Under the pieces are notes generated by a model. That model was not told the DNA's origin and ran no database searches. It saw nothing but the letters and a program-made list of their open reading frames with translations. This document shows positions 1-64,000 of a stretch of DNA of 64,000 nucleotides, one piece after another; the first letter of the stretch is position 1; every line of letters starts with the position of its first letter. Source of the DNA: Sandaracinaceae bacterium (GTDB lineage: Bacteria; Myxococcota_A; Polyangia; Polyangiales; Sandaracinaceae); NCBI GenBank assembly GCA_040218145.1, contig JAVJQK010000012.1:1-64000 (forward strand). Direction: 5' to 3'. The position numbers were made by a program, and so were the translations under genes.

Positions 1-1
1 C

Positions 2-679
2 TACCCGTTCGACATCCCGGCGGTGCGCGACCTCGAGACCCTCGACCTCGACCCGGGGGTGACGTTCTTCATCGGCGAGAACGGGAGCGGCAAGTCCACG
101 CTCCTCGAGGCCATCGCGATCATCCTCGGCCTCAACCCCGAAGGCGGAAGCCAGAACTTCACGCTCGCCGAGCGTCCCAGCGAGTCCGAGCTGCATCGCT
201 ACCTGACGCCCATCCGCTCGCATCGGCGGCCGCGGCGGCGCTTCTTCCTGCGCGCGGAGAGCCTCTTCAACGTCGCCACCGAGGTGGAGCGGCTCGGGCT
301 GATAGGGGACATGGCGCTCGGCTGGGAGGCGCTCCACGAGCGCTCGCATGGCGAGGCCTTCCTCTGGCTCCTCCGCGATCGCTTCCTGCCCGGCGGCCTC
401 TACCTCCTCGACGAGCCCGAGGCCGCGCTCTCGCCCAAGCGTCAACTCGCCATGCTCACCCGCATGCACGACCTGGTGAACGGCGGCTCGCAGCTCCTCA
501 TCGCGACCCACTCCCCCATCCTCATGGCCTACCCCGGCGCCTGCATCTACGAGCTCGACGAGGAGGGCCTGAAGCGCGTCCGCTACGAGGACACCGAGCA
601 CGTGCAGATCACGCGCGACTTCCTCGCCCAACCAGCCCGCTTCCTGAAGCACCTCCTGGACGACGGAAGTGGGCGGTGA
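2..679 (+). CDS. Predicted AAA ATPase (ABC-type fold), 5' end outside window
   Basis: The reading frame is open from base 2, so the true start lies to the left of the window; a GTG at 23 is probably internal. The visible part has a Walker A motif (GENGSGKST) near its start, a Walker B plus switch region (LYLLDEPEAALSP) in the middle and an ATHSP H-loop near the end. This is the layout of small stand-alone SMC/RecF-like predicted ATPases of the COG3910 kind, which have no transmembrane part. The cellular role of that family is not settled, and nothing adjacent on this strand suggests a partner. The gene converges on the PEGA protein that follows, with about 25 bp between the stop codons. Confidence 0.8.
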   Translation, partial: YPFDIPAVRDLETLDLDPGVTFFIGENGSGKSTLLEAIAIILGLNPEGGSQNFTLAERPSESELHRYLTPIRSHRRPRRRFFLRAESLFNVATEVERLGLIGDMALGWEALHERSHGEAFLWLLRDRFLPGGLYLLDEPEAALSPKRQLAMLTRMHDLVNGGSQLLIATHSPILMAYPGACIYELDEEGLKRVRYEDTEHVQITRDFLAQPARFLKHLLDDGSGR

Positions 680-704
680 ACGACGTCGGGGCCGAGGCCC
701 GACC

Positions 705-1904
705 TCAGAAGCGCGCTCCGCCTTCGAGGGCGAGCGACCAGACCCCGCCGGCGTCGAAGGAGAAGCCGAGCGGGTCGATCACGTTGAGGGTGAAACGCGG
801 ACCGACGTAGCCGCCCTCGAAGTCGAGGTGTGCGTAGGGCGCGATGGAGAGCGCGCTGTTCGAGAGGTCGGTCTCGAGCATCGCGAGGTGGGAGAAGCCG
901 ATCTCGCCCCCCAGGGTCACGAGGGGATGCGGCTGACCCTGGATGTGGCCGCGCAGCTGAAAGCTGAACCAGTCGGGCTGCTGGGTGCGCCCGCGATCCA
1001 CCCCGAGGATGCCGCCGATCGAGAGCGCACCGCCGAGCTGGACCTGCTCTCCCGCGTAGGTCACCCGCCCCTCGGCCGTCACGGCGGCCGTGCTGTAGAT
1101 CCATCGCCACGGATCCCGCCACGCGCTCATCCCGTTGGCGGCCGCGTAGGCGGCGGCGGCGACCACGTCGCGATCATCGTCGAACGCCGCGGTGAGCGGC
1201 AGCGCGAGGCCCACCCCGCCGCTGACACGCACCTCGCCCAGCCGCGCCCCGGCCCGCACCTGCGCGTGGGGATTGCCCACGCGAAACGCGGCCCCTCGCC
1301 CTCCGTCGACTCCCAGCGCCGCGGCGCTCAGCGCCACGTCCAGGTCGACGAAGGCCTCGCCCGGCCCACCGTCGAGGAGGCCGAAGCGCCCCTCGATCTC
1401 GAGGGTGGCGGCGGTGAGCCGGTCCTCTCGCGCGGGCTCGGCCGTGTAGAAGCCGACGCGGCCTCGCAGCTCGTGGCGCGACACGTCCGGCGCGAGCGGC
1501 GTGGGGGATTGCGCGATGGCCGGCGCAAGGGGTGGCGCCCCGATCGGCGCGCTCGAGGGCGGATCCAGCGGGCGGAGCGCCGTCTGGACCACGACCAATC
1601 CCCTCGAGACGTCCACCGTGAGGTCCGAGGGCTGGTAGCCGTCGCGGGAGACGGTGAGCCTGAGTCCGTCGCGCGCGACCTCCTCCGACACCTCCAGCTG
1701 CGTGTCGATCGGCGTGACGCCCAGCACGCGCCCGGCCGCGATGACGCGAGCGCCGCTGGGCTCCGAGGCCACGGCCAGCGCGATCACACGTGGGTCCTGG
1801 GCCACGGCACCCGGCGTGGCCCCGAGGAGCGACGCGAGAGAGACGACGGTCGCGGCGAGCGCGCGACTCGCCCCTCGGCCCGGCTTCGAACTGGCTTGGC
1901 TCAT
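705..1904 (-). CDS. Exported PEGA-domain protein, probable outer-membrane beta-barrel
   Basis: A 399-residue protein that begins with an Arg-containing n-region and a hydrophobic stretch ending GAVAQ, a standard signal peptide. Residues about 40-115 form a PEGA domain (EPSGARVIAAGRVLGVTPI). A Pro/Ala-rich linker follows, and the rest is rich in alternating Gly, aromatic and hydrophobic segments and ends with Phe (GGARF), as in outer-membrane barrels. PEGA domains are small surface-structure beta folds common in myxobacterial envelope proteins. No enzymatic motif is visible. It follows the response-regulator gene in the opposite reading sense of the ATPase and is separated from the regulator by about 100 bp, so it may be its own unit. 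Function is not recognised beyond envelope location. Confidence 0.75.
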   Translation of the reverse strand: MSQASSKPGRGASRALAATVVSLASLLGATPGAVAQDPRVIALAVASEPSGARVIAAGRVLGVTPIDTQLEVSEEVARDGLRLTVSRDGYQPSDLTVDVSRGLVVVQTALRPLDPPSSAPIGAPPLAPAIAQSPTPLAPDVSRHELRGRVGFYTAEPAREDRLTAATLEIEGRFGLLDGGPGEAFVDLDVALSAAALGVDGGRGAAFRVGNPHAQVRAGARLGEVRVSGGVGLALPLTAAFDDDRDVVAAAAYAAANGMSAWRDPWRWIYSTAAVTAEGRVTYAGEQVQLGGALSIGGILGVDRGRTQQPDWFSFQLRGHIQGQPHPLVTLGGEIGFSHLAMLETDLSNSALSIAPYAHLDFEGGYVGPRFTLNVIDPLGFSFDAGGVWSLALEGGARF

Positions 1905-2002
1905 GACTTCCTCCCGAGCCGGCGGAGGAGGTCTCCGCGCGGCGGGAGGGATCTACGAGGCGGCCGAGGGACGGGCCGCTAAAAGAGGCTAAAAGGTGAG
2001 GC

Positions 2003-3412
<1,410 letters not shown>

Positions 3413-3434
3413 AGGATCTCCCAGGCGCCGCCGT

Positions 3435-4817
3435 TCATCGGGGCTGACAGCGCTCGCCCGAGGTCGTAGCAGGATCGTCGCCGTCGAGCCCGGAGCAGAG
3501 GAACACGTAGGCCGCGTCGCGCCCCGGCGCGCCGGCCGCGACCTCGAAGCGCGGCGCCACCCCGGGCACGGGGACCGAGGGCGCGAGCGCGAGCGACCAG
3601 CCGAGGCCGTCGCCGGTGTTCGGCCGCGGGTGACGCAGCACGACCACGTCGTCGGTCAGGTCGGTCAGGGCCGCCGACCCGCGAAAGACCCAGATGGCCC
3701 CCGCGCCGCCGACGCCGTCCACGTCCGCCCCGCGCGCGCCGACGACCAGCTCGCCGCGCCCGTCGCCGTCGAGATCGCCCACGTCCATCGCCGCGCCGAA
3801 GACCGACGCGTCGTCGCACGTGGCGCCGCGCTGCTCGCTCGGGCAGCTCAGCTCCACCGCCACCGGCCACGAGCTGTCGCAGGTGCCGGCCGCGGGCATC
3901 GCCGCGCCGTCGTACACGCGGACCGCACTCAGGCGCGCGCCGGCAGACCCGCTCGTGATGGGCCCGCTCGAGATCGCCAGGTCGAGCGCGCCGTCGCCGT
4001 TCAGATCCCCGATCGCGAGCGACTCGCCCCACGCCTGCGCGGTGTCGTCGAGGCAGTCGCGCACGCTGACCACGGGCGCCCCGCCGCTCGTGTCGACCGT
4101 CGCGACGACCACCCGCTTGGTCCCGCCCGCCGACGCGGTCGCGGCGACCAGGACGGTGTCGGCGTCGATCGCGCGGACCGCGACCGCCCGGCCGAGCTCG
4201 GCCCCCGCGCCCGCGCCGCCCGAGAGATCCAGCTCCACCGGCCCGCCCGTCTCCGGGAGCCGATAGACCGCGCCCATGCCGCCGCTCGCTCCGGGCGCGC
4301 CGATCACCGCCACCCCGAACGCGTGGGGCGCGCGGAGCGACGCGGCCGAGAAGCCGAAGCGCTGCCCGCCGGGCCCCGTCACGACGCTGGAGAGCGTCGC
4401 GTCGTCCTCGCAGCGCAGCGCGATCTCCCCGGACTCGGGCGCGATCGCGCCCACGCAGAGCTCGCGCCCCCCGTAGCGCGGCAGCCCGAGCAGGGTCACC
4501 CCGGCGCCCGCGCTGCACGGCGCGTCCTCGTCGCAGCCGTCGAGGATGGCGCCGTCCAGGCGGAGCTCCTCGCCGATGAAGACCGGAAAGCTCGTGAACG
4601 GGCTGTCCGGCCCCGCGCTCGCCGCCACGCGCGAGCCGAAGGTGCCGGCGCGGGTCCCACCGAAGGCGACGACCTCCTCGCCGAAGCCCGCCTTGGGGTA
4701 GTCGCCGGCGGGCGTGAGCGCGACGACCTGCGCCTCGCCGCGCAGATCCTCGAACTCGGTCGGGATGCAGCCGTACGCCGCGAGGGCGAAGAGGCTCACG
4801 ATGGCCAGCCTGCGCAT
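3435..4817 (-). CDS. FG-GAP repeat lipoprotein
   Basis: A 460-residue exported lipoprotein. The start was set at the ATG ending at 4817, because it gives a lipoprotein signal peptide ([17 protein letters not shown], lipidated Cys17) and couples to the upstream gene through a one-base TGATG overlap. The mature protein contains several FG-GAP/integrin-alpha-like repeats with the calcium-binding signature D-x-N/D-x-D-G, seen in [13 protein letters not shown] and [14 protein letters not shown], consistent with a beta-propeller. Several Cys residues (CDEDAPC, CEDD, CLDD) may form disulfides. These proteins usually sit on the cell surface; the ligand is unknown. Its translational coupling to the TPR/PEGA protein suggests the two work in the same envelope structure. 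Confidence 0.85.
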
Positions 4818-6346
4818 CAGAACCTCCCCACGAAGCCGAGGCTCGCGCCGCCGTTGACCGGGTCGACCATCGGGGCGAAGGCCCAGTCCCGCGCCTCTCG
4901 CACCGAGCCCTCGCTCGGAGGCAGGGGGTCGTGCACGAAGTAGTAGAGCGCGAGCCCGCCGAGGATCACGCTCAGCCCGAAGGCGACGTCGGCGCCGATG
5001 TAGAGGAAGAGCCCCTGGTCGATGCGCGGGTCGTCGCTCGTCAGCCGCCCCGCGTCTTGCTCCGCGCGCAGGCCGCTCATGAAGTCGTTCCCGATCAGGG
5101 CGAGCGTCACGCCGCCGCCGATGAAGAGCGCGGTGAAGACGGTGGTGACCCACGCGCTGCCGCGATCGACCCCGGGCCGGAGCCGCACGCGCATCGGCGT
5201 CAGCTGCCCGTTCCGGATCGTCACCTGCTGCTCGAACGCCTTCATGCCGTCCGACTCCACGCGCACGCGGTGCGGCCCCGCGGAGACCTGCCCCTCGAAG
5301 GGCACGACGCCGACCTGCACGTCGTCGACGATCACGCGCGCGCCCTCGATGTTGGCCACCACCCGCAGCCGCCCGAAGTCGACCCGCGTCAGGTCGAGGC
5401 GCACCGTGAGGTCCTCGCCGATGCCGACCTCGACCTCGCTCTGCTCCATCTGGTAGCCGGGCCGCTCGACCCAGATCTGGTGGGTGCCGATGGGGATGGG
5501 CGTCTCGAAGGGCGTCTGGCCGCGCGGGCCCTGCTCGCGGTCGTCGAGGAAGACCTGCGCGCCCGCCACGTTGCTCTGCACCCGGAGGTAGCCGAGGAAC
5601 TGCCCCTGGCTCATCTCCACGATCACCACGTAGACCTTGCCCGGGTCGATGCGCACGTCCTGCTCGACGGTCTGGAAGTCGGGGTGCTCGACGATGACGT
5701 GGTAGCGGCCCTCGTCCAGCGTCTGCGCGAAAGGCGTGGGCCCGCTCGCCACCTCGCGGTCACCGTCCATCACGCGGATGGTCGCGCCGGCCGGGTTGGT
5801 CCGGACGGAGAGCAGGGACTTGAAGTCCTCGAGCGACTCGGGAGGGGCTGTCTCGGGAGGGGCTGCCTCGGGTTGGGCTGCCTCGGGCTGGGCGACTTCC
5901 GGCTGGGCGCCTTCGGGCTGGGCAGGCCCCTCGGCCGTCGCCTCGCCTTCGGGCGGCGTGCCCTCTCCCTCGGGCGGGGCCTGCGCGGCCGCCTCGCTCG
6001 CCGCGGCCGCCGCGCGCAGCTCCGCGATCCGCGCCCGGACCGCGTCGGCGTCCGCGCTGCTCGGATCGGTCGAGAGGTAGCGCTCGAAGTAGCTCGCGGC
6101 GCGCGCCGGCTGGCCCGCCCGCTCGAGCGCGACCCCCGCGTTGTAGAGGAACGCGCTGAAGGGCTGCGCGTCGTAGGCGGCGTCGAACTCCGCCGCCGCC
6201 TCCTCGAAGCGCGCTTGCAGGTAGAGGGCCTGGCCCCGCTCCATGTGCTGGCGCGCCAGCTCGATGGCCGAGCCGGCTTCGTCGGACTGGGCCCACGCAG
6301 GCGACGCCAGGAGCAGCGCCCCGAAGACCACGATCAAGCCTCGCAT
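4817..6346 (-). CDS. TPR and multi-PEGA domain membrane-anchored protein
   Basis: A 509-residue protein with a signal peptide (MRGLIVVFGALLLASPAWA), then TPR-like helices at about 25-120 (ALYLQARFEEAAAEFDAAY and following), a low-complexity Pro/Glu/Ala/Gln linker at about 125-175, and three or four PEGA units (SVRTNPAGATIRV, RVQSNVAGAQVFLDD, RVVANIEGARVIVDD). Two hydrophobic segments near residues 395-420 and 445-475 look like C-terminal membrane anchors. The order signal-TPR-PEGA-TM is common in myxobacterial periplasmic proteins thought to scaffold envelope assemblies. The start codon precedes a clear signal peptide. The downstream FG-GAP lipoprotein overlaps its stop. The linker is encoded by a 15-bp tandem repeat. 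Confidence 0.8.
   Translation of the reverse strand: MRGLIVVFGALLLASPAWAQSDEAGSAIELARQHMERGQALYLQARFEEAAAEFDAAYDAQPFSAFLYNAGVALERAGQPARAASYFERYLSTDPSSADADAVRARIAELRAAAAASEAAAQAPPEGEGTPPEGEATAEGPAQPEGAQPEVAQPEAAQPEAAPPETAPPESLEDFKSLLSVRTNPAGATIRVMDGDREVASGPTPFAQTLDEGRYHVIVEHPDFQTVEQDVRIDPGKVYVVIVEMSQGQFLGYLRVQSNVAGAQVFLDDREQGPRGQTPFETPIPIGTHQIWVERPGYQMEQSEVEVGIGEDLTVRLDLTRVDFGRLRVVANIEGARVIVDDVQVGVVPFEGQVSAGPHRVRVESDGMKAFEQQVTIRNGQLTPMRVRLRPGVDRGSAWVTTVFTALFIGGGVTLALIGNDFMSGLRAEQDAGRLTSDDPRIDQGLFLYIGADVAFGLSVILGGLALYYFVHDPLPPSEGSVREARDWAFAPMVDPVNGGASLGFVGRF
5840..5932 (-). repeat. 15-bp tandem repeat inside the TPR/PEGA gene
   Basis: About six degenerate copies of a 15-base unit related to GGGCTGGGCTGCCTC on the + strand. 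The unit is a multiple of three, so it encodes in-frame five-residue copies of the type QPEAA or PPETA on the minus strand and makes a flexible acidic/Pro-rich linker between the TPR and PEGA parts. Confidence 0.7.
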
Positions 6347-6409
6347 CGCGTCTCTCCCCTCCCCCCGACTCTATCGCAAAGCCGGGAGCGAGCGGGGATC
6401 GACGGTCGC

Positions 6410-7696
6410 TCAGTAGACGAACGGCACGATGCGGTGCGGGACGCGCCGGCAGTACTCGTCCCAGTCGTCGCCGTACTTCTCCTTGCAGAGCTGGTGGTCC
6501 CGGCGCTCGCGGTTGATGAGCAGGGGCGCGAAGTAGATGAAGTAGAAGTAGGGCACCACGCTGCCGAAGCCGCAGGCGAGGCACCACGCGAGCGCCATCA
6601 TCAGGTCGCCCAGGTAGTTGGTGTGCCGCGCCAGGCCCCACCAGCCGCTGACCAGGAGCGACGTGCCGCGCTTGGTCTCGAGCACCTTCGGCGGCTTGCC
6701 CCACACGTTCTGGCTGGGGTCCCGGCGGAAGCGCTGCTTCTGCAGGTTCGAGTCCCGGAAGATCACGTAGCCCGTGAAGTTCAGGGCCAGCAGCCCGACG
6801 ATGGCCCAGACCGGCAGGTCGCTCGGCTGCGCGAGCAAGTACTGTTGCTGGAGCGTGAAGTTGAAGGGGATCCACACGAGGAACGCGTGGGTGAGCATGA
6901 ACCCGTAGTTCTCGTAGATGATGTCGAGCATCGAGAGCAGGTTCGACTCGAAGACGAAGAAGTCGGTGATGTAGAGCAGCTGGCAGACCGTCACCACGAT
7001 CATCGCGCTCGAGATGGCGCCGGTCCGCTCGAGCTCCGCGGCGGGCATCAGCACCGCGAGCGCGCCCCACGAGCCCATGCCCACGTGCGACTCGAAGAAG
7101 AACTTCAGGTCGAACAGGCCGAAGCGCGGGTTGAGCACCGTGCCCATGTAGAAGTCGTAGACGACGTTCCCGCTCGAGCGCTCGAGCGGCCCGCGCTGAC
7201 GGCCCCAGACGTAGAACCACACCGCCAGCGCCACCGCGCCGAGGGTCGCGAGGGTCAGCAGCGCGCCGAGCTCCGCCAGCACCGAACTCGCCGAGAGCAC
7301 CCCGGTCGCGAGCAGCCCGACGAGGAGCGCGATGGACACCACGAACGACGAGAGCCCGTTCAGCTTGTACTGGAGCCGCTCCCCGTTGGGCAGGAGCGCG
7401 CCCGTCACGACCTTGCCGGGGCAGACGAGCTGCAAGACGACGTGCAGGGCGAGCCAGGCGCCGAGCATGCCCGCCGCGCGCCAGGTCGGCGCGGGCACCA
7501 TCGCCCCGAGCTCGGCCAGCGAGGTGGGCAGCCAGAGCGAGCCCTCGTGCAGGCTCACGCACGACCAGAGGTAGAAGGACACGACCGGCATCACCACGGT
7601 CAGCGCGAGGGCGCCGACGGGGCCGCCGAAGTGGTCCGCGGGGACGCGCTCCTGGGTCTGGTTCGCGAGGGGCTCGGTGCTGCTCTGGGTCGTCAC
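6410..7696 (-). CDS. Sterol reductase of the ERG4/ERG24 family, probably delta-14
   Basis: A 428-residue multi-pass membrane protein. Its start resembles lamin-B-receptor/Erg24 enzymes (HFGGPVGALAL), the middle has GFML and VWIPFNFTLQQQYL in the usual order, and the C-terminus carries SGWWGLARHTNYLGD and the family signature with NRERRDHQLCKEKYG followed by W and C at the expected spacing. One position of the signature differs: Asn where His or Gln is usual before the first Arg. Family members use NADPH to reduce sterol double bonds in the membrane. Substrate choice (C14, C7 or C24 bond) cannot be fixed by eye; the GFML/WIPF/TLQ region is closest to C14 reductases. Sterol synthesis is rare in bacteria but known in some myxobacteria. 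No other sterol gene is nearby, and the gene appears to be transcribed alone. Confidence 0.85.
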   Translation of the reverse strand: MTTQSSTEPLANQTQERVPADHFGGPVGALALTVVMPVVSFYLWSCVSLHEGSLWLPTSLAELGAMVPAPTWRAAGMLGAWLALHVVLQLVCPGKVVTGALLPNGERLQYKLNGLSSFVVSIALLVGLLATGVLSASSVLAELGALLTLATLGAVALAVWFYVWGRQRGPLERSSGNVVYDFYMGTVLNPRFGLFDLKFFFESHVGMGSWGALAVLMPAAELERTGAISSAMIVVTVCQLLYITDFFVFESNLLSMLDIIYENYGFMLTHAFLVWIPFNFTLQQQYLLAQPSDLPVWAIVGLLALNFTGYVIFRDSNLQKQRFRRDPSQNVWGKPPKVLETKRGTSLLVSGWWGLARHTNYLGDLMMALAWCLACGFGSVVPYFYFIYFAPLLINRERRDHQLCKEKYGDDWDEYCRRVPHRIVPFVY

Positions 7697-7757
7697 GGCG
7701 CGGCACCATAGCGGCCACCTCCTGCGCTGACCATCGATTCGAGCCCCGGTCGTGGTC

Positions 7758-8150
7758 TCAGAAAGGCCTCTCCATGCTGCCTCGGCACTTCGGGCACTTC
7801 CCCCATCGCGGCCGACCGATGAAGTCGCAGGACGTACAGGTCTCGTCGCGCCCTCGGAGGAGCACCCAGACGGAGCCGAGCAGATCCCGCGCCCAGAGCC
7901 ACACCGCGCCGAGGGCGAAGAGGGCGACGAGCAGGATCAGGCCCGCGCCATCCCCCTCGGGCAGCTGGATCCAGGATCCCTCCTCCGAGGAGGAGCCGCC
8001 CGTGTCCGATGGCGCCGCGGGCGCGTCGAAGCGCGCGCCTCCGTAGCTGCCGCCGGTCTCCTGCGCGCTCGCGCCGTCGGTCGACCCGAAGAGGAGCCCG
8101 ACGGTCACGACCCACGGCGCCAGGAAGCGCCAGCCCTCGCGCGGGCTCAC
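7758..8150 (-). CDS. Small signal-peptide/TM protein with C-terminal zinc ribbon
   Basis: A 130-residue protein with a signal peptide (PWVVTVGLLFGSTDGASAQ), a low-complexity Gly/Ser/Ala segment, one transmembrane helix at about 70-90 (GLILLVALFALGAVWLW) and a C-terminal zinc ribbon made of two Cys pairs (CTSC at about 107-110 and CPKC at about 119-122). The four-Cys ribbon suggests a metal-stabilised knuckle on the side opposite to the exported linker, probably cytoplasmic. No family is recognised. It begins about 10 bp after the stop of the Cys-repeat lipoprotein on the same strand, so the two are probably co-transcribed. Confidence 0.65.
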   Translation of the reverse strand: MSPREGWRFLAPWVVTVGLLFGSTDGASAQETGGSYGGARFDAPAAPSDTGGSSSEEGSWIQLPEGDGAGLILLVALFALGAVWLWARDLLGSVWVLLRGRDETCTSCDFIGRPRWGKCPKCRGSMERPF

Positions 8151-8160
8151 GGCCGCACGC

Positions 8161-9357
8161 TCACGGCCGCAGGGTGACGGTCGAGCCGCTGTTCGAGTAG
8201 CCGGCCGCGCCGCAGCCGCCGCCGACCTCGCGCGTCGTGTGGTAGCGCAGCGTGTAGGTCGGGCCGCTGACGGCGGGGAACGTGAAGCTCCGCGTGATGT
8301 TCATCGTGCCGCCCGGGATCGAGAAGCTGCCCACCGCCACCCCGTTGAGGCGCAGCTCCACGTCCTGCGTGTCGCAGGTCAGCCCGTTGTGGTCGAGGCT
8401 CAGCGAGATGTCGGCCGAGCTCGCCGAGGGCAGGCTCGTGCCGCGGGTGCCCTCCACGTGGTCGCCCGCGCGCCAGAAGTAGGCGCCGCCGCCCGCGCCC
8501 ACCCGGGTGTCGCCCGCGCTCGGGAAGTCGACCGTGACCTCCGCGCAGGGCCCGGTCGTGATCCGCGTGCCCGCGCAGCTGCCTCCGCCGCACGCGTCGC
8601 CGTTCGTGCACATGTCGCCGTCGTCGCAGCTCGTTCCGTCCGCCACGGGCATCGCGGCGCAGCGGCCGGAGGCGTCACAGAAGCCGACGTTGCACGCGTC
8701 GGTGAGCCCCGAGCAGTCGAGCGGCGTGGCCGCGCAGGTCCCGCCCGCGCACGCGTCGCCGCTCGTGCACGGATCGCCGTCGTCGCAGGCCGTTCCGTCG
8801 GCCACGGGCACCATCGTGCACATCCCGGTGGCGGGATCACAGGAGCCCGCGTTGCAGCCCCCGCTCGACGCGCTGCAGTCCACGGGGGTCGAGATGCAGG
8901 CGCCGCCGATGCAGGTGTCGCCCTCCGTGCAGAGGTCACCGTCGTCGCAGCGATCGCCGTCCCCGAGCACCGTCGCCTCGCACGCCCCGGTGGCGGGGTT
9001 GCAGACGCCCACCTCGCAGGGCGCGTCCATGGCCGAGCAGTCGAGCGGAGCCCCCGCGCAGGTCCCGGCCGCGCACGCGTCGTCCATCGTGCACGCGTCG
9101 CCGTCATCGCACGCCGTGCCGTCCGCGCGGGGCGTCGGCGCGCAGGCGCCCGTGGCCGGATCGCAGGCGCCGACGGTGCAGACGTCGTCCAGATGAGCAC
9201 AGTCCACGCCGAGGCAGCGCTCGCCGGGGCCCGCGTCAGCCGTGGCGTCGATCGCCCCGTCGGTGGGCCCTGGCCCGGTCCCCGCGTCGCCGATCGTCCC
9301 TCCGCTCGCGCACGCCGTGAGGCAGAGCGCGAGCAGTCCCCATGCCCTCGAAGTCAT
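8161..9357 (-). CDS. Lipoprotein with four Cys-rich CDDGD repeats and C-terminal beta domain
   Basis: A 398-residue surface lipoprotein. The signal peptide ends in the lipobox LTAC (Cys16), followed by an Asp/Ala/Gly-rich linker. Four repeats of about 47 residues follow, each with C-DDGD-x-CT-x(2)-D-x-C and C-x-G-x-CDPATG-like parts; the regular six or so Cys per repeat suggest disulfide-bonded modules, and the DDGD groups could bind calcium. The last 115 residues are Gly/Ser/Thr-rich and look like a beta-sandwich. Repeats of this type are frequent in large myxobacterial lipoproteins of unknown function. No catalytic motif is visible. The high internal similarity of the repeats at DNA level hints at recent expansion. 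Confidence 0.8.
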   Translation of the reverse strand: MTSRAWGLLALCLTACASGGTIGDAGTGPGPTDGAIDATADAGPGERCLGVDCAHLDDVCTVGACDPATGACAPTPRADGTACDDGDACTMDDACAAGTCAGAPLDCSAMDAPCEVGVCNPATGACEATVLGDGDRCDDGDLCTEGDTCIGGACISTPVDCSASSGGCNAGSCDPATGMCTMVPVADGTACDDGDPCTSGDACAGGTCAATPLDCSGLTDACNVGFCDASGRCAAMPVADGTSCDDGDMCTNGDACGGGSCAGTRITTGPCAEVTVDFPSAGDTRVGAGGGAYFWRAGDHVEGTRGTSLPSASSADISLSLDHNGLTCDTQDVELRLNGVAVGSFSIPGGTMNITRSFTFPAVSGPTYTLRYHTTREVGGGCGAAGYSNSGSTVTLRP

Positions 9358-9453
9358 GAAGCCACCCTACGCGGCGCCCCTGCGAGGCACAACGCCGCTG
9401 CTTTTCACCGTAACGGCTCCCGGTCTGGCCTCTACGCGCTACACCGAGGAGAG

Positions 9454-9993
9454 ATGAGCGAACCGTCCACATGGCGCCGAAGTCTGCGCGCCGCCTGGCC
9501 CTGGCTGCTCGTGGCCGGCGCGATCGGCCTGTGGACCTTCGGCGGCTCTGGCGGCCCGGCCATCGACGAGGGAGCGCCCGCCCCGCCGCTCACCGCGCCT
9601 TGGACCGCCGAGGGGCAGTTCGACCTCGGCGCGCGCGAGGGACAGGTCACGGTGCTCGCCTTCTGGGCCACGTGGTGCGGCGCCTGCCGCCACGAGGGGC
9701 CCACCCTCTCCCGGGTGCACGAGCGCCTCGCGCCCCACGGCGACGCGGTGGTCGGGGTCTCGGTCGACGAGTTGCCCCTCGAGGCCGTGCACGCGCGCGC
9801 TCGGCGCTACGGGATGGACTACCCCATCGCGCTGGCCACCCGCGCCGACAGCGAGCGCTTCCGCGTGGCGCTGCTCCCGACGATCTACGTGGTCGGCCCC
9901 GACGGGCGGATCGCCGCCTCGTTCACGGGGGCGGTCGGCGAGCGACGCATCATGGAGGCGGTCGAGCGCGCCCGGCGGCGCGACGCGAAGTAG
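9454..9993 (+). CDS. TlpA/ResA-like membrane-anchored thioredoxin-fold protein
   Basis: A 179-residue protein. The start at the ATG at 9454 has a purine-rich GAGGAGAG just upstream. An N-terminal membrane segment (about 13-29, AWPWLLVAGAIGLWTF) anchors a periplasmic thioredoxin-fold domain with the redox motif WCGAC (Cys75 and Cys78) and a cis-Pro loop LLPTIYVV. Members of this family reduce or shuffle disulfides in the periplasm, for example during cytochrome c maturation. The intact CxxC and cis-Pro say it is redox-competent. It stands alone, converging on the alkyl-DHAP synthase gene 6 bp away, so its physiological partner cannot be read from context. Confidence 0.88.
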   Translation: MSEPSTWRRSLRAAWPWLLVAGAIGLWTFGGSGGPAIDEGAPAPPLTAPWTAEGQFDLGAREGQVTVLAFWATWCGACRHEGPTLSRVHERLAPHGDAVVGVSVDELPLEAVHARARRYGMDYPIALATRADSERFRVALLPTIYVVGPDGRIAASFTGAVGERRIMEAVERARRRDAK

Positions 9994-9999
9994 CGGACC

Positions 10000-11715
10000 T
10001 CAGGCGATCAGCTTACCCGGGTTCATGATGCCCTCGGGGTCGAGCGCCGCCTTGGTGGCCGTGAGCACCGTCATGCCCAGCTCCCCCTTCTCGGCCGGGA
10101 GCCAGTCCGCGTGGTCGACCCCGACCCCGTGGTGATGGCTGATCGTGCCGCCGTTCTCGCTGATGGCGCGGCTCGCCGCCTCCTTGATGCGCCGCCACTG
10201 CCCGATCTCGTCGTCGAGGTCGCGGCTGAAGAGGAACGTGAAGTAGAGGCTCGTGCCCGAGAGGTACGTGTGGCTGATGTGGGCGAGCACCTGGCCGCGG
10301 TGGCCGCCGTCGGTGATCGCGCCGAGGATGGCGCCGCGCACCGCCCCGTAGAGGCGCGGCACGTTCGCCCACGTGGTCGACGTCTCGAGCGTGTCGATGC
10401 CCACCCCGTGGTCGAGGAGCGGGTCGCGGAAGTACGGCATCGAGAAGCGGTTCTCGTACCAGCTGTTGCCCGGCCCGCGCCCGACGAAGAGCCCGCCGCG
10501 GCGGGTGGCGATGGCGAACGCGTGCCGCCAGCTCATGCGCACGATGGACGCGGGGCCCTCGAAGCCGACCATCAGCACGCAGGGCGCGTCGAAGCCGACC
10601 TTGCCGAGCGCGCTCAGCGCGAGGTCCTGCGCCTTCGACGGCTTCAAGACCGCCTTGAACTGCCCGTAGAAGTGGGTCTCGGCCACGTCGCTCAGCCGGA
10701 GGGTCGAGACAGGCAACTCGGCTTGCGTGATCGCGCGCACGGCCTCGCTGCCGCTCTCCCAGTCGCGGAAGAGGAACGAGACGAAGTCGCGCGCCTCGGC
10801 CTGCTCGTGGATCTTGACCGTGGCCTCCGTGATGACGCCGAGCGCGCCCTCGGAGCCGGCGATGACCTGGTTGAGGTCCGGGCCCGCCGCGGACGCGGGG
10901 AACGGCTTGGTCTTCCACTCGCCCTTCGGCGTGGCCACGCGCGCCGCCACGAGCTGCTTGGCCGCCCCGCCGTAGCGGTTGGACTGCTGCCCGGCGCCTC
11001 GCGCCGCGATCCAGCCGCCCAGGGTGGAGAACTCGAAGGACTGCGGGAAGTGCCCGAGCGTGTAGCCGCGCGCGCCGAGGATCTCCTCGAGCTCGGGGCC
11101 GTAGATGCCCGCCTCGAAGGTCGCGGTGAGGCTCTTCTCGTCGAGATCGAGCAGGCGGTGCATGCGCGTCGTGTCGAGGGTCAGGACGCCCGCCTGGCCG
11201 CCGTCCTTGCGGGCCTCCACGCCGCCCACCACGCTCGAGCCGCCGCCGAAGGGCACCACCGCCACGCGCTGCTCGGCGCAGTAGGCGAGGATCTGCAGCA
11301 CCTCGTCGTGGCTCTCCGGATAGATGACCGCGTCCGGGGCCTCCGTGATCTCGCCCGAGCGGATCCGCACGAGATCGAAGTAGCTCTTGCCCACCGCGTG
11401 AAAGGCGCGCTCGTAGGCGTCGGTCTTCACGCGATGCTCGTCGGTGATGGCCCGCAGCTCGCCGACCACCTCGTCGCGCAGCTCCACGCCCGGGAGGCGC
11501 ACCGCGTCGAGGTCCTTGGGCGGCGTCCGGGGCAGCGTGCTGACCCCGAGGGCGTCCTCGACGAAGCGCCACACCTCGGCGTCGCGCCCGTGGAGATCGA
11601 AGGTCTGGGCCCGGAGACCCCACCCATTGAAACGAAGCGCGTCGCGGCGATATCGCATGAGGAGGCGAGCCTGCACTGGCCGGATGCCCTGGGCAACCGG
11701 CGTCTTGACTGACAT
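10000..11715 (-). CDS. FAD-linked oxidase, probable alkyldihydroxyacetonephosphate synthase
   Basis: A 571-residue flavoprotein of the VAO/FAD_binding_4 family. The FAD pyrophosphate loop PFGGGSSVVGG is at 156-166, a second cofactor region (FSTLGGWIAARGAGQQSN) lies further on, and the C-terminal SHHHGVG motif with its cluster of active-site His is typical of alkyl-DHAP synthase. That enzyme replaces the acyl chain of acyl-DHAP by a fatty alcohol to form the ether bond of ether lipids. Ether lipids are known from myxobacteria, which fits. The length matches bacterial homologues, with no peroxisomal extension. A related dehydrogenase (D-lactate or glycolate oxidase type) is less likely given the SHHHGVG motif. 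A methionine at residue 20 is a possible later start. Confidence 0.85.
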   Translation of the reverse strand: MSVKTPVAQGIRPVQARLLMRYRRDALRFNGWGLRAQTFDLHGRDAEVWRFVEDALGVSTLPRTPPKDLDAVRLPGVELRDEVVGELRAITDEHRVKTDAYERAFHAVGKSYFDLVRIRSGEITEAPDAVIYPESHDEVLQILAYCAEQRVAVVPFGGGSSVVGGVEARKDGGQAGVLTLDTTRMHRLLDLDEKSLTATFEAGIYGPELEEILGARGYTLGHFPQSFEFSTLGGWIAARGAGQQSNRYGGAAKQLVAARVATPKGEWKTKPFPASAAGPDLNQVIAGSEGALGVITEATVKIHEQAEARDFVSFLFRDWESGSEAVRAITQAELPVSTLRLSDVAETHFYGQFKAVLKPSKAQDLALSALGKVGFDAPCVLMVGFEGPASIVRMSWRHAFAIATRRGGLFVGRGPGNSWYENRFSMPYFRDPLLDHGVGIDTLETSTTWANVPRLYGAVRGAILGAITDGGHRGQVLAHISHTYLSGTSLYFTFLFSRDLDDEIGQWRRIKEAASRAISENGGTISHHHGVGVDHADWLPAEKGELGMTVLTATKAALDPEGIMNPGKLIA

Positions 11716-11866
11716 TCTCTGCGCCCTACAGTCTTCGCGCCCATGCCTGCGTCCTGACCTGGGGGCGCGTTCGACCCGAACCGGTTAGCCTGAACGGGTC
11801 AGGATTTTCGTGGACGGCCTCCACGCTCAAACCAAGGGTTCCGCTCGAAAGAGGTGGTAGGAACCC

Positions 11867-12526
11867 ATGACCTTGGCACTCATGACCGACCTGAACCGAG
11901 AGCCCACCGTCGACCGTTACGCCGAGGCGGACGTGCCGACCGAGTACGGCCTGTTCAAGCTGATCGTCTACCGCGAGCGGGGCACCAAAGACCTCGTCGA
12001 GCATGTGGCAGTGGTGAAAGGCGACGTCGCCGGCAAGCACGGCGTGCACATCCGCGTCCACTCCGAGTGCCTCACCGGCGAGGTCCTGCACTCCCTGAAG
12101 TGCGACTGCCGCGAGCAGCTCGACTTCGGCCTGCGCCACATCAGCGACGAGGACCACGGCGCCGTGCTCTACCTCCGCCAGGAGGGCCGCGGCATCGGGC
12201 TCGGCAACAAGATCAAGGCGTACGCGCTGCAGCAGCGCGGCATCGACACCGTCGACGCCAACCGCATGCTCGGCTTCGACGACGACCTGCGCCGCTACCA
12301 GGTCGCGACCGACATGCTCCAGGACCTCGCGGTCGAGTCGGTGGTGCTGCTCACCAACAACCCCGCCAAGGTCGACGCGCTCCGCGACGACGGCGTCAAG
12401 GTGAGCGGCCGGCTCCCCGTCCACATCGAGCCGAACGAGCACAGCCGCGACTACCTGCTGACCAAGCGCGCCCGCATGGGCCACATGCTCGGCAACCTCG
12501 GCGAGCTGCTCCTCGACGCCGAGTAG
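11867..12526 (+). CDS. ribA: GTP cyclohydrolase II
   Basis: A 219-residue stand-alone GTP cyclohydrolase II, the first committed enzyme of riboflavin synthesis, which opens GTP to diaminohydroxy-ribosylaminopyrimidinone phosphate plus formate. The zinc-ligand set is visible (C at the start of CLTGEVL, then CDC in LKCDCREQLDF), as are the signature RQEGRGIGL and the tail LTNNPAK. There is no N-terminal DHBP synthase (RibB) domain, so it is monofunctional. A second ATG six codons in is an alternative start. The 150 bp upstream do not contain a recognisable FMN riboswitch, and no other rib gene is nearby. Confidence 0.95.
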   Translation: MTLALMTDLNREPTVDRYAEADVPTEYGLFKLIVYRERGTKDLVEHVAVVKGDVAGKHGVHIRVHSECLTGEVLHSLKCDCREQLDFGLRHISDEDHGAVLYLRQEGRGIGLGNKIKAYALQQRGIDTVDANRMLGFDDDLRRYQVATDMLQDLAVESVVLLTNNPAKVDALRDDGVKVSGRLPVHIEPNEHSRDYLLTKRARMGHMLGNLGELLLDAE

Positions 12527-12555
12527 CCCCGACCCGCAGCGAGTAGACTGGGGGC

Positions 12556-13821
12556 GTGCGCGTCCTCCCCCGCTGGGTCTTCTTCGCCGCGCTCGCGTCG
12601 AGCCCGTGGCTGGGCTGCTTGCCCGGGGAGCCGGCCGAGCAGGCCGCGCGCGCGTCCATTCGTGACGGAGTCGACGACCCCGGCGACCCCGCCGTCGTCG
12701 CCATCGTCGACGAGATCGGCGCCCTGCGCTGCACGGGCACCGTCGTCCAGGAGCGCGTCGTGTTGACGGCCGCCCACTGCGTGCCCGCGGATCCCGCGTC
12801 GCGCTTCGTCGTCTTCGGCCCGTTCGTCGAGGGTGATCCGGTCGCGCTGCTCGACGCCGTCGCGCACCCGGGCTGGAGTGGCGACGCCGACGGCGACGTG
12901 GGGCTCCTGCTCCTGGCCGAGCCCGCCGCCGCCGCGCCGGTCCCGCTCGCGCTCGACGGCGCGCTCGTCGCCGCTCCGCCCGTCTCGGTGCGCCTGGTCG
13001 GCTACGGGCTCACCGCGGCGGGCGCGGGCGACGACGACCGAAAGCGCGAGGGCCGCGCGGTGACGACCGAGGTCAGCCCGGGGCACGTCGTGCTCGGCCC
13101 CGACCCTTCCCTCGCGTGCAACGGCGACTCGGGCGGCCCCGTCCTGGTGACCACGGCCGAGGGCGAAGCGGTGGCGGCGGTGATCAGCCGCGGCGACGCG
13201 GCGTGCAGCACGCGGAGCCGCGCCGCGCGCCTCGACGCGAGCTTCGAGGGCTTCCTGCGGCCCACGCTCGAGGGCTGGGCCGCCGCGGCGCGCGCCACGG
13301 GAGACGCCTGCCTCTACCCGGAGCACTGCGCCGACGGCGTCTGCGTGGAGGCGCCCGACGAGCCGCGCCTCCGCTACTGCGACGCGCCGTGCGAGGCCGA
13401 CCCCGACTGCCCCGACGCCATGCGCTGCGCAGCGGGTCGCTGCGGCTACCCGACGCCGAGCCCCGGCGCGTTCGGCGGGGCCTGCGCCGTCGACGACGAC
13501 TGCCTCGAGGGCGAGTGCCTGCGCGAGGACCGGATCTGCAGCGCCCGCTGCGTGACCGGCCGCGGCGACTGCCCGCGCGGCGCCACGTGCGCACACCTCG
13601 GCGGCATCGACTTCTTCTGCGTCCCGGATCCTGCGCCCTCCGGCTGCGCGGTCGGCGTGGAAACGCGAACGCGCCCACCGGCCTGGCCGATGGGCGCGCT
13701 GCCGCTCGTCTGGCTCCTCTTCAGAAGGCCTTGGGCGAGGCGTCGAGCGCGACCTCCTCGGGGCTCGGCAGATCGGTCTTCACCTCGACCGTCTTCTGCC
13801 CCCACCGCGTGCGACCGGTGA
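12556..13821 (+). CDS. Trypsin-like serine protease lipoprotein with MYXO-CTERM-like tail
   Basis: A 421-residue exported protein starting at GTG 12556. The signal peptide ends SPWLGC (lipidated Cys21). The protease domain (about 37-245) has the triad His74 (LTAAHC), Asp114 (DGDVGLL) and Ser192 (CNGDSGGP), so it looks active. Residues 250-370 are a Cys-rich segment with several CxxxxDC-like pairs. The end (SGCAVG, hydrophobic PLVWLLF, then RR...RRR) resembles the Gly-Cys/TM/Arg sorting tail found on myxobacterial surface proteins. The final 100 bp overlap the convergent CreD gene, giving about 30 extra Arg/Ser/Pro-rich residues after the Arg cluster. The substrate is unknown. Confidence 0.85.
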   Translation: MRVLPRWVFFAALASSPWLGCLPGEPAEQAARASIRDGVDDPGDPAVVAIVDEIGALRCTGTVVQERVVLTAAHCVPADPASRFVVFGPFVEGDPVALLDAVAHPGWSGDADGDVGLLLLAEPAAAAPVPLALDGALVAAPPVSVRLVGYGLTAAGAGDDDRKREGRAVTTEVSPGHVVLGPDPSLACNGDSGGPVLVTTAEGEAVAAVISRGDAACSTRSRAARLDASFEGFLRPTLEGWAAAARATGDACLYPEHCADGVCVEAPDEPRLRYCDAPCEADPDCPDAMRCAAGRCGYPTPSPGAFGGACAVDDDCLEGECLREDRICSARCVTGRGDCPRGATCAHLGGIDFFCVPDPAPSGCAVGVETRTRPPAWPMGALPLVWLLFRRPWARRRARPPRGSADRSSPRPSSAPTACDR

Positions 13822-15073
13822 TCTGCATCATCACGAAGAGCGTCAGGATGGCGCCGATGGTGATGGCGAGGCCGGTGAAGCCCTCCCACATGAACGTGTA
13901 GGAGAAGAGCACGAGGTAGAGCAGCTGGCTGATCCCGATGTGCTGCAGGGCGAAGCGCCACCCCGTGAAGAGCCGCGCGTAGGTCGTGACCAGCACGAGC
14001 GAGACCCCGGCGCTGATGGCGAAGGACGCGCCGATCTCGAGGTGATCGACCAGGTAGGCGAAGAGCAGGTGGAAGGCGAAGAAGCTCGTGCCGAGGAAGA
14101 AGTAGTGCATCGGGTGCAGGTCCTTCTTGCGCGCCATCGCCAGGATGCCGACCACGAAGAAGAAGAAGAGCAGGCCGACGGGGGCGAAGAAGGTGATGCG
14201 CGCCGCGAGCGGGCCGGGGTTGACGCGGTTGGGCATCTCGACGCCGATCGGGCGGTTGGCGATCAGGCTCTCGAAGCTCCACACGCCGCGCCAGTGGCCG
14301 CCCTCGGTGCCGTGCTCGGTGGGGCTGAGCGTGTCCTCGGGGAAGTCGACCTCGTCGAAGTCCGTGGTGATGGCGAGCCGGAAGTTGCGGACCCGGGAGG
14401 TGCCCGCCGCCATGCGGTAGCGCCAGGTCTCGGTGCCGCGGCTCCGGTAGGTCACGCGATAGGTGCGCGACTCGCCCGGCGCGAGCTGCCCCGACCAGGT
14501 GGCCTGCTCCGCCGCGATCTCGAACTCGACGCTCTCCCCGCGCTCGTCCTCGACGCCGAAGCCGTCGTAGACCGCGTTCGGCACCCCGCCCGCGTACCCA
14601 CTCCGGCTCGACGCGAGCCAGTCGGGATCGGCGGCCCGCGAGGAGAGCGGGAAGGCGAAGTGCACCGTGCGCGCCTCCTCCGTGTCGTTGCGGAAGGTGT
14701 AGCGGCCGTCGAGCTCGACCGTGTACGTCGGGTACCAGGAGAGCCCGCGGCGGCGGTGCTCGAGCGACAGATCGACGTCGATGTCGGTGCCGACCAGCTC
14801 GAGCGGCACGTGCGTCGTCTCGGGGCGCTGGGACTGGATCTGCTGCGTGGTCCCGTCGGGGTTGGTGACCGTGCGCTGCTCGTCGACGAGCCGGACGTCC
14901 TCATACGTGGCGCGCGGCTGCCCCTGCTCGGCCGGCGCCCCCCAGAGCTGGTGCACGTCCCCGTTGCCGGTCATCCCGGAGTCGTCCGAGCGGACCAGCA
15001 GGGTCGAGCCGAGCACCACCCACGCGAAGGTGCACCCGAGCCATACCGCGGCGATTCCGAAGAGTCTCTTCAT
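13721..15073 (-). CDS. creD: CreD-like inner membrane protein
   Basis: A 450-residue membrane protein. The start was taken at the ATG ending at 15073, which gives an N-terminal membrane helix (GIAAVWLGCTFAWVVLGSTLL); the upstream extension has no such character. A large non-membrane domain (about 30-300) is followed by five or six closely spaced helices at about 305-425 (ARITFFAPVGLLFFFFVVGIL, FFLGTSFFAFHLLFAYLVDH and others). This is the CreD family layout: a periplasmic domain then a C-terminal helix bundle. In enterobacteria CreD is part of the CreBC regulon and affects envelope integrity; here no CreBC is adjacent, so the role is inferred by family only. It converges on and overlaps the serine protease gene by 101 bp. 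Confidence 0.85.
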   Translation of the reverse strand: MKRLFGIAAVWLGCTFAWVVLGSTLLVRSDDSGMTGNGDVHQLWGAPAEQGQPRATYEDVRLVDEQRTVTNPDGTTQQIQSQRPETTHVPLELVGTDIDVDLSLEHRRRGLSWYPTYTVELDGRYTFRNDTEEARTVHFAFPLSSRAADPDWLASSRSGYAGGVPNAVYDGFGVEDERGESVEFEIAAEQATWSGQLAPGESRTYRVTYRSRGTETWRYRMAAGTSRVRNFRLAITTDFDEVDFPEDTLSPTEHGTEGGHWRGVWSFESLIANRPIGVEMPNRVNPGPLAARITFFAPVGLLFFFFVVGILAMARKKDLHPMHYFFLGTSFFAFHLLFAYLVDHLEIGASFAISAGVSLVLVTTYARLFTGWRFALQHIGISQLLYLVLFSYTFMWEGFTGLAITIGAILTLFVMMQITGRTRWGQKTVEVKTDLPSPEEVALDASPKAF

Positions 15074-15191
15074 GCGTCTCTGCCTCCCGATGTCCTTTGT
15101 ACGCGGCGCAGGGCGCGACGTTCCGACGCGGGCGAGGAGAGACGATGGACCAATTGTGGCGAACTGATGGCGGCGAACTGATGGCGGCGGA

Positions 15192-15878
15192 TCAGTGCAG
15201 CGCGCCCCCGTGCCCGCTGCTGCGAAGCTCCGCGAGCATGTCCACCAGCGCGTCGTGAACGCGCGCCAGCCGCACCTTGACGTCCACCGCCTCGAGCAGC
15301 TGCTGTCGCACCGCCGGCTCCGACACCAGCCGGTCGGCGATGCGATCGGCGAGGACGCCGGGCGGGGTGCTCGCCTCGATGCCGAGGTGGAAGTCCGGGT
15401 AACGCTCACGCACCAGCGCCACCACGGACGAGGCGGTCGCGATCACCGGCGTGGTCAGCTTCTGGATCGCGTCCGGGTGCGTCACGCGGTCGTCGAGCCG
15501 CACGGCCTTGGCGCGCCGGTAGGAGAGGCCCTCGGTCGGCAGCTCCTCGAGCTTCACGCGGCTCAGCCCGTGCAGGAGCAGATCGAAGCGTCCGTCGTCG
15601 CGGCGCTGCCAGTCGAGGATGCGCCCCGCGCCCGCGATCTCGTGGATCTCCGGGCTGCCCTCGTAGTCGTCCTCCCAGTCCCCGCGCAGGAGCGTGACGG
15701 CCATCGCCATCGGCCCCTTCGACACGCAGTCCTCCATCATCTCCCGGTACCGCTCCTCGAAGAGGTGCAGCGGGAGGGTGGAGCCCGGGAAGAAGACCAC
15801 CCGGGGGAGCGGGAAGACCGGCAAGTCGGCGAGCTCCTGGTCGGTCAGGGGCTCCGTCTCTTCGGGGAGCTCGATCAT
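15192..15878 (-). CDS. Lon N-terminal (substrate-binding) domain protein
   Basis: A 228-residue protein made almost entirely of a LON substrate-binding domain: PVFPLPRVVFFPGSTLPLHLFEERYREM is the classic opening, followed by the beta-rich middle (GAGRILDWQRRDDGRFDLLLHG) and a C-terminal helical part. There is no AAA+ or protease domain, so it is not the Lon protease. Stand-alone proteins of this type are common, but their role is poorly known. The start codon lies 2 bp after the folE stop, so the two genes are almost certainly translated from one mRNA. I see no catalytic residues. Confidence 0.88.
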   Translation of the reverse strand: MIELPEETEPLTDQELADLPVFPLPRVVFFPGSTLPLHLFEERYREMMEDCVSKGPMAMAVTLLRGDWEDDYEGSPEIHEIAGAGRILDWQRRDDGRFDLLLHGLSRVKLEELPTEGLSYRRAKAVRLDDRVTHPDAIQKLTTPVIATASSVVALVRERYPDFHLGIEASTPPGVLADRIADRLVSEPAVRQQLLEAVDVKVRLARVHDALVDMLAELRSSGHGGALH

Positions 15879-15880
15879 CT

Positions 15881-16465
15881 CTACATGCCTCGGCCAGTGA
15901 TTTGAATGGCGCTGAGCAGCTGTTGCTGGAGCGACGGATCGTGACTCATCGACCCCGCGAACGCGAGCGTCGTGGCCCGTGCCGCGTGGCGTCGATCCCC
16001 CCGCGCCGTCATGCACGTGGGAGCTAGGTCCACGACCGCGCCTGCGCCACGCGCGCCGAGGTGCTCGACGAGCGCCTCCGCGATGTCGCGTCCGAGGTCT
16101 TCTTGCAGGCGCAGCCGGCGGGAGAGCGCGTCGACGAGGCGACCGAGCGCCCCGAACCCGACCACGCGCTCTCCCGGGAAGTAGCCCACGTGCACGACCC
16201 CCGACGCCGGCATGAGGTGATGCGGACACATCGTCGCCGCCGCGAGGTCGGTCACGACCACCAGGCCGGGGGCGTCGGAGGCCGTCGCGTCCGAGAGGAT
16301 GTGCGCGGGGTCGGCGGCGTAGCCGGAGAGCAGGTCGTCGGCCCACGCCTCGGCCACGCGACGCCCGGTCCCTTCGAGCTCCGGATCGTCCCCGACCGGC
16401 GCCCCGACGGCGCGCAAGAACGCTTCGATCGCGCGCGCGGCGCCCTCGAGATCGCGCTCGGCCAC
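15881..16465 (-). CDS. folE: GTP cyclohydrolase I
   Basis: A 194-residue GTP cyclohydrolase I (type IA), which converts GTP to 7,8-dihydroneopterin triphosphate at the start of tetrahydrofolate and tetrahydropterin synthesis. The zinc and catalytic motifs are MCPHHLMP (Cys and two His) and PTCMTARGDR, which supplies the second Cys and the conserved Arg-Gly. The usual CEHH is CPHH here, a tolerated variant. The protein is slightly shorter than the enterobacterial enzyme because the N-terminal extension is short. It is followed 2 bp later by the Lon-N-domain protein and preceded, about 10 bp away on the same strand, by the MerR regulator, so all three may form one operon driven by the MerR promoter. 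Confidence 0.9.
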   Translation of the reverse strand: MAERDLEGAARAIEAFLRAVGAPVGDDPELEGTGRRVAEAWADDLLSGYAADPAHILSDATASDAPGLVVVTDLAAATMCPHHLMPASGVVHVGYFPGERVVGFGALGRLVDALSRRLRLQEDLGRDIAEALVEHLGARGAGAVVDLAPTCMTARGDRRHAARATTLAFAGSMSHDPSLQQQLLSAIQITGRGM

Positions 16466-16474
16466 GTGGTGTGC

Positions 16475-17026
16475 CTACTCGCAGCCCCAGAGCAGGCGCA
16501 TCGCCCGGGGCAGGTCGCCCCGGTTCATCACGTCGCAGTCGCAGCAGTTCTTGGGGAAGCTCCGCGACTCACACCCCTGGCACTCCTGGATGATGGCGAC
16601 GGTCTGGGCGAGCTCCTCGCGCAGGCGACGGAGCACGGCGATCTTGCGCTGCATCTCGTCGATCTGCCCCTCGAGCACCTGCTGCATGGCGAGGCTCGCC
16701 TTCTCGGGGGAGGGGTGCTCTCGCTTCAGCTCGAAGAGGGCGCGGATGTCGTTGAGCGAGAGCCCCGCCTCGCGCAGGTCCATGATGAGCTGGAGCTTCG
16801 CGAGGTTGTCCTTGCCGAAGAGCCGGTGGCCCCCTTCACTCCGCGTCTCGGGACAGAGGACGCCCGCCTCTTCGTAGAAGCGAACGGTCCGAACGGTGGT
16901 GTCACAGGCCCGGGCGAGGTCGCCGGTCGTGAGATGACGCAGCCTGTCGCAGGAGACCTCGGGGCCGCTCGACGGGTCGTCGTCGACGTCCGGGGTGCTG
17001 TCAGCTGCGGTGTTCTCGGCGGCCAT
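16475..17026 (-). CDS. MerR-family regulator with Cys-rich C-terminus
   Basis: A 183-residue regulator. After an acidic N-terminal tail of about 30 residues comes the MerR winged helix (LTTGDLARACDTTVRTVRFYEEAGVL, then GGHRLF) at about 31-100, a long dimerisation coil (105-145), and a C-terminal cluster of cysteines (149, 152, 161, 162, 164 and 182). A Cys cluster in this position is where MerR proteins bind metals or Fe-S clusters, so a metal or redox signal is a reasonable inference. It lies just upstream of folE on the same strand. Its own promoter has a dyad between -35 and -10, as expected for autoregulation by a MerR protein. Confidence 0.92.
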   Translation of the reverse strand: MAAENTAADSTPDVDDDPSSGPEVSCDRLRHLTTGDLARACDTTVRTVRFYEEAGVLCPETRSEGGHRLFGKDNLAKLQLIMDLREAGLSLNDIRALFELKREHPSPEKASLAMQQVLEGQIDEMQRKIAVLRRLREELAQTVAIIQECQGCESRSFPKNCCDCDVMNRGDLPRAMRLLWGCE

Positions 17027-17072
17027 GATCGTCTCTCCGCTGGATTTTCTTCGGATTTTCCAGCGTTCCGGT

Positions 17073-17108
17073 CTCGAAGATATAGGAATTCGAGGGGCGA
17101 GGTGTCAA
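17073..17108 (-). promoter_or_regulatory. Promoter and probable MerR operator upstream of the MerR gene
   Basis: Read on the minus strand there is a perfect -35 TTGACA (17103-17108), an 18-bp spacer and a -10 TATATC (17079-17084). A dyad CTCGAA-N10-TTCGAG covers 17073-17094, overlapping the -10. A lengthened spacer with an internal dyad is the arrangement MerR proteins use to retwist promoters. The expected transcript would start about 45 bp before the ATG. Confidence 0.6.
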
Positions 17109-17271
17109 CCGCGGGGCGATGCGCCGCAGGGGGCGGAATCAACTTCAACGGAACTTTGTGGCCCTCGAGGGGAAACCGCCAGGGGGATGCGGCGATGAAC
17201 CGGCAAACCCCCCAGATGGGTCGTCCTTGCGACCCGAGAGTCCCGTTCGATATTCTCCCCGGAGGTCTTCC

Positions 17272-17670
17272 ATGAGCACCCCCATCAAGCCCCCCGGTGG
17301 TTCCCCTGAAGGGGGCCCCGAGTCGGCTGAGGCACCAGACGAGAGCGGCAGCGATGTCGGCGAGCTTCGAGACATGGTCTCGGAGAGCGGCGCGTCGGAG
17401 CGCGCCGTGTCCGATGGAGTCGTGTCCGAGAGCGCGGCCGCGTCCGCCAACACGCCCATCGACGCGCTCCGCGCCGACGTCGCGTCCGGCCGGCTCGACG
17501 CCGACCAGGCGATGGAGCGTCTCGTTCATCGCGCCCTCGCGAGCGCGCCGGGTCTCGACGAGTCCCAGCGCGCCGCCCTCGAAGCCCAGCTTCGGGAGGC
17601 GCTCGCGGAAGATCCGACCCTGATCGCCCTGCGGAAGGATCTCCAGCGTGCTTCTCCTTCGAAGCCTTGA
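17272..17670 (+). CDS. Acidic hypothetical protein, first gene of PEGA run
   Basis: A 132-residue protein. The start ATG at 17272 is preceded by a good Shine-Dalgarno (CCGGAGG). The first 65 residues are low-complexity (Pro, Gly, Ser, Glu); the second half (about 66-125) is a compact helical domain with LDADQAMERLVHRAL and SQRAALEAQLREAL, reminiscent of small helical-pair regulators or chaperone-like proteins but not assignable. No signal peptide is present, unlike the following genes. The 3' end overlaps the next gene by 23 bp, so translation is coupled. Function unknown. Confidence 0.7.
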   Translation: MSTPIKPPGGSPEGGPESAEAPDESGSDVGELRDMVSESGASERAVSDGVVSESAAASANTPIDALRADVASGRLDADQAMERLVHRALASAPGLDESQRAALEAQLREALAEDPTLIALRKDLQRASPSKP

Positions 17671-18973
17671 CCTGAATTTTTCGATCGCCCTCGCCCTCGC
17701 CCTCGGCGCCGTGACCCACATGGCTTCCGGGGCGTCGGCGCAGGAAACGCCACGCGTGTACATCGTGTCGGTCCCGATGGAGGCCGGCATCGACGCCGAG
17801 GCCACGCGCGCAGGCGCCGCCGCGCGCGCCGCCCTCCGCGGGATCGAGGGGGTCGACTGGCGGAGCCCGGACCAGCGCTTCCTCGGCTACGACGACGCCG
17901 CCCTTGGCATCCTCGACCGCGCGCGCGAGCAGCTCGATGCAGGGCGGCAAGCCTACCTGCAGCTCGAGCTCGACGGCGCCATCGAGCAGCTCCGGGGCGC
18001 GGTGGAGAACTTCGACGCCGCCGCGGTCGCCCTCGAGGATCCCAACGACCTCGGCCAGGCGCTCCTCTTCCTCGGGGCCAGCCACGCGTTCAACGGGCAG
18101 ACCCGCGACGCCATCGAGGTCTTCCGGCGGCTGCACACGCAGATGCCCTTCATCCAGCCGGACCCGGACACCTTCCCGCCGGACGTCGTGCAGCTGTACG
18201 ACCGCGCGCGCCCTCGCGACGCCCGCAGCCCGGCGGGGATCGTCTCGATCGACTCCAACCCGCAGGGCGCCATCGCCTACGTGGACTTCCTCGCGCGCGG
18301 AAGGACGCCGATCAACGTCGAGGGGCTGATCGGGGGCGACCACGTCATCCGCGTCACGCGCCCCGGCGCCACGCCGTTCGTCGAGACGCTGGGCGTGCGT
18401 CGACGCCGCGCCTCCACCTCCAACGCGTATCTCGTGGACACCCCGGGGCTCGAGGGCCTGGCCGACGCGCTCGACGAGGTCCGCGACGCGAGCATCGAGA
18501 CGCTCGACGAGGTCAACCCCATCGGGCGCATCGCCGGCATGCTCGAGGTCGACAAGATCGGCGTGATCCGCGTCTCGAGCGCGGGCGACGGGCAGGTCAC
18601 GATGGAGCTGCTCCTGTTCGACGCGGCCTCCGGGCGGCGCCTCGTGCGCGGGCAGGGCACGGCGCCGACCGCCGTGGGCGAGCTGGAGGCGAGCGTCCAG
18701 CGCGCCGTGTCGGGCGCGTTCGAAGCCGCGCTGCGCCCCTCGCAGGCCTCGGACGAGGAGCAGATCCCGGCGTTCACCGATGAGGAGACGCCCTTCGAGC
18801 AGAACGAGGAGCCGAGCGGCCCGCCGGAGCCGCTGATCGAACAATGGTGGTTCTGGACCATCATCGGCGTCGTCGTCGCAGGCGGGATCGCGGCCGGGAT
18901 CGCCGGCGGCGTCGCGGCCCAGGGCCCCCCGCTCGGCAACGACCCAGGTGGTCAGGTCGTCTTCACCTTCTGA
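17648..18973 (+). CDS. Exported PEGA-domain protein with C-terminal WWFWT anchor (first copy)
   Basis: A 441-residue protein starting at GTG 17648, inside the end of the previous gene; this start gives a signal peptide (FSIALALALGAVTHMASGASAQ), while later Met codons would lose it. Residues about 90-180 are TPR-like helices (ARQ and LYLQLELDGAIEQL type), and a PEGA domain follows at about 195-255 (SIDSNPQGAIAYVDFLARGR). A mixed alpha/beta region (about 265-365) seems to be an assembly or nucleotide-free domain. The C-terminus has EQWWFWTIIGVVVAGGIAAG, a transmembrane helix with an aromatic lead. The following gene has the same architecture and the same WWFWT lead, so the two are likely paralogous partners. 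No enzymatic motif is visible. Confidence 0.78.
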   Translation: MLLLRSLDLNFSIALALALGAVTHMASGASAQETPRVYIVSVPMEAGIDAEATRAGAAARAALRGIEGVDWRSPDQRFLGYDDAALGILDRAREQLDAGRQAYLQLELDGAIEQLRGAVENFDAAAVALEDPNDLGQALLFLGASHAFNGQTRDAIEVFRRLHTQMPFIQPDPDTFPPDVVQLYDRARPRDARSPAGIVSIDSNPQGAIAYVDFLARGRTPINVEGLIGGDHVIRVTRPGATPFVETLGVRRRRASTSNAYLVDTPGLEGLADALDEVRDASIETLDEVNPIGRIAGMLEVDKIGVIRVSSAGDGQVTMELLLFDAASGRRLVRGQGTAPTAVGELEASVQRAVSGAFEAALRPSQASDEEQIPAFTDEETPFEQNEEPSGPPEPLIEQWWFWTIIGVVVAGGIAAGIAGGVAAQGPPLGNDPGGQVVFTF

Positions 18974-18982
18974 CGGACGCAC

Positions 18983-20257
18983 ATGCTCCGACCCTCCACA
19001 CTCGCCCTCTCTGGATGGGCGCTGGCGCAGCTGCTCCTCGCGGCGTGTCTCGCCGCGCCCGCCTCGGCCCAGCGGCAAGAGGTCACGGCCAGCGCGGTCA
19101 TGCTCCGCGAGGCCGGCGCGACGCCCGACCAGGACGCCGTCATCTCCACCGGCCTGCGCCGCGGGTTGCGAGACGTCGAGGGGGTTCGCTTCGTTCACCC
19201 CGTCGACGTGCTCAGCACGCCCGAGTTCTCGCCCGACGTGCAGGACGCGATCGACGAGCTCGAGCCGATCGCCGACATGGTCCGCACCGGGGACGCGCGC
19301 TACGCGTACCGCCGCGCAGCCGAGATCGCGGCGCTCTTCGAGGAGAACCTCGAGCGCGTCCGCCGCACCCAGCTCGTCGACGCCTACATGCTCGCCGCGG
19401 TCGGGCGCTGTCAGGCCGGCCAGCGCCGCGAGTGCGAATCGCAGCTCCGCGACGTGATCGCCTTCCGCGAGGGCCTCGAGTACGACGAGGCGCGCTACGG
19501 CCCGGAGACGGCGGACATCTTCGCCCGCGTCCGGCTCCGCGCCCTCTCCGGCGGCCGCGGCACCCTCGTGGTCGAGACCGAGCCCTCGGGCGCCGAGATT
19601 TACGTGGACGGCCGCAGCTACGGCCCCGCGCCGGCCCGCGTCGACGGTCTGCTGGCGGGCGCGCACTACGTCACGATCAAGGAGATCGGCCACATCGAGC
19701 GCGTCGTCCGGGCGGAGGTCCGGGCCGGCCGCGAGAACGTCGAGCGCTACGAGCTGACCCCCAACCCGCGGGCTCGCCTCATCGTCAGCCCCGAAGCGCA
19801 GGCGCGCATCCGGGGGCAGCTCGGCGAGACCCGCGCGGGCCCGGCCATCCGGAGCCTCGGCAACACGCTCGGCACCGCGCAGGTCATCGTCGGGGTGCTC
19901 CGCCCCGCGGCGGGTGAGCAAGTCCACGTGCAGCTCTACCTCTACCACGTCCACACGCGGCTCCTGCAGGGGCAGCTCGAGGCGACCGTCAGCGTCGACG
20001 AGGCGGGCATGGAGCGCATGCGACAGCTGACGGCGGAGCTCTACGCGGGCGTCGACCTGTCGGGCGGGATCGCCGCGCCGGAGGACGACACCGAGCTGGT
20101 GGCCCCCCAGCCGGAGATCTACGAGCAGTGGTGGTTCTGGACCGCGACCGGCGGCGGGCTCGTCGCCATCGTGGTGGGCGTGGCGCTCGGCGTGGCGTTC
20201 GGCGGTCAGGAGAACGTGCCCGACGGTTTCCTCCGTTTCTCGGGCGACCTTCCGTGA
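18983..20257 (+). CDS. Exported PEGA-domain protein with C-terminal WWFWT anchor (second copy)
   Basis: A 424-residue paralogue of the preceding protein, only 9 bp downstream. It has a signal peptide (ALAQLLLAACLAAPASAQ), a helical region (about 90-165), a PEGA domain (about 180-245, VETEPSGAEIYVDGRSYG), an alpha/beta region, and a C-terminal anchor introduced by EQWWFWTATGGGLVAIVVGV. Both copies also share a region of the type GNTLGTAQVIVGVLRP / GMLEVDKIGVIRV before the anchor. The proteins are probably anchored in the inner membrane with the bulk in the periplasm. The next gene starts within its stop codon (GTGA), showing translational coupling. Confidence 0.78.
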   Translation: MLRPSTLALSGWALAQLLLAACLAAPASAQRQEVTASAVMLREAGATPDQDAVISTGLRRGLRDVEGVRFVHPVDVLSTPEFSPDVQDAIDELEPIADMVRTGDARYAYRRAAEIAALFEENLERVRRTQLVDAYMLAAVGRCQAGQRRECESQLRDVIAFREGLEYDEARYGPETADIFARVRLRALSGGRGTLVVETEPSGAEIYVDGRSYGPAPARVDGLLAGAHYVTIKEIGHIERVVRAEVRAGRENVERYELTPNPRARLIVSPEAQARIRGQLGETRAGPAIRSLGNTLGTAQVIVGVLRPAAGEQVHVQLYLYHVHTRLLQGQLEATVSVDEAGMERMRQLTAELYAGVDLSGGIAAPEDDTELVAPQPEIYEQWWFWTATGGGLVAIVVGVALGVAFGGQENVPDGFLRFSGDLP

Positions 20258-21447
20258 GAGCGCGAGGCTGTGCCTCGCCCCGGGTTCGGCTCGCGCCGTG
20301 GGTGATCGTCGCCCTCTGCGGCGCGTGCGAGAACCCGCCGCCCCCGCGCGTGGAGCACTTCGAGGACGAGGAGCTGGCCGCGGAGGTCCTCGAGGAGGAG
20401 GAGCCGCGCGAGCCGTCGGAGCCGCCTCCCGCCGTGGCGGAGAACAGCTTCGAGGCGCGCTCCCGGGACGTTCGCGACCGGCAGCCTCCGCCCGTCGTCC
20501 CGGCCGCGCACGGGGACGACGAGTTCGACGGCGAGGAGCCGGTGCCCGCGCGCCGCTACGTCTACCGGGTCCGCATGGTGGTCCCCGGAGGGCTCGGCGA
20601 GAGCGACGTGACCATGATCCCGCCGGCGGCCGAGCTCTTCGTCGACGTGGCGCATCAGCGGCTGCGCGCGCGCTTCGCGGGGCGCGGCTGGCCGGTCCCG
20701 GCCGGCTCGGAGGTCCGCCTGCGGCGCGACCGCCCGGGCGTGTACGTCTTCGACGGCGAGGGCGGGCGGCCGCTCGAGCCGGGGATGCTGGCGGCCTGGT
20801 TCGAGGGCGGGCGGGTGACCCGGCGCGGCCCGCCGCTCCGGGTGTTCACGCACTGGGGCTTCACGCGGCGGCAGCCCGAGCCGGACGACGTCTCGGCGCC
20901 GGGAGAGCTGATGTGCGCGTTCCTCGCGGAGCTCGCCGGGGAGCCTCGCGAGAACGTCATGCGTCGCTGCGAGCGCGGCGCGCCGCACCTCTGGCGCATG
21001 GGTTTCTGGCGCGCCGAGCAGACGGCCGGGGTGCCGCTCGAGCTGCCCCGCAACTCGATGCGCGCGGACGAGCGGGACGGCCCCCGGCCGATCGAGTCCA
21101 GCGCGAGCCGGGCCTACCTCGAGCCGGAGGCGCTCGCGCGGCTCCGCGGCCGGGCCGCGAGCGGAGAGCCGGTGGAGGGCGCCCCGCCGGAGGGGCTGCG
21201 GGTGATCAACGACTCGGCGACCCGCGCGATCGTGGCCATCGGCGGCGTCCTCGCGGGCTGGGTCGACGCGGGCGCGGAGGGCTGGTTCGTCGGCGTCTCC
21301 CCCGGCACGTACGAGGTGGGCGCGATCCGCCCTCTCGGGGCCGTCGTGCAGCGGAGCCGCCCCGTGCAGGTCCCGGGGGTGCATCGGATCTGCGACGGAC
21401 GCTGCAGCCGACGCCCCCGGCCCGACGACGAACCGTCCACCGACTGA
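20254..21447 (+). CDS. Lipoprotein of unknown function in the PEGA operon
   Basis: A 397-residue protein starting at GTG 20254, which overlaps the TGA of the preceding gene by four bases. The N-terminus (PWVIVALCGAC) is a lipoprotein signal with lipidated Cys near residue 25. An acidic Glu/Pro-rich stretch (about 30-75) follows, then a mostly beta domain with many Arg, Gly and Trp (RYVYRVRMVVPGG, GWPVPAGSEVRLRRD) and a final PEGA-like or beta part (VINDSATRAIVAIGGVLAGWVDAGAEGW). A pair of Cys near the end (CDGRC) may form a disulfide. No known family is recognised; membership in the PEGA operon suggests an envelope-structure role. Confidence 0.7.
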   Translation: MRARGCASPRVRLAPWVIVALCGACENPPPPRVEHFEDEELAAEVLEEEEPREPSEPPPAVAENSFEARSRDVRDRQPPPVVPAAHGDDEFDGEEPVPARRYVYRVRMVVPGGLGESDVTMIPPAAELFVDVAHQRLRARFAGRGWPVPAGSEVRLRRDRPGVYVFDGEGGRPLEPGMLAAWFEGGRVTRRGPPLRVFTHWGFTRRQPEPDDVSAPGELMCAFLAELAGEPRENVMRRCERGAPHLWRMGFWRAEQTAGVPLELPRNSMRADERDGPRPIESSASRAYLEPEALARLRGRAASGEPVEGAPPEGLRVINDSATRAIVAIGGVLAGWVDAGAEGWFVGVSPGTYEVGAIRPLGAVVQRSRPVQVPGVHRICDGRCSRRPRPDDEPSTD

Positions 21448-21491
21448 CGCGCCCGCTTGCGTTTCTGCCAAACGTGCGCTGTGCTCCGCAC

Positions 21492-21779
21492 GTGACTCGA
21501 GAGGACGACGCGATCACCCAGCCCGACCTCGTGCTGGGCGAGGCGGAGCGGCTCGCGGCGCTCGATCTCTGGCTCGAGCACATCGAGATCCCGGCCATCC
21601 TGATCCCGCTGCTCGAGGGCGTGGTCCTCGGACACCACCACGGCGAGCTCGCCCACTACCTCGGCGCGGAGCCGGACGAGCTGCCGCTCTGGGAGAGCTG
21701 CTTCCGACGCTGGGCCGAGCAGACGGTCTACGAGGCCGCGGCGGACATCCTCGACGCCGCGCACGGCTCGAAGCGCTGA
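21492..21779 (+). CDS. Small acidic hypothetical protein
   Basis: A 95-residue protein, start taken at GTG 21492; an in-frame GTG at 21477 is the alternative. It is acidic, predicted largely helical (LVLGEAERLAALDLWLEHIEI and ESCFRRWAEQTVYEAAADIL), with no signal peptide and no Cys pairs. GHHHGELAHYLG could bind a metal through its three consecutive His, but this is speculative. It follows the PEGA operon by about 45 bp and converges on the next gene. Family unknown. Confidence 0.5.
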   Translation: MTREDDAITQPDLVLGEAERLAALDLWLEHIEIPAILIPLLEGVVLGHHHGELAHYLGAEPDELPLWESCFRRWAEQTVYEAAADILDAAHGSKR

Positions 21780-21783
21780 GCCC

Positions 21784-22377
21784 TCAGGCGTCGACGCTGG
21801 GGCGCTTGTCGTCGAGCAGCGACGCGTAGACCTCGGGGCTCAGGTCGAGCGGACCCTCGGAGCCCGCGCGCAGCCCGGCCAGCACGTCGAGCGCCTGCTC
21901 GGTCACCTCGTGTCGGATGGCGAGCCGGTGGAAGTCCTCTTCCCGCACCGGCCCGGTCGCCTCGAGCGAGCGCGTCACCGCGTCTCGGTCGCCCGGGAGC
22001 AGCGCCAGGTGCGCGGCCCAGTCCGCGAGCGCCTTGCCGTACAGCGCCTCGAGCACCGCGCCGATGGGGTTGAGGCTGATGAAGACGCGCTCGCCCTCCA
22101 GCCGCCAGCGCTGATAGTCGTCCTTCGGCGTGTGCCAGCGCAGATCGGGGAGCGTGCGGCGCAGGACCTCGCCGAAGTAGGCGCCGCAGCAGGGCGCGAC
22201 GAGCGCGACCACCTTCTCGTCGGGCGTGCCCCCGTCCTCGTCCCGCAGGTCGATCAAGTACTGGTCGAGCACGGGGAGGGTCTCGGCGGTGAAGTCGAGC
22301 TCGAAGCCGAGCTTCTCTTTGACCAACCGGAAGGCGCCCAGGGCCAGATCTTCGACCGCGTCGGAGGTGTCGCTCAT
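21784..22377 (-). CDS. Hypothetical cytoplasmic protein
   Basis: A 197-residue protein whose start ATG ends at 22377. No signal peptide or membrane segment is present. Secondary structure by eye is mixed alpha/beta, with a recognisable core VVALVAPCCGAYFGEVLRRTLP followed by LRWHTPKDDYQRWRLEG and a helical C-terminal half. The C-terminal end DLSPEVYASLLDDKRPSVDA is acidic. I do not recognise the family. It is divergent from the large gene at 22525 with a 147-bp shared upstream region. The same strand carries long open frames upstream of this start that are only antisense shadows. Confidence 0.65.
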   Translation of the reverse strand: MSDTSDAVEDLALGAFRLVKEKLGFELDFTAETLPVLDQYLIDLRDEDGGTPDEKVVALVAPCCGAYFGEVLRRTLPDLRWHTPKDDYQRWRLEGERVFISLNPIGAVLEALYGKALADWAAHLALLPGDRDAVTRSLEATGPVREEDFHRLAIRHEVTEQALDVLAGLRAGSEGPLDLSPEVYASLLDDKRPSVDA

Positions 22378-22524
22378 CGCGCCGGAACGTAGCAGACCCG
22401 GGACGAAAGGCAGGATCCTGTAAGTCTGTACGTAGGTCGGACGGTCCCGCGATCTGTGATACAGGAACCGGATGTTCCGGGGCCGCGTGGGCCGGGCACA
22501 TGCAGGAAGCAGCAGCCAGGAGCG

Positions 22525-25401
22525 ATGATGGCCGTGAGTGAGCCGAGTGGAGCGCGCGCGCAGCGCGTGGAAGAGCAGGAACCGCCCTACGACGGCGCGC
22601 CCGGGCGCACGCGCCTGCGATCGATCCACGTCCCGCTCCCGAGCGGCTTCGTGCGCACCGTGCAGGTCTACGACGTCGTCAATGTCGGCACCGACCCCAA
22701 CCTGCGCGAGCCCGCGCTCGGCGGCGCCCTGCACCGCTTCGAGACGGGCGAGGTCCTCGCGGTGCCCTTCGTCTACCACGACCCCGGGGCCAAGAAGCTC
22801 GCGCTCGTCGTGCCCGAGGTGCTGCGACACGAGGAGCTGCGGCTCCGCGCGAAGCACCTCGAGGCGCTCGCCGATCACGCCGACCAGCCCATCCCCAGCT
22901 ACGTGCGCGAGGCCACCTGCGTCATCGGCGTCTCCGAGCTGCGCGCCTACCTCGAGCGGCCCAACACGACCGCCGCGCTGGGCGAGATCGTGGAGCTCCA
23001 GAAGGAGATCACCACCCGCGAGGCGCAGCTCGAGACGCGCGGACAGGACATCGAGATCCAGAGCGAGGCGCTGACCCAGCGCGAGGCGCGGCTCCACCAG
23101 CGGGCGGAGCAGGTCACGCGGCGCGAGGACGAGCTGCGCGCGTACGGAGAAGAGATCGAGGCGGCGCAGGCGGACGTGGCCATGCGCGAGCAGGAGCTCG
23201 AGAGCCGCTTCGAGTCGCTCCGTCAGCGTGAGGCCGAGCTGGCCACCCGCGAGGCGAGCCCCGCGGCCCTGCCCGGCGAGAAGACGGGCGTGACGAAGAC
23301 CGCCTCGAGCGGCGTCTCGGACGACGACGTCGTGCAGATCGTCGACGACCTGGTCGAGGAAGACCTCGAGCCGGCCGAGGCCCTCGCGGAGGCGGACGAC
23401 GTCGTGGAGCGCGTCGAGGACCACGTCGAGGATGACGTCGAGAGCGTCGAGGACCTCGAGCCGCTCGAGACCAACCCCGGAGAGGCGGCGGAGGATCTGG
23501 AGAGCGCCGTGCAGCTCGTGGCCGAGGCCCCGACCCTCGACCCCATCGAGGACGTGGAGGAGATCGTCGACGACGTCGAGGAGCTCGAGGAGGTCGAGGC
23601 GATCGAGGAGATCACCGGCCTCCACGCGCACGAGATCGGCACCGACGAGAACGACCACCGGCTCACCGAGTCCAAGACGACGATCTCGGACGGGCTCCCG
23701 GTGCGCAGCGAGCCGCCGCCCCCGCCGGCCGAGAAGGCGGTGAGCGCGGCGCCGCCGCCCCCGTCGGTCGCGCCGCCCGCGGGCTTCCTGACGCGCAAGC
23801 ACGGCCCCGAGGCCGAGGCGATCGACGAGAAGGGCAGCGTGCGCATCTTCGCGCGGATGCCGCAGGGGCGCTCCGACCTGTTCCAGGACGCGGCCGAGCT
23901 CGATCTCCTGGTGCAGCTCGTCGTGCTCGAGGAGTGCCCGGTGGTGCTGGTGAGCCTCGTGCAGAGCGGCGACAAGCGCCCGGTCGTGCTGCGGGCGGCG
24001 CTCGATCCCCGCCGCAACGACGAGCGGCGCGTCATCGAGGACCTCCGGCGCAAGTTCGAGGCGCGGGTCTCGCTCTTCGATCAGGACGGCGGCTACGTGC
24101 GCACCCTCGAGGTCGCGGCGCCCCGAGAGGTGAACGCGGCCCGGATCCTCGAGCGCGTCTCGAAGATGCGCACCGCCTCGGCCCTCGACCCCTCGACCGC
24201 CATCGAGCGCGTGCTCAGCGCCCCGCCTCCCGTGCGGGTCAAGGATCACCCCTTCCGGCCCGCGGACGAGATCGAGCCTCCGAAGCACGCGGCGGCGGCG
24301 CGCGAGGCGCTGCTCAAGCTGGCCGACTGGAGCAGCCACGACCAGATGGACCACGCGCTGCTCGTCCTCTCGATCCCCAAGGACCAGGTCGACGGCACCC
24401 TCCGCAAGGTGCTCGAGCAGGCGGTCGGCTTCGGCCTGCCGCTGCCGGGCCGGCTGACGGAGCGGGCCATCTCGCTCGGCGTCGCGGCGGATGGCGCCGC
24501 GCTCGTGAGTCAGCAGATCGCCGCCTTCGCCGAGACGAGCGGCTCGCTCGCCCAGGGGCAGCTCACCCCGGAGCAGGTCGCGGAGTCGTGGGAGCAGCTC
24601 CTCGAGCGCGCGGCCGAGAACGAGGTCGCGATCGACTCGGAGACGCACGAGCTGGCGTGGCGCGCGATCCGCAAGGTGCGCGGTGACGACGGCTCGGTCG
24701 ACGTCGACCCGGCGAAGATGCCCGACATGGGCGCGCCGGAGCTGGTGATGTTGCTCGAGCACCCGAAGTACCGACGGGACGCCGCGATCGAGCTCGCCTC
24801 ACGCAAGGACGCCGCCCACGCCGAGACGCTCTGCAAGGCGGTGCGCAAGATGCCGCGGGCCGAGGTCGTCCGGGTGGTGCCGAAGATCCTGGAGATCGGC
24901 GACGGCGCGGGCGACGCGCTGATCGACGGGCTGAACGCGCGCAAGACGTTCGTGCGTCAGGCCTTCGCCCTCTCGCTCGCCCACCTCAAGCTGCGCCGCG
25001 CGGTGGTGCCGCTCGTGCACCTGCTCGCGTCCGAGGAGAGCGACGTGTGGAAGGAGATCGCGCGCGTGGTCGGCGCGTTCGGCACGGCCAGCCTCCGCAA
25101 CGTGCAGCGGCAGCTCAAGGACCCGAAGGGCAAGCAGGAGCGCTACATCCTGACCCTCGCGCACCTGGCGAACCACGGCTGCGAGAAGCAGGTCCAGAAG
25201 CTGTCCGCGGACGACCGCCCCAAGGTCGCGACGATGGCCAACGAAGCCCTGACGCTGCGTGAGAAGGCGAAGAAGACCGAGGCCGAGGTCCTCGGGGCCG
25301 CCGAGCCGAGCGGAAACGACGCCGTGATCGCCTTCTCACGCCGCTTCTACGAGATCCTCGAAGGAAAGGCCCCGGAGGCGGACCTCGAGGAGACGGACTG
25401 A
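22525..25401 (+). CDS. Large CpXC-like/coiled-coil/HEAT-repeat protein
   Basis: A 958-residue cytoplasmic protein; the start is one of two adjacent ATGs at 22525/22528 preceded by CAGGAGCG. An N-terminal domain (about 30-115) resembles CpXC-type domains (RSIHVPLPSGFVRTVQVYDVV and so on) but lacks Cys pairs. A coiled coil follows (about 150-250, repeated TREAQLETRGQ and REQELESR units), then a very acidic stretch rich in VEDVEE (about 265-375), a Pro-rich hinge, a second globular domain (about 430-560), and a C-terminal region with HEAT-like helices (about 730-900). No catalytic motif is seen. It is likely a scaffold or adaptor, possibly in signalling. Confidence 0.75.
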   Translation: MMAVSEPSGARAQRVEEQEPPYDGAPGRTRLRSIHVPLPSGFVRTVQVYDVVNVGTDPNLREPALGGALHRFETGEVLAVPFVYHDPGAKKLALVVPEVLRHEELRLRAKHLEALADHADQPIPSYVREATCVIGVSELRAYLERPNTTAALGEIVELQKEITTREAQLETRGQDIEIQSEALTQREARLHQRAEQVTRREDELRAYGEEIEAAQADVAMREQELESRFESLRQREAELATREASPAALPGEKTGVTKTASSGVSDDDVVQIVDDLVEEDLEPAEALAEADDVVERVEDHVEDDVESVEDLEPLETNPGEAAEDLESAVQLVAEAPTLDPIEDVEEIVDDVEELEEVEAIEEITGLHAHEIGTDENDHRLTESKTTISDGLPVRSEPPPPPAEKAVSAAPPPPSVAPPAGFLTRKHGPEAEAIDEKGSVRIFARMPQGRSDLFQDAAELDLLVQLVVLEECPVVLVSLVQSGDKRPVVLRAALDPRRNDERRVIEDLRRKFEARVSLFDQDGGYVRTLEVAAPREVNAARILERVSKMRTASALDPSTAIERVLSAPPPVRVKDHPFRPADEIEPPKHAAAAREALLKLADWSSHDQMDHALLVLSIPKDQVDGTLRKVLEQAVGFGLPLPGRLTERAISLGVAADGAALVSQQIAAFAETSGSLAQGQLTPEQVAESWEQLLERAAENEVAIDSETHELAWRAIRKVRGDDGSVDVDPAKMPDMGAPELVMLLEHPKYRRDAAIELASRKDAAHAETLCKAVRKMPRAEVVRVVPKILEIGDGAGDALIDGLNARKTFVRQAFALSLAHLKLRRAVVPLVHLLASEESDVWKEIARVVGAFGTASLRNVQRQLKDPKGKQERYILTLAHLANHGCEKQVQKLSADDRPKVATMANEALTLREKAKKTEAEVLGAAEPSGNDAVIAFSRRFYEILEGKAPEADLEETD

Positions 25402-25641
25402 GACTGCTCACCCGTTCGGGACGAACTCCGTCGAATTATCTGACGTTTCGTCACGATTGCTCCACACTGTCAGGGGTCAGCACACGGGAACCGATAGTGA
25501 TGGACAGTCCGGCGGGGACGCTCTATACCCCTCCACTGGTATTTTAAGCGGCACTCTCATGAGCGCACCGCCCTCGAGACAGCCTTTCTCGGTGCGGGTG
25601 CTCAGCGCGGGTGCCCCAGGTCAGCGGCCCCCAGATCAGCC

Positions 25642-26379
25642 ATGCGGCTAGGCATTTTCAGCGACGTACACGCGAACATCGAGGCCCTCTCGGCGGTCAT
25701 GGAAGCATACCGTCAAGAGAGCATCGACGAGTTCTACTGTCTCGGTGACGTCGTGGGTTACGGCGCCAGCCCCAACGAGTGCGCGGACATCATCCGCAAC
25801 AAGGCCAAGGTCACCATCCTCGGCAACCACGACGCCGCCGTCGCGGGCCGGATGGACTACTCGTACTACTACGAGGCCGCGCGCCACGCGCTCGACCTGC
25901 ACGCCCGCCGCCTGAAGCCCGAGAACATGGAGTGGCTGGAGTCGCTCCCGTACCGCCACGACCTCGAGCCCCACGGCGTCACGCTGTGCCACGGCTCGCC
26001 CGTCCGGCTCGAGGAGTTCGAGTACATCTTCGCGCCGGAGCAGGCGCGGGAGTGTCTGCCCATCCTCGAGGATCTCGGCGACATCACCCTCATCGGCCAC
26101 TCGCACCTGTGCAAGGTCTTCGCGATGCGGCCCGGCGAGGTCGAGGAGCTGCCGGCGCGGAAGTTCCAGCTCAAGGACGGCTACAAGTACATCGTGAGCG
26201 TCGGCTCGGTCGGCCAGCCGCGCGACTACGACAACCGCGCGAGCTACACGATCTTCGACACCGACACGCGCGAGTTCGAGTTCAAGCGCGTCGAGTACGA
26301 CATCGAGTCCGCGGCGATGAAGATCTTCGAGGGCGAGCTCGAGCGGAACTTCGGCCACCGCCTGTTCATCGGCGTCTGA
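25642..26379 (+). CDS. YfcE/MJ0936-like metallophosphoesterase
   Basis: A 245-residue calcineurin-like phosphoesterase. Metal-binding motifs are in the usual order: SDVHAN at residues 7-12, GDVVG near 36, GNHDA near 61, CHGSP near 115 and GHSH near 152. Such enzymes hydrolyse phosphodiesters or phosphomonoesters with two metals. There is no signal peptide, so it is cytoplasmic. The length and ligand set are complete, so it should be active; substrate unknown. The 240 bp upstream have a small CCCG-TT-CGGG hairpin just past the preceding gene and no obvious promoter beyond AT-richer patches. It converges on the luxC-like gene. Confidence 0.92.
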   Translation: MRLGIFSDVHANIEALSAVMEAYRQESIDEFYCLGDVVGYGASPNECADIIRNKAKVTILGNHDAAVAGRMDYSYYYEAARHALDLHARRLKPENMEWLESLPYRHDLEPHGVTLCHGSPVRLEEFEYIFAPEQARECLPILEDLGDITLIGHSHLCKVFAMRPGEVEELPARKFQLKDGYKYIVSVGSVGQPRDYDNRASYTIFDTDTREFEFKRVEYDIESAAMKIFEGELERNFGHRLFIGV

Positions 26380-26396
26380 CGCCTGCTCGAGCCGGC

Positions 26397-26436
26397 GCCA
26401 TTCCAGCCCGCGCTATTCCAGCCCGCGCTATTCCAG
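26397..26436. repeat. 15-bp tandem repeat at the luxC stop codon
   Basis: Two full copies and one partial copy of GC(C/T)ATTCCAGCCCGC. The first in-frame stop of the minus-strand luxC-like gene (TAG at 26428-26430) lies in the partial copy; the next full copy carries the same in-frame TAG, while the outermost copy reads TGG. The repeat therefore duplicates the stop region of the gene. Confidence 0.75.
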
Positions 26437-27663
26437 TGCAGTGAGCCGGAACAGCCCCTCCCACGGAGGGCGACCGTCCGCGAGCGAGAGGAGCGCCGGG
26501 CGCTGCATCTGGCCCGCCGCGGTGACGCGCGGCGCGAGCCCCGCCGGCAGCGCCGCCGCGACCTCGCGACGCCGGGCCGCGTCCCCCGCCACGCCGAGCG
26601 TCTTGAGGTGGACCCCGAGGGGCGCGAGGGCCGCGCCGAGGGCGGCCGGACCGTCGACGTCGAGCACCATGACGTTGCGCCAGCCGGGGCTGACCCTGAG
26701 CGCCGCCTCGCCCTCGTAGCTGACGCTCCAGCCGTCGCCCTCGATCAGCTCGCCCCGCGCCGCCGCGACGCCGCGCCACTGGATCTGCGCCGCGCCGACC
26801 TCGCGCGGGAGCGGGCCGCGCGGCAGGTCGGCGGCGAGCCGGTCGAGCTGCGCGGCGAGCATCGAGGCCCAGTCCGCGCCGTCGACGCCGCCGCCCCGCT
26901 CCACCCAGATCACGTGCGGCGACATGCAGCCCCGCTGGTCGTAGGCGGCGACGTCGAGCGCGAAGGCCGTGGCCGCCGCGCGCGCCGCGTCTTCGTTCTC
27001 GAGCGCGTCTCGCGAGACGAACCCTGCGCCGAGCCCGTGCCCGTGCGCGACGAGCGAGGCGGTCGGAGCGAGGCGCCGCCGCACCGCGGTCAGGGTCGCG
27101 TCGCTCCCGTAGACCGAGACCACGTCCGCGCGCGACATCAACGCGCTCTCGAGGGTCGGCGTCCCTCCCGGGAAGGTCACGACCTCGCACGCCTCGGCCA
27201 GCTCCACGTCCACCTGGGCGAGCGCGGCGACGAAGAGCGAGGGCAGGACGTCATCCTTGCTGGAGGCCTTGATGATGAGGGGCGAGCCCGCGAGGAGCGC
27301 CATCGAGCAGGGCTGCACGCAGGCGGTGAAGACGTTTCCCGCGAGCACGAGCGCGCTGAACCGCGCGGGCGCGCGGGCGGCGCCGTCGGGGGGCGCCATG
27401 CGCCGGGCGGCCTCGAGGTGCGCCTGTCGATCGGCCCGCTCGAAGGTCGCCTGGAGCGCCCACGCGATCATCGGCAGGCTCAGCCCCGTCGTCTCCGGTA
27501 GCCGCTCCCGCGCCGCGCGGCCCGGCGCGCGCTCCGGGTCGGCGATGAGCGCCCACGCCGCCGCGACGCGCTCCGCGACCTGCTCACGTGGGCGCGCGCG
27601 CAGGGCCGGGCCGGCCGCGATCGCCGCGTCCACGCGGGCGCGCAGCTCCGCCTCACCGATCAT
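26428..27663 (-). CDS. luxC: LuxC-like acyl-CoA/acyl-protein reductase
   Basis: A 411-residue member of the LuxC family within the aldehyde dehydrogenase superfamily, which reduces an acyl thioester to a fatty aldehyde with NADPH. Visible features: a nucleotide-binding region (LVLAGNVFTACVQPCSMALLAGSPLIIKAS, about 106-135), GSDATL near 187, and the catalytic nucleophile Cys246 in YDQRGCMSPH. It is the last gene of an overlapping operon, overlapping the luxE-like gene by 11 bp. Bioluminescence genes luxA/luxB are absent, so the aldehyde must feed another reaction; the aminotransferase at the head of the operon is the obvious candidate. Function as a fatty aldehyde-forming reductase is well supported by motifs; the chain length is unknown. 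Confidence 0.88.
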   Translation of the reverse strand: MIGEAELRARVDAAIAAGPALRARPREQVAERVAAAWALIADPERAPGRAARERLPETTGLSLPMIAWALQATFERADRQAHLEAARRMAPPDGAARAPARFSALVLAGNVFTACVQPCSMALLAGSPLIIKASSKDDVLPSLFVAALAQVDVELAEACEVVTFPGGTPTLESALMSRADVVSVYGSDATLTAVRRRLAPTASLVAHGHGLGAGFVSRDALENEDAARAAATAFALDVAAYDQRGCMSPHVIWVERGGGVDGADWASMLAAQLDRLAADLPRGPLPREVGAAQIQWRGVAAARGELIEGDGWSVSYEGEAALRVSPGWRNVMVLDVDGPAALGAALAPLGVHLKTLGVAGDAARRREVAAALPAGLAPRVTAAGQMQRPALLSLADGRPPWEGLFRLTALE

Positions 27664-28744
27664 CGAGGGCCTCTTCCACCGCCAGCGAGCACCCGCGCGG
27701 CGTCGCCCCGGGAGCGCGCCCGTGCAACTCGAGAGAGGCGCCCTGGGCGTGCACCGTGGCGACGTCGCTCGTCTGGACGCCGCACGACGTGTCCAGGTTG
27801 GCCAGGTCGTCGATGCGGAGCAGCCCCGGCGCGCCGTCGGGGAGCGGCGCGAGCGTCTCCGCGTCGACCGCGGTCACGCGCAGCCAGCCCGGGACGGCGT
27901 AGCGACGGGGCGCCTCCGGATCGCGCGAGCCCGCCTCCCGGAGAGCCGCCTCGTACATCTGCGAGCTGAGCTCCGTCATGCCGTACTCCGAGACCACCCT
28001 CGCCTCGGCCACGCCGTAGCGCGCCGCGATCTGGGCGCGGAGCACGTCGGGCGCGACCTCGCGAGAGCGGCCCTTGAAGCCGCCGGTCTGCATCACGAAG
28101 CTCCCCGCCGGGAGCGCGAAGCGCGCGTCGAGCGCGTCGTCGGCGTGCACGAACGCAAACGAGGTTCCGAGGATCGCGGTGGGCGCGTCGGTCTCGAGCG
28201 CCTCGCTCAGGGCGCGCGCGTCGAGGCGGCCCTCCGAGAACACCCAGCGCGCGCCGGTCTCGGCCGAGGGGTCGGCAAACCAGTCCTCGAACCGGCCCAG
28301 CATGTAGCTGAGCGAGGAGTCGGGCGCCTCGTCGGGGTGCGGGGCGAGCATCACGAGGCGCATCGGCCCGTCGAAGAACAGCGCGCGGCGCGCCTCGACC
28401 TCCGCGGCGCGGTCGTAGAGCGAGAGCGTGGAGAGGCAGCTCGCCCCCCGCTGACCGCTGGTGGTGCCGGACGTGCGAAAGACGCGCGCGTCCTCGGCCG
28501 GAGGGTGCGCGGCCACCCGCACGTAACGGAAGACGTCGGTCGGCACGGCGGGGAAGCCGAGCGGGTCGTCGCGCCGCGCCGCGAGCCTGGCCACCGGGGC
28601 GACGTGCTCGCGCTGCCAGGCGGCGACCTTCGAGAGCAGCGCGTCGCGCGCCGCGTCGTCTCGCGCTCCGTCCGCCAGGCGGTCGATCAGCGCCTCGATC
28701 TCCAGCGCGAGCGCCTCTCTCGTGAGCGCAGCACCCCGCCTCAT
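27653..28744 (-). CDS. luxE: LuxE-like acyl-protein synthetase
   Basis: A 363-residue acyl-adenylating enzyme of the LuxE family, which activates a carboxylic acid with ATP and transfers it to a Cys of itself or of LuxC. The adenylate-forming signature is FRTSGTTSGQRG at 89-100, followed by the ADP/AMP-binding core (SEYGMTELSSQMYE, TSFAFVH). The start ATG ends at 28744 and overlaps the aminotransferase stop as ATGA, so the genes are translationally coupled. It also overlaps the luxC-like gene. With LuxC it would form an acid-to-aldehyde reductase pair like that of bioluminescent bacteria, but without luciferase. Confidence 0.88.
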   Translation of the reverse strand: MRRGAALTREALALEIEALIDRLADGARDDAARDALLSKVAAWQREHVAPVARLAARRDDPLGFPAVPTDVFRYVRVAAHPPAEDARVFRTSGTTSGQRGASCLSTLSLYDRAAEVEARRALFFDGPMRLVMLAPHPDEAPDSSLSYMLGRFEDWFADPSAETGARWVFSEGRLDARALSEALETDAPTAILGTSFAFVHADDALDARFALPAGSFVMQTGGFKGRSREVAPDVLRAQIAARYGVAEARVVSEYGMTELSSQMYEAALREAGSRDPEAPRRYAVPGWLRVTAVDAETLAPLPDGAPGLLRIDDLANLDTSCGVQTSDVATVHAQGASLELHGRAPGATPRGCSLAVEEALDDR

Positions 28745-30033
28745 GAGCGCAGCACCTGGGCGAGCGTGTCCGTGAACCGCGACAGCAGCGCCTCGTCGAC
28801 GTTCAGGGGCGGCGTCAGCTGGAGCACCTCGGCGCGCGGCCCGGCCGGCAGGGTGATCCATCCGCGGGCGAGCAGCTCCCCGACCAGGCGGAGCGTGCGC
28901 GCGCCGTCGTGCAGCTCCACGCCGACCATGAGCCCGCGCCCGCGCACCTCTCGCACCGCCTCGCAGGGGGCCAGAGCTTCGGTGAGCGCGTCCACCCACC
29001 GCGCGCCGACCTCGGCCGCGCGTCGCGCGAGGCCCTCGCGCTCGATCACCTCGAGGCTCGCGAGGGCGGCCGCGCAGGCGAGCGGGTTCCCCGCGAAGGT
29101 GGCGGTGTGGATCGCCGCGCCGCTCGGATCCCCCCACGCCCGCATGACCTCGAGCGTGCCGATGCAGGCGCTGACGGGGAGCGTGCCGCCCATCGCCTTG
29201 CCCGCGCAGATCAGGTCGGGGGTCGCGCCCTCCGGGGTGTGGGCCCAGCGATGGCCGGTGCGCCCGAACCCGGTGAAGATCTCGTCGAAGATCAGCAGCG
29301 CGCCGCGCGCGTCGCAGGCCTCGCGGAGCGCGCGCAGGAAGCCCTCGGGCGGGAAGCGCAGCCCCCCGCGCCCGAGCGCCGGCTCGACGATCACCGCGCC
29401 GATGTCCTCGGTGAAGAGCGCGTCGACGTCGGGGCTGCCCCACGGCGCGAAGCGCACGTGCGGGTTGAGCTGCGCCGCGAAGGGGTCGCGGAAGCTCGGC
29501 GCGAACCCGCAGAGCGCGAGCGGCCCGTACATCAGCCCGTGGTAGCCGCCCTCGAACGCGAGCACGCCGGGCTTGCCGGTGTGCAAGACGGCGGTCTTCA
29601 TCGCGGCCGCGAGCGCGTCGGCGCCGTTGAGCCCGAGGATCACGCGCGCGTCCTCGAAGGGGGCGAGCGCGGCGAGGCGCTCCAGCAGGCGCACCTTCGG
29701 CTCGGAGGGGTGCACGTCGCCGAGCGCGTGCAGGAGCGTGCCCGCCTGCTTCTGCACCGCCTCGACGATCTCGGGGTGGCCGTGCCCGGTCGCCGCCACG
29801 CTGAAGCCCGCGATGAGGTCGACGTAGACGTTCCCGTCCACGTCGCGCACGTTCGCGCCCTTCGCCTCGGCCCAGACGATGGGGTCGTTCGGGGCGCCCG
29901 CCCGCTCGGCCCGGCGCGCCCGGCGCTCGGTCAGCGAGGGGCACTCGGTGCGCGCGAGCACCTCGATCCACCGGGCGGAGCCGGCCCCCGGCACGGGACC
30001 GCGGATCTCGGGCGGGCGCTGACCGAGCTGCAT
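28741..30033 (-). CDS. Class III PLP-dependent aminotransferase
   Basis: A 430-residue fold-type I aminotransferase of class III (the GABA/ornithine/diaminobutyrate group). The PLP-binding Asp-Glu pair is at 250-251 (FDEIFTGFGRTGHRW) and the Schiff-base Lys is Lys279 (ICAGKAMGG). Class III members commonly convert an aldehyde to an amine using an amino acid donor, which suits its position as the first gene of an operon with LuxE- and LuxC-like proteins. The start at 30033 precedes a leader (MQLGQRPPEIRGPV) that is not a signal peptide. Alternative donors or acceptors (omega-amino acids) cannot be excluded from sequence alone. Confidence 0.9.
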   Translation of the reverse strand: MQLGQRPPEIRGPVPGAGSARWIEVLARTECPSLTERRARRAERAGAPNDPIVWAEAKGANVRDVDGNVYVDLIAGFSVAATGHGHPEIVEAVQKQAGTLLHALGDVHPSEPKVRLLERLAALAPFEDARVILGLNGADALAAAMKTAVLHTGKPGVLAFEGGYHGLMYGPLALCGFAPSFRDPFAAQLNPHVRFAPWGSPDVDALFTEDIGAVIVEPALGRGGLRFPPEGFLRALREACDARGALLIFDEIFTGFGRTGHRWAHTPEGATPDLICAGKAMGGTLPVSACIGTLEVMRAWGDPSGAAIHTATFAGNPLACAAALASLEVIEREGLARRAAEVGARWVDALTEALAPCEAVREVRGRGLMVGVELHDGARTLRLVGELLARGWITLPAGPRAEVLQLTPPLNVDEALLSRFTDTLAQVLRS

Positions 30034-30042
30034 GGGGAGTGT

Positions 30043-30690
30043 CTAGCATGCTCGCTGGAGACCGAACGCCGCGCCCTCGGGATCCTCACAGACCGCGATC
30101 GTGCGTCCGCCGGGCGTCTCCACCGGGCCGTGGCCGACCCGCCCGCCCGCCTCCCGCACGAACGCGACGGCGCGCGCCAGGTCCTCGACCGGCCCGTAGA
30201 AGAGCCAGTGCGGGTGGATGCCGGGGACGCGCCCGAGCGTCTCGAGGATCGCGCCGTCCGCGCCGTCGAGGAGACGAGCCGTGACCGGCCCCTCGAACGC
30301 GGCCCCGGGGCGCCACCGCGCCAGGCCCTCGTAGAACGCGAACGCGCGCCCCACGTCGTCCGTGTGGAGCTCGTGCCAGACGAAGGGGCCCGGCGCGCGA
30401 GAGGTCGGCTCCTCCGAGAGCCCGAAGACCGCGCCGCCGGGATCCCGGCAGACCGCGCGCGCGTCGCGCACGGGACCGAGGGTGCCGCCGCCGCGCGCGT
30501 TCACCTGCGCCAGCGCCGCGTCGAGGCGCGCGACGCGGAGTGAGCCCAGCCAGTGCGGGGGCGCGCCTCGCTCTCTCGCCCGCGCGGGCAGGGCCGTCAC
30601 CGTTGGCTCGGCGCCGAGCAGCCGGGTGTAGAACGCCCGCGCCGCGCCGACGTCGTTGGCCCGGAGCTCGAACTCGTCGAAGGTGGTCAC
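30043..30690 (-). CDS. Two-domain VOC (glyoxalase/bleomycin-resistance fold) protein
   Basis: A 215-residue protein with two vicinal-oxygen-chelate repeats: residues about 5-100 (FDEFELRANDVGAARAFYTRLLG) and about 105-212 (FVWHELHTDDVGRAFAFYEGLARW). Each has the beta-alpha-beta opening of the VOC superfamily and an ending AAFGL/AVFGL beta strand. Members bind a metal and act on small molecules, or bind drugs without catalysis; the substrate is unknown. It is the gene just upstream of the aminotransferase on the same strand and ends 10 bp before that gene's start, so it could be the first gene of the lux-like operon. Confidence 0.88.
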   Translation of the reverse strand: MTTFDEFELRANDVGAARAFYTRLLGAEPTVTALPARARERGAPPHWLGSLRVARLDAALAQVNARGGGTLGPVRDARAVCRDPGGAVFGLSEEPTSRAPGPFVWHELHTDDVGRAFAFYEGLARWRPGAAFEGPVTARLLDGADGAILETLGRVPGIHPHWLFYGPVEDLARAVAFVREAGGRVGHGPVETPGGRTIAVCEDPEGAAFGLQRAC

Positions 30691-30770
30691 GCCCCGCCAT
30701 ATCCCGGTCCTGGAGCTCGACGCCAGCGCTGGGGATCGGCGCGCCCCTCGCGGAGGAATAGAATGAGCGC

Positions 30771-31712
30771 GTGCGGCGCGACATCGACGAGGACGTGAGG
30801 GCGGCGTTCGAGGCGCTGAGCCGCGACGGAGTCGTGCGCCCGGTGGCGCTCGGCAGCTCGGAGGAGCAGCTCTTCGCCGACTGCGACCTCGCCTCGCTCG
30901 CCGAGAACCGGCTCGGGGAGCGCCGCGACCCGCGCGGGCTCGATGCGCAGACCCGCGCGCGCTGGAAGGACACCGCCACCGACGAGGACAACCGCCTCCC
31001 CGGCGAGCGGAGCTACGAGCGCTGCTTCTGGCTCGTGCACGAGGGCGAGATCGCTGGGACCGTGTCGGCGCTGGACTCGACCTGGGGCTCCGCGCGCGCC
31101 TACCTCGCCAGCGTGTACCTGATGCCTCACCTCCGCGGGCGCGGCGTCGGCGCGTCCTCCATGCGGGCCATCCGGGACGCCCTCTTCGCGCGCGGCGTGG
31201 GGGTGCGCCTCGACACGAGCTGGCTCTGGCAGCCCGCGGTGCGCTTCTACCTGCAGCTCGGGATGTGGTGCTGGTCGTGGAAGCGGACCCTCTCCTTCCG
31301 GTGGGACCCGGGCGTGCCCCCGCCCCTCGTCGAGGTCGACGGCGCGCGCGCGTCCTTCTCGCTCGAGCGCGCCGGCGTCCGGCATCGCTTGCTCGACGCG
31401 AGCCACGACGGGACCTTCCTGACCTTGACCGAGCGCCACGTGGACGATGACGCGGTGCGACGACTCGCGCACGACGCGCAGACCGCGTTCGTCGCGCACC
31501 TCGCGTCGCGAGGCTGGCCCCTCGTCCGCGGCCCGGCCGAGTTCGAGCGCTACCGCGGGTCGGACCTCTTTCACCCGGAGGCGCTCGCGGATCGCCTCGA
31601 GGTCTGGGAGGCCTACGCCGCCGACCGGGGCTGGCGCGTGGAGACGCCGCGCATCCCCTGGCTCCGCTACCCGAGCTGGGAGTCGCTCCAGGACGCGTGG
31701 AAGCAGCGGTGA
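30771..31712 (+). CDS. GNAT-family N-acetyltransferase-like protein
   Basis: A 313-residue cytoplasmic protein starting at GTG 30771. The central part (about 85-160) has the GNAT core: a beta strand ARAYLASVYLMPHLRGRGVGASSMRAI carries the acetyl-CoA pyrophosphate loop (R/Q-x-x-G-x-G/A type, seen as RGRGVGA). The N-terminal 80 residues and the C-terminal half (about 180-313) have no recognised family; the latter is rich in acidic and aromatic residues. Acceptor unknown. The gene is divergent from the VOC gene and convergent with the SseB-like gene downstream. Confidence 0.82.
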   Translation: MRRDIDEDVRAAFEALSRDGVVRPVALGSSEEQLFADCDLASLAENRLGERRDPRGLDAQTRARWKDTATDEDNRLPGERSYERCFWLVHEGEIAGTVSALDSTWGSARAYLASVYLMPHLRGRGVGASSMRAIRDALFARGVGVRLDTSWLWQPAVRFYLQLGMWCWSWKRTLSFRWDPGVPPPLVEVDGARASFSLERAGVRHRLLDASHDGTFLTLTERHVDDDAVRRLAHDAQTAFVAHLASRGWPLVRGPAEFERYRGSDLFHPEALADRLEVWEAYAADRGWRVETPRIPWLRYPSWESLQDAWKQR

Positions 31713-31716
31713 AGGT

Positions 31717-32709
31717 CTACTTCTTGCGCCAGGGATAGAACACGACGCCGGTCGCGCGTGCGTTCCGCATCAGCTCCGCGTCGTCGAGCAAGAGCACGTC
31801 GAGCTGCGCGCCTTCGGCGTCGCCCGCGCGCCGGACCTCGCCGATGACGTCGTTGATGCGCTGCCGGAACCCCGTGTCGACCCGGAGGGCGACCGTGGGG
31901 ACGGAGGCGGAGGGGCCGCGTGAGGCCTGGACCATCGCCGCCCACTCGACCTCGGGGTAGTTCCGCAGGACCACCGTCAGCGAGTCGAAGAGGGCGTCGG
32001 ACGGCATCGAGGTGAGCTCCTGGAGGCTCACGCTGGTCCCTCCACCGAAGCTCTGCGCGGACGGGTCGAAGTCCTTGCTGACCGAGAAGCCGTCGTCCTC
32101 GGGCTCGTCCATGGAGGGCGCGGGCTCGAGACCCGGCGTGGACGTCGGCGGGCGGATCTCCGCGGGGACGCGCGGCGCCGCGAGCGAGCCGGGCGCGGGC
32201 GTCGCGCGCATCGGGCCGGCGGAGGGAGGCGGGGTGGGACGCACGGCGCGGATCAGCGACGAGGAGATCTTGCCCGCGCCCGCGAAGGGCCCCGACGAGT
32301 CACGCCGGGCGGCGGGGCTGAGCAGCGGCTCGAACTCCTCCCGCGCGATCTCGAGGGCGTGATCGTCGGCGATGTCGATGACGACGTAGCTCAGGTTCTC
32401 GCGCACCGCGTAGTTGAGCGCGGCTCGCGCGCCGAGCTCCTGGGCGGGCGCGTTGCCGTGCGCGTCGAGCCAACCGTAGCGACGCGCGGCCTCTTCGAGC
32501 GCGGCGCGGTGCGTGAAGATGGGCAGGGCCGCGACGCCTTCGCTGTTCACCAGCGTCCGGAAGCCCTCGATGCCCTGCGGCCAGGGGACGAGGTGCACGA
32601 GCCGCTGCGACAGCGCGACCAGCACGTCCACCTTGGCCTGGCCACCGTGGTGCGCGTCCGTGATGAGGCGATGAAACGCCGCGAGCTGAGGATCGTCCGT
32701 TCGAGCCAA
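31717..32709 (-). CDS. SseB-like protein
   Basis: A 330-residue protein with an SseB-type N-terminal domain (about 5-130: PIFTHRAALEEAARRYGW) and a SseB-like C-terminal domain (about 215-330), separated by a Pro/Ala-rich linker (about 140-215). SseB proteins occur in type III secretion chaperones and in many bacteria with an uncertain enhancer-of-sensing role. The start is uncertain: TTG at 32709 has a perfect AGAGGGG Shine-Dalgarno at proper distance and lies just downstream of a TACAAT -10 element; an in-frame ATG at 32769 is the alternative and would place the -10 inside the gene, so TTG is preferred. No signal peptide, no enzymatic motif. Confidence 0.75.
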   Translation of the reverse strand: MARTDDPQLAAFHRLITDAHHGGQAKVDVLVALSQRLVHLVPWPQGIEGFRTLVNSEGVAALPIFTHRAALEEAARRYGWLDAHGNAPAQELGARAALNYAVRENLSYVVIDIADDHALEIAREEFEPLLSPAARRDSSGPFAGAGKISSSLIRAVRPTPPPSAGPMRATPAPGSLAAPRVPAEIRPPTSTPGLEPAPSMDEPEDDGFSVSKDFDPSAQSFGGGTSVSLQELTSMPSDALFDSLTVVLRNYPEVEWAAMVQASRGPSASVPTVALRVDTGFRQRINDVIGEVRRAGDAEGAQLDVLLLDDAELMRNARATGVVFYPWRKK

Positions 32710-32730
32710 GAGATGCCCCTCTGGTGAAAC

Positions 32731-32736
32731 ATTGTA
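32731..32736 (-). promoter_or_regulatory. Candidate -10 element TACAAT for the SseB-like gene
   Basis: On the minus strand TACAAT is a close match to TATAAT in an otherwise GC-rich stretch, followed by a ribosome site AGAGGGG and the TTG start at 32709. No convincing -35 was seen. Its position supports the TTG start over the upstream ATG. Confidence 0.35.
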
Positions 32737-32790
32737 GCGTTCCCATCGGAAGCACCCACTTATCTGCATTCGGGCGCGCGCCCGTGAGCC

Positions 32791-32847
32791 GCTGAGACCC
32801 AGGCGTCTCGCCGCCGAGACCGTTCGCCGAGACCCCGCCGTCTCAGC
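32791..32847. promoter_or_regulatory. GAGAC/GTCTC cluster, candidate enhancer (UAS)
   Basis: Five GAGAC or GTCTC elements lie within 57 bp: GCTGAGAC at 32791, GTCTC at 32805, GAGAC at 32816 and 32829, and GTCTCAGC at 32840. The outer two form an inverted repeat, and each neighbouring pair can also form a small GAGAC/GTCTC hairpin. The cluster sits about 50-120 bp upstream of the candidate sigma-54 promoter, the usual enhancer distance. It could be the binding site of a sigma-54 activator; this is inference. Confidence 0.4.
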
Positions 32848-32896
32848 CGCAGGGGTGATGAGCCGGGATTCCGTGCAGATCCGGGGTCCGATGGGC

Positions 32897-32912
32897 TGGC
32901 ACGCGCGCTGCT
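32897..32912 (+). promoter_or_regulatory. Candidate sigma-54 (-24/-12) promoter
   Basis: TGGCAC-N5-CTGCT matches the sigma-54 consensus TGGCAC-N5-TTGCT in all but one position, and the GG and GC dinucleotides have the required spacing. It lies 50 bp upstream of the lipoprotein ATG at 32962, placing the transcript start near 32923. Confidence 0.5.
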
Positions 32913-32961
32913 CTTCTTCGTCCCGCCGGCTTGGATGACGCCGGATGGAGGGAACGAGGAC

Positions 32962-33990
32962 ATGACGAAGACGCGATGGATGGGCCTGGTTGCGATGACG
33001 GCGATGCTCGGGGGCTGCTACGCGGCGACGGAGCAGGAGGACGCGGCGGGCGTCTCCGAGGCGCTGGAGCTCGAGAACGGCGGGTTCGAGATGACGGACG
33101 AGCCGCCCATCTTCGGCGACCTCCGCTTCGAGGCGCTGAGCCTGGCCGAGGTGGAGCCCGAGCTGATCGACCCGATCGAAGGCGAGGCGTCGGTGGCGCT
33201 GATGCTCGAGCGCCCCGACGCGGTGGTCGTGCACGCGCAGATCCACTGGGGGCAGCTGCGCTTCAACCCGGACAACGAGACGCCCCGCAACTGGACCGGC
33301 TTCTTCGCCGTCAACCGCGGCGCGATCATCGCCCGGCGGACCGTGCTCTTCGAGGGTCGCACCGACAACCTGCTGCCGCGGACGGACCCGCGGGCCCTGC
33401 CCTTCACGTCGGCGACGCTGCCGCATCACGACGGGCTGATCGTCACGATCATCGACCCGACGCCGGAGGCTCCGGAGCCGCTCACGCTCGCCTACGTCAA
33501 CGACCTCCCGGGCCCCGCGGGCCCCGAGGGCGATCACCTCGCCGTCCCGGTCCGCGCCCTGCTCGACGGCCCGCGCGTGCTGACGTCCGACGAGGCCGGG
33601 AACACCATGGTCGCGGCGGCCACCGCGGAGGCGGTCGACCTCTGCGACCGCGGCCACCTCGCGGGTCGCTGGCACCGCGTCGCCCCGGGGCGCGGCGTCT
33701 TCCTCGGTCAGGTCCGCGGCCCGTTCGGCGGCCTGCGCGGGCACGTCCGGGGCATCTACGGGGAGCGCCGCAGCGGCGAGCGCGTGTTCTTCGGCAAGTA
33801 CATCGACCGCGACGGCCACTTCCGCGGCCTGCTCCGCGGCACCTACGCGGACGGCCACTTCGAGGGCCGCTGGATCGACCGCGGCGGCGACCGCGGCGTG
33901 CTCGGCGGCGGCTACCGCGAGGACGCGCCCGGCCGCGAGGTCGGCGGACACTTCATCGGCGCATGGCGGGAGACCACCTGCGGCCGCTGA
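32962..33990 (+). CDS. Exported lipoprotein, Gly/Arg-rich C-terminal repeat
   Basis: A 342-residue lipoprotein. The start ATG at 32962 has GAACGAGGAC upstream and gives a lipoprotein signal ending MLGGC (lipidated Cys near 19). An upstream in-frame ATG at 32935 is possible but adds only a short non-signal leader. Residues about 30-215 form a compact beta-rich domain with no family match; about 220-340 is a repeat region rich in Gly, Arg, Phe and Asp (GHVRGIYGERRSGERVFFGKY, GRWIDRGGDRGVLGGGYRED), typical of short MORN/G-rich beta repeats. It is preceded by a candidate sigma-54 promoter and followed by a strong terminator. Role unknown. Confidence 0.8.
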   Translation: MTKTRWMGLVAMTAMLGGCYAATEQEDAAGVSEALELENGGFEMTDEPPIFGDLRFEALSLAEVEPELIDPIEGEASVALMLERPDAVVVHAQIHWGQLRFNPDNETPRNWTGFFAVNRGAIIARRTVLFEGRTDNLLPRTDPRALPFTSATLPHHDGLIVTIIDPTPEAPEPLTLAYVNDLPGPAGPEGDHLAVPVRALLDGPRVLTSDEAGNTMVAAATAEAVDLCDRGHLAGRWHRVAPGRGVFLGQVRGPFGGLRGHVRGIYGERRSGERVFFGKYIDRDGHFRGLLRGTYADGHFEGRWIDRGGDRGVLGGGYREDAPGREVGGHFIGAWRETTCGR

Positions 33991-34024
33991 TCCAACCGAT
34001 CGAAACCAACCACCAATCCGAGCC

Positions 34025-34065
34025 GCGGGCGCTCCCCCTCCAACCGGGGGGAGCGCCCGCTCTTT
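34025..34065 (+). terminator. Strong rho-independent terminator
   Basis: A 14-bp GC-rich stem (arms 34025-34038 and 34047-34060) with an 8-base loop is followed by TCTTT. It lies 35 bp past the lipoprotein stop and just before the 3' end of the convergent FHA gene, so it may terminate both directions. Confidence 0.85.
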
Positions 34066-34072
34066 CGTTCGC

Positions 34073-35428
34073 TCAGCCGCGCTTCTTCAGCATGCGCTTG
34101 AAGTACATGCGGTCCATGCCGCTCGCCGCGGCCGCGCGAGAGAAGTTGCCCTCGTGCCGCGCGAGCTGGCGCGTGAGGTAGGTGCGCTCGAAGGCCTCTA
34201 CGACCTCCTTCTTCAGGTCCGAGAAGGGCCGGTCGAGATCGACGACGGGCTCCGGCGCGTCGGACGCCGCGGGTCGCCTCTCGAGCCCCGGGGCCGTCTG
34301 CGGCTCGAGCGCGGCCGGCTCGTCCTCGGTGCTCAGCGCGAGGGTGCGCTGGATGAGGTTCTTCAGCTCGCGCACGTTGCCGGGCCACGGGTGCGCCATC
34401 AGGCGCGCGCGGTTCTCCTCCGAGATCGACGCGAGGATCTTCGCGGCCCGCTTCACGTCATCCGGCAAGGCGCGGCGCACGAAGTGCTCGACGAGGCGCG
34501 GCACGTCCTCGGGGCGCTCGCGGAGCGGCGGCACGCGCACGCGGACCACCGCGAGGCGGTAGTAGAGGTCCTCCCGGAAGGCGCCGCGGTTCACCTCCGC
34601 CGCCAGATCGCGGTTCGTCGCCGCCACCACCCGGAAGTCGACCCGCCGCGTCCTGGCGCCGCCCACCCGACGCACCTCGCGCTTCTCGAGCGCGCGCAGG
34701 AGCTTGGGCTGGAGGTCGAGCGGCAGCTCACCCAGCTCGTCCAGGAAGAGCGTCCCGCCGTCCGCCTCCTCCATGCGACCGACGCGCTGGCTCGTGGCGC
34801 CGGTGAACGCGCCCTTCTCATGGCCGAAGAGCTCGGACTCCATCAGCTGGGTGGGGATCGCCGCGCAGTCGAAGACCACCAGCGGCCCGCCGGCGCGCCC
34901 GCTCGCGGCGTGCACCGCCTCCGCGACGAGCTCCTTGCCCGTCCCGCTCTCGCCCTCGACCAGGAGGGTCGCGTCGGTGGGCGCCGCTTTGGCGAGGAGC
35001 GCGAACAGCTCGCGCATCGCCACGCTCGCGCCGACCAGCGGGCCGAAGCGGTCATCGGGCGACGCGGGCACGTCGACCTCGTCGTCCTCGGGCGTGAAGC
35101 GCAGGGTCGTGTCGCCCACCGTGATCTCGCTGCCCGGCCGCAGGTAGAGATCGTTCGCGCGGTAGCCGTCCACGACGGTGCCGTTGGTGCTGCCGAGGTC
35201 CCTCAGCCGGTATCCGTGCGCGTCGACGGAGATCTCGAAGTGGAGCCGGCTCACGCGCGGATCGGCGAGCACCAGATCCGCGCCCGGGCGGCCGCCGACC
35301 CGATAGCTGGTCGCCGTAACCCGCTCCTGGAACGCGTCACCGCGCAGCACGTAGGGCCGCATCGTCCGGCCCGACACGCCGCCCCGCACGACCGAGCGCG
35401 TCGCGAGGGTGTGGATCACGTCACTCAT
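34073..35428 (-). CDS. FHA-domain sigma-54-dependent activator
   Basis: A 451-residue enhancer-binding protein. The N-terminus carries an FHA domain (about 45-110, with GSTNGTVVDG and the SRLHFEI core) that recognises phosphothreonine, replacing the usual receiver. The AAA+ domain (about 125-360) has Walker A GESGTGKE and the GAFTGA loop, and the C-terminus is a Fis-type helix-turn-helix (GNFSRAAAASGMDRMYFKRM). In myxobacteria such EBPs are known to pair with Ser/Thr kinases: phosphorylation or FHA binding controls activity. It overlaps the kinase gene by 8 bp on the same strand, so the two form one operon and most likely one signalling pathway. All catalytic motifs are intact. Confidence 0.93.
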   Translation of the reverse strand: MSDVIHTLATRSVVRGGVSGRTMRPYVLRGDAFQERVTATSYRVGGRPGADLVLADPRVSRLHFEISVDAHGYRLRDLGSTNGTVVDGYRANDLYLRPGSEITVGDTTLRFTPEDDEVDVPASPDDRFGPLVGASVAMRELFALLAKAAPTDATLLVEGESGTGKELVAEAVHAASGRAGGPLVVFDCAAIPTQLMESELFGHEKGAFTGATSQRVGRMEEADGGTLFLDELGELPLDLQPKLLRALEKREVRRVGGARTRRVDFRVVAATNRDLAAEVNRGAFREDLYYRLAVVRVRVPPLRERPEDVPRLVEHFVRRALPDDVKRAAKILASISEENRARLMAHPWPGNVRELKNLIQRTLALSTEDEPAALEPQTAPGLERRPAASDAPEPVVDLDRPFSDLKKEVVEAFERTYLTRQLARHEGNFSRAAAASGMDRMYFKRMLKKRG

Positions 35429-36527
35429 CGTCGAGCCCCGAGCGCGTGGTGTACACGCTGTGCGCCCCGCCGTCGTCGACCCGCCGCAGCTCGCGCCCGA
35501 GCAGGGCGTCGAAGCCGCCCGCGGCGGCGGGGGTGGTCACCACGGGCACCCCGGGGGGCGAGCTCGAGGCGGGCCGATCGGAGTGGCGCGGGTCGGCGAG
35601 CGCCTCCTCCACATGCGAGGCGAGCTCGGACGAAGACAGGTACAGCCGCTCCGCGTGGGCGAAGCGCTCGAGCTCTTCGCGCAGCTGCGCGCCGGTGCCG
35701 TGTCGGATGTCGACGTCAGGCGCCAGCGCCCGCTTGAGGACGCGGACGAGCTCCGGCGGGACGCGGGACTCGAGCCCCAGGAGCGCCTGGCCAGGGCCCG
35801 CGAGGATCTTCGGGATCAGCGCCGCGCCGTCGCCTTCGAACAGGCGACGCCCGGCGATCATCTCGTAGAGCACGGCGCCGAGCGCGTAGAGGTCCGCCCG
35901 CCGATCCACCGCGCCGCCCTTCACCTGCTCGGGCGGCATGTACGGGATCTTGCCCTTGAGCGTGCCGATGACGGAGCCCACGTCCCGAAGGGTGCTCTTG
36001 GCCACCCCGAAGTCGGCCACCTTCACCTCGCCCTCGCGCGAGAGCAGCAGGTTCCCCGGGGAGACGTCGCGGTGCACGATCGCGAGCGGCGCTCCGTCCG
36101 CGCCGCGTCGTCGGTGCGCGTAGTCGAGCCCCTTGAGCGCCTCGATGGCGACGAGCAACGACAGGCCGAGCGGCAGCGGGCCGCGGCTCAGCAGCGCGCT
36201 CAGGTCCAGCCCGTCGACGTACTCCATGGCCAGGAACCAGCGCGCGTCGATCTGGCCGACGTCGAACGCCTGCACCACGTTCGCGTGGCTCAGGGACATC
36301 GCGACGCGGACCTCCTCGACGAAGAGCTGCGCGAAGCCGGGCTGCCCGGCGAGCTCCGGGCGGACGAGCTTGAGCGCGACGGGGCGCAGCACGCCGGGCA
36401 TCGTCTCCACGCTCGCGAGGAAGACCTCCCCCATCCCCCCGGCCGCGATGCGCGCCTGGATGCGGTAGCGCCCCACGCTCTTCGGGTCGACCTCCACGCC
36501 GAAGGAGGATAACAGGCAGCGCAGCAT
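35421..36527 (-). CDS. Eukaryotic-like Ser/Thr protein kinase
   Basis: A 368-residue kinase (start taken at the ATG ending at 36527; GTG at 36497 or Met codons upstream are possible). The Gly loop AAGGMGEVF (about 29-37), ATP-Lys53 in PVALKLV, the catalytic HRD (152-154, Asp154) in HRDVSPGN and the DFG (172-174) in VADFGVAK are intact, so it should be active. The C-terminal tail has no transmembrane helix or sensor domain, unlike many membrane kinases, so input must come from a partner. It overlaps the FHA-activator gene and shares the promoter region with the divergent ceramidase, whose start overlaps its own by two bases. Confidence 0.92.
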   Translation of the reverse strand: MLRCLLSSFGVEVDPKSVGRYRIQARIAAGGMGEVFLASVETMPGVLRPVALKLVRPELAGQPGFAQLFVEEVRVAMSLSHANVVQAFDVGQIDARWFLAMEYVDGLDLSALLSRGPLPLGLSLLVAIEALKGLDYAHRRRGADGAPLAIVHRDVSPGNLLLSREGEVKVADFGVAKSTLRDVGSVIGTLKGKIPYMPPEQVKGGAVDRRADLYALGAVLYEMIAGRRLFEGDGAALIPKILAGPGQALLGLESRVPPELVRVLKRALAPDVDIRHGTGAQLREELERFAHAERLYLSSSELASHVEEALADPRHSDRPASSSPPGVPVVTTPAAAGGFDALLGRELRRVDDGGAHSVYTTRSGLDDE

Positions 36528-38055
36528 GGAAGCGGGATTCGGACGCGCGGACATCACGGTGTGGGAGCGCCGCATGCCGATGCTCGGGTGGGGGCGAGAG
36601 GACAACGTCTCCCTCGGCGTGGAGGCGCCGCTCTACGCGCGGGCGCTCGCGGTGCGGAGCGCGGGCCGGACGGCGGTCTACGTGTGCGCCGACCTCTGCT
36701 TCATCGCGGCCGGCCTGCGGGTGGCGGTAGAAGAGGCCCTGCAGGAGACGCTGGGCGATCGGGTCCACCCCGCCGATCTCCTGCTCACCGCCACGCACAC
36801 CCACAGCGGACCGGCCGGCTACAGCCACGCGTTCTTCTACGACCTGAGTGGCCCCGGTTTCTCGCGGCGCGTCTTCGACGGCCTCGTCCGGGGCATCGTG
36901 CGCGCGATCGAAGACGCAGTCGCCGCGCTCGCTCCGGCGCGGCTGCGCCTGGCCACGGGGTTCGTGCCCGGGGCCGAGCCCGTGGCCTTCAACCGCTCGC
37001 CCGGGGCGCACCGCCGGAACCGCGACGCCCACGCGGAGGACGTCGACCGGGAGATGCTCGTGCTCGACACGGGGCGCGGCGTCATCAGCTTCTTCGCCCT
37101 GCACGCGACCTCGGTGCACGGCGACGGCGCGCGCCTCCACCCGGACCACAAGGGCCTGGCCTGCGAGGCCTACGAGGCGGCGCGCGGCGTGCCCGCCATC
37201 TTCGCCCAGGGCGCGGCGGGCGATGTCACCCCGAACTACCGCTGGTCCGAGGCGCGCGGCGTCACGGTGGGCCGCCACGACGACGACCTCGACAGCGCCG
37301 CCTACTTGGCCGCGGTCCAGGCGCGCACCGCGGGTGTGATCGCGATGACGGAGGGGCTTCGGCTCGACGGCCCAGTCGGCGGCGCGCTCCGCCGCGTCGA
37401 TCTCGAGCGCTGCCCCACCACGCGCGGCCCGACGACCATCGGGCGGCTCGGGGTGGCGATGGCCCAGGGCACGGCCGAAGGCCCCGGCCCGCTCGCGCCC
37501 TTCGCGCCGCTGGTCCGGCGCTTCCCGGGCAAGGCCACGCTCCTCGAGATCGGCCCCGATCGCCCGCGCCGCCTCTTCGGCCTGCTCGATCCCGCGCGTC
37601 TGCACCTCGATCACCCGGCCTTCGCCCACACGCGCCGGGTGAGCGCGGCGGGCGGCCTCGACGGACAGCCCTGGATCCCGACGATCCTGCCCGTCCAGCT
37701 CTGGCGGGTCGGCGCGTTCTGCATCGCCGCGCTGCCCAACGAGCCGACCACCATGGTGGGCCGCCGCCTCCGCGCGCGCCTCGAGGCCGCGCTCGCGCCG
37801 CACGGCGTCCGGCGGGTGCACGTCCAGGGCTACGCCAACGCCTACGCCGGGTACCTCACCACGCCCGAGGAGTACGGCGCGCAGCGCTACGAGGGCGCCT
37901 ACACCCTCTTCGGCCCGCGCAGCTACGAAGCCTTCGCCGAGTCTCTGGAGGCGCTCGTCCCCGATCTGCTCGACGAGGCGCCGCGCGAGAGCGGCCCCGC
38001 GCTGCAGCGCTGTTCGCCGACGCAGCTGAAGGCGAGAGCCTGGCGAGGTCCCTGA
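36526..38055 (+). CDS. Neutral/alkaline-type ceramidase homologue, Ser-to-Thr at the nucleophile site
   Basis: A 509-residue protein of the neutral (non-lysosomal) ceramidase family, which hydrolyses ceramide to sphingosine and fatty acid. Zinc and core motifs are present: TATHTHSGP (His91, His93), the SFFALHATSVHGD region with His193, and the characteristic NAYAGYLTTPEEY near the end. The catalytic hexapeptide known as GDVSPN in human and related enzymes reads GDVTPN here (Thr235 replaces Ser). It has no signal peptide, unlike the secreted bacterial enzymes, and is shorter than them (they also have a C-terminal Ig-like domain). Thr could still act as nucleophile, or the enzyme may have a changed amide substrate. 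Start ATG 36526 overlaps the divergent kinase start. Confidence 0.85.
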   Translation: MEAGFGRADITVWERRMPMLGWGREDNVSLGVEAPLYARALAVRSAGRTAVYVCADLCFIAAGLRVAVEEALQETLGDRVHPADLLLTATHTHSGPAGYSHAFFYDLSGPGFSRRVFDGLVRGIVRAIEDAVAALAPARLRLATGFVPGAEPVAFNRSPGAHRRNRDAHAEDVDREMLVLDTGRGVISFFALHATSVHGDGARLHPDHKGLACEAYEAARGVPAIFAQGAAGDVTPNYRWSEARGVTVGRHDDDLDSAAYLAAVQARTAGVIAMTEGLRLDGPVGGALRRVDLERCPTTRGPTTIGRLGVAMAQGTAEGPGPLAPFAPLVRRFPGKATLLEIGPDRPRRLFGLLDPARLHLDHPAFAHTRRVSAAGGLDGQPWIPTILPVQLWRVGAFCIAALPNEPTTMVGRRLRARLEAALAPHGVRRVHVQGYANAYAGYLTTPEEYGAQRYEGAYTLFGPRSYEAFAESLEALVPDLLDEAPRESGPALQRCSPTQLKARAWRGP

Positions 38056-38062
38056 CGCGGGC

Positions 38063-38575
38063 TCACTCGTGCGGAGGCGTCTCGGTCTCTTCGCCCATCT
38101 CCCAGTCGGCCGGCATGGGCTCCCCCATGAGGGGCTCGGGGTCGATCATGCGGCCCACCTCGGGCGCGCCCTTGGCGAGCTGACCGATCGCGGTTCCCTC
38201 GAGCCACCCCGCGACGTCGAAGCCGCTCGCGCGGAAGAGCCCGAGGGCGGAGACCATCGAGAGGAGCGCGACGAAGAGGGCGGCGGCCCCGGTCAGCGTG
38301 CGGCGCGCGGCCTCGCGGAGGTTGGCGAAGCGGATGGGGGCGCAGTCGACGGTGCTCACGGTGCCGTCGGCGCGGCGGTAGAAGCGGACGCAGAGCCGCC
38401 CCTCGCGCTCGCTCAAGAGCGCCTCGGCCCGCGCGCGCGTCATCGCCGACAGGTCGTAGACGTTCTTGCGGCAGAGCCCGCAGAAGCGCACCTCGTCGTC
38501 GCCCTGCATGCCGGCCCAGTCCTCGGGGCACGGCTCCTTCACCGAGATCACGTCGAGCCCACGCTTGGCGGTCAC
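38063..38575 (-). CDS. CxxC/TM protein, tandem paralogue 1
   Basis: A 170-residue protein; start GTG 38575 overlaps the stop of paralogue 2 (GTGA). N-terminal half: EPCPEDWAGM, then FCGLCRKNVYDLSAMT (a CxxC pair) and CVRFYRRADGTVSTVDCAP, which add further Cys. One transmembrane helix (ALFVALLSMVSALGLF) follows at about 105-125, then an exported Pro/Glu-rich tail with MGEPMPADWEMGEE. Its neighbour has the same order of motifs. The family is unfamiliar; the four conserved Cys suggest a zinc-ribbon-like or redox head on the cytoplasmic side. It is in a block with haem-motif lipoproteins and DUF3570, hinting at a redox or metal-related envelope function. Confidence 0.7.
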   Translation of the reverse strand: MTAKRGLDVISVKEPCPEDWAGMQGDDEVRFCGLCRKNVYDLSAMTRARAEALLSEREGRLCVRFYRRADGTVSTVDCAPIRFANLREAARRTLTGAAALFVALLSMVSALGLFRASGFDVAGWLEGTAIGQLAKGAPEVGRMIDPEPLMGEPMPADWEMGEETETPPHE

Positions 38576-39063
38576 TGCACGAGCTCCTCGGCCTGCTCTC
38601 CGACCTGCAAGGCCGAAGGGTCCTGGGCGTGCGGGATCGCGTGTTCCTGCGGCGGAAGCTCGGGCATCGGCGCGCCCATCATCACGACCGGCTCGTCCAC
38701 GCGCAGCCAGCTGGCCAGCCCCACGAGGGTCGCCGCGCCGAGCCCGCCCGTCAGCCCCAGCACACCCACGAGGGCCGCGGCGGCGAGCCCCAGCGTCTTG
38801 CGCGCCGCCTTCCGCGCCGCCGCGAGCCGATCGGGCGCGCAGTCCTTGGTGGCCACCGTCCCGTCGGCGCGGCGGTAGAAGCGCACGCAGGCGCCGCTCT
38901 CGAGGAGCTGCTCGGCGTCGTCGGCCGTCATGCCCCCGAGGTCGAAGACGTCTCGGTCGCACAGGGCGCAGTGGCGGCGAAAGCCCTCGCCCGTCATCGC
39001 GTTCCAGTCCTGCGTGCACGGCTCGGCGACGTCGAGGACTTCCAGGTGGATTCGGCGCTGCAT
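38572..39063 (-). CDS. CxxC/TM protein, tandem paralogue 2
   Basis: A 163-residue protein with the same layout as paralogue 1: EPCTQDWNAM, HCALCDRDVFDLGGMT, CVRFYRRADGTVATKDCAP, a membrane helix at about 95-130 (LGLAAAALVGVLGLTGGLGAATLVGLASWL) and an exported tail with MMGAPMPELPPQEH. The strong similarity in the Cys-containing head and the MxGxPMP motif in the tail shows gene duplication; the two heads differ enough to be functionally distinct. Start ATG ends at 39063. It is likely transcribed with the genes upstream on the same strand (gap of about 50 bp). Confidence 0.7.
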   Translation of the reverse strand: MQRRIHLEVLDVAEPCTQDWNAMTGEGFRRHCALCDRDVFDLGGMTADDAEQLLESGACVRFYRRADGTVATKDCAPDRLAAARKAARKTLGLAAAALVGVLGLTGGLGAATLVGLASWLRVDEPVVMMGAPMPELPPQEHAIPHAQDPSALQVGEQAEELVQ

Positions 39064-39115
39064 CGGTGCGTGGGACCGAGCCGCCAGCGCCGACCTTGGG
39101 AGGCGCCGGCCAAGC

Positions 39116-39595
39116 TCAGGGCCGCGCGGGCGCTGGCGGCGCCGCCGCCTCACACGCGCCGTCGTCCGGCGCGTCCGCCAGCCACGCGCGGAGGCAGCGG
39201 TAGCCGGGATCGTCCACGCTGCGGTAGACGGGATCTCCCTCGTGGGCCAGCCCCCCAGCCTCGACGGCGAGGGGCTTCAGGAGCGCGACGTGATCATCGA
39301 CGGTGGGCGCGCCGGGATCGATGGCCTCGAACGCGGCCACGTTCCAGGCCAGCTCGTCGTCTCGGATCGGCTGCCCCCGCGCGTCGGGCTCGATCCGGAG
39401 GCCGTCGACGGCGTAGATCCGCAGCGGCCGGAGCCCCACCCCGTGGCAGTCGAGCGTCCCGCAGTCGCGCCCCACGACCGGCTGCACCTGCGCCACGTAC
39501 CGGTCCGTGTCGAGCGGCGGGAGACTCGCGCTGTCCCCGACATCCGCCACGCACCCCGCGGCGAACAAGCTGGCCACGAGGACGAGGCGGCTCAT
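39116..39595 (-). CDS. Lipoprotein with CX4CH haem-like motif
   Basis: A 159-residue lipoprotein (signal MSRLVLVASLFAAGC, lipidated Cys15). After a Leu/Asp-rich stretch it has VVGRDCGTLDCHGVGLRPLRIYAVDGLR, in which CGTLDCH is a Cys-X4-Cys-His motif, an atypical c-type haem site seen in deltaproteobacterial envelope lipoproteins. A single site is present; the rest is a small globular domain with two late Cys (CLRAWLADAPDDGAC). The start overlaps the upstream gene's stop by four bases (ATGA). Electron transfer or c-type haem binding is inferred, not proven. Confidence 0.7.
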   Translation of the reverse strand: MSRLVLVASLFAAGCVADVGDSASLPPLDTDRYVAQVQPVVGRDCGTLDCHGVGLRPLRIYAVDGLRIEPDARGQPIRDDELAWNVAAFEAIDPGAPTVDDHVALLKPLAVEAGGLAHEGDPVYRSVDDPGYRCLRAWLADAPDDGACEAAAPPAPARP

Positions 39596-40149
39596 GGTGC
39601 CTCCATGAGGTAGACGCGTCCGACCGAGTCGACGCCGGGCTCGCGGAAGTGGCAGCCGGCGCAGCTCGCCTCTCGACGCACCAGGGTCTCCATGCGCTGC
39701 TCCACGTCCCCGTCGGTGATCCACACCGTGAGCGGCGGCTCGGGCCAGTAGCCCAGGCGAGCGCGGCCGTCCTCGCCTCGCTCCGCGCCATCTCCGCCTT
39801 CGTCTTCCACCTCGAACATGAAGTTGCCGACCGCGTTCGTGACCGCGTCCGCCTCACGCCCTCTCGCGTCGCGCACGTGCACGACGATCCCGGCTCGGCC
39901 CTCGTCGTCGGGATCACTCGCGTACGCGTAGACGGTGCCGGCCAGCGCGAAGACGTCGCCTCCGGGGGCGTAGTCACGGCCGTGACAGTCGGCGCACGGG
40001 AACCCAGGGTTGTGCTCCTCGTCGCCGTCATCATCGGCGCCCAGCCGGATGAGCTCGTCGTAGCGCGCCTGCTCCGGGCCGGTCCCGATGCAGCCGGCCA
40101 GGAGGGCGAGCGACAGCGACGCGAGCGCTCGCTTCACGACGGCGTCCAT
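39592..40149 (-). CDS. Di-haem-type lipoprotein (two CxxCH motifs)
   Basis: A 185-residue lipoprotein (signal MDAVVKRALASLSLALLAGC). It has two canonical CxxCH sites: PCADCHGRD near residue 53 and SCAGCHFRE near residue 163, so it is a probable di-haem c-type cytochrome anchored in the envelope. The region between the haem sites is a beta domain (GTVYAYASDPDDEGRAG and FMFEVEDEGG), similar to carboxypeptidase-like or CARDB folds. It overlaps the DUF3570 gene upstream by 16 bp and the next gene by 4 bp, so it is part of the operon. Confidence 0.75.
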   Translation of the reverse strand: MDAVVKRALASLSLALLAGCIGTGPEQARYDELIRLGADDDGDEEHNPGFPCADCHGRDYAPGGDVFALAGTVYAYASDPDDEGRAGIVVHVRDARGREADAVTNAVGNFMFEVEDEGGDGAERGEDGRARLGYWPEPPLTVWITDGDVEQRMETLVRREASCAGCHFREPGVDSVGRVYLMEAP

Positions 40150-41273
40150 CGCAGGCCCACCTGACCCAGGATCGCGAGCCGATCGCTGAGCAGGAGGAAG
40201 TCCTCCCAGTGCGTGACCATGGCCGCGCCGTCGACGTAGCCCGACAGGTCGTGCCACTCCCACTCCACTCGCAGGCCGCCCGTGACCGAGCCATAGGTCG
40301 AGAGGTCGCGGTCGAGGCTCCGCCAGAGAGGGATCTCCCCGGGCTCGGCGCGGTAGGTCCGCTGCCAGAAGGACGCGCCGGTCTGGAAGTAGCCGCGCGC
40401 GTAGCCTCCGAACCGCAGACCCCGGCTGACCGTGCCGAGGACCCGCGCGTCGACGAGGTGGCTCATGACCGACCAGTCGTCGAGGTAGATCTGGTAGTCG
40501 AGGCGGAGTGAGCCGTCGATGGGCTCCAGGTACTGCACGAGGCGCCCGCCCAGCGCGTGGCCCACGCGGGTGTCGGGCACGCTCTCCGGCGGCCGCTGCG
40601 GCGAGCGCTGGCGATCGAACTGCGCGGACGTGATCGACGCCTCGTCCACCGAGGCGGGGAAGAGGGGCACGTAGCGGTAGGGCTTCTCCATGTAGCCGTG
40701 CTGGGCGGTGAGGCCGTAGACCACCCGGAGGATCGTCTCCGGCCCGAGGTTCTGCGTCAGCGAGAGCGCCGCGCTGTGGGTGAAGAGCTCCTCGCTGAAC
40801 ACGCTCCAGGACGACCCGGAGCGGCCCACCACGTCCCACGTGAGCCCATAGGTGACGTCGAGCACGCTGTCGGGGGTGCCCAGCCGGCTGCGCCAGCCAG
40901 CGGTGAGGCCGTTCGAGAGGTAGTCGGGCTCCCACGAGAAGCGGTAGGCCAGCGAGAGCTGCTGGTCGCCGAGCGCGGCGACGCCGTCGAGCTGCCCCTG
41001 GGTGCGCGCCTCGAGGAAGCGCGGCGTCGCGTGACTGACGACGTCGACCGAGGCCGCGCTCACCACGTCGACGGCCGCGCTCGCGCCCACCCGGCTCCCG
41101 TCCGCGTCGAGCGCGCGCCGAACCGAGAGGGACGGCGTGTACGCCTGGACGTTGTCCGTGTCGGTGTAGACCAGGCCATCGAAGGCGACGCGCCACGGGC
41201 GCTGCTGCGCCGCCGCGGGGGCAGCGAGCGCGAGGACGACGCCCAGGCAGCAGCATCTCAGTTGCACCCGCAC
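40134..41273 (-). CDS. DUF3570 outer-membrane protein
   Basis: A 379-residue exported protein (signal CLGVVLALAAPAAAQQ) of the DUF3570 type: a repeated amphipathic beta pattern with many Tyr, Trp and Arg, ending in a C-terminal strand GQVGLRWTPS. This layout is an outer-membrane beta-barrel. DUF3570 and DUF4266 genes are very often next to each other, as here, and in other genomes they occur near thioredoxin and flavin-transfer genes, a memory-based statement that needs a search. The start is at 41273. It overlaps the DUF4266 gene upstream by 16 bp. Confidence 0.85.
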   Translation of the reverse strand: MRVQLRCCCLGVVLALAAPAAAQQRPWRVAFDGLVYTDTDNVQAYTPSLSVRRALDADGSRVGASAAVDVVSAASVDVVSHATPRFLEARTQGQLDGVAALGDQQLSLAYRFSWEPDYLSNGLTAGWRSRLGTPDSVLDVTYGLTWDVVGRSGSSWSVFSEELFTHSAALSLTQNLGPETILRVVYGLTAQHGYMEKPYRYVPLFPASVDEASITSAQFDRQRSPQRPPESVPDTRVGHALGGRLVQYLEPIDGSLRLDYQIYLDDWSVMSHLVDARVLGTVSRGLRFGGYARGYFQTGASFWQRTYRAEPGEIPLWRSLDRDLSTYGSVTGGLRVEWEWHDLSGYVDGAAMVTHWEDFLLLSDRLAILGQVGLRWTPS

Positions 41274-41464
41274 CCACCCCCTCCGCCGCCCAGCCCCCCC
41301 GCGGTGCCCTCGCGGACGCTCCAGACGTGGCGTCGGACGGCGTTCTCCTCCTCGTCGCCGTCGACGCTCATGATCTCGCGACTCAGGAGCTCACGCTCCC
41401 ACGGCTGCGTCGTCGCGCAGCCCGAGCCGAGCGTGAGCGCCAGGCAGGTCAGCCAAGCACGCAT
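41258..41464 (-). CDS. DUF4266 small lipoprotein
   Basis: A 68-residue lipoprotein (signal MRAWLTCLALTLGSGC, lipidated Cys16) with the DUF4266 pattern: QPWERELLSREIMSVDGDEE, then the Gly-rich end GGLGGGGGGCGCN, which has two closely spaced Cys. DUF4266 proteins are very short and almost always sit directly upstream of DUF3570. The C-terminal GGGCGCN is highly conserved in the family and is a possible metal or cofactor-binding or peptide-processing site. It is the first gene of the block. Confidence 0.85.
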   Translation of the reverse strand: MRAWLTCLALTLGSGCATTQPWERELLSREIMSVDGDEEENAVRRHVWSVREGTAGGLGGGGGGCGCN

Positions 41465-41562
41465 GCGTCCTCACCTAGACACGCTCGCGCTCCGCGCCTG
41501 TTCGGGACCGAGGCGAGCCTCGAAGACCCAAGCCCCGCTGGGAAGGCGCGGTCCGAGCGACC

Positions 41563-42360
41563 ATGAAGCGGGCGCTCGCACCTCTCCCTCTGGCCACCCT
41601 CTGCGGCTGCGCGCTCGGCGCGCTCTTCGCCCTCGTCGTCGCGGCGCTCTCGCTCGGTCCGCTCGAGGAGAGCCGTCACCCGCTCGCGCTCTTCGCGCTC
41701 GCGCCGCTCCCCGGCCTGCTCGGCGCGTGGCTCGACTGGGCCAGGCTCTGGCGACCGAGCGGTCGGACGCGGTTCTGGAGCCTGACGCTCCTGCTGCTGA
41801 CGATGGCGGCGGCGCTCGAGGCGTGGCTCCTCTCGGGCGATCCCCTGTGGGCCGCCGCCCTGCCCCTCGGCGCGCTCACCGCGGTGTGCATCGGCGCGGT
41901 CCTGGTGACGCGCGCCCCGGCGCTCTTCGGGCTGCGGCTGATCCAGGGGCGGGTCCGACGCGACGAAGAGGACCAGGTGATCCTCGAGAGCGAGGGCGGG
42001 GTGATCACCCTCGACCGTCGCGACCCCGAGCTCGGCGCGACGCAGACCGTCGACGTCTCGATCGGCGCGCCCCTCGCCACCCTGGGCCGCGTGAAGCCAG
42101 TCGCACCCGATGGCTGCCCGTTCCGCAGCGAGCGGCGCGCCCACGCCTCCGCGCTGGTCGCCGTCGCCCCCGACCTCCCGTCGCTGCGTGGCGTGCTCCG
42201 CCGGCGCGCGCGGGCCTGGGCGACGTTCCTGTGCGCGCTCGCGGTCGGCGCGACCGCCCTCGTGGCCGCCGCGCGGTACTCGCCGCCCGCGGAGACTCCG
42301 GAGCGCGCCGCGCTCCAGGCCTCGGTTCTGGCCTCCAGAGCGTCGAACCCGCGGGCATAG
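41563..42360 (+). CDS. Multi-pass membrane protein of unknown function
   Basis: A 265-residue protein with about four membrane helices in the first 130 residues (PLATLCGCALGALFALVVAAL, HPLALFALAPLPGLLGAWLDW, RFWSLTLLLLTMAAALEAWLL, PLWAAALPLGALTAVCIGAVL), then a soluble middle domain (about 140-210; VITLDRRDPELGATQTVDVSIG) and a last helix near 225-245. Arg and Asp in the soluble part suggest a folded cytoplasmic domain. No family is recognised. It is divergent from the DUF4266 block and precedes the PDZ protein by 80 bp. Confidence 0.65.
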   Translation: MKRALAPLPLATLCGCALGALFALVVAALSLGPLEESRHPLALFALAPLPGLLGAWLDWARLWRPSGRTRFWSLTLLLLTMAAALEAWLLSGDPLWAAALPLGALTAVCIGAVLVTRAPALFGLRLIQGRVRRDEEDQVILESEGGVITLDRRDPELGATQTVDVSIGAPLATLGRVKPVAPDGCPFRSERRAHASALVAVAPDLPSLRGVLRRRARAWATFLCALAVGATALVAAARYSPPAETPERAALQASVLASRASNPRA

Positions 42361-42441
42361 ACCGGGCGCGCCTCGGCGCGGACCGTCAGCCTACCCGACC
42401 GGGGGATGTGCGAGCCCTCCGTCCGACCTACAACTGCGTGT

Positions 42442-44346
42442 ATGCACGCCCGTCGACGCTGGCTCCTCGCCATCCCCGCGCTCGTCGGTGCGGTCCTGCT
42501 CGCGCTCTGGCTCTGGCCCGAGGACCTGTCCAGCCCGAGCGGCGACGGCGCGATGGGAGGCGGCTTCGACGACGTCACGGTGCTGGGCGGAGCCGGCGGG
42601 GCGCGAGGCGGCGATCTGGGCGAGGCGGGGGGCGCGCGCGGCGGTGACGCGGGGCTGTCGGCCTCGGAGTGGCGACCGACGGCGAGCGTGGTCGACGACC
42701 CGGGCAGCCCCCACGGGAGCCTGCACGGGCGCGTGGTCTCGAGCCGGGACGGCGCGCCGGTGGCGGGGGCGGAGCTGGTCTTCCTGCGCGAGGGGAGCTC
42801 CACCACCGCCCGCAGCGACGCGCAGGGTCGCTTCGCGGCCCAGGTGAGCGAGCCCGGCCGGTACGTGCTCTCCGTCGCCACCGCCGAGGGCTTCCTCCCC
42901 TACGCGCCCGAGTGGGGGCACAGCGCGATCGCGTTCGAGGCCCGGCCGCGGCAACGCATCGAGGGCGTGGTCGTGCAGCTCCGCCCCGAGCGTCAGGTCG
43001 AGGTGCAGGTCGTCGACGGCGACGAGGCTCCCGTGGCCGGCGCGAGCGTGCGCGTGCTGGGCGCGAGCTCCGGTGAGCGCGCGATGGCCCCCGTCCGCGA
43101 GGCGTACACCACCGACGCCGAGGGCCGCGCCACGGTGACGCTCTGGCGCTGGGCCTCGATCGAGGCGCGCCACCCCGACCACGGCCTCGGGCGGGCGCGC
43201 GCGCGGGGCGCCGACACGATCCAGATCACCCTGCGGCCCGCGCGCCCGGAGCAGACCGCGTCCGAGTCGATCGCGGGGCGCGTGGTCGACACCGCGGGCC
43301 AGCCGATCGAGGGCGCGCTGGTCACCGCCTTTCGCCGCGCGCGCGGGCTCCACCCGTCGGCGCAGGGGGCGACCGGCGCGGACGGATCGTTCGAGCTCCT
43401 CGGTCTCGACGTCGGCGAGCACGTGTTGATGGCGCGCCACCCGATGCACCCTGACGCGCGGGTGGGCCCGGTGCAGACGGGCGCCACCGACGCGACCCTC
43501 ACGATGCAATCGGGCCTGACGATCGCGGGGCGCGTGGTCGACGCGGAGGGCCAGGCGGTGCCCGCGGTGCACGTGAGCGCGCGCGGCGGCGGGACCGCGC
43601 TGACCCGCCGCACGATGGGCGCGGTGGTGAGCTACGACGCGGACGGTCGGTTCCTCGTCAGCGGCCTCTCGGAGGGCGAGTACGAGCTGGTCGCGACCTC
43701 GCGGGGCATGCCGCCCTCCGACCCGGTGATGGCCACGGCGGGCGGCCCGGACGTGACGCTCACCCTGGAGCGGGGCGCTCAGATCCTCGGCCTCGTGCGC
43801 GACGACGAGGGCGCCCCCATCGCTGGCGCCCGCGTGTCGATCGAGACCGGGCTCGGGCGGCGCAGCGCCACCGCCGACCCCATCGCGCCGACCGTGACCG
43901 ACGCGGACGGCGCGTTCGTGCTCGACGGTGTGGGGAGCGAGCCGCGCTCCATCCGTGTGACCGCGGACGGGCACCACGGGCGGCTCGTCTCGGGCTTCAC
44001 GGCCGCGAGCGGCGCGACGCGACGGCTCGAGGTCACGCTCTCCCGGGTGGCCGATGGAGAGGAGGCGCGCACGGAGCTCGTCGGCATCGGTGTGAACGTC
44101 TGGCCGCGCGGCGACGCGCTCGTGGTCGGCAGGGTGGTCGAGGGCGGCAGCGCCGAAGCGGCAGGCCTCCACCGCGGCGACCGCATCCTCGCCGTGGACG
44201 GGGCGCCGGTCGAGGGGCTCGGCTTCCGCCCCGCGCTCGAGCGCATCCGCGGCACCGAGGGGAGCACGGTGGTGCTGACGATCCAGCGCGCCGGTGAGGA
44301 CGCGCCCGCGCAGCTCCCGATCGTGCGCACCCGCATCCGGACCTGA
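42442..44346 (+). CDS. Membrane-anchored protein with carboxypeptidase-regulatory-like repeats and PDZ domain
   Basis: A 634-residue protein; start ATG 42442 gives an N-terminal membrane anchor (RRWLLAIPALVGAVLLALWLW). A Gly/Ala-rich spacer leads to at least five carboxypeptidase-regulatory-like beta-sandwich units, each starting with a pattern like GRVVDTAGQPIEGALVTA or LVRDDEGAPIAGARVSI. The last 90 residues are a PDZ domain (VVGRVVEGGSAEAAGLHRGDRILAVDG). PDZ ligand and partners are not evident. The structure suggests periplasmic adhesion or protein-quality functions, with the PDZ binding C-terminal peptides. No protease domain is fused. The gene converges on the hybrid histidine kinase. 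Confidence 0.8.
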   Translation: MHARRRWLLAIPALVGAVLLALWLWPEDLSSPSGDGAMGGGFDDVTVLGGAGGARGGDLGEAGGARGGDAGLSASEWRPTASVVDDPGSPHGSLHGRVVSSRDGAPVAGAELVFLREGSSTTARSDAQGRFAAQVSEPGRYVLSVATAEGFLPYAPEWGHSAIAFEARPRQRIEGVVVQLRPERQVEVQVVDGDEAPVAGASVRVLGASSGERAMAPVREAYTTDAEGRATVTLWRWASIEARHPDHGLGRARARGADTIQITLRPARPEQTASESIAGRVVDTAGQPIEGALVTAFRRARGLHPSAQGATGADGSFELLGLDVGEHVLMARHPMHPDARVGPVQTGATDATLTMQSGLTIAGRVVDAEGQAVPAVHVSARGGGTALTRRTMGAVVSYDADGRFLVSGLSEGEYELVATSRGMPPSDPVMATAGGPDVTLTLERGAQILGLVRDDEGAPIAGARVSIETGLGRRSATADPIAPTVTDADGAFVLDGVGSEPRSIRVTADGHHGRLVSGFTAASGATRRLEVTLSRVADGEEARTELVGIGVNVWPRGDALVVGRVVEGGSAEAAGLHRGDRILAVDGAPVEGLGFRPALERIRGTEGSTVVLTIQRAGEDAPAQLPIVRTRIRT

Positions 44347-44349
44347 CGC

Positions 44350-45852
44350 TCAACGCCTCAGGAGCCGCTCGACCTGCTCCTGGATGGCGTCCGCGGAGAC
44401 CGGCTTCGTCAGGTGGAGGTCGAACCCGGCCTCTCGCGCCTGCCGCCGATCGGAGGGCTGCCCGTAGCCGCTGGCCGCGATGAGCACGAGCTCCGGACCC
44501 AGGGACTCGCGAAGCGTGCGAGCCACCGCATAGCCGTCCATGCCCGGCAGGCCGATGTCCACGACGGCCGCGTCGGGACGCTCGCGCAGGACCAGCTCGA
44601 CTCCGGACACGCCGTCCTCGGCGGAGACCACGCGGTGGCCGCGCCGCAGCAACGCCAGCTCCATCATCTCCCGCGCGTCGGCGTTGTCCTCCACCAGGAC
44701 GATGTGTCGCGAGGCTGCGCGTGAGCCACCACAAAGAGGCGCACGGACGTCCGGCCCTCGGTCCGGCGCGAGCGGCAACTCCACGATGAACGCGCTCCCC
44801 TGGCCCAGCCCGGCGCTCTCGGCTTCGACGGTCCCACCGTGACGCTCGATCAGCGTGCGCACCAGGGTCAGCCCGACGCCCATCCCGCCCTGACAGCGAT
44901 TGAGGCTCCCCTCGACCTGCACGAACTCGTCGAAGATCGTGGCGAGCACGCTCGGGTCCATTCCGACTCCGTCGTCCTCGACGCGGACGCGGACCCGGTC
45001 ACCGTCGACGCTCACGCGCACCACGGCGTGCCCTCCGTCGGGCGTGTACTTCACGCAGTTCGTCAGCAGGTTCCCGATGGCCTGCTCGAGGCGGGCCGCA
45101 TCGCCGTCCACGAACACGCGCTCGGGGCACTCGACCGAGAGCGCGACGCCCGCCGCGTCGAACCGCGGGCGCCACGCCTCCACCCACTGCGAGAGCGACA
45201 TCGAGAGGTCCAGCGGCCGCTTCGCCAGCTCGAGCTTCCCCGCGGTGATGCGCGCCACGTCGAGCAGATCGTCCACCAGCCGCGTCAGCTGCTGGGTCTG
45301 CCTGCGCAGGACGGCCAACGCGGGGTCGCCTTCCTCGACCGTCTCCTGGAGACGCTCGCCCGCGAGCGCGATCGAAGACAGCGGGTTGCGCAGCTCGTGC
45401 CCCAGCATGGCGAGGAACTGGTCGCGACGATGAATCGCCCGACGCGCGTCGTACTGCCGTCGGCGCGCCCGCAGCGCGGTGCGTGTGGCCTGCACCAGCG
45501 TCCGCAGGCGGAGCGGCGTGTCGAGGATGGTCACGTTGCCGAGGGGCGCCAGGTGCTCGGCCCAGTCACGCGAGCGCTCACGCCGGCTCGCGATGAGCAC
45601 GGGCATGTCCGACCACGGCGCTTGCATCGCGAGGACGGCCGATATCTGCGTGATCGCCTCCGCCGTCAGCTGCTCCTCCGTGACGACCACGGCCCCCGCC
45701 CCCGCGCGAATGCTCTCGCAGAGCGCCTCCACGTTCGAGCAGCCCGCCCCCGCGATGCCGTGTCGGCCGAGCTCGTGACACGCGACCTCCGCGTCCCGCG
45801 CGCTGCTCGCCCAGACCAGGACACGCTCGCTGTCGGCCTCACGTGTCATCAT
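44350..45852 (-). CDS. Hybrid histidine kinase with pseudo-receiver head
   Basis: A 500-residue cytoplasmic kinase. The first about 120 residues resemble a receiver domain but the phospho-Asp position is replaced (VVVTEEQ), so it is a pseudo-receiver. Then come HisKA with phospho-His152 in FLAMLGHELRNPLSS, an HATPase domain (N-box NLLTNCVKYTPDGG, then GVGMDP and GGMGVGL) and a C-terminal true receiver with Asp432 (VVDIGLPGMDGY). It has no transmembrane segment. Its start overlaps the end of the KaiC-like gene by 14 bp, so they are co-expressed, and the KaiC-like ATPase may provide input to it or act as its partner. Confidence 0.9.
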   Translation of the reverse strand: MMTREADSERVLVWASSARDAEVACHELGRHGIAGAGCSNVEALCESIRAGAGAVVVTEEQLTAEAITQISAVLAMQAPWSDMPVLIASRRERSRDWAEHLAPLGNVTILDTPLRLRTLVQATRTALRARRRQYDARRAIHRRDQFLAMLGHELRNPLSSIALAGERLQETVEEGDPALAVLRRQTQQLTRLVDDLLDVARITAGKLELAKRPLDLSMSLSQWVEAWRPRFDAAGVALSVECPERVFVDGDAARLEQAIGNLLTNCVKYTPDGGHAVVRVSVDGDRVRVRVEDDGVGMDPSVLATIFDEFVQVEGSLNRCQGGMGVGLTLVRTLIERHGGTVEAESAGLGQGSAFIVELPLAPDRGPDVRAPLCGGSRAASRHIVLVEDNADAREMMELALLRRGHRVVSAEDGVSGVELVLRERPDAAVVDIGLPGMDGYAVARTLRESLGPELVLIAASGYGQPSDRRQAREAGFDLHLTKPVSADAIQEQVERLLRR

Positions 45853-47326
45853 GGGCGTCGCCCATCAGGCCCGCCTTTTCGCCGACGAACGAAGGGATGC
45901 CGGACAGGACGCCATGGAAGCCGGTCAGCGGGGCGCCCACGCGGAGCCCTCCGTCGCCGATCTGCAGCTCGCGGATGGCGGTCTCGTGCGCGCCGAAGCG
46001 GTTCTTCAGCATCGAGATGCCGCGTCGCACGCGACCTTGCGCCTCGAAGAAACGTACGAGGACCAGCGCGTCGGCGACATAGGTCACGTCGGCGGGCGTG
46101 GTCATCTGACCCACCAGACCGTGCTGGGCCATGATCAGCACCGTCACCACGCCTCGCCGCCTCAGATAGTCGAGCAGCTCGTGGACGTGGAGGGTCAGGA
46201 AGCGCTCCTCGGGCATCGCGTAGACGTAGCCGTTGAGGCTGTCGATGCCGACGAAGCCCACGCCGTGCTCGTCGACCTCCTCCCGCACACGGTGGCTGAA
46301 CTCGCCGGGCGAGAGCTCGGCCGGGTTGACGTGCCACAGGCGAAGCCGTCCCTCGTCGAGCGCGCCGCGCAGATCCGAGCCCAGGGCCGCGGCGCGGCCG
46401 AGGAAGGCCTCCTCCGCCTCCTCGAAGAGGTAGATCGTGGCCTTCTCCCCCTGTCGGAGCGCCGCGTGGGCCAGCTGGGCGAGCAAGCTCGATTTCCCCG
46501 CGCCGGCAGGCCCGATGACGAGCGTGCTGGACCCGCGGGCGAGCCCATCCCCCAGGAGCGCGTCGAGCTCCGTCACACCCGTCCGCAGCGACGGGCCGGG
46601 CTCCGCCTGCGGCGCGCCATCGGAGATGAGCCGGGGGTAGACACGCACGCCGCCCGTCTCGATCCGAAAGTCGTGGTAGCCGCCCCGGTAGGCCGTGCCC
46701 CGGAGCTTCCGGACGCGCAGGCGGCGCCGCTCCGGGCCATACTCGGGAGCGCGACTCTCGAGAGAGACGATCCCGTGCACGAGGCTCTGGATCTCGGTCT
46801 CGGCCCGCGGCGCGCTCGAGTCGCTCATGAGCAGCGCCGTGGTCCCCATCTGGATCAGGCGGCGCTTGAGGTTCATCAGCTCGCGCCGGAACACGAGCGG
46901 CGAGCCGGCCATGAGCTCGAGCTCGGCGAGCGAGTCGAAGACGACGCGGCGCGGCTGCAGGCGCTCGATCTCGTCGAGGATGGAGCGGCTCGTACGCCGC
47001 AGCTCCACCTCGGCCGGGTCGAACATGGAGCGCGCGCCCGAGTCGCTGGCCTCCTCGGCCGCGTCGAGCTCGAAGAGGGTGACGCCCTCGAGCGTCCAGC
47101 CGTGGGACTGCGCCACCTGCTCGACCTCGGCGCGCGTCTCGTAGAGGGATACGTAGAGCACCGGCTCACCCCGCGCCGCCCCCTCGAGGAGGAACTGGAG
47201 ACCGATCGTGGTCTTCCCGGCGCCGGGGTGGCCCAGCACGAGATGCAGGCGCTGACCGGGCCAGCCGCCGTGGAGGACTTCGTCGAGCCCGGGCACGCCG
47301 GACTCGATGGCGGTAATCGTGGACAT
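45839..47326 (-). CDS. KaiC-like dual-ATPase (RecA-fold) protein
   Basis: A 495-residue protein with two tandem RecA-type domains, each opened by an SGVPGLD/TGVTELD element, as in KaiC. Walker A1 is at 32-39 (GHPGAGKT), Walker A2 at 272-279 (GPAGAGKS), and Glu pairs of catalytic type follow (LYETRAEV; LFEEAEEAF). The start ATG ends at 47326. Members of the KaiC superfamily without KaiA/KaiB are known in many bacteria, often beside histidine kinases, and are thought to be signalling ATPases. It overlaps the hybrid kinase gene. It should not be called a clock protein, as no KaiA or KaiB is in view. Confidence 0.9.
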   Translation of the reverse strand: MSTITAIESGVPGLDEVLHGGWPGQRLHLVLGHPGAGKTTIGLQFLLEGAARGEPVLYVSLYETRAEVEQVAQSHGWTLEGVTLFELDAAEEASDSGARSMFDPAEVELRRTSRSILDEIERLQPRRVVFDSLAELELMAGSPLVFRRELMNLKRRLIQMGTTALLMSDSSAPRAETEIQSLVHGIVSLESRAPEYGPERRRLRVRKLRGTAYRGGYHDFRIETGGVRVYPRLISDGAPQAEPGPSLRTGVTELDALLGDGLARGSSTLVIGPAGAGKSSLLAQLAHAALRQGEKATIYLFEEAEEAFLGRAAALGSDLRGALDEGRLRLWHVNPAELSPGEFSHRVREEVDEHGVGFVGIDSLNGYVYAMPEERFLTLHVHELLDYLRRRGVVTVLIMAQHGLVGQMTTPADVTYVADALVLVRFFEAQGRVRRGISMLKNRFGAHETAIRELQIGDGGLRVGAPLTGFHGVLSGIPSFVGEKAGLMGDAHDDT

Positions 47327-47429
47327 CAATCGATGCAGACTACTCGGGAGCTCGCAGAGGGGGTAGTCCCCGCCCACGCCGCCACCACCCAGTTTCGGGC
47401 GCCGGAGACCCTGCAGTACGCTCCGCGGC

Positions 47430-49577
47430 ATGCGGCGTGTCGCGCTCCTCACCGTCTCGCTCCTCGTCGCGTGCGATGGCCCGACCCGCGTCGACGACGC
47501 GGGGGTCCTCGACGCGGGACCCCCCGACGCGGGCCGCGTCTACGTGCCCGAGCCGTTCAGCCCCACCGCGGCCACGCGCGCCTACTGCCCCCTCGACGAC
47601 GACGCGGTGGAGGCGCGCATCACGGAGCTGCTGGCCGCGCTGAGCCTCCGCGAGAAGGTCGCGATGATGAGCGGCGGGGCGGTGGCCATCGTCGACCACG
47701 CGTGGCGCACGGACGGCGTCGAGCGGCTCGGCCTCCCCGGCTTCGCGATGCTCGACGGCCCGCGCGGCCTGAGCGCGTTCAGCAACCTGCGCGGCACCGC
47801 GTTCCCCGTCGGCATGGCGCGCGGCGCGACGTGGGATCCGGCGCTCGAGCGCGAGGTGGGAGCGGCGATGGCGCGCGAGCTGCGATCGGTGTCGGCCGAC
47901 GTGCTGCTCGCGCCGACGATCAACCTCCTGCGGCACCCGCGCTGGGGCCGCGCACAGGAGACCTACGGCGAGGACACGCACCACGTGGGCGAGATGGGCG
48001 TCGCCTTCATCGAAGGCGTGCAGTCCGAGGGCGTGCTCGCGAGCGCGAAGCACTTCGCCGCGAACAGCATCGAGGACACGCGCCACACCGTGAACGTCGA
48101 GATCGACGAGCGGACCCTGCGCGAGGTCTACCTCCCGCACTTTCGCCGCGCCGTGCAGGAGGCCCAGGTCGCGTCGATCATGAGCGCCTACAACCAGGTC
48201 AACGGCCTCTACTGCGACCTCAACGCGCACCTCCTGAACGACATCCTGAAGGGCGAGTGGGAGTTCGCGGGCTTCGTCGAGTCGGACTGGATCCTCGGCA
48301 CCCACGGCGACGTGGAGTCCGTTCGCGCCGGGCTCGACATCGAGATGCCCAACGACGCGAACTTTCGCCGCCTGCGCGCCGCCGTCCTGAACGGCGCGAT
48401 GGCCGAGTCGGAGATCGACGCGAGCGTCCGGCGCATCCTGCGCGCCCAGCTCTGCTACGCCCTCGACCCCGCGGTGCGCGGCATGGACGACCCGAGCGCG
48501 AGGGAGACCGACGCCCACCTCGCGCTCGCGCGACGCGCCGCGACCGAGAGCGTGGTCCTGCTCGAGAACGACGGCGTCCTGCCGCTGGCCGCCGACGCGA
48601 CCCTCTTCGTGGCCGGGCGCGCGGCCGACGTGGAGAACATCGGCGACGAGGGCTCGAGCCGCGTGCGACCCAGCGACGTCGTCACCGTGGTCGAGGGCCT
48701 CGAGGCGCGCGGCGTCGCCTTCACGCACCTCGCCGGCACCACCCTGGACGCCGCGCAGGAGGCGGCGGCGCGCGCGGCCGACGTGGTCGTCGTCGTCACC
48801 GGGCTGCTCGCCGAGGACGAGGGCGAGGCCGAGATCGGCGGCGGCGACCGGGAGAGCCTCGAGGTGCCCGCGGACGAGGTCGCGCTCATCCGCGCGCTCG
48901 CCGCGCTCAACCCGAACGTGGTGGTCGTGCTCGAGGGCGGCGCCGCGTTCACCGTGAGCGACTGGTCCGGTGACGCGCGCGCGCTGATGATGGCGTTCTA
49001 CCCGGGGCAGCACGGCGGCCACGCGCTCGCGGATCTGCTCTTCGGAGACGCGAGCCCCTCGGGTCGCCTCCCCTTCTCGATGCCCGCGCGCGAGGCCGAC
49101 CTGCCCCCATTCGACAACACGTCCGAGACGGTCCGCTACGAATATCTCCACGGCTACCGTCACCTCGCGAGCGAGGGCACGGCCGCGGCCTACCCCTTCG
49201 GCTTCGGCCTCGGCTACACCACCTTCACGCACGACAACCTGACCCTGTCGAGCGAGACGATCGACGCGGACGGGACGCTCGAGCTCACCGTGGACGTGAT
49301 CAACGCCGGCGCCACGCGCGGCCGCGACGTGGTCCAGCTCTACGTCGCGGCCGAGGGCAGCCGCGTCTCGCGCGCCCCCTGGGATCTGCGCGCCTTCGCC
49401 TCCGTAGAGCTCGAGCCGGGCGCGCGGGAGACGGTCACCTTGCGCGTGCCCGTCCGCGATCTCGCCTTCTGGGACGAGGCCGCGGGGGCGTGGGAGGTCG
49501 AGCGCGTCGCCTACACCGCCCGCGTCGCCCACCACGCCGAGGACCCCGGGCTCAGCGCGGCGTTCTCAGTCGAGTGA
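47430..49577 (+). CDS. Glycoside hydrolase family 3 lipoprotein
   Basis: A 715-residue exported enzyme. The signal MRRVALLTVSLLVAC lipidates Cys15, then a DAG-rich linker (DAGVLDAGPPDAG). The GH3 N-terminal barrel (about 55-350) has LLAPTINLLRHPRWGRAQETYGED and KHFAANSIEDTRHTVN, and the nucleophile Asp286 is in FVESDWILG. The GH3 C-terminal domain (about 370-600) and a fibronectin-III-like domain (about 620-710) follow, as in beta-glucosidases and beta-xylosidases. The enzyme likely sits on the surface and cleaves terminal beta-linked sugars; substrate uncertain. The 3' end overlaps the convergent flippase-like gene by 12 bp. Confidence 0.93.
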   Translation: MRRVALLTVSLLVACDGPTRVDDAGVLDAGPPDAGRVYVPEPFSPTAATRAYCPLDDDAVEARITELLAALSLREKVAMMSGGAVAIVDHAWRTDGVERLGLPGFAMLDGPRGLSAFSNLRGTAFPVGMARGATWDPALEREVGAAMARELRSVSADVLLAPTINLLRHPRWGRAQETYGEDTHHVGEMGVAFIEGVQSEGVLASAKHFAANSIEDTRHTVNVEIDERTLREVYLPHFRRAVQEAQVASIMSAYNQVNGLYCDLNAHLLNDILKGEWEFAGFVESDWILGTHGDVESVRAGLDIEMPNDANFRRLRAAVLNGAMAESEIDASVRRILRAQLCYALDPAVRGMDDPSARETDAHLALARRAATESVVLLENDGVLPLAADATLFVAGRAADVENIGDEGSSRVRPSDVVTVVEGLEARGVAFTHLAGTTLDAAQEAAARAADVVVVVTGLLAEDEGEAEIGGGDRESLEVPADEVALIRALAALNPNVVVVLEGGAAFTVSDWSGDARALMMAFYPGQHGGHALADLLFGDASPSGRLPFSMPAREADLPPFDNTSETVRYEYLHGYRHLASEGTAAAYPFGFGLGYTTFTHDNLTLSSETIDADGTLELTVDVINAGATRGRDVVQLYVAAEGSRVSRAPWDLRAFASVELEPGARETVTLRVPVRDLAFWDEAAGAWEVERVAYTARVAHHAEDPGLSAAFSVE

Positions 49578-50633
49578 GGGCGGGCGGCTCGCGCGCTCGT
49601 CGATCTGGCTCGGGTCGAGCGCCTCGCGCGCCGCGCCCGGGCCCCGCCAGAAGAGGAGCACGACGAAGCCGGCGACGGTCAAGGTGATCTGCACCGCGTG
49701 GCTCAGGAGCGCGATCGCCACCGCGCGCGTCTCGGTCGTGTGGAGGATCTCGGCCGACATCTGGAAGCCGAGCTCGCTCGCCCCGAGCTGCCCCGGGATC
49801 ATGACCGCGACCGCCGCCACGACGAGGTAGACGCCGTGCACGGCGAGCGCGCCCGCGACGCTCGGGGTGATGCCGACCGCGGCGGCCACGACGCCGAAGT
49901 GGCCCGCCTGGAAGACGCGGCCGAGGATCATCGCGCCGACGGGCTTGACCGGGTAGAGGGGCGTCTCGCGCGAGGCGCTGTGGAAGGCCGCGGCGTGCCG
50001 ACCGAGGCGGGGAAAGCGGTGCCCGAGCCACGCGCCGAGGCGCTCGTACCGAGCGGCGGCGCGCAGCGCGAGGCCGAAGACGTTCATCGACGCGAAGTGC
50101 GCGAGCAGCACCCAGGTCAGGATGGACCAGCCGGTCACCACGTAGGCCGCCCACGCGCTGAGCAGGGTGAACGTGCCCGACGAAAGCAAGACGTTCGCCT
50201 GGTTCGCGGTCCCCATCGCGGCCGCGGTCGCGCCGCCCGTCCAGCGCGACAGCAGGCTCGCCTTGACGGCCTCGGCCGTCGCGCGCCCGGCCGGGGCGAC
50301 CGCCATCACGGAGTACGCGACGAGGTGAGACGCGAGGAGCGGCAGCCACGGCACGACCTTGCCGCGCGTACCGAGGGTCTGCCGCGTCGACACGCCGTCC
50401 ATGCCGATGCGCAGGACCTCGAGCGCGGTCGCGAGCGGCAGCCACGGCAGCGCAGGCACGAGCACCTCGGTCAGCTGCTCGACGCCCACCTCGAGCACGA
50501 TGGCCACCACGGCGGCGAGCCCGAGCAGGGCGAGCAGCACGCGGGCGGCGATCCAGAAGCGGGCGCGGTTCTCGGGGCTCACGGCGGTCGGCGAAGCATG
50601 AGGGATCGCAGAGATTTCGCTCTCCTTTTTCAT
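49566..50633 (-). CDS. Lysylphosphatidylglycerol-synthase-like (flippase-like) membrane protein
   Basis: A 355-residue membrane protein with about eight helices, resembling the LPG_synthase_TM/UPF0104 family, which flips or carries lipids without the catalytic domain. Motifs such as VMIPGQLGASELGFQ are typical of the family. There is no C-terminal synthase (GNAT) domain, so it is not an aminoacyl transferase. Substrate unknown; a lipid or glycolipid is likely. The start is at the ATG at 50633, preceded by GAAAAAGGAGA-like sequence on its strand. It converges on the GH3 gene. Confidence 0.85.
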   Translation of the reverse strand: MKKESEISAIPHASPTAVSPENRARFWIAARVLLALLGLAAVVAIVLEVGVEQLTEVLVPALPWLPLATALEVLRIGMDGVSTRQTLGTRGKVVPWLPLLASHLVAYSVMAVAPAGRATAEAVKASLLSRWTGGATAAAMGTANQANVLLSSGTFTLLSAWAAYVVTGWSILTWVLLAHFASMNVFGLALRAAARYERLGAWLGHRFPRLGRHAAAFHSASRETPLYPVKPVGAMILGRVFQAGHFGVVAAAVGITPSVAGALAVHGVYLVVAAVAVMIPGQLGASELGFQMSAEILHTTETRAVAIALLSHAVQITLTVAGFVVLLFWRGPGAAREALDPSQIDERASRPPSLD

Positions 50634-50848
50634 CAGGAGTCGCGAGCCGTCGCGCGCGGCTCACGCCGCATCTCCACGCAACGGCTGCGCCTCCAGCCGG
50701 GCTCGCGGCCCACGCGTCGCAGTCCCTGCGCGCTCGCCGCGCGCCGTGCGCGGCGCAGGATTTTCGAGCCCGCCGCGGAGGACGAGCAGACGCGGCGCGG
50801 CCCTGCCCCGGGGGTACGTGCGCCTCGAGAAGGAAGAGGAGAAGACCC

Positions 50849-51334
50849 ATGATGCGCCAACACCCGATGACCTGGTTCGTCGCCGTGGCCGTCATCGCGC
50901 TCGGATGCGCCAGCGATCGAGGGGACGCCGCGGGGAGCGTCGCCGCCATCGACTCGCTCGACCCCATCGGCCCGGGCGCCCCCGTGCCGCTCTTCATGAT
51001 CGACGCCGGTCGCAACGGGATCCCTTCGCAGACCCCGGAGCAGAACGAGCCGGTCACGGAGGAGGGCGAGGCGCCCGAGGAGTGCGCCGCAACCGAGTGC
51101 GGCGAAGGCCACTCGTGCTGCTGGGCCGACGGCCAGTGCTACCCCGACTCGTGTCTCGATTGCTGCCCCTCCGAGGACGACCGCGCCCTCCCGCGCTTCG
51201 TGCGCATGGACACCGGCTCGATCCCGCGCGACGACCTCGCGGGCCCGCGCCCCCCGCCCGACTTCACGCCCGCTGGCCCACGACCGCCCGGCCCCGGCTC
51301 CCCGGATCCCGGCCCCATGCCCGCGACGCCCTGA
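50849..51334 (+). CDS. Small Cys-rich lipoprotein
   Basis: A 161-residue lipoprotein, starting at ATG 50849 or 50852 behind GAGGAGAAG (the M at residue 7 is also possible). The signal ends VIALGC. The middle has a Cys cluster (CAATECGEGHSCCWADGQCYPDSCLDCCPSED type, about eight Cys within 35 residues), typical of disulfide-bonded surface domains; the tail is Pro/Gly-rich. The 215 bp upstream contain no recognised gene. Function unknown. Confidence 0.7.
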   Translation: MMRQHPMTWFVAVAVIALGCASDRGDAAGSVAAIDSLDPIGPGAPVPLFMIDAGRNGIPSQTPEQNEPVTEEGEAPEECAATECGEGHSCCWADGQCYPDSCLDCCPSEDDRALPRFVRMDTGSIPRDDLAGPRPPPDFTPAGPRPPGPGSPDPGPMPATP

Positions 51335-51419
51335 GGCGCGAGCGTGGCGGTGTCGGGAGGCGGAGGTGGTCCACCTGTCGGCGGCGTGGCCCTCGCGGGC
51401 GACGTAGCCTTCGTCGCGA

Positions 51420-52340
51420 GTGACGCACCCCAGGATCACGAACGTCGCGCTGCTCCTCGCGGCCCTGAGCGCCGCGGGTTGCAACGTCGTGCGCTGGCAG
51501 CAGGCCGCGCTCGTCGGCGACCTGCGCGCGCGGGGGCTGCGCGCCGCGGACGCCGACGTGGGGGGCGCGACCGTCCATCACTGGCATCGCGGTGGCGAAG
51601 GCACTCCCGTTCTCTTGCTGCACGGCTTCGGCACGCCCGCCCTGTGGCAATGGAGCCGCCAGCTGGAGGCGCTCGAGGGGCGGCCACTCGTCTTGCCCGA
51701 CCTGCTCTACTTCGGTGGCTCTACCGGGACGGGAGATTTCTCTCTCGACGCGCAGGTCACGGCGGTGAGCGGTCTGATCGACCAGCTGGGCTACGGGCGG
51801 GTAGACGTCGTGGGGATCTCCTACGGAGGACTCGTCGCGTACGAGCTCGCCGCCGCGCGACCGGACCGCGTCCGTCGGCTGGTGATGATCGACAGCCCGG
51901 GGCGCGCCTACACACGTGCAGATCTGAGACGTCTTCGTGCCCGGTGGGGCGTACGGCACGTGGAGGATCTCTTCGTGCCCCGGACCGACGCCGCGACGCG
52001 GCGCCTCGTGGCCCTGGCGTACGCCGACCCGCCATGGATGCCAGACTTTCTGCTGTCGCAGATTCGCGACGTGTTCTACCGAGACCCCGAGGCGCTCCGA
52101 GCGGTGCTGCGGGCGCTCGTCTCAGACCTGGAGCGGCTGCGGCAGCGCCCGGACCCCGTGGCGCCGACGCTGATCGTCTGGGGGCGAGAGGACGCGGTGT
52201 TCCCTCTGCCGATCGGCCGGCGTCTGGGGGCCCGGCTCGGCCCGCGCGCGCGATTGCTGGTGATCGACGACGCGGCCCACGCGCCGAACGTGGAGCATCC
52301 GGAGGAGGTCAACGCGGCGCTTCGGCGGTTCTTGCGTTGA
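51420..52340 (+). CDS. Alpha/beta hydrolase lipoprotein
   Basis: A 306-residue protein starting at GTG 51420, with a lipoprotein signal (NVALLLAALSAAGC). The alpha/beta hydrolase fold has the oxyanion region LLHGFG, nucleophile Ser in VVGISYGGLVAYE (the GxSxG elbow) and the C-terminal catalytic His in DDAAHAPNVEHPEE; a VWGREDAVFP Asp lies before it. It is therefore probably an active surface hydrolase (esterase, lipase or dehalogenase-like). Substrate cannot be said. Its end overlaps the convergent substrate-binding protein gene by 32 bp. Confidence 0.88.
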   Translation: MTHPRITNVALLLAALSAAGCNVVRWQQAALVGDLRARGLRAADADVGGATVHHWHRGGEGTPVLLLHGFGTPALWQWSRQLEALEGRPLVLPDLLYFGGSTGTGDFSLDAQVTAVSGLIDQLGYGRVDVVGISYGGLVAYELAAARPDRVRRLVMIDSPGRAYTRADLRRLRARWGVRHVEDLFVPRTDAATRRLVALAYADPPWMPDFLLSQIRDVFYRDPEALRAVLRALVSDLERLRQRPDPVAPTLIVWGREDAVFPLPIGRRLGARLGPRARLLVIDDAAHAPNVEHPEEVNAALRRFLR

Positions 52341-53229
52341 GGCGCTCGCGGAGCTGCTCGGCCGCGTCGAGCATGCCGACGCCGGGGTCGTCGAGGAGGT
52401 CTCCGTCGAGCTCGATCACGGCGCCGTCGCAGGCGCGGAGGCGGGAGAGCAGGGGGTGGTCGCAGAGCGTCGCGCGCATGCCTTCGCGGGTGACGATGAG
52501 GTCGGGGTCGAGCGTGAGGAGCTGCTCGGCGTCGTACTGCGGCCAGCCGTCGAGGTGGGCGGCGAGGTCGCGCAGCCCCGCCGCGACGATCACGTCGTGG
52601 TAGCTGGTGCCGCGCGCGCCGCCGTAGAGGCGGTCGGCGTAGACGCTCACGTAGAGGGCGCTCTCCGACGGGGCGCCGGGCGCGAGCCGATCGAGGCGCC
52701 GATCGAAGCGCTCGGCGTAGCGCGCCCCGCGCTCGGGCGCGCCGCAGAGCGCGGCGATCTGACGGATGTCCTCGGTGAGGGTGCGGCGGCCCTCGAGCGC
52801 GCCGAGGTCGAACACCGTGAGGCCCGCCTCGCGCAAGCGCTCGACGCGGCGGCGCGCGGCGACGTTGTGGGTGAGCACGAGGTCGGGGCGCAGGGCCAGG
52901 ATGGCCTCGGTGTCGTCGAGCGAGCCGATCGTCGTCGCGCCCGCGAAGCGATGTCCGTCCGGTCCCTCGGCGCTGCGCGCGGTGAACGCCACTACGCGAT
53001 CGCGCGGGCAGAGCTCGAGCAGCAGCCGGTCCGCGACGGTGCTCGCGGACACGATCCGCCGGAAGTCACGGAGCTGCACCGTCACGCCGGTCGCGTCGGT
53101 CAGGTCCGTGACCCGCTGCGCCGCGTCGGGCTCCGTCGACGCGCTCCGCGGCGCCCGCGTGGCCATCGCGACGGACGCGACGAGCGCGAGCGAGACGGCG
53201 GCGCCGTTCAGCAGCGAGGTGCGGCTCAC
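52309..53229 (-). CDS. Periplasmic substrate-binding protein of an iron/corrinoid ABC system
   Basis: A 306-residue exported protein of the BtuF/FepB/FhuD-like binding-protein fold, with a signal at the N-terminus (LLNGAAVSLALVASVAMA). It has the long-helix layout characteristic of this class (RRIVSASTVADRLLLELCPRDRVVAFT, LRPDLVLTHNVAAR, LDPDLIVTREGMRATL). It is the last gene of a three-gene operon and its start overlaps the ATPase stop by four bases. The ligand is not readable from sequence, but the Fur-box-like site in front of the operon points to iron chelates or haem rather than B12. Confidence 0.85.
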   Translation of the reverse strand: MSRTSLLNGAAVSLALVASVAMATRAPRSASTEPDAAQRVTDLTDATGVTVQLRDFRRIVSASTVADRLLLELCPRDRVVAFTARSAEGPDGHRFAGATTIGSLDDTEAILALRPDLVLTHNVAARRRVERLREAGLTVFDLGALEGRRTLTEDIRQIAALCGAPERGARYAERFDRRLDRLAPGAPSESALYVSVYADRLYGGARGTSYHDVIVAAGLRDLAAHLDGWPQYDAEQLLTLDPDLIVTREGMRATLCDHPLLSRLRACDGAVIELDGDLLDDPGVGMLDAAEQLRERLNARTAEAPR

Positions 53230-53981
53230 GTCGGGTCTCCGAGTCGGAAGCCGAGCGCGGCGTCCTCGAGGAGCTCCACGCCGTAGACGGCGCGGACGTG
53301 CTCGGGAGTGACGACCTCCGCGCTGGCGCCCGACGCGACGACAGTGCCCTCCTTCAAGAGCAGCGCGCGGTCGGTGCGGCGACGCGCGGCGTCGAGCCCG
53401 TGCAGCACGACGACGATCGCGTAGTCGTCCTCGGCCAGCTCCCGGAGGAGCTGATGCAGCTCGAGGGCGTGCCGGACGTCGAGCGCCTCGGTGGGCTCGT
53501 CGAGCAAGATCGCGTGCGACTCGGTCGCGAGGGCGCGGGCGAGGAGGACGCGGCGCGCCTCGCCGGCCGAGAGGTGATCGAAGCGGCGGCGCGCGAGCCC
53601 GACCACGTCGCAGCGCTCCATCGCGTCCTGGATGGCCCGCCGATCGGCCTCGCCCACGCGTCCCAGGCCGCCCGTGTGTGCGTAGCGCCCGTGTCCGACG
53701 ACCGTCTCGACATGCAGCGCGGAGCTGAGCTGCGTGCGCTGCGGCACGTAGGCGAGGCGCTTGGCGCGCGCGCGCGCCTCGAGATCACGGAGCGGCGCGC
53801 CGTCGAGGGTGACGCGGCCGTCGTAGGGGAGCAGGCCGACGATGGCCTTGAGGAGCGTGCTCTTGCCGGCGCCGTTCGGGCCCAGGATGCAGCTCACCGC
53901 CCCGCGCGGCGCCTCGAACGAGACGCCCTGGAGCACGGTCCGCGCGCCCCGCTTCACCGAGAGATCCGAGACCTCGATCAT
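53226..53981 (-). CDS. ABC transporter ATP-binding protein (FecE/BtuD-like)
   Basis: A 251-residue ABC ATPase. Walker A GPNGAGKST near 34-42, the Q-loop VPQRTQL, signature motif LSAGEARRV (a variant of LSGGE with Ala) near 136, Walker B ILLDEPTEALD and H-loop VVLHG are present. The start ATG ends at 53981 and overlaps the permease stop by four bases (ATGA). It energises uptake by the neighbouring FecCD-type permease. The LSAGE variant is common in this class and is not a sign of inactivity. Confidence 0.93.
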   Translation of the reverse strand: MIEVSDLSVKRGARTVLQGVSFEAPRGAVSCILGPNGAGKSTLLKAIVGLLPYDGRVTLDGAPLRDLEARARAKRLAYVPQRTQLSSALHVETVVGHGRYAHTGGLGRVGEADRRAIQDAMERCDVVGLARRRFDHLSAGEARRVLLARALATESHAILLDEPTEALDVRHALELHQLLRELAEDDYAIVVVLHGLDAARRRTDRALLLKEGTVVASGASAEVVTPEHVRAVYGVELLEDAALGFRLGDPT

Positions 53982-54958
53982 GGCTCCTCCCGCGCGGAGC
54001 GCAGCAGCAGGAGCAGGAAGAGCGGCGCGCCGAGGATGCCGGTGACCACGCCGAGCGGGACCTCGGTCTGGGTCGGCAGCGCGCGCGCGAGGAGATCGCA
54101 CGCCCCGAGGAAGACGCCGCCGCCGAGCAGCGCCGCGGGCACCAGGCGCCGATGCTCCGAGCCCACGAAGGGTCGCAGCGCGTGGGGCACCACGAGGCCC
54201 ACGAAGGCGATGTTGCCGCCGAGCGCGACCGCGGCCGCGGTCAGGACCGCCACCCAGATGATCGACCAGCGGCGCGCGCGCGTGACGTCGACGCCCAGGG
54301 TGGACGCCTCCTCGTCGCCGCTGAGCAACAGATCGAGCGGGCGGCCCCAGAGATAGGCCGCGATCAGCCCCGCCCCGACGAGCGGAAGCGCGAGGCGCAC
54401 GTGCGGCCAGCCCACGCCGCCGAGCCCGCCGAGGGTGAAAGAGACGACGGCCCGGCCGAGCTCGTGGTGCTCCTGCGCGATCGTGGTCAGGAACGAGCCC
54501 ACGGCGAGGAAGAGCGAGGTGAGCGCGAAGCCGATGAGCAGGAGCGAGAGCAGGTCGGCGCCTCGGCGCACGAAGGCGAGGAGCACGAGCAAGCTCGCCA
54601 GCGCCCCGAGCAGACACCCGATGGGCAGGACCATCTCGGCCGCGAGCCAGGGCAGCGAGGACGCGACCGCGCCGTGGGCGAGGAGCACGCACTGACCACC
54701 GAACGACGCCCCCGCCGTGGTCCCGAGGATGGAGGGCGAGGCGAGCGGGTTGCGGAAGAGCCCCTGGACCACCACGCCGCCCACCGCGAGGGCGCCGCCC
54801 GCGAGCAGCGCGCCGAGGACCCGCGCGCCGCGGAGCTCCAGGAAGACGCGGCGGAGGTCCTCGTCGCCGAGATCGCCGGGCCCGACGAGGAGCGCGCCGA
54901 GGGACACCAGGGCGAGCCCCGCGAGGAGCACGATGTACGTCCAGGCGGTCCGGCTCAC
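53978..54958 (-). CDS. FecCD-family permease
   Basis: A 326-residue permease of the FecCD/BtuC family with about nine or ten membrane helices. A family-typical block is GGVVVQGLFRNPLASPSILGTTAGASFG. The coupling loop sequence VGLVVPHALRPFVGSEHRRLVP is present near the C-terminal third. It is the first gene of the operon and lies downstream of the Fur-box-like site. The system should import a large iron chelate or haem. The divergent Bfd-bacterioferritin genes support the iron link. Confidence 0.93.
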   Translation of the reverse strand: MSRTAWTYIVLLAGLALVSLGALLVGPGDLGDEDLRRVFLELRGARVLGALLAGGALAVGGVVVQGLFRNPLASPSILGTTAGASFGGQCVLLAHGAVASSLPWLAAEMVLPIGCLLGALASLLVLLAFVRRGADLLSLLLIGFALTSLFLAVGSFLTTIAQEHHELGRAVVSFTLGGLGGVGWPHVRLALPLVGAGLIAAYLWGRPLDLLLSGDEEASTLGVDVTRARRWSIIWVAVLTAAAVALGGNIAFVGLVVPHALRPFVGSEHRRLVPAALLGGGVFLGACDLLARALPTQTEVPLGVVTGILGAPLFLLLLLRSAREEP

Positions 54959-55044
54959 GGGGCCTTGGTAGCACGCAGCGCGGAAATTCGCCGTGGTTCC
55001 CCACCCTTGCCCGTTTTCACAGCTATCCCCGTTTTGGGGCGCTT

Positions 55045-55063
55045 GATAATGAGATTGACTTTC
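55045..55063. promoter_or_regulatory. Fur-box-like site between the iron transporter and bfd
   Basis: The 19 bases GATAATGAGATTGACTTTC match the Fur consensus GATAATGATAATCATTATC at 14 of 19 positions. The site overlaps a -35 TTGACT (55055-55060) on the + strand and is 87 bp from the permease start on the minus strand, so it could control both directions. Iron repression is an inference from the site and the gene content. Confidence 0.65.
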
Positions 55064-55082
55064 AATGTGGAAGGGTTAGATC
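55055..55082 (+). promoter_or_regulatory. Candidate promoter for bfd
   Basis: TTGACT (55055-55060), a 16-bp spacer and TAGATC (55077-55082) form a plausible promoter overlapping the Fur-box-like site; it would start transcription just before the GTG start at 55093. Confidence 0.4.
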
Positions 55083-55092
55083 GGATGGAGTC

Positions 55093-55308
55093 GTGCTGGT
55101 CTGTCATTGCCATCGGGTCAACGATCGAATCATCCGCGAAGCGGCCGAAGCCGGCGCGCGCAGCTGCGACGATGTCGGCGCGGCGTGTGGCGCGGGGACC
55201 GGATGCGGCGGCTGCCGCCCCGCGATCGAGGGTGTGCTGACGAGCGTGCGTGCCTCCGAAGGCGGCGCCTCGCTCCCGCTCATCCGCGCGCCCGAGCCCG
55301 GCGTCTGA
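55093..55308 (+). CDS. bfd: Bacterioferritin-associated ferredoxin (Bfd-like)
   Basis: A 71-residue [2Fe-2S] protein starting at GTG 55093. The cluster ligands are Cys4, Cys6, Cys38 and Cys41 in VCHCHRVNDR and GAGTGCGGCRP. Bfd reduces iron in the bacterioferritin core so that it can be released, and is typically induced by low iron. The next gene on the same strand is bacterioferritin, 52 bp later, matching a bfd-bfr pair. The protein is close to the family's usual length. Confidence 0.93.
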   Translation: MLVCHCHRVNDRIIREAAEAGARSCDDVGAACGAGTGCGGCRPAIEGVLTSVRASEGGASLPLIRAPEPGV

Positions 55309-55360
55309 TCGTTCCGATCGAGCGCGTGACGCGGTGACCCTTCCGCGATAGCGTCCGGGC

Positions 55361-55840
55361 ATGAAGGGCGATCCCGACGTCATCGAGCTGCTCAACGAGG
55401 TCCTCACGGCCGAGCTGACGGCGATCAACCAGTACTTCATCCACGCCAAGATGTGCGAGGACTGGGGCTATCATCGCCTCGCGAAGAAGAAGCGGCACGA
55501 GTCCATCGAGGAGATGCACCACGCCGACTGGGTGATCTCGCGCATCCTCCTGCTCGAGGGCGTGCCGAACATGCAGCGCCTCTTCCCGGTGCGCGTCGGC
55601 GAGAACGCCGTCGAGCAGCACGAGCTGGATCTCGCCGTCGAGATGGAGGCGCGCGACCGCCTCAACCGCGGCATCGAGCTGGCCCGGGCCAAGAAGGACA
55701 ACGGCACCGCGGACCTGCTCGAGAAGATCCTCCAGAACGAGGAGGAGGGCATCGACTGGCTCGAGTCCCAGCTCCACCTGGTCGGGGAGATCGGCAAGGA
55801 GCACTACCTCGCCGGGCAGATCGGGCACGAAGAGGGCTGA
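55361..55840 (+). CDS. bfr: Bacterioferritin
   Basis: A 159-residue iron-storage ferritin. Using E. coli numbering, diiron residues Glu18, Glu51, His54, Glu94 and Glu127 are present, and haem ligand Met52 is conserved. The sixth ligand position, His130, is Gly here (NEEEGIDW instead of the usual EEGHID). The change removes a known ferroxidase ligand, so iron oxidation may be altered or performed by a different set. The protein would form 24-mers with haem between dimers. It follows bfd on the same strand. Confidence 0.93.
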   Translation: MKGDPDVIELLNEVLTAELTAINQYFIHAKMCEDWGYHRLAKKKRHESIEEMHHADWVISRILLLEGVPNMQRLFPVRVGENAVEQHELDLAVEMEARDRLNRGIELARAKKDNGTADLLEKILQNEEEGIDWLESQLHLVGEIGKEHYLAGQIGHEEG

Positions 55841-55847
55841 CGGTCCC

Positions 55848-56321
55848 TTGCCAGCAGCTCCGTTGAAGGTCGCGCCGGACACCGTCGTCAGCTTCGAGTA
55901 CCGGCTCACCGACGACGAGGGGGTGGTCGTCGACGAGACGGACGGCGCGCCGGCCCACTACCTCCACGGCCACGACAACATCCTGGACGGGCTGGAGCGC
56001 GCGCTCGAGGGCGCGGAGCTGGGGGAGGAGCGCTCGGGCATCCTCCCGGCGAAGGACGCGTTCGGCGAGGCGAGCGACCGCGCGCCGCACCGCGTGAGCC
56101 GCTTCGCGTTCCCCAAAGACGCCGCGCTGACCCCCGGGACGCACTTCTTCGTCGACGAGGACGGCGCCCAGCGAGACTTCTGGGTCGTGAAGGTCGAGGG
56201 CGACCACGTGCTCGCCCGGCCCGAGCACCCCCTCGCTGGCCAGCGAATGCGCTACTGGGCGCGGATCCTCGGCGTGCGCCCCTCGACCGAGCGAGAGCGC
56301 GAGCACGGCCATCCGCTGTAG
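55848..56321 (+). CDS. slyD: SlyD-like FKBP-type peptidyl-prolyl isomerase
   Basis: A 157-residue FKBP of the SlyD class: an FKBP domain (DTVVSFEYRLTDDEGVVVDET and the C-terminal part of the fold) with an inserted chaperone (IF) domain of about 50 residues (YLHGHDNILDGLERALEGAELGEE and following). It lacks the His/Cys-rich metal-binding tail of E. coli SlyD. The start TTG at 55848 follows the bacterioferritin stop by 7 bp; a second TTG at 55863 (LKVAPDTVVS) matches the usual start of the family better and is a credible alternative. Role: proline isomerisation and folding. Confidence 0.88.
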   Translation: MPAAPLKVAPDTVVSFEYRLTDDEGVVVDETDGAPAHYLHGHDNILDGLERALEGAELGEERSGILPAKDAFGEASDRAPHRVSRFAFPKDAALTPGTHFFVDEDGAQRDFWVVKVEGDHVLARPEHPLAGQRMRYWARILGVRPSTEREREHGHPL

Positions 56322-56360
56322 CAGGCAGCTGAAGAACGCGAGCGTTCTTCACCCGCCTGC
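56321..56360 (+). other. Stable hairpin after slyD
   Basis: A perfect 10-bp inverted repeat TGAAGAACGC/GCGTTCTTCA (56330-56351) separated by two bases is flanked by an outer GCAGGC/GCCTGC pair (56321-56326 and 56355-56360). There is no T run, so it may be a processing or stability hairpin rather than an intrinsic terminator. Confidence 0.5.
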
Positions 56361-56393
56361 CCCTTGCCCGTGCCCCTGCCCCTGCCCTTGCCC
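56358..56393 (+). repeat. TGCCC hexamer repeat
   Basis: Six TGCCC units, five of them at 6-bp spacing (56365, 56371, 56377, 56383, 56389) and one 7 bp before, form a low-complexity run directly after the hairpin and before the PTPS gene. No gene is present in the 244-bp gap. Confidence 0.6.
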
Positions 56394-56565
56394 GCCAATC
56401 GGCGGTCACAGGCGCGCGGCACTGCGAGCACCCATCCACGGTGATGCCGCGCGTCACGCGCTGCAATGGGTTCGGGCTCCACGCCCAGCAACCGCAGGCA
56501 CGGGCATCGGCACGGAAGCAGCCTGCTCGCTGTGGCGTGATGCGCGCGCGCGCTATGGTCCCGCC

Positions 56566-57102
56566 ATGTATCGGATCACCAAGGGGATCCACGCGCACTT
56601 CGCGCACCACGTCCGGGGCCACCGCGGCGCCTGCATCTCGCTGCACGGTCACACGTGGAAGCTCGAGGTGACGGTCGCGGCGGAGACGCTCGACGACGAG
56701 AGCTTCGTCGTGGACTTCTCGGTGATGAAGCGCGAGGTCCTCCAGCCCGCGCACCTGCTGCTCGACCATTCGCTCGCGATCGGCGAGGCGACCTGGGCCG
56801 AGACCAAGGACAGCCTGGCGACGCTGGGCAACATCCTCGTCGACTCGCGGCAGCACACCATGGGCAGCCGGGGCGAGCTCCAGCCACACCTCCAGGGCGA
56901 GCTCGCGGGCGCCCGCAACGAGCTGCCCGGGGACATCAAGATCGCCGTCTTCCCCTTCGCGCCCACCAGCGAGACCCTCGCCCGCTGGCTCTACGAGCTC
57001 GCGGAGGAGCGCCTCGCCGACGACCGCGTCTCGATCGTCAACGCGCGCATCTACGAGGCGCTCCACCCCGTGGAGACCTGGGCCGAGTACGCACCGCGCT
57101 GA
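56566..57102 (+). CDS. 6-pyruvoyl-tetrahydropterin synthase/QueD-family protein
   Basis: A 178-residue PTPS/QueD-family protein. The zinc ligands are in HAHFAHHVRGH and HGHTW (the Cys of GACISLHGH is the catalytic one), and LLDHSLAIG is the mid-family motif. It is about 50 residues longer than E. coli QueD, with an insertion near residues 85-125 (SRQHTMGSRGELQPHLQGEL). Family members convert dihydroneopterin triphosphate to pyruvoyl-tetrahydropterin or to carboxy-tetrahydropterin (queuosine route). It could use FolE's product, although folE is 40 kb away. Which product it makes cannot be read from the motifs. Confidence 0.85.
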   Translation: MYRITKGIHAHFAHHVRGHRGACISLHGHTWKLEVTVAAETLDDESFVVDFSVMKREVLQPAHLLLDHSLAIGEATWAETKDSLATLGNILVDSRQHTMGSRGELQPHLQGELAGARNELPGDIKIAVFPFAPTSETLARWLYELAEERLADDRVSIVNARIYEALHPVETWAEYAPR

Positions 57103-57192
57103 TCAGGGCAGCGGCCGCTCGAGGGCCGCCCGCTCGGCCTCGCCCGTCGAGGCTGCCACCCACCACAGCCACATGAGCCACACAGGCGTCAC

Positions 57193-57220
57193 TTGACAGT
57201 CGATTCGGCTGCCGTATGCC
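57193..57220 (+). promoter_or_regulatory. Candidate promoter and repeat in front of the Lrp gene
   Basis: A -35 TTGACA (57193-57198) lies 16 bp from a weak -10 TATGCC (57215-57220), close to the gene start. The sequence GATTCGGCTG occurs at 57202-57211 and again at 57233-57242, 31 bp apart (about three helical turns), an arrangement that could suit autoregulation by a DNA-bending Lrp protein. Confidence 0.35.
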
Positions 57221-57758
57221 TCGAACTCAGATGATTCGGCTGGATGACACCGATCGGCAGATCCTCGAGATCTTGCAGCGCGACGCGCGCACCAGCCTGG
57301 CGGCGCTCGCCGAGGCGGTGGGGCTCACGGCCACGCCGCTCCGCGCGCGCATCGAGCGGCTGGAGTCGGACGGGGTGATCCGCGGCTATCACGCGGACGT
57401 GGATCCGACCCTGGTCGGCCGGCCGGTGCGCGCCTTCGTGCACGTCACGATGAAGGACCAGGGGCTGGATCATCACAAGCGCTTCGTGCGCGAAGTGGCG
57501 GAGCTGCCCTCGGTGGTCTCGCTGCATCACATCGCGGGGGAGGAAGACTTCGTCCTCGAGGTGCTCTTCGAGGACATGGGCTCGGTGCGCACGTTCTTGC
57601 TGGAGAAGCTCGGGTCCATCTCGAGCATCGGCAGGGTCAAGACGAGCTTCGTGCTCGAGTCGCCCAAGCGGCGCGCCGCGGTGCCGCTGGCCGAGCCCCC
57701 CGTGCCCCCGAAGTCCTCGGGGAGGACCAAGCGCAAGAAGCGTGGAGGTGGATCGTGA
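57216..57758 (+). CDS. Lrp/AsnC-family transcriptional regulator
   Basis: A 180-residue regulator: an N-terminal helix-turn-helix (LDDTDRQILEILQRDARTSLAALAEAVGLTATPLRARIERLE) and a C-terminal RAM ligand-binding domain (about 75-160), then a short basic Pro/Lys-rich tail (SSGRTKRKKRGGGS) not typical of the family. The start is taken at ATG 57216, but the ATG at 57231 (MIRLDDTDRQ) begins exactly where most Lrp proteins do and lies just after the promoter's expected start point. The gene overlaps the MarC gene (GTGA), so they are co-expressed and the target may include MarC. Confidence 0.92.
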   Translation: MPRTQMIRLDDTDRQILEILQRDARTSLAALAEAVGLTATPLRARIERLESDGVIRGYHADVDPTLVGRPVRAFVHVTMKDQGLDHHKRFVREVAELPSVVSLHHIAGEEDFVLEVLFEDMGSVRTFLLEKLGSISSIGRVKTSFVLESPKRRAAVPLAEPPVPPKSSGRTKRKKRGGGS

Positions 57759-58384
57759 GCGTCGCCGCGTTCGGAGCTCTCTGTGTCTCGTCGCTCTTCA
57801 CGGTGATCGACCCGCTCGGCGTCGCGCCGATCTTCGCGTCGATGACGGCCCGGGTCGACGCGCGCGCGCGCCGGCGCACGGCGCTGAAGGCGGTGCTGAC
57901 CGCGCTCTGCGTCCTGGCCGTCTTCGCGATGAGCGGCTCGGCGCTCCTGCGCCTCTTCGGCGTGACCATCGAGGCGTTCCAGATCGCCGGCGGCATCCTC
58001 TTCGCGTTGCTCGGGCTCGCGATGCTGAACGGCTCGACCGCGCGCCCCGCCGCCAGCGACGACGAGGGCGACGCGCACGAAGACCCGAGCGTGGTGCCCC
58101 TCGGCGTGCCGCTCATCGGCGGCCCGGGCGCGATGACCACCGTGATGGTGCTGACCGGCCAGGCGGAGACGCCCGCGCACGTCGGCATGCTCGCCGGCGC
58201 GGTGCTGGTCGTGCTCGGCCTGACCTGGGCCGTGCTCGCGATGGCCCCCGCGCTCTTCGCGCGGCTCGGGCGCCAGGGCGTCGCGCTGACCACGAAGATC
58301 ATGGGTCTGGTCGTCCTCGTGATCGGCGTGCAGTTCGTGATCAACGGCGTCGTCCCGGTGGCGCGCGCCATCATCGCGCCCTGA
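57755..58384 (+). CDS. marC: MarC-family membrane protein
   Basis: A 209-residue protein with six membrane helices of the MarC type (LCVSSLFTVIDPLGVAPIFASMT is the usual opening; then PLGVPLIGGPGAMTTVMVL and VLTTKIMGLVVLVIGVQFVINGV). The function of MarC in bacteria is unclear; the old idea of multidrug resistance is not supported. Start GTG 57755 overlaps the Lrp stop by four bases, indicating coupling to the regulator. No other transport genes adjoin it. Confidence 0.92.
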   Translation: MSVAAFGALCVSSLFTVIDPLGVAPIFASMTARVDARARRRTALKAVLTALCVLAVFAMSGSALLRLFGVTIEAFQIAGGILFALLGLAMLNGSTARPAASDDEGDAHEDPSVVPLGVPLIGGPGAMTTVMVLTGQAETPAHVGMLAGAVLVVLGLTWAVLAMAPALFARLGRQGVALTTKIMGLVVLVIGVQFVINGVVPVARAIIAP

Positions 58385-58431
58385 TCGGCGCCGCGGAGCC
58401 CTCTCGACTCGAGTGGTGGCATCATGACGGC

Positions 58432-60282
58432 ATGCCCCGCCTCGCCTGCCTCCTCTGTGCCCTCTTCGCGTCACTCCTCCTCGCCGGCTGCGACCCCGCC
58501 CCGATGGCCGGTTGTGCGGTCGACGGCGACTGCGAGCGGGGAGAGCGGTGCGTCGATGGCACATGCGCGCCGGGTCGGGACGCGGGTGAGGTGGACGGCG
58601 GGCGGGACGCGGACGACGACGCGGGGCCCGAGCGCGACGCCGGACCACCGCGCGGCTCCGGATGCAGCGCGGATCTGAGGGATGTGCTGGACGCGGTCGG
58701 CGGGGTGCTCCGCACGTGCCCCCCGGACCGCGGGTGCCTCGACGGAGACTGCGTGCCCGCTTGCGAGGCGGCCGCGGCCAGCCGGGGCACGGTCGGCTGC
58801 GAGTTCGCGGTCCCGACGCCGCCCTCGTACCCGCCCGCGCTGCCGCCCTGCCACGCGGTCTTCGTCGCGAACCTCTGGCCGTCGAGCGCGCAGCTCACGG
58901 TCACGCGTGGCGGGACGTCCTACGACGTCAGCCGGTTCGGTCGGCTGGCCGACGACGCGCGCCCGGCCGACGAGTGGCTGCCCGTCCCGGCGGACGGCGT
59001 ACCCGCGGGCGAGGTGGCGGTCCTCTTCCTCTCGAGTGACCCGGACGCGGTCATGCCCGAGAACGGCGTGGACTTGAGCTGCCCGGTCACACCGGCCATC
59101 GACGCGGCGACGACCATCGCGACCGACGTCACCGACGCCTTCCGCATCGAAGCCGACGTGCCCGTGCGCGCCTACGACATCCTCCCCTACGGCGGGGCGC
59201 GCTCGCACTTCCCGAGCGCGCAGCTGCTGCTGCCGGCGAACGCGTGGGGCGAGGAGTACGTGGTCATCGGCCCGCCCCCCGGCACGCACACGACGCCGGG
59301 CCCGCTCTGGTTCCAGATCGCCGCGGAGCGCGACGGGACCACGATCCAGGTGCGGCCGAGCGTGGACCTCGCCGCGTCGGGCGCGCTCCCCGCGATCGCG
59401 GCAGGCACGACTGGCTCCGTCACGCTCGACGCGGGGCAGTATCTCCAGTGGGAGGTGGGTACCCGCGATCCCTCGGGCACGGTCATCTCCGCGGACGCGC
59501 CGGTGGCGGTGCTCGCCGGCAACCGCTTCCTGCGCCTCCAGCCCAGCCCCGCGCCCGGCGGCGACTCGGCGCACCAGCAGATCCTGCCCGTCGACGCGCT
59601 CGCCAGCGAGTACGTCGCGGCGCCGCACGACACGCGCCGCGCCGACCTCGCGCCCGAGGAGATCCGCTATCGAATCGTGGGCGCCTTCGATGGCACCACG
59701 CTCACCTTCGATCCCCCGCTCCCCGGCGCCCCGAGCGCGATCGGGAGAGGCGAGACCGTCGAAGTGAGCTCCCCGAATGCCTTCGTGGTGCGAAGCCAAG
59801 ACCGCACGCACCCCTTCGCCATGGCGCAGATGATGACCACCGCGAACGTGGAGGGCGGGAGCCGACCGGGCGCGGTGGCCCCGGGGTACGGCCCCTGGCT
59901 CGGAGACGAGGAGTTCGTGGTCGCCTTCCCGCCCGGGCAGTTCCTCGACGCGTACGTCTTCTTCACCGATCCGGCCTACCCCACCACGAGCCTGACGGTG
60001 GTGCGCGTCGCGGTGGACGGGGCCTTCCAGGACGTCGAGGTGGACTGCCTCGGGCCGCTGAGCGGCTGGCAGCCGGCGGGGACCGATGGACGCTTCGAGG
60101 TGACGAGCGTCGACCTGATCCGCGCTGGAGCGCCGGTCGGAGGGTGCACCAATGGGCGGCGCGCGGCGGTGAGCGACGCGCCGTTCGGGCTCACCGTCTG
60201 GGGCCTCGACAGCTACTCCAGTTACGCCTACCCGGCCGGAGGCAACGCGCGTCAGCTCGCGGAGCTGCCGCCGCTCCTCTGA
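58432..60282 (+). CDS. Lipoprotein with IgGFc-binding-protein-like N-terminal domain
   Basis: A 616-residue lipoprotein; start ATG 58432 gives a signal ending LLLAGC. Next come Cys-rich stretches (CAVDGDCERGERCVDGTCAPG) and a DAG-rich linker, then a long beta-rich region (about 130-610) with repeated strands such as RAYDILPYGGARSHFPSAQLLLP and ITADAPVAVLAGN-type segments, resembling the IgGFc-binding-protein N-terminal family. This family is common on myxobacterial surfaces and is often linked to adhesion or attachment; its ligand is not known. No protease motif is visible. It stands alone, 48 bp after marC. Confidence 0.8.
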   Translation: MPRLACLLCALFASLLLAGCDPAPMAGCAVDGDCERGERCVDGTCAPGRDAGEVDGGRDADDDAGPERDAGPPRGSGCSADLRDVLDAVGGVLRTCPPDRGCLDGDCVPACEAAAASRGTVGCEFAVPTPPSYPPALPPCHAVFVANLWPSSAQLTVTRGGTSYDVSRFGRLADDARPADEWLPVPADGVPAGEVAVLFLSSDPDAVMPENGVDLSCPVTPAIDAATTIATDVTDAFRIEADVPVRAYDILPYGGARSHFPSAQLLLPANAWGEEYVVIGPPPGTHTTPGPLWFQIAAERDGTTIQVRPSVDLAASGALPAIAAGTTGSVTLDAGQYLQWEVGTRDPSGTVISADAPVAVLAGNRFLRLQPSPAPGGDSAHQQILPVDALASEYVAAPHDTRRADLAPEEIRYRIVGAFDGTTLTFDPPLPGAPSAIGRGETVEVSSPNAFVVRSQDRTHPFAMAQMMTTANVEGGSRPGAVAPGYGPWLGDEEFVVAFPPGQFLDAYVFFTDPAYPTTSLTVVRVAVDGAFQDVEVDCLGPLSGWQPAGTDGRFEVTSVDLIRAGAPVGGCTNGRRAAVSDAPFGLTVWGLDSYSSYAYPAGGNARQLAELPPLL

Positions 60283-60330
60283 CGTCTCCGCGGGTCGCTC
60301 GTGATCGACTCCGCGCGTCGGCTCGCAGAC

Positions 60331-61434
60331 CTACTCGGAGAGGTAGCAGCGGAGCGGCGAGGTCGACGCGGCGAGGAGCGTGGTGACCATCTCCGTCACG
60401 CGGAACGCCTTGTCGGGCGGGAAGTGGGTGCGGTCGGGTTCCTCGGCGTAGAGGCGCACGGTCTCGGCCTCGCCGAGCATGTCGAACACCTCGAAGCTGT
60501 GCGCCTCGAGGTCGAGGAGGGTCACGCCGTGGTCGTTCGCGACGGCGCGCATCGCGGCCGGGTAGTCGCCGTGGGTGCGGCGCGCGCGGCCGTCGCTGCC
60601 GAAGACCATGCGGCTGACCGAGGTCACCAGGATCGGCGTCGCCCCCGCCGCGCGCGTCTCGTCGATGTAGCGCTCGAGGTACTCGCGGTAGGTCCCGTCG
60701 TAGTCGGGCGCGGCCCCCGGCTCGGTGCGGCGGTAGGCCTCGGGCTTGGAGTCGTTGTGCCCGAACTGGATGAGCACGTAGTCGCCGGGCGCGAGCGCGG
60801 AGCGCACCGCGTCGAAGCGGCCTCCGTCGTAGAACGACTTGCTGCTCGTTCCGGAGCGCGCGGCGTTGTTCACCGTGGCGCCCGCGAGCTCCGCCTCGAG
60901 GAAGTCTCCCCAGCCGGAGCCGCTCGCGACGGTGGAGTCGCCGATGAGGTGGACGCTCACCGCGGGCGTGGGGCCGCAGGATGGGGGCGGCTCCGCGCTG
61001 CAGACGCAGTAGTCCGAGATGTGTCCCGTCTCGCGACAGCCCAGCGCCGCGCCCGCGGCGAGCGGGCCGCAGGCGTCCACGTCGTCGTCATGACTCTCGG
61101 CGCAGTGCAGGCCGAGGGCGGCGCAGGCTGCGGTGCAGCCGGTGGAGTCCTCGAAGATCAGCGCGCAGCGTCCGGCCTCGTCCCCGCAGTGGGTCCAGCC
61201 GCGATCCGTCACCGCCGCTTCGCACGTCTCATTGCCCGCGTCGAGATTCGAGGACGCGTCGACGTCGAGCCCGGCGTCGGACTCGGTCTCGCTGGCATCC
61301 AGCTCGGGGGCCGCGTCGAAGGAGGCGTCCGCGACCACCTCGGCGGGTCCTTCGCACGCCCCCGCGAGCAGCAGGGCGGCGCAGAGCGGTGCCGCCCATC
61401 GACCGAGCATCACGTGGTACGGCGTGGGTCTCAT
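60331..61434 (-). CDS. SGNH/GDSL hydrolase lipoprotein (rhamnogalacturonan acetylesterase-like)
   Basis: A 367-residue lipoprotein; start ATG 61434 (alternative 61410) yields a signal ending LLLAGAC. A linker rich in Asp, Ala and Ser and a Cys-rich part (about eight Cys, about 75-150) precede the SGNH domain: block I HLIGDSTVASGSGWGD (Ser nucleophile), block II Gly in NNAARSGTSS, block III QFGHND, and the late DxxH EEPDRTHFPPDKA. These match rhamnogalacturonan acetylesterases, which remove acetyl groups from pectin. The substrate could be another acetylated polysaccharide. It is close to another lipoprotein gene on the same strand. Confidence 0.88.
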   Translation of the reverse strand: MRPTPYHVMLGRWAAPLCAALLLAGACEGPAEVVADASFDAAPELDASETESDAGLDVDASSNLDAGNETCEAAVTDRGWTHCGDEAGRCALIFEDSTGCTAACAALGLHCAESHDDDVDACGPLAAGAALGCRETGHISDYCVCSAEPPPSCGPTPAVSVHLIGDSTVASGSGWGDFLEAELAGATVNNAARSGTSSKSFYDGGRFDAVRSALAPGDYVLIQFGHNDSKPEAYRRTEPGAAPDYDGTYREYLERYIDETRAAGATPILVTSVSRMVFGSDGRARRTHGDYPAAMRAVANDHGVTLLDLEAHSFEVFDMLGEAETVRLYAEEPDRTHFPPDKAFRVTEMVTTLLAASTSPLRCYLSE

Positions 61435-61506
61435 CGGGGCGTGGATACCGACGGCAACGATCGGAGACAAGCCACGAAATCGGCCGGCGTACGAGGTGGG
61501 CGTCGG

Positions 61507-62745
61507 TCAAAGCGTGAGGAGCGAGCCCGCGCTGCGCTCCGCGTCGGCGGTGACGACGAAGAGGTAGAGCGGCTCCGAGCGATCGAGGTCGCCCAAGCGG
61601 ACCGTCGCCTCGATGCGATCGGACGACCAGCCGTGGGCGGTGGAGACGGCGACGCGGGTGGCGTCCTCGATGCGCGGCGCGTTGGCGATCTCCACGCGCG
61701 CCGCGGCGCCGGGGCCGATGGCGATGTAGACGTCGTCGACCACGCGCCGCACGTCCCCCGCCCCGCGATACCAGGCGCCGACCTTCAGGCGATCCCACAC
61801 CGGCGGCAGCCCCGCGAGCTCCTGCAGGATCTGCCCCTCGTAGTCGCTCCGCGTGTAGCCCGACCCCGCCGCGACGTGCTCGAAGACACCGCGGCTCGCC
61901 TCGTAGGGCCGCTCGGGGTCGATCCGCAGGTAGGTCGACATCGTGTTCCACTGCTGGAACTGCCAGAAGTCCGGGAGCCACCAGCGCGAGCGCGTGTTGT
62001 TCCCGTCCGTCTTGAAGGAGCCCCGGCCGGTGTGGGTGGCGAAGACCAGGTCGTGCCCGTTGCACTCGGTCCGGCACGAGTACTCGTAGTTGTCGCCGCG
62101 GCCGCCGAACATCATCCAGACGTCCTTGGCGCTCGAGTCGCTCGAGAACATGGTCGGGCTCGACCCGTTGCCGGGGAAGTCGCCGAGGTCGCGGATCGAC
62201 AGGTGGAGGAACACCTCGTCGAAGTGGCGGAGGCCGAAGCGTCCGGACGGGTCGACGAGGCCGACCGTGGAGCTGACACCGCGGCCGCCGGTGTCGGTGG
62301 TGTCGTTGACGACCATCGCGCCGGATCCCGAGCGGCCCGCGTCGTCCGCGTACAGGCCGCCCGGATCCGTCCACGCCCCGATCACGGGGTCGTCGGCCGC
62401 GACCGCGGCGCCTCCCTCGCGACCCTCCATGTCGTCGAAGAGCAGGATGTTCGGCCCCTGGGTCCCGAAGAGGTCACCGCACACGACGATCTCGGCGCCG
62501 TCCTCGATCGAGCCGCGCACCTCGGTCACCGCGAGGCGGCCCTCGCCGGGCGGGCAGTCGGACGACGGAGGGAGGCCCGCGTCCTCGTCGAGACCCGCGT
62601 CGGACGGAGTCCCTGCGTCGGATGATGGAGGCGTCGGGCGTCCGTCGGTCACGTCGGCGGCGTCGGTGGGGGCGCCTCCGTCCGCGAGGGGCGTCGGGCC
62701 CGCGCAGGAGACAACCAGGAACAGGAGGGGGACGGCGCGTCGCAT
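61507..62745 (-). CDS. Lipoprotein with C-terminal jelly-roll-like domain, possible polysaccharide binding
   Basis: A 412-residue lipoprotein (signal MRRAVPLLFLVVSC, Cys14), followed by an Asp/Ala/Pro-rich linker (TDAADVTDGRPTPPSSDAGTPSDAG). From about residue 60 to 350 it has a beta-sandwich-like region (ILLFDDMEGREGGAAV, LRHFDEVFLHLSIRDLGD, DNYEYSCRTECNGHDLVF, QFQQWNTMSTYLRIDP), a layout seen in concanavalin/laminarinase-like and polysaccharide-binding proteins. No catalytic residues can be named. It sits just upstream of the SGNH hydrolase gene on the same strand, consistent with polysaccharide handling at the cell surface. Confidence 0.72.
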   Translation of the reverse strand: MRRAVPLLFLVVSCAGPTPLADGGAPTDAADVTDGRPTPPSSDAGTPSDAGLDEDAGLPPSSDCPPGEGRLAVTEVRGSIEDGAEIVVCGDLFGTQGPNILLFDDMEGREGGAAVAADDPVIGAWTDPGGLYADDAGRSGSGAMVVNDTTDTGGRGVSSTVGLVDPSGRFGLRHFDEVFLHLSIRDLGDFPGNGSSPTMFSSDSSAKDVWMMFGGRGDNYEYSCRTECNGHDLVFATHTGRGSFKTDGNNTRSRWWLPDFWQFQQWNTMSTYLRIDPERPYEASRGVFEHVAAGSGYTRSDYEGQILQELAGLPPVWDRLKVGAWYRGAGDVRRVVDDVYIAIGPGAAARVEIANAPRIEDATRVAVSTAHGWSSDRIEATVRLGDLDRSEPLYLFVVTADAERSAGSLLTL

Positions 62746-62817
62746 GGTCCCATCTTGAGGGAAGCGCCGCGACGCGCCGAGGGACGCTCGCTTACTCCTG
62801 CTTTCCCCGACCGACTC

Positions 62818-63288
62818 TCAGGCCACCTCGAGCTCGGCCCGCTCGGCGATGGCGCCGAGGTGTCCGGCGAAGCACGCCGCGACCTCGGCCCGGGCGAGGA
62901 GCTCCAGGCGCGCGCCGGTCCACGGGCTCTCGTGGAAGAGCAGGCGCAGCTCGCTCGCCTCTTCCTGTGCGCGCCGCGTCGCCGCGCGCAGCGTCATCAT
63001 GTCGAGCACCTGCTGCACGTCCGAGCGCGCCTTGCAGAGACGGGCCGAAGGGAGCCAGAGCACGTCGAGCACGTGCCTTCGCCCACCCTCGAGCCCGCGC
63101 TCCCACGCCGCGCGTCCACCGGGCAGCGCCGCCTCCTCGGCGACGGACGGCGGGATGGGGAGCGAGAACGGCGCGTCGTAGAGGCGCGCGAGCTCGATGA
63201 GCTCCGTGGTGGTGATCGGCGAGTCGAGGACGGACATGGACGCGACCCACAACATATCGTCCCCGGGCACCCGGTGAAACAGTGGCAC
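62818..63288 (-). CDS. Hypothetical cytoplasmic protein
   Basis: A 156-residue protein, with the start at ATG 63288 and possible later starts at residues 12 and 18. It has no signal peptide or membrane segment. The N-terminal 30 residues (DSPITTTELIELARLYDAPF) and the central and C-terminal helical part (RSDVQQVLDMMTLRAATRRAQEE) look like a mostly helical fold. No family is recognised. It lies immediately before a 160-bp palindrome, with the ABC exporter gene on the far side. Confidence 0.6.
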   Translation of the reverse strand: MPLFHRVPGDDMLWVASMSVLDSPITTTELIELARLYDAPFSLPIPPSVAEEAALPGGRAAWERGLEGGRRHVLDVLWLPSARLCKARSDVQQVLDMMTLRAATRRAQEEASELRLLFHESPWTGARLELLARAEVAACFAGHLGAIAERAELEVA

Positions 63289-63343
63289 TCCGCCTCAGCC
63301 TCAGATGGGGTGCAACCGAGGGTGACAACCGCAGGAGCTCGTC

Positions 63344-63503
63344 AGTACCTCGCCATGGGGGAGATGACCGACTCGCCGCGAGGCATCGGCGTGCGAATCG
63401 AGGAGCAACGACGAGGAATACTCGTAGTATTCCGAGGAGGAGCGACGCTGAGTCGCGCGTCGAGGGCCGCGGCGAACGGTCAGAAGCGCTGTGGCGAGGT
63501 ACT
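63344..63503. repeat. 160-bp imperfect palindrome
   Basis: The arms match from both ends: AGTACCTCGCCA (63344-63355) pairs with 63492-63503, then TGACCG, TCGCCGCG and a TCGGCG-like block match with one-base shifts, and the centre is a perfect GGAATACT-cgt-AGTATTCC (63415-63433). The end-to-end centre and the central hairpin centre coincide near 63424. The right end overlaps the stop codon of the ABC exporter. It may be a structured RNA, a REP/MITE-like element or a site of protein binding; identity is unknown. Confidence 0.7.
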
Positions 63504-64000
63504 AGCGGTACCCCTCGGCCTGGAGCGCGAAGAGGTGCGCGTAGCGGCCCTCCTCTGCGACGAGCGCCTCGTGCGAGCCGGACTCGAGGACGCGACCGCG
63601 GTCGAGCACGATGATGCGGTCGGCCATTCGCACGGTGGAGAAGCGGTGCGAGATGAGGATCGCCATCTTGTCGCGCGTCAGCTCCTTGAAGCGCTGGAAG
63701 ATGAGCGCCTCGGCCTCGGCGTCCATGGCGCTGGTGGGCTCGTCGAGCACGAGGATGTCGGCCCCCTCTCGCATGAAGGCGCGGGCGAGCGCGACCTTCT
63801 GCCACTGGCCTCCGCTCAGCTCCGTGCCCCCCTTGAACCAGCGGCCGAGCTGGGTCTGGTAGCCCTCGGAGAGCTCCTCGGCGACGGCGTCGGCCATGCC
63901 CTGCGCGGCCGCCTTCTCCCAGCGCTCCTGGTCCTCGAAGCCCTCGACGTCGCCCGCGCCGATGTTCTCGCCGAAGAGCAGCTGGTAGCGAACGAAGTCC
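63502..64000 (-). CDS. ABC exporter ATPase domain, 5' end outside window
   Basis: The C-terminal part of an ABC exporter-type ATPase; the frame stays open to the right end of the window, so the start and membrane domain lie outside. Visible: DFVRYQLLFGENIGAGD, the signature LSGGQWQKVALARAF, Walker B ILVLDEPTSAMD and the H-loop LISHRF, ending LFALQAEGYR. This layout is typical of fused permease-ATPase transporters of the MsbA/multidrug type. Substrate unknown. Its stop lies at the edge of the palindrome described separately. Confidence 0.9.
   Translation of the reverse strand, partial: DFVRYQLLFGENIGAGDVEGFEDQERWEKAAAQGMADAVAEELSEGYQTQLGRWFKGGTELSGGQWQKVALARAFMREGADILVLDEPTSAMDAEAEALIFQRFKELTRDKMAILISHRFSTVRMADRIIVLDRGRVLESGSHEALVAEEGRYAHLFALQAEGYR

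Follow-up and report, generated by a model that had tools for sequence, protein, structure and literature searches.

A conserved aminotransferase–LuxE–LuxC operon of Myxococcota and its possible role in preQ1 synthesis

What is made by an operon that joins LuxE- and LuxC-like genes to an aminotransferase gene? We analyzed a 64,000-nt stretch of DNA from a Sandaracinaceae bacterium (the window), which carries on its reverse strand, from 30033 to 26428, three genes in overlapping order. Catalytic residues are present in all three products:

28741..30033, reverse strand: class III (PLP) aminotransferase (AT), first gene of the operon; 430 aa, PLP lysine K279; Aminotran_3 PF00202, E = 2.1e-93
27653..28744, reverse strand: LuxE-like adenylating (ANL/PaaK-fold) enzyme; 363 aa, P-loop SGTTSGQ, acyl-accepting Cys352; PF04443, E = 2.5e-9
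26428..27663, reverse strand: LuxC-like acyl-thioester reductase; 411 aa, catalytic Cys246; PF05893, E = 1.8e-44

Structure and conservation of the operon

The AT stop codon and the LuxE start codon share the sequence ATGA, and the end of LuxE overlaps the start of LuxC by 11 bp. A preliminary description of this DNA had taken those 11 bp for a gap. It was right about the overlapping operon itself, since all three genes match Pfam families and their order is kept in relatives, and about the residues: Lys279 of AT, SGTTSGQ of LuxE (residues 92–98) and Cys246 of LuxC are all found in the sequence. A VOC gene, which ends 9 bp ahead of the AT start, had also been considered a possible member. Among the relatives compared, this gene stands beside the triple solely in the source species, and we therefore place it outside the conserved operon. 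As to luxA/luxB, whose absence the preliminary description had named as a check, no luciferase gene adjoins the triple in the source genome. Three PF00296 matches all lie on other contigs, and one of these is a MupA/Atu3671-type domain within an NRPS-like frame.

Of the 94 Myxococcota LuxE loci in our sample, 79 keep the AT–LuxE–LuxC order, so the triple does recur in other genomes. With the same genes in the same order at so many loci, the arrangement is no accident. All AT, QueC and Tgt counts given here come from one set of 289 Polyangia genomes (155 from the window's order, 134 from other orders). AT was found in 146/155 genomes of the window's order versus 0/134 in the sister orders. Within the window's order the triple is single-copy and near-universal, as housekeeping genes are. 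It is present also in other Myxococcota classes, and some families have LuxE–LuxC without an adjoining AT. A LuxC scan of genome contigs gave matches in the source species (MED-G138) alone. The AT–LuxE–LuxC operon is undescribed in the papers searched; what the literature offered on LuxE/LuxC together with an aminotransferase concerns flagellin glycosylation islands (PMC7874193, PMC4875605) and tambjamine (PMC9594044).

Enzyme identities and predicted chemistry

The LuxE-like protein scored 37 bits against PF04443, above the gathering score of 24.9. A fold search returned PaaK-type ligases (PaaK, Z 23.6), with LuxE of P. phosphoreum (7xc6_E) absent among the matches listed. Cys352 aligns with Cys364 of 7xc6_E and is kept in 80/80 relatives. 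EhpF, an ANL enzyme of phenazine biosynthesis, is likewise short and similar in fold (Z 18.8), and its neighbor ehpG is annotated as encoding an aldehyde dehydrogenase family protein (PMC11278526). Unlike the triple, EhpF/EhpG belong to an aromatic antibiotic pathway with no aminotransferase step. The LuxC-like protein scored 152.7 bits against PF05893, above the Pfam score. Its predicted model (pLDDT 93.4) had LuxC (7xc6_A) as top PDB match (E = 1.6e-18, TM 0.81), and Cys246 is kept in 69/69 relatives.

AT fell below every NCBIfam cut-off (best 289.7 versus 457 for PRK03244; 279 versus 410 for argD), including the curated cut-offs for the class III aminotransferases ArgD, GABA-AT, BioA, LysJ and PigE. 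Judged from its sequence, AT is without the substrate-carboxylate-binding residues of GABA-AT/ArgD: Arg141, Glu211 and Arg398 of that site (E. coli GABA-AT numbering) correspond to L167, R222 and Q405. K279 and R222 are each kept in 80/80 relatives and L167 in 77/79, and the Q405 position varies among S, Q, T, A and V. We rejected AT as a replacement for the arginine, biotin, heme, ectoine or beta-alanine step, with ArgD, BioA, HemL, EctB and PanD found elsewhere in the source genome.

Because the order of the triple is deeply conserved and the three catalytic residues are kept, a predicted pathway from acid through an acyl-enzyme thioester and aldehyde to amine, running without luciferase, is well supported. 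Acid-to-aldehyde-to-amine conversion, as the preliminary description had it, thus stands; its long-chain or amino-lipid substrate does not, for reasons given below.

Queuosine genes and a candidate substrate

Which acid might enter this pathway? The distribution of QueC is complementary to that of AT. At E<=1e-15, QueC was detected in 4/155 genomes of the window's order versus 124/134 in the sister orders; Tgt was present in 274/289 genomes. Two of these four QueC genes lie inside DpdA/DpdB/DpdC DNA-modification islands, and the other two are divergent (90–106 bits versus the usual >200). QueC and the triple occur together in G214 and G250, and we attribute this QueC to Dpd islands. For the source genome, which is 100% complete, the search for QueC gave only a 26-bit partial PF06508 match. 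The same genome has a QueA–Tgt operon (locus L217; 441 bits for queA and 455 for tgt, each over its cut-off), and QueA adjoins Tgt in eight more relatives. Since its Tgt retains the preQ1-type residues Cys158 and Val233 (PMC3660597), the source genome must get preQ1 from some source.

Because the window's order is largely without QueC, and the step from 7-carboxy-7-deazaguanine (CDG) to preQ1 is the same net acid-to-amine change, the operon may serve queuosine rather than fatty amines. We propose, with belief and doubt evenly balanced, that its product is preQ1 (7-aminomethyl-7-deazaguanine), the precursor of queuosine, formed from CDG with neither QueC nor QueF. In this scheme the LuxE-like protein would use ATP to adenylate the CDG carboxylate and take the acyl group onto Cys352. 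From there the acyl group would move to Cys246 of the LuxC-like reductase, to be reduced with NAD(P)H to 7-formyl-7-deazaguanine, and AT, with an amino acid (Glu or Ala) as amino donor, would then convert this aldehyde to preQ1. Tgt would put preQ1 into tRNA, for elaboration by QueA. For the operon we infer this reaction sequence and, above all, CDG as its substrate. The net conversion would equal that of QueC and QueF, whereas the route would differ: by way of the nitrile preQ0 there, by way of an aldehyde and a transamination here, and with unrelated enzymes. Tentatively, and at just under even confidence, we extend the proposal to a second, unrecognised preQ1 route via 7-formyl-7-deazaguanine that replaces QueC and QueF across the order and probably in other Myxococcota classes.

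GTP cyclohydrolase I catalyzes the first step of both the 7-deazaguanine and the folate pathways. The window holds a FolE-like and a QueD-like gene:

15884..16474, reverse strand: FolE-like GTP cyclohydrolase I; PF01227, E = 6e-43; about 10 kb from the operon, a looser association
56566..57102, forward strand: QueD-like 6-carboxytetrahydropterin synthase / PTPS family protein; PTPS PF01242, E = 5.7e-22; about 27 kb from the operon

Relatives of FolE are found some 10 kb or less from the triple also at L048, L050, L051 and in G040 (L243). FolE was seen near the triple at five loci, and in families f1, f3, f4 and f7. The QueD-like gene scored below the QueD cut-off (TIGR03367, E = 3e-19, 69 bits versus 89), and at 27 kb it shows only that the source genome holds such a gene. 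QueE was not located in the source genome. In G040, which is without QueC, QueE (TIGR04349, E = 4e-79) lies 3 kb upstream of the triple on the same strand, the only instance of QueE, QueD or Tgt beside the other triples. AT's missing carboxylate-binding residues, and the presence elsewhere of ArgD, BioA, HemL, EctB and PanD, also support the preQ1 proposal. Its counter-points are the low score of the QueD-like gene, the folate role of FolE, the families in which no AT adjoins LuxE–LuxC, and the Rfam searches, in which neither a preQ1 riboswitch nor any other RNA turned up at the triples scanned, those of the window and of 18 further loci in Myxococcota.

The correlation between AT and QueC is confounded by phylogeny, because the distribution within the class may reflect one or two evolutionary events. 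This confounding favors a rather unlikely alternative, namely that another small acid is the substrate, that the complementary pattern of QueC arose by chance from the history of the clades, and that preQ0/preQ1 is imported (with QueF) or made by an unrelated enzyme. The triples of other classes, beyond the 289 genomes scored for QueC, would fit it as well. Yet QueE beside the triple of QueC-less G040 suggests that CDG is made, the net chemistry from CDG to preQ1 is an exact fit, and both genuine QueC genes of the window's order are Dpd-linked.

Other substrates and wider meaning

Could LuxE instead activate and LuxC reduce a fatty acid, with AT aminating the product to a long-chain amine or amino-lipid? 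We consider this improbable. The LuxE/LuxC families do use tetradecanoyl groups in luminous bacteria, and in the lux fatty-acid reductase (LuxE–LuxC, 7xc6), as predicted here, LuxE activates the acid by adenylation and then holds the acyl group at a C-terminal Cys (C364, matching C352), and LuxC reduces through a conserved Cys. But the luminous proteins are only remotely similar. The triple has no LuxD or luciferase, its third gene encodes an aminotransferase, and its products fall far under the equivalog cut-offs: 31.6 bits versus 550 for LuxE (NF052244, long-chain-fatty-acid--protein ligase) and 35 versus 750 for LuxC (NF052251, long-chain-fatty-acyl-CoA reductase). In the structural match, identity of the LuxC-like protein to LuxC is about 17%. 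TamA/TamH of the tambjamine pathway combine an ANL enzyme, a reductase and a class III aminotransferase to make a C12 amine (PMC9594044), likewise by ATP-dependent activation and thioester reduction, and loss of carboxylate-binding residues from AT would suit such a product. However, TamH is an AAR-type reductase fused to its aminotransferase and TamA uses an ACP, whereas the window operon has separate LuxE/LuxC-type proteins and no ACP. No fatty-acid, ACP or lipid gene recurs beside the triple in the neighborhoods of Myxococcota loci. The near-universal single-copy state and the thiamine-regulated nearest relatives also argue against a fatty amine, which would leave the QueC complementarity unexplained. 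The remote similarity, neighborhoods, relatives and QueC pattern led us to drop the long-chain amine or amino-lipid of the preliminary description.

The closest LuxE–LuxC pairs found outside Myxococcota (LuxE 29–36%, LuxC 26–33%) belong to TPP-riboswitch operons of Pantoea, Azospirillum and Levilactobacillus; a homologous operon in Pseudomonas likewise begins with a TPP riboswitch. There too LuxE is followed by LuxC, but an SDR (which would give an alcohol) takes the place of the aminotransferase, and regulation is by thiamine. These operons carry NMT1/THI5-like or Xan_ur (nucleobase) permeases, and their LuxEs branch among the AT-type LuxEs. Since riboswitch, SDR and permeases together suggest an aminopyrimidine acid, chemically CDG-like, the comparison suggests small heterocyclic acids as substrates. 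That the triple itself turns 4-amino-2-methylpyrimidine-5-carboxylate (HMP acid) into the 5-aminomethyl compound, from which TenA could make HMP, would match the riboswitches and transporters of these homologs but is highly doubtful: Rfam detected no TPP riboswitch either in the window or at the 18 further LuxE loci scanned in Myxococcota, ThiC is already under the source genome's sole TPP riboswitch, and a single-copy, near-universal state is hardly expected of a salvage route.

Should the substrate be an acid other than CDG, the triple would still be an operon for acid-to-amine conversion that spans the phylum and has a conserved atypical AT site, new to the papers searched, and its enzymes could serve as carboxylate-to-amine biocatalysts. 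If the preQ1 proposal is true, it would explain queuosine synthesis without QueC in a large bacterial order and show what is done by an operon that ranks, among the unnamed ones of Myxococcota, with the most conserved. LuxE/LuxC-type carboxylate reductases would then act beyond fatty acids, on heterocyclic acids in cofactor and tRNA-base metabolism, with the preQ1 route for the triple and the thiamine pyrimidine for the TPP-riboswitch operons.

Identity and conservation of the operon

Three genes had been placed on the minus strand of this Sandaracinaceae genome, which belongs to the same species as the MAG MED-G138, and their location was confirmed.

28741-30033, minus strand, class III aminotransferase (AT)
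27653-28744, minus strand, LuxE-like protein
26428-27663, minus strand, LuxC-like protein

All three identities hold, with scores exceeding the Pfam gathering scores, and the catalytic residues named in the preliminary description (SGTTSGQ, K279 and C246) are present. AT and LuxE do share ATGA, but the 11 bp between LuxE and LuxC are an overlap rather than a gap, and the VOC gene just before AT, suggested as a possible operon member, is not conserved in relatives.

The order AT–LuxE–LuxC recurs in relatives. LuxE profile matches occur in 297 of 377 Myxococcota genomes. Among 94 LuxE loci sampled phylum-wide, non-randomly, from the better-scoring matches, AT lies directly upstream of LuxE in 79 (22 families), and 68 of these have a recognised LuxC directly downstream. 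AT was found in 146/155 genomes of the window's order versus 0/134 from other orders of the class, at one copy per genome with a single exception. Within the order, a metallophosphoesterase gene usually lies tail-to-tail with the triple. In classes other than that of the window, at L086 and related loci from eight further families, a CysH-like gene (in some cases joined by a FolK-like gene) is oriented divergently from the triple, which is followed by Rrf2/Suf-like genes, all named by eye rather than by profile.

Elsewhere in the window, a neutral/alkaline ceramidase (36526-38055, plus strand; PF04734, E=1e-77) suggests sphingolipid metabolism. An FHA-domain sigma-54 activator adjoins a Ser/Thr protein kinase with a few-base overlap (34073-36605, minus strand), likely a kinase–regulator pair.

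Predicted chemistry

LuxE Cys352 aligns to Cys364 of Photobacterium LuxE, the established acyl-accepting residue. Cys352 and AT K279 are invariant among 80 sequences, and LuxC C246 is kept in 69/69 where aligned. The LuxE model (pLDDT 83.5) has an ANL/PaaK fold, and the top PDB match of the LuxC model (pLDDT 93) is the LuxC chain of 7xc6. AT has no membership in any curated subfamily. Aligned to 4-aminobutyrate transaminases, its Leu167, Arg222 and Gln405 occupy the positions of Arg141, Glu211 and Arg398 of GABA-AT. Arg222 is kept in 80/80 sequences, and none has Arg at 405. The pattern is absent from the remaining class III aminotransferases of the genome, which include ArgD, BioA, HemL and EctB; judged by alignment, the active site is distinctive. 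From the conserved residues, folds and AT active site, there is thus good reason to think that the triple would take an acid through adenylate, enzyme thioester and aldehyde to an amine. We hold this general acid-to-amine reading to be very probable.

The genome has one LuxE and one real LuxC, and a genome search found no luciferase gene near them. A MupA/Atu3671-type luciferase-like monooxygenase domain occurs within an NRPS-type open frame on contig C97 (L167). That the triple makes fatty amines, as originally suggested, seems improbable to us.

LuxE–LuxC operons and thiamine

The nearest LuxE–LuxC pairs found outside Myxococcota (LuxE 29–36%, LuxC 26–33% identity) are plasmid operons with an SDR gene. 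In some, genes for NMT1/THI5-like ABC transporters or for a xanthine/uracil-type permease are also present. The operons of Pantoea (two records), Azospirillum, Pseudomonas and Levilactobacillus are led by a TPP riboswitch; the Priestia stretch yielded none.

TPP riboswitches immediately preceding LuxE–LuxC(–SDR), by locus
L094, 7689-7818
L095, 7653-7785
L172, 2947-3054
L173, 5686-5813
L174, 5685-5812

The probable reaction of these plasmid operons is the reduction of a carboxylated thiamine pyrimidine to HMP. Those led by a riboswitch, annotated as fatty acid–CoA ligase and acyl-CoA reductase, would form an apparently undescribed thiamine-pyrimidine acid salvage operon. In a tree of uncertain root, the LuxEs of the plasmid operons fall among aminotransferase-linked LuxEs, far from Photobacterium LuxE. 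Thiamine itself is an unlikely role for the Myxococcota triple, because no TPP riboswitch was found at the triples examined and the genome's only one controls ThiC. There is nonetheless a clue here that this LuxE–LuxC branch acts on amino-pyrimidine-type acids. 7-Carboxy-7-deazaguanine (CDG) is such an acid.

A possible route to queuosine

In bacteria, CDG is converted to its aminomethyl counterpart, the queuosine precursor preQ1, by QueC (forming the nitrile) and then QueF (reduction) (PMC6884629, PMC11130926). Our genome gave only a 26-bit partial match to QueC. It has a QueA–Tgt operon, and its Tgt retains the preQ1-type Cys158 and Val233 (determinants in PMC3660597). Across the same 289 genomes in which AT was counted, Tgt is near-universal (274), whereas QueC occurs in 124/134 genomes of other orders versus 4/155 of the order. 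The QueC genes of genomes G214 and G250 lie inside 7-deazaguanine DNA-modification islands (L228 and L229, respectively: DpdA/B/C with QueC, QueE and QueD-like genes); the matches in G220 and G241 come from divergent PP-loop proteins.

In the triple-bearing order most Tgt sequences read GGFSVGE, versus GGLSVGE in most sister-order Tgt, a Leu231-to-Phe change adjoining the preQ1 site. Exceptions are L224, which retains Leu, and sister-order L187, L189 and L193, with Phe. A second, divergent paralogue (GGLAVGD), without QueA alongside, occurs in our genome (L218, 7237-8388, contig C16) and in G247 (L227).

Tgt genes of the triple-bearing order, by locus
L217, 6945-8120
L180, L198, L206, L219-L223, L225, L226

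In genome G040 the gene for QueE, the enzyme that makes CDG, is located on the strand of the triple, 3 kb upstream of it. Four families, the window included, have FolE genes close to the triple, and the window also holds a QueD-like gene. A single switch within the class, or two, may account for the AT/QueC complementarity, the FolE and QueD-like genes are weak evidence taken alone, and conserved synteny at the triple also takes in genes without a link to queuosine. For these reasons we regard the chances as roughly even that the triple serves queuosine synthesis, in which LuxE, LuxC and AT would convert CDG through the 7-formyl compound to preQ1, a route that fits the retention of Tgt and QueA, the complementarity with QueC, the QueE and FolE neighbours, and the QueD-like gene of the window.
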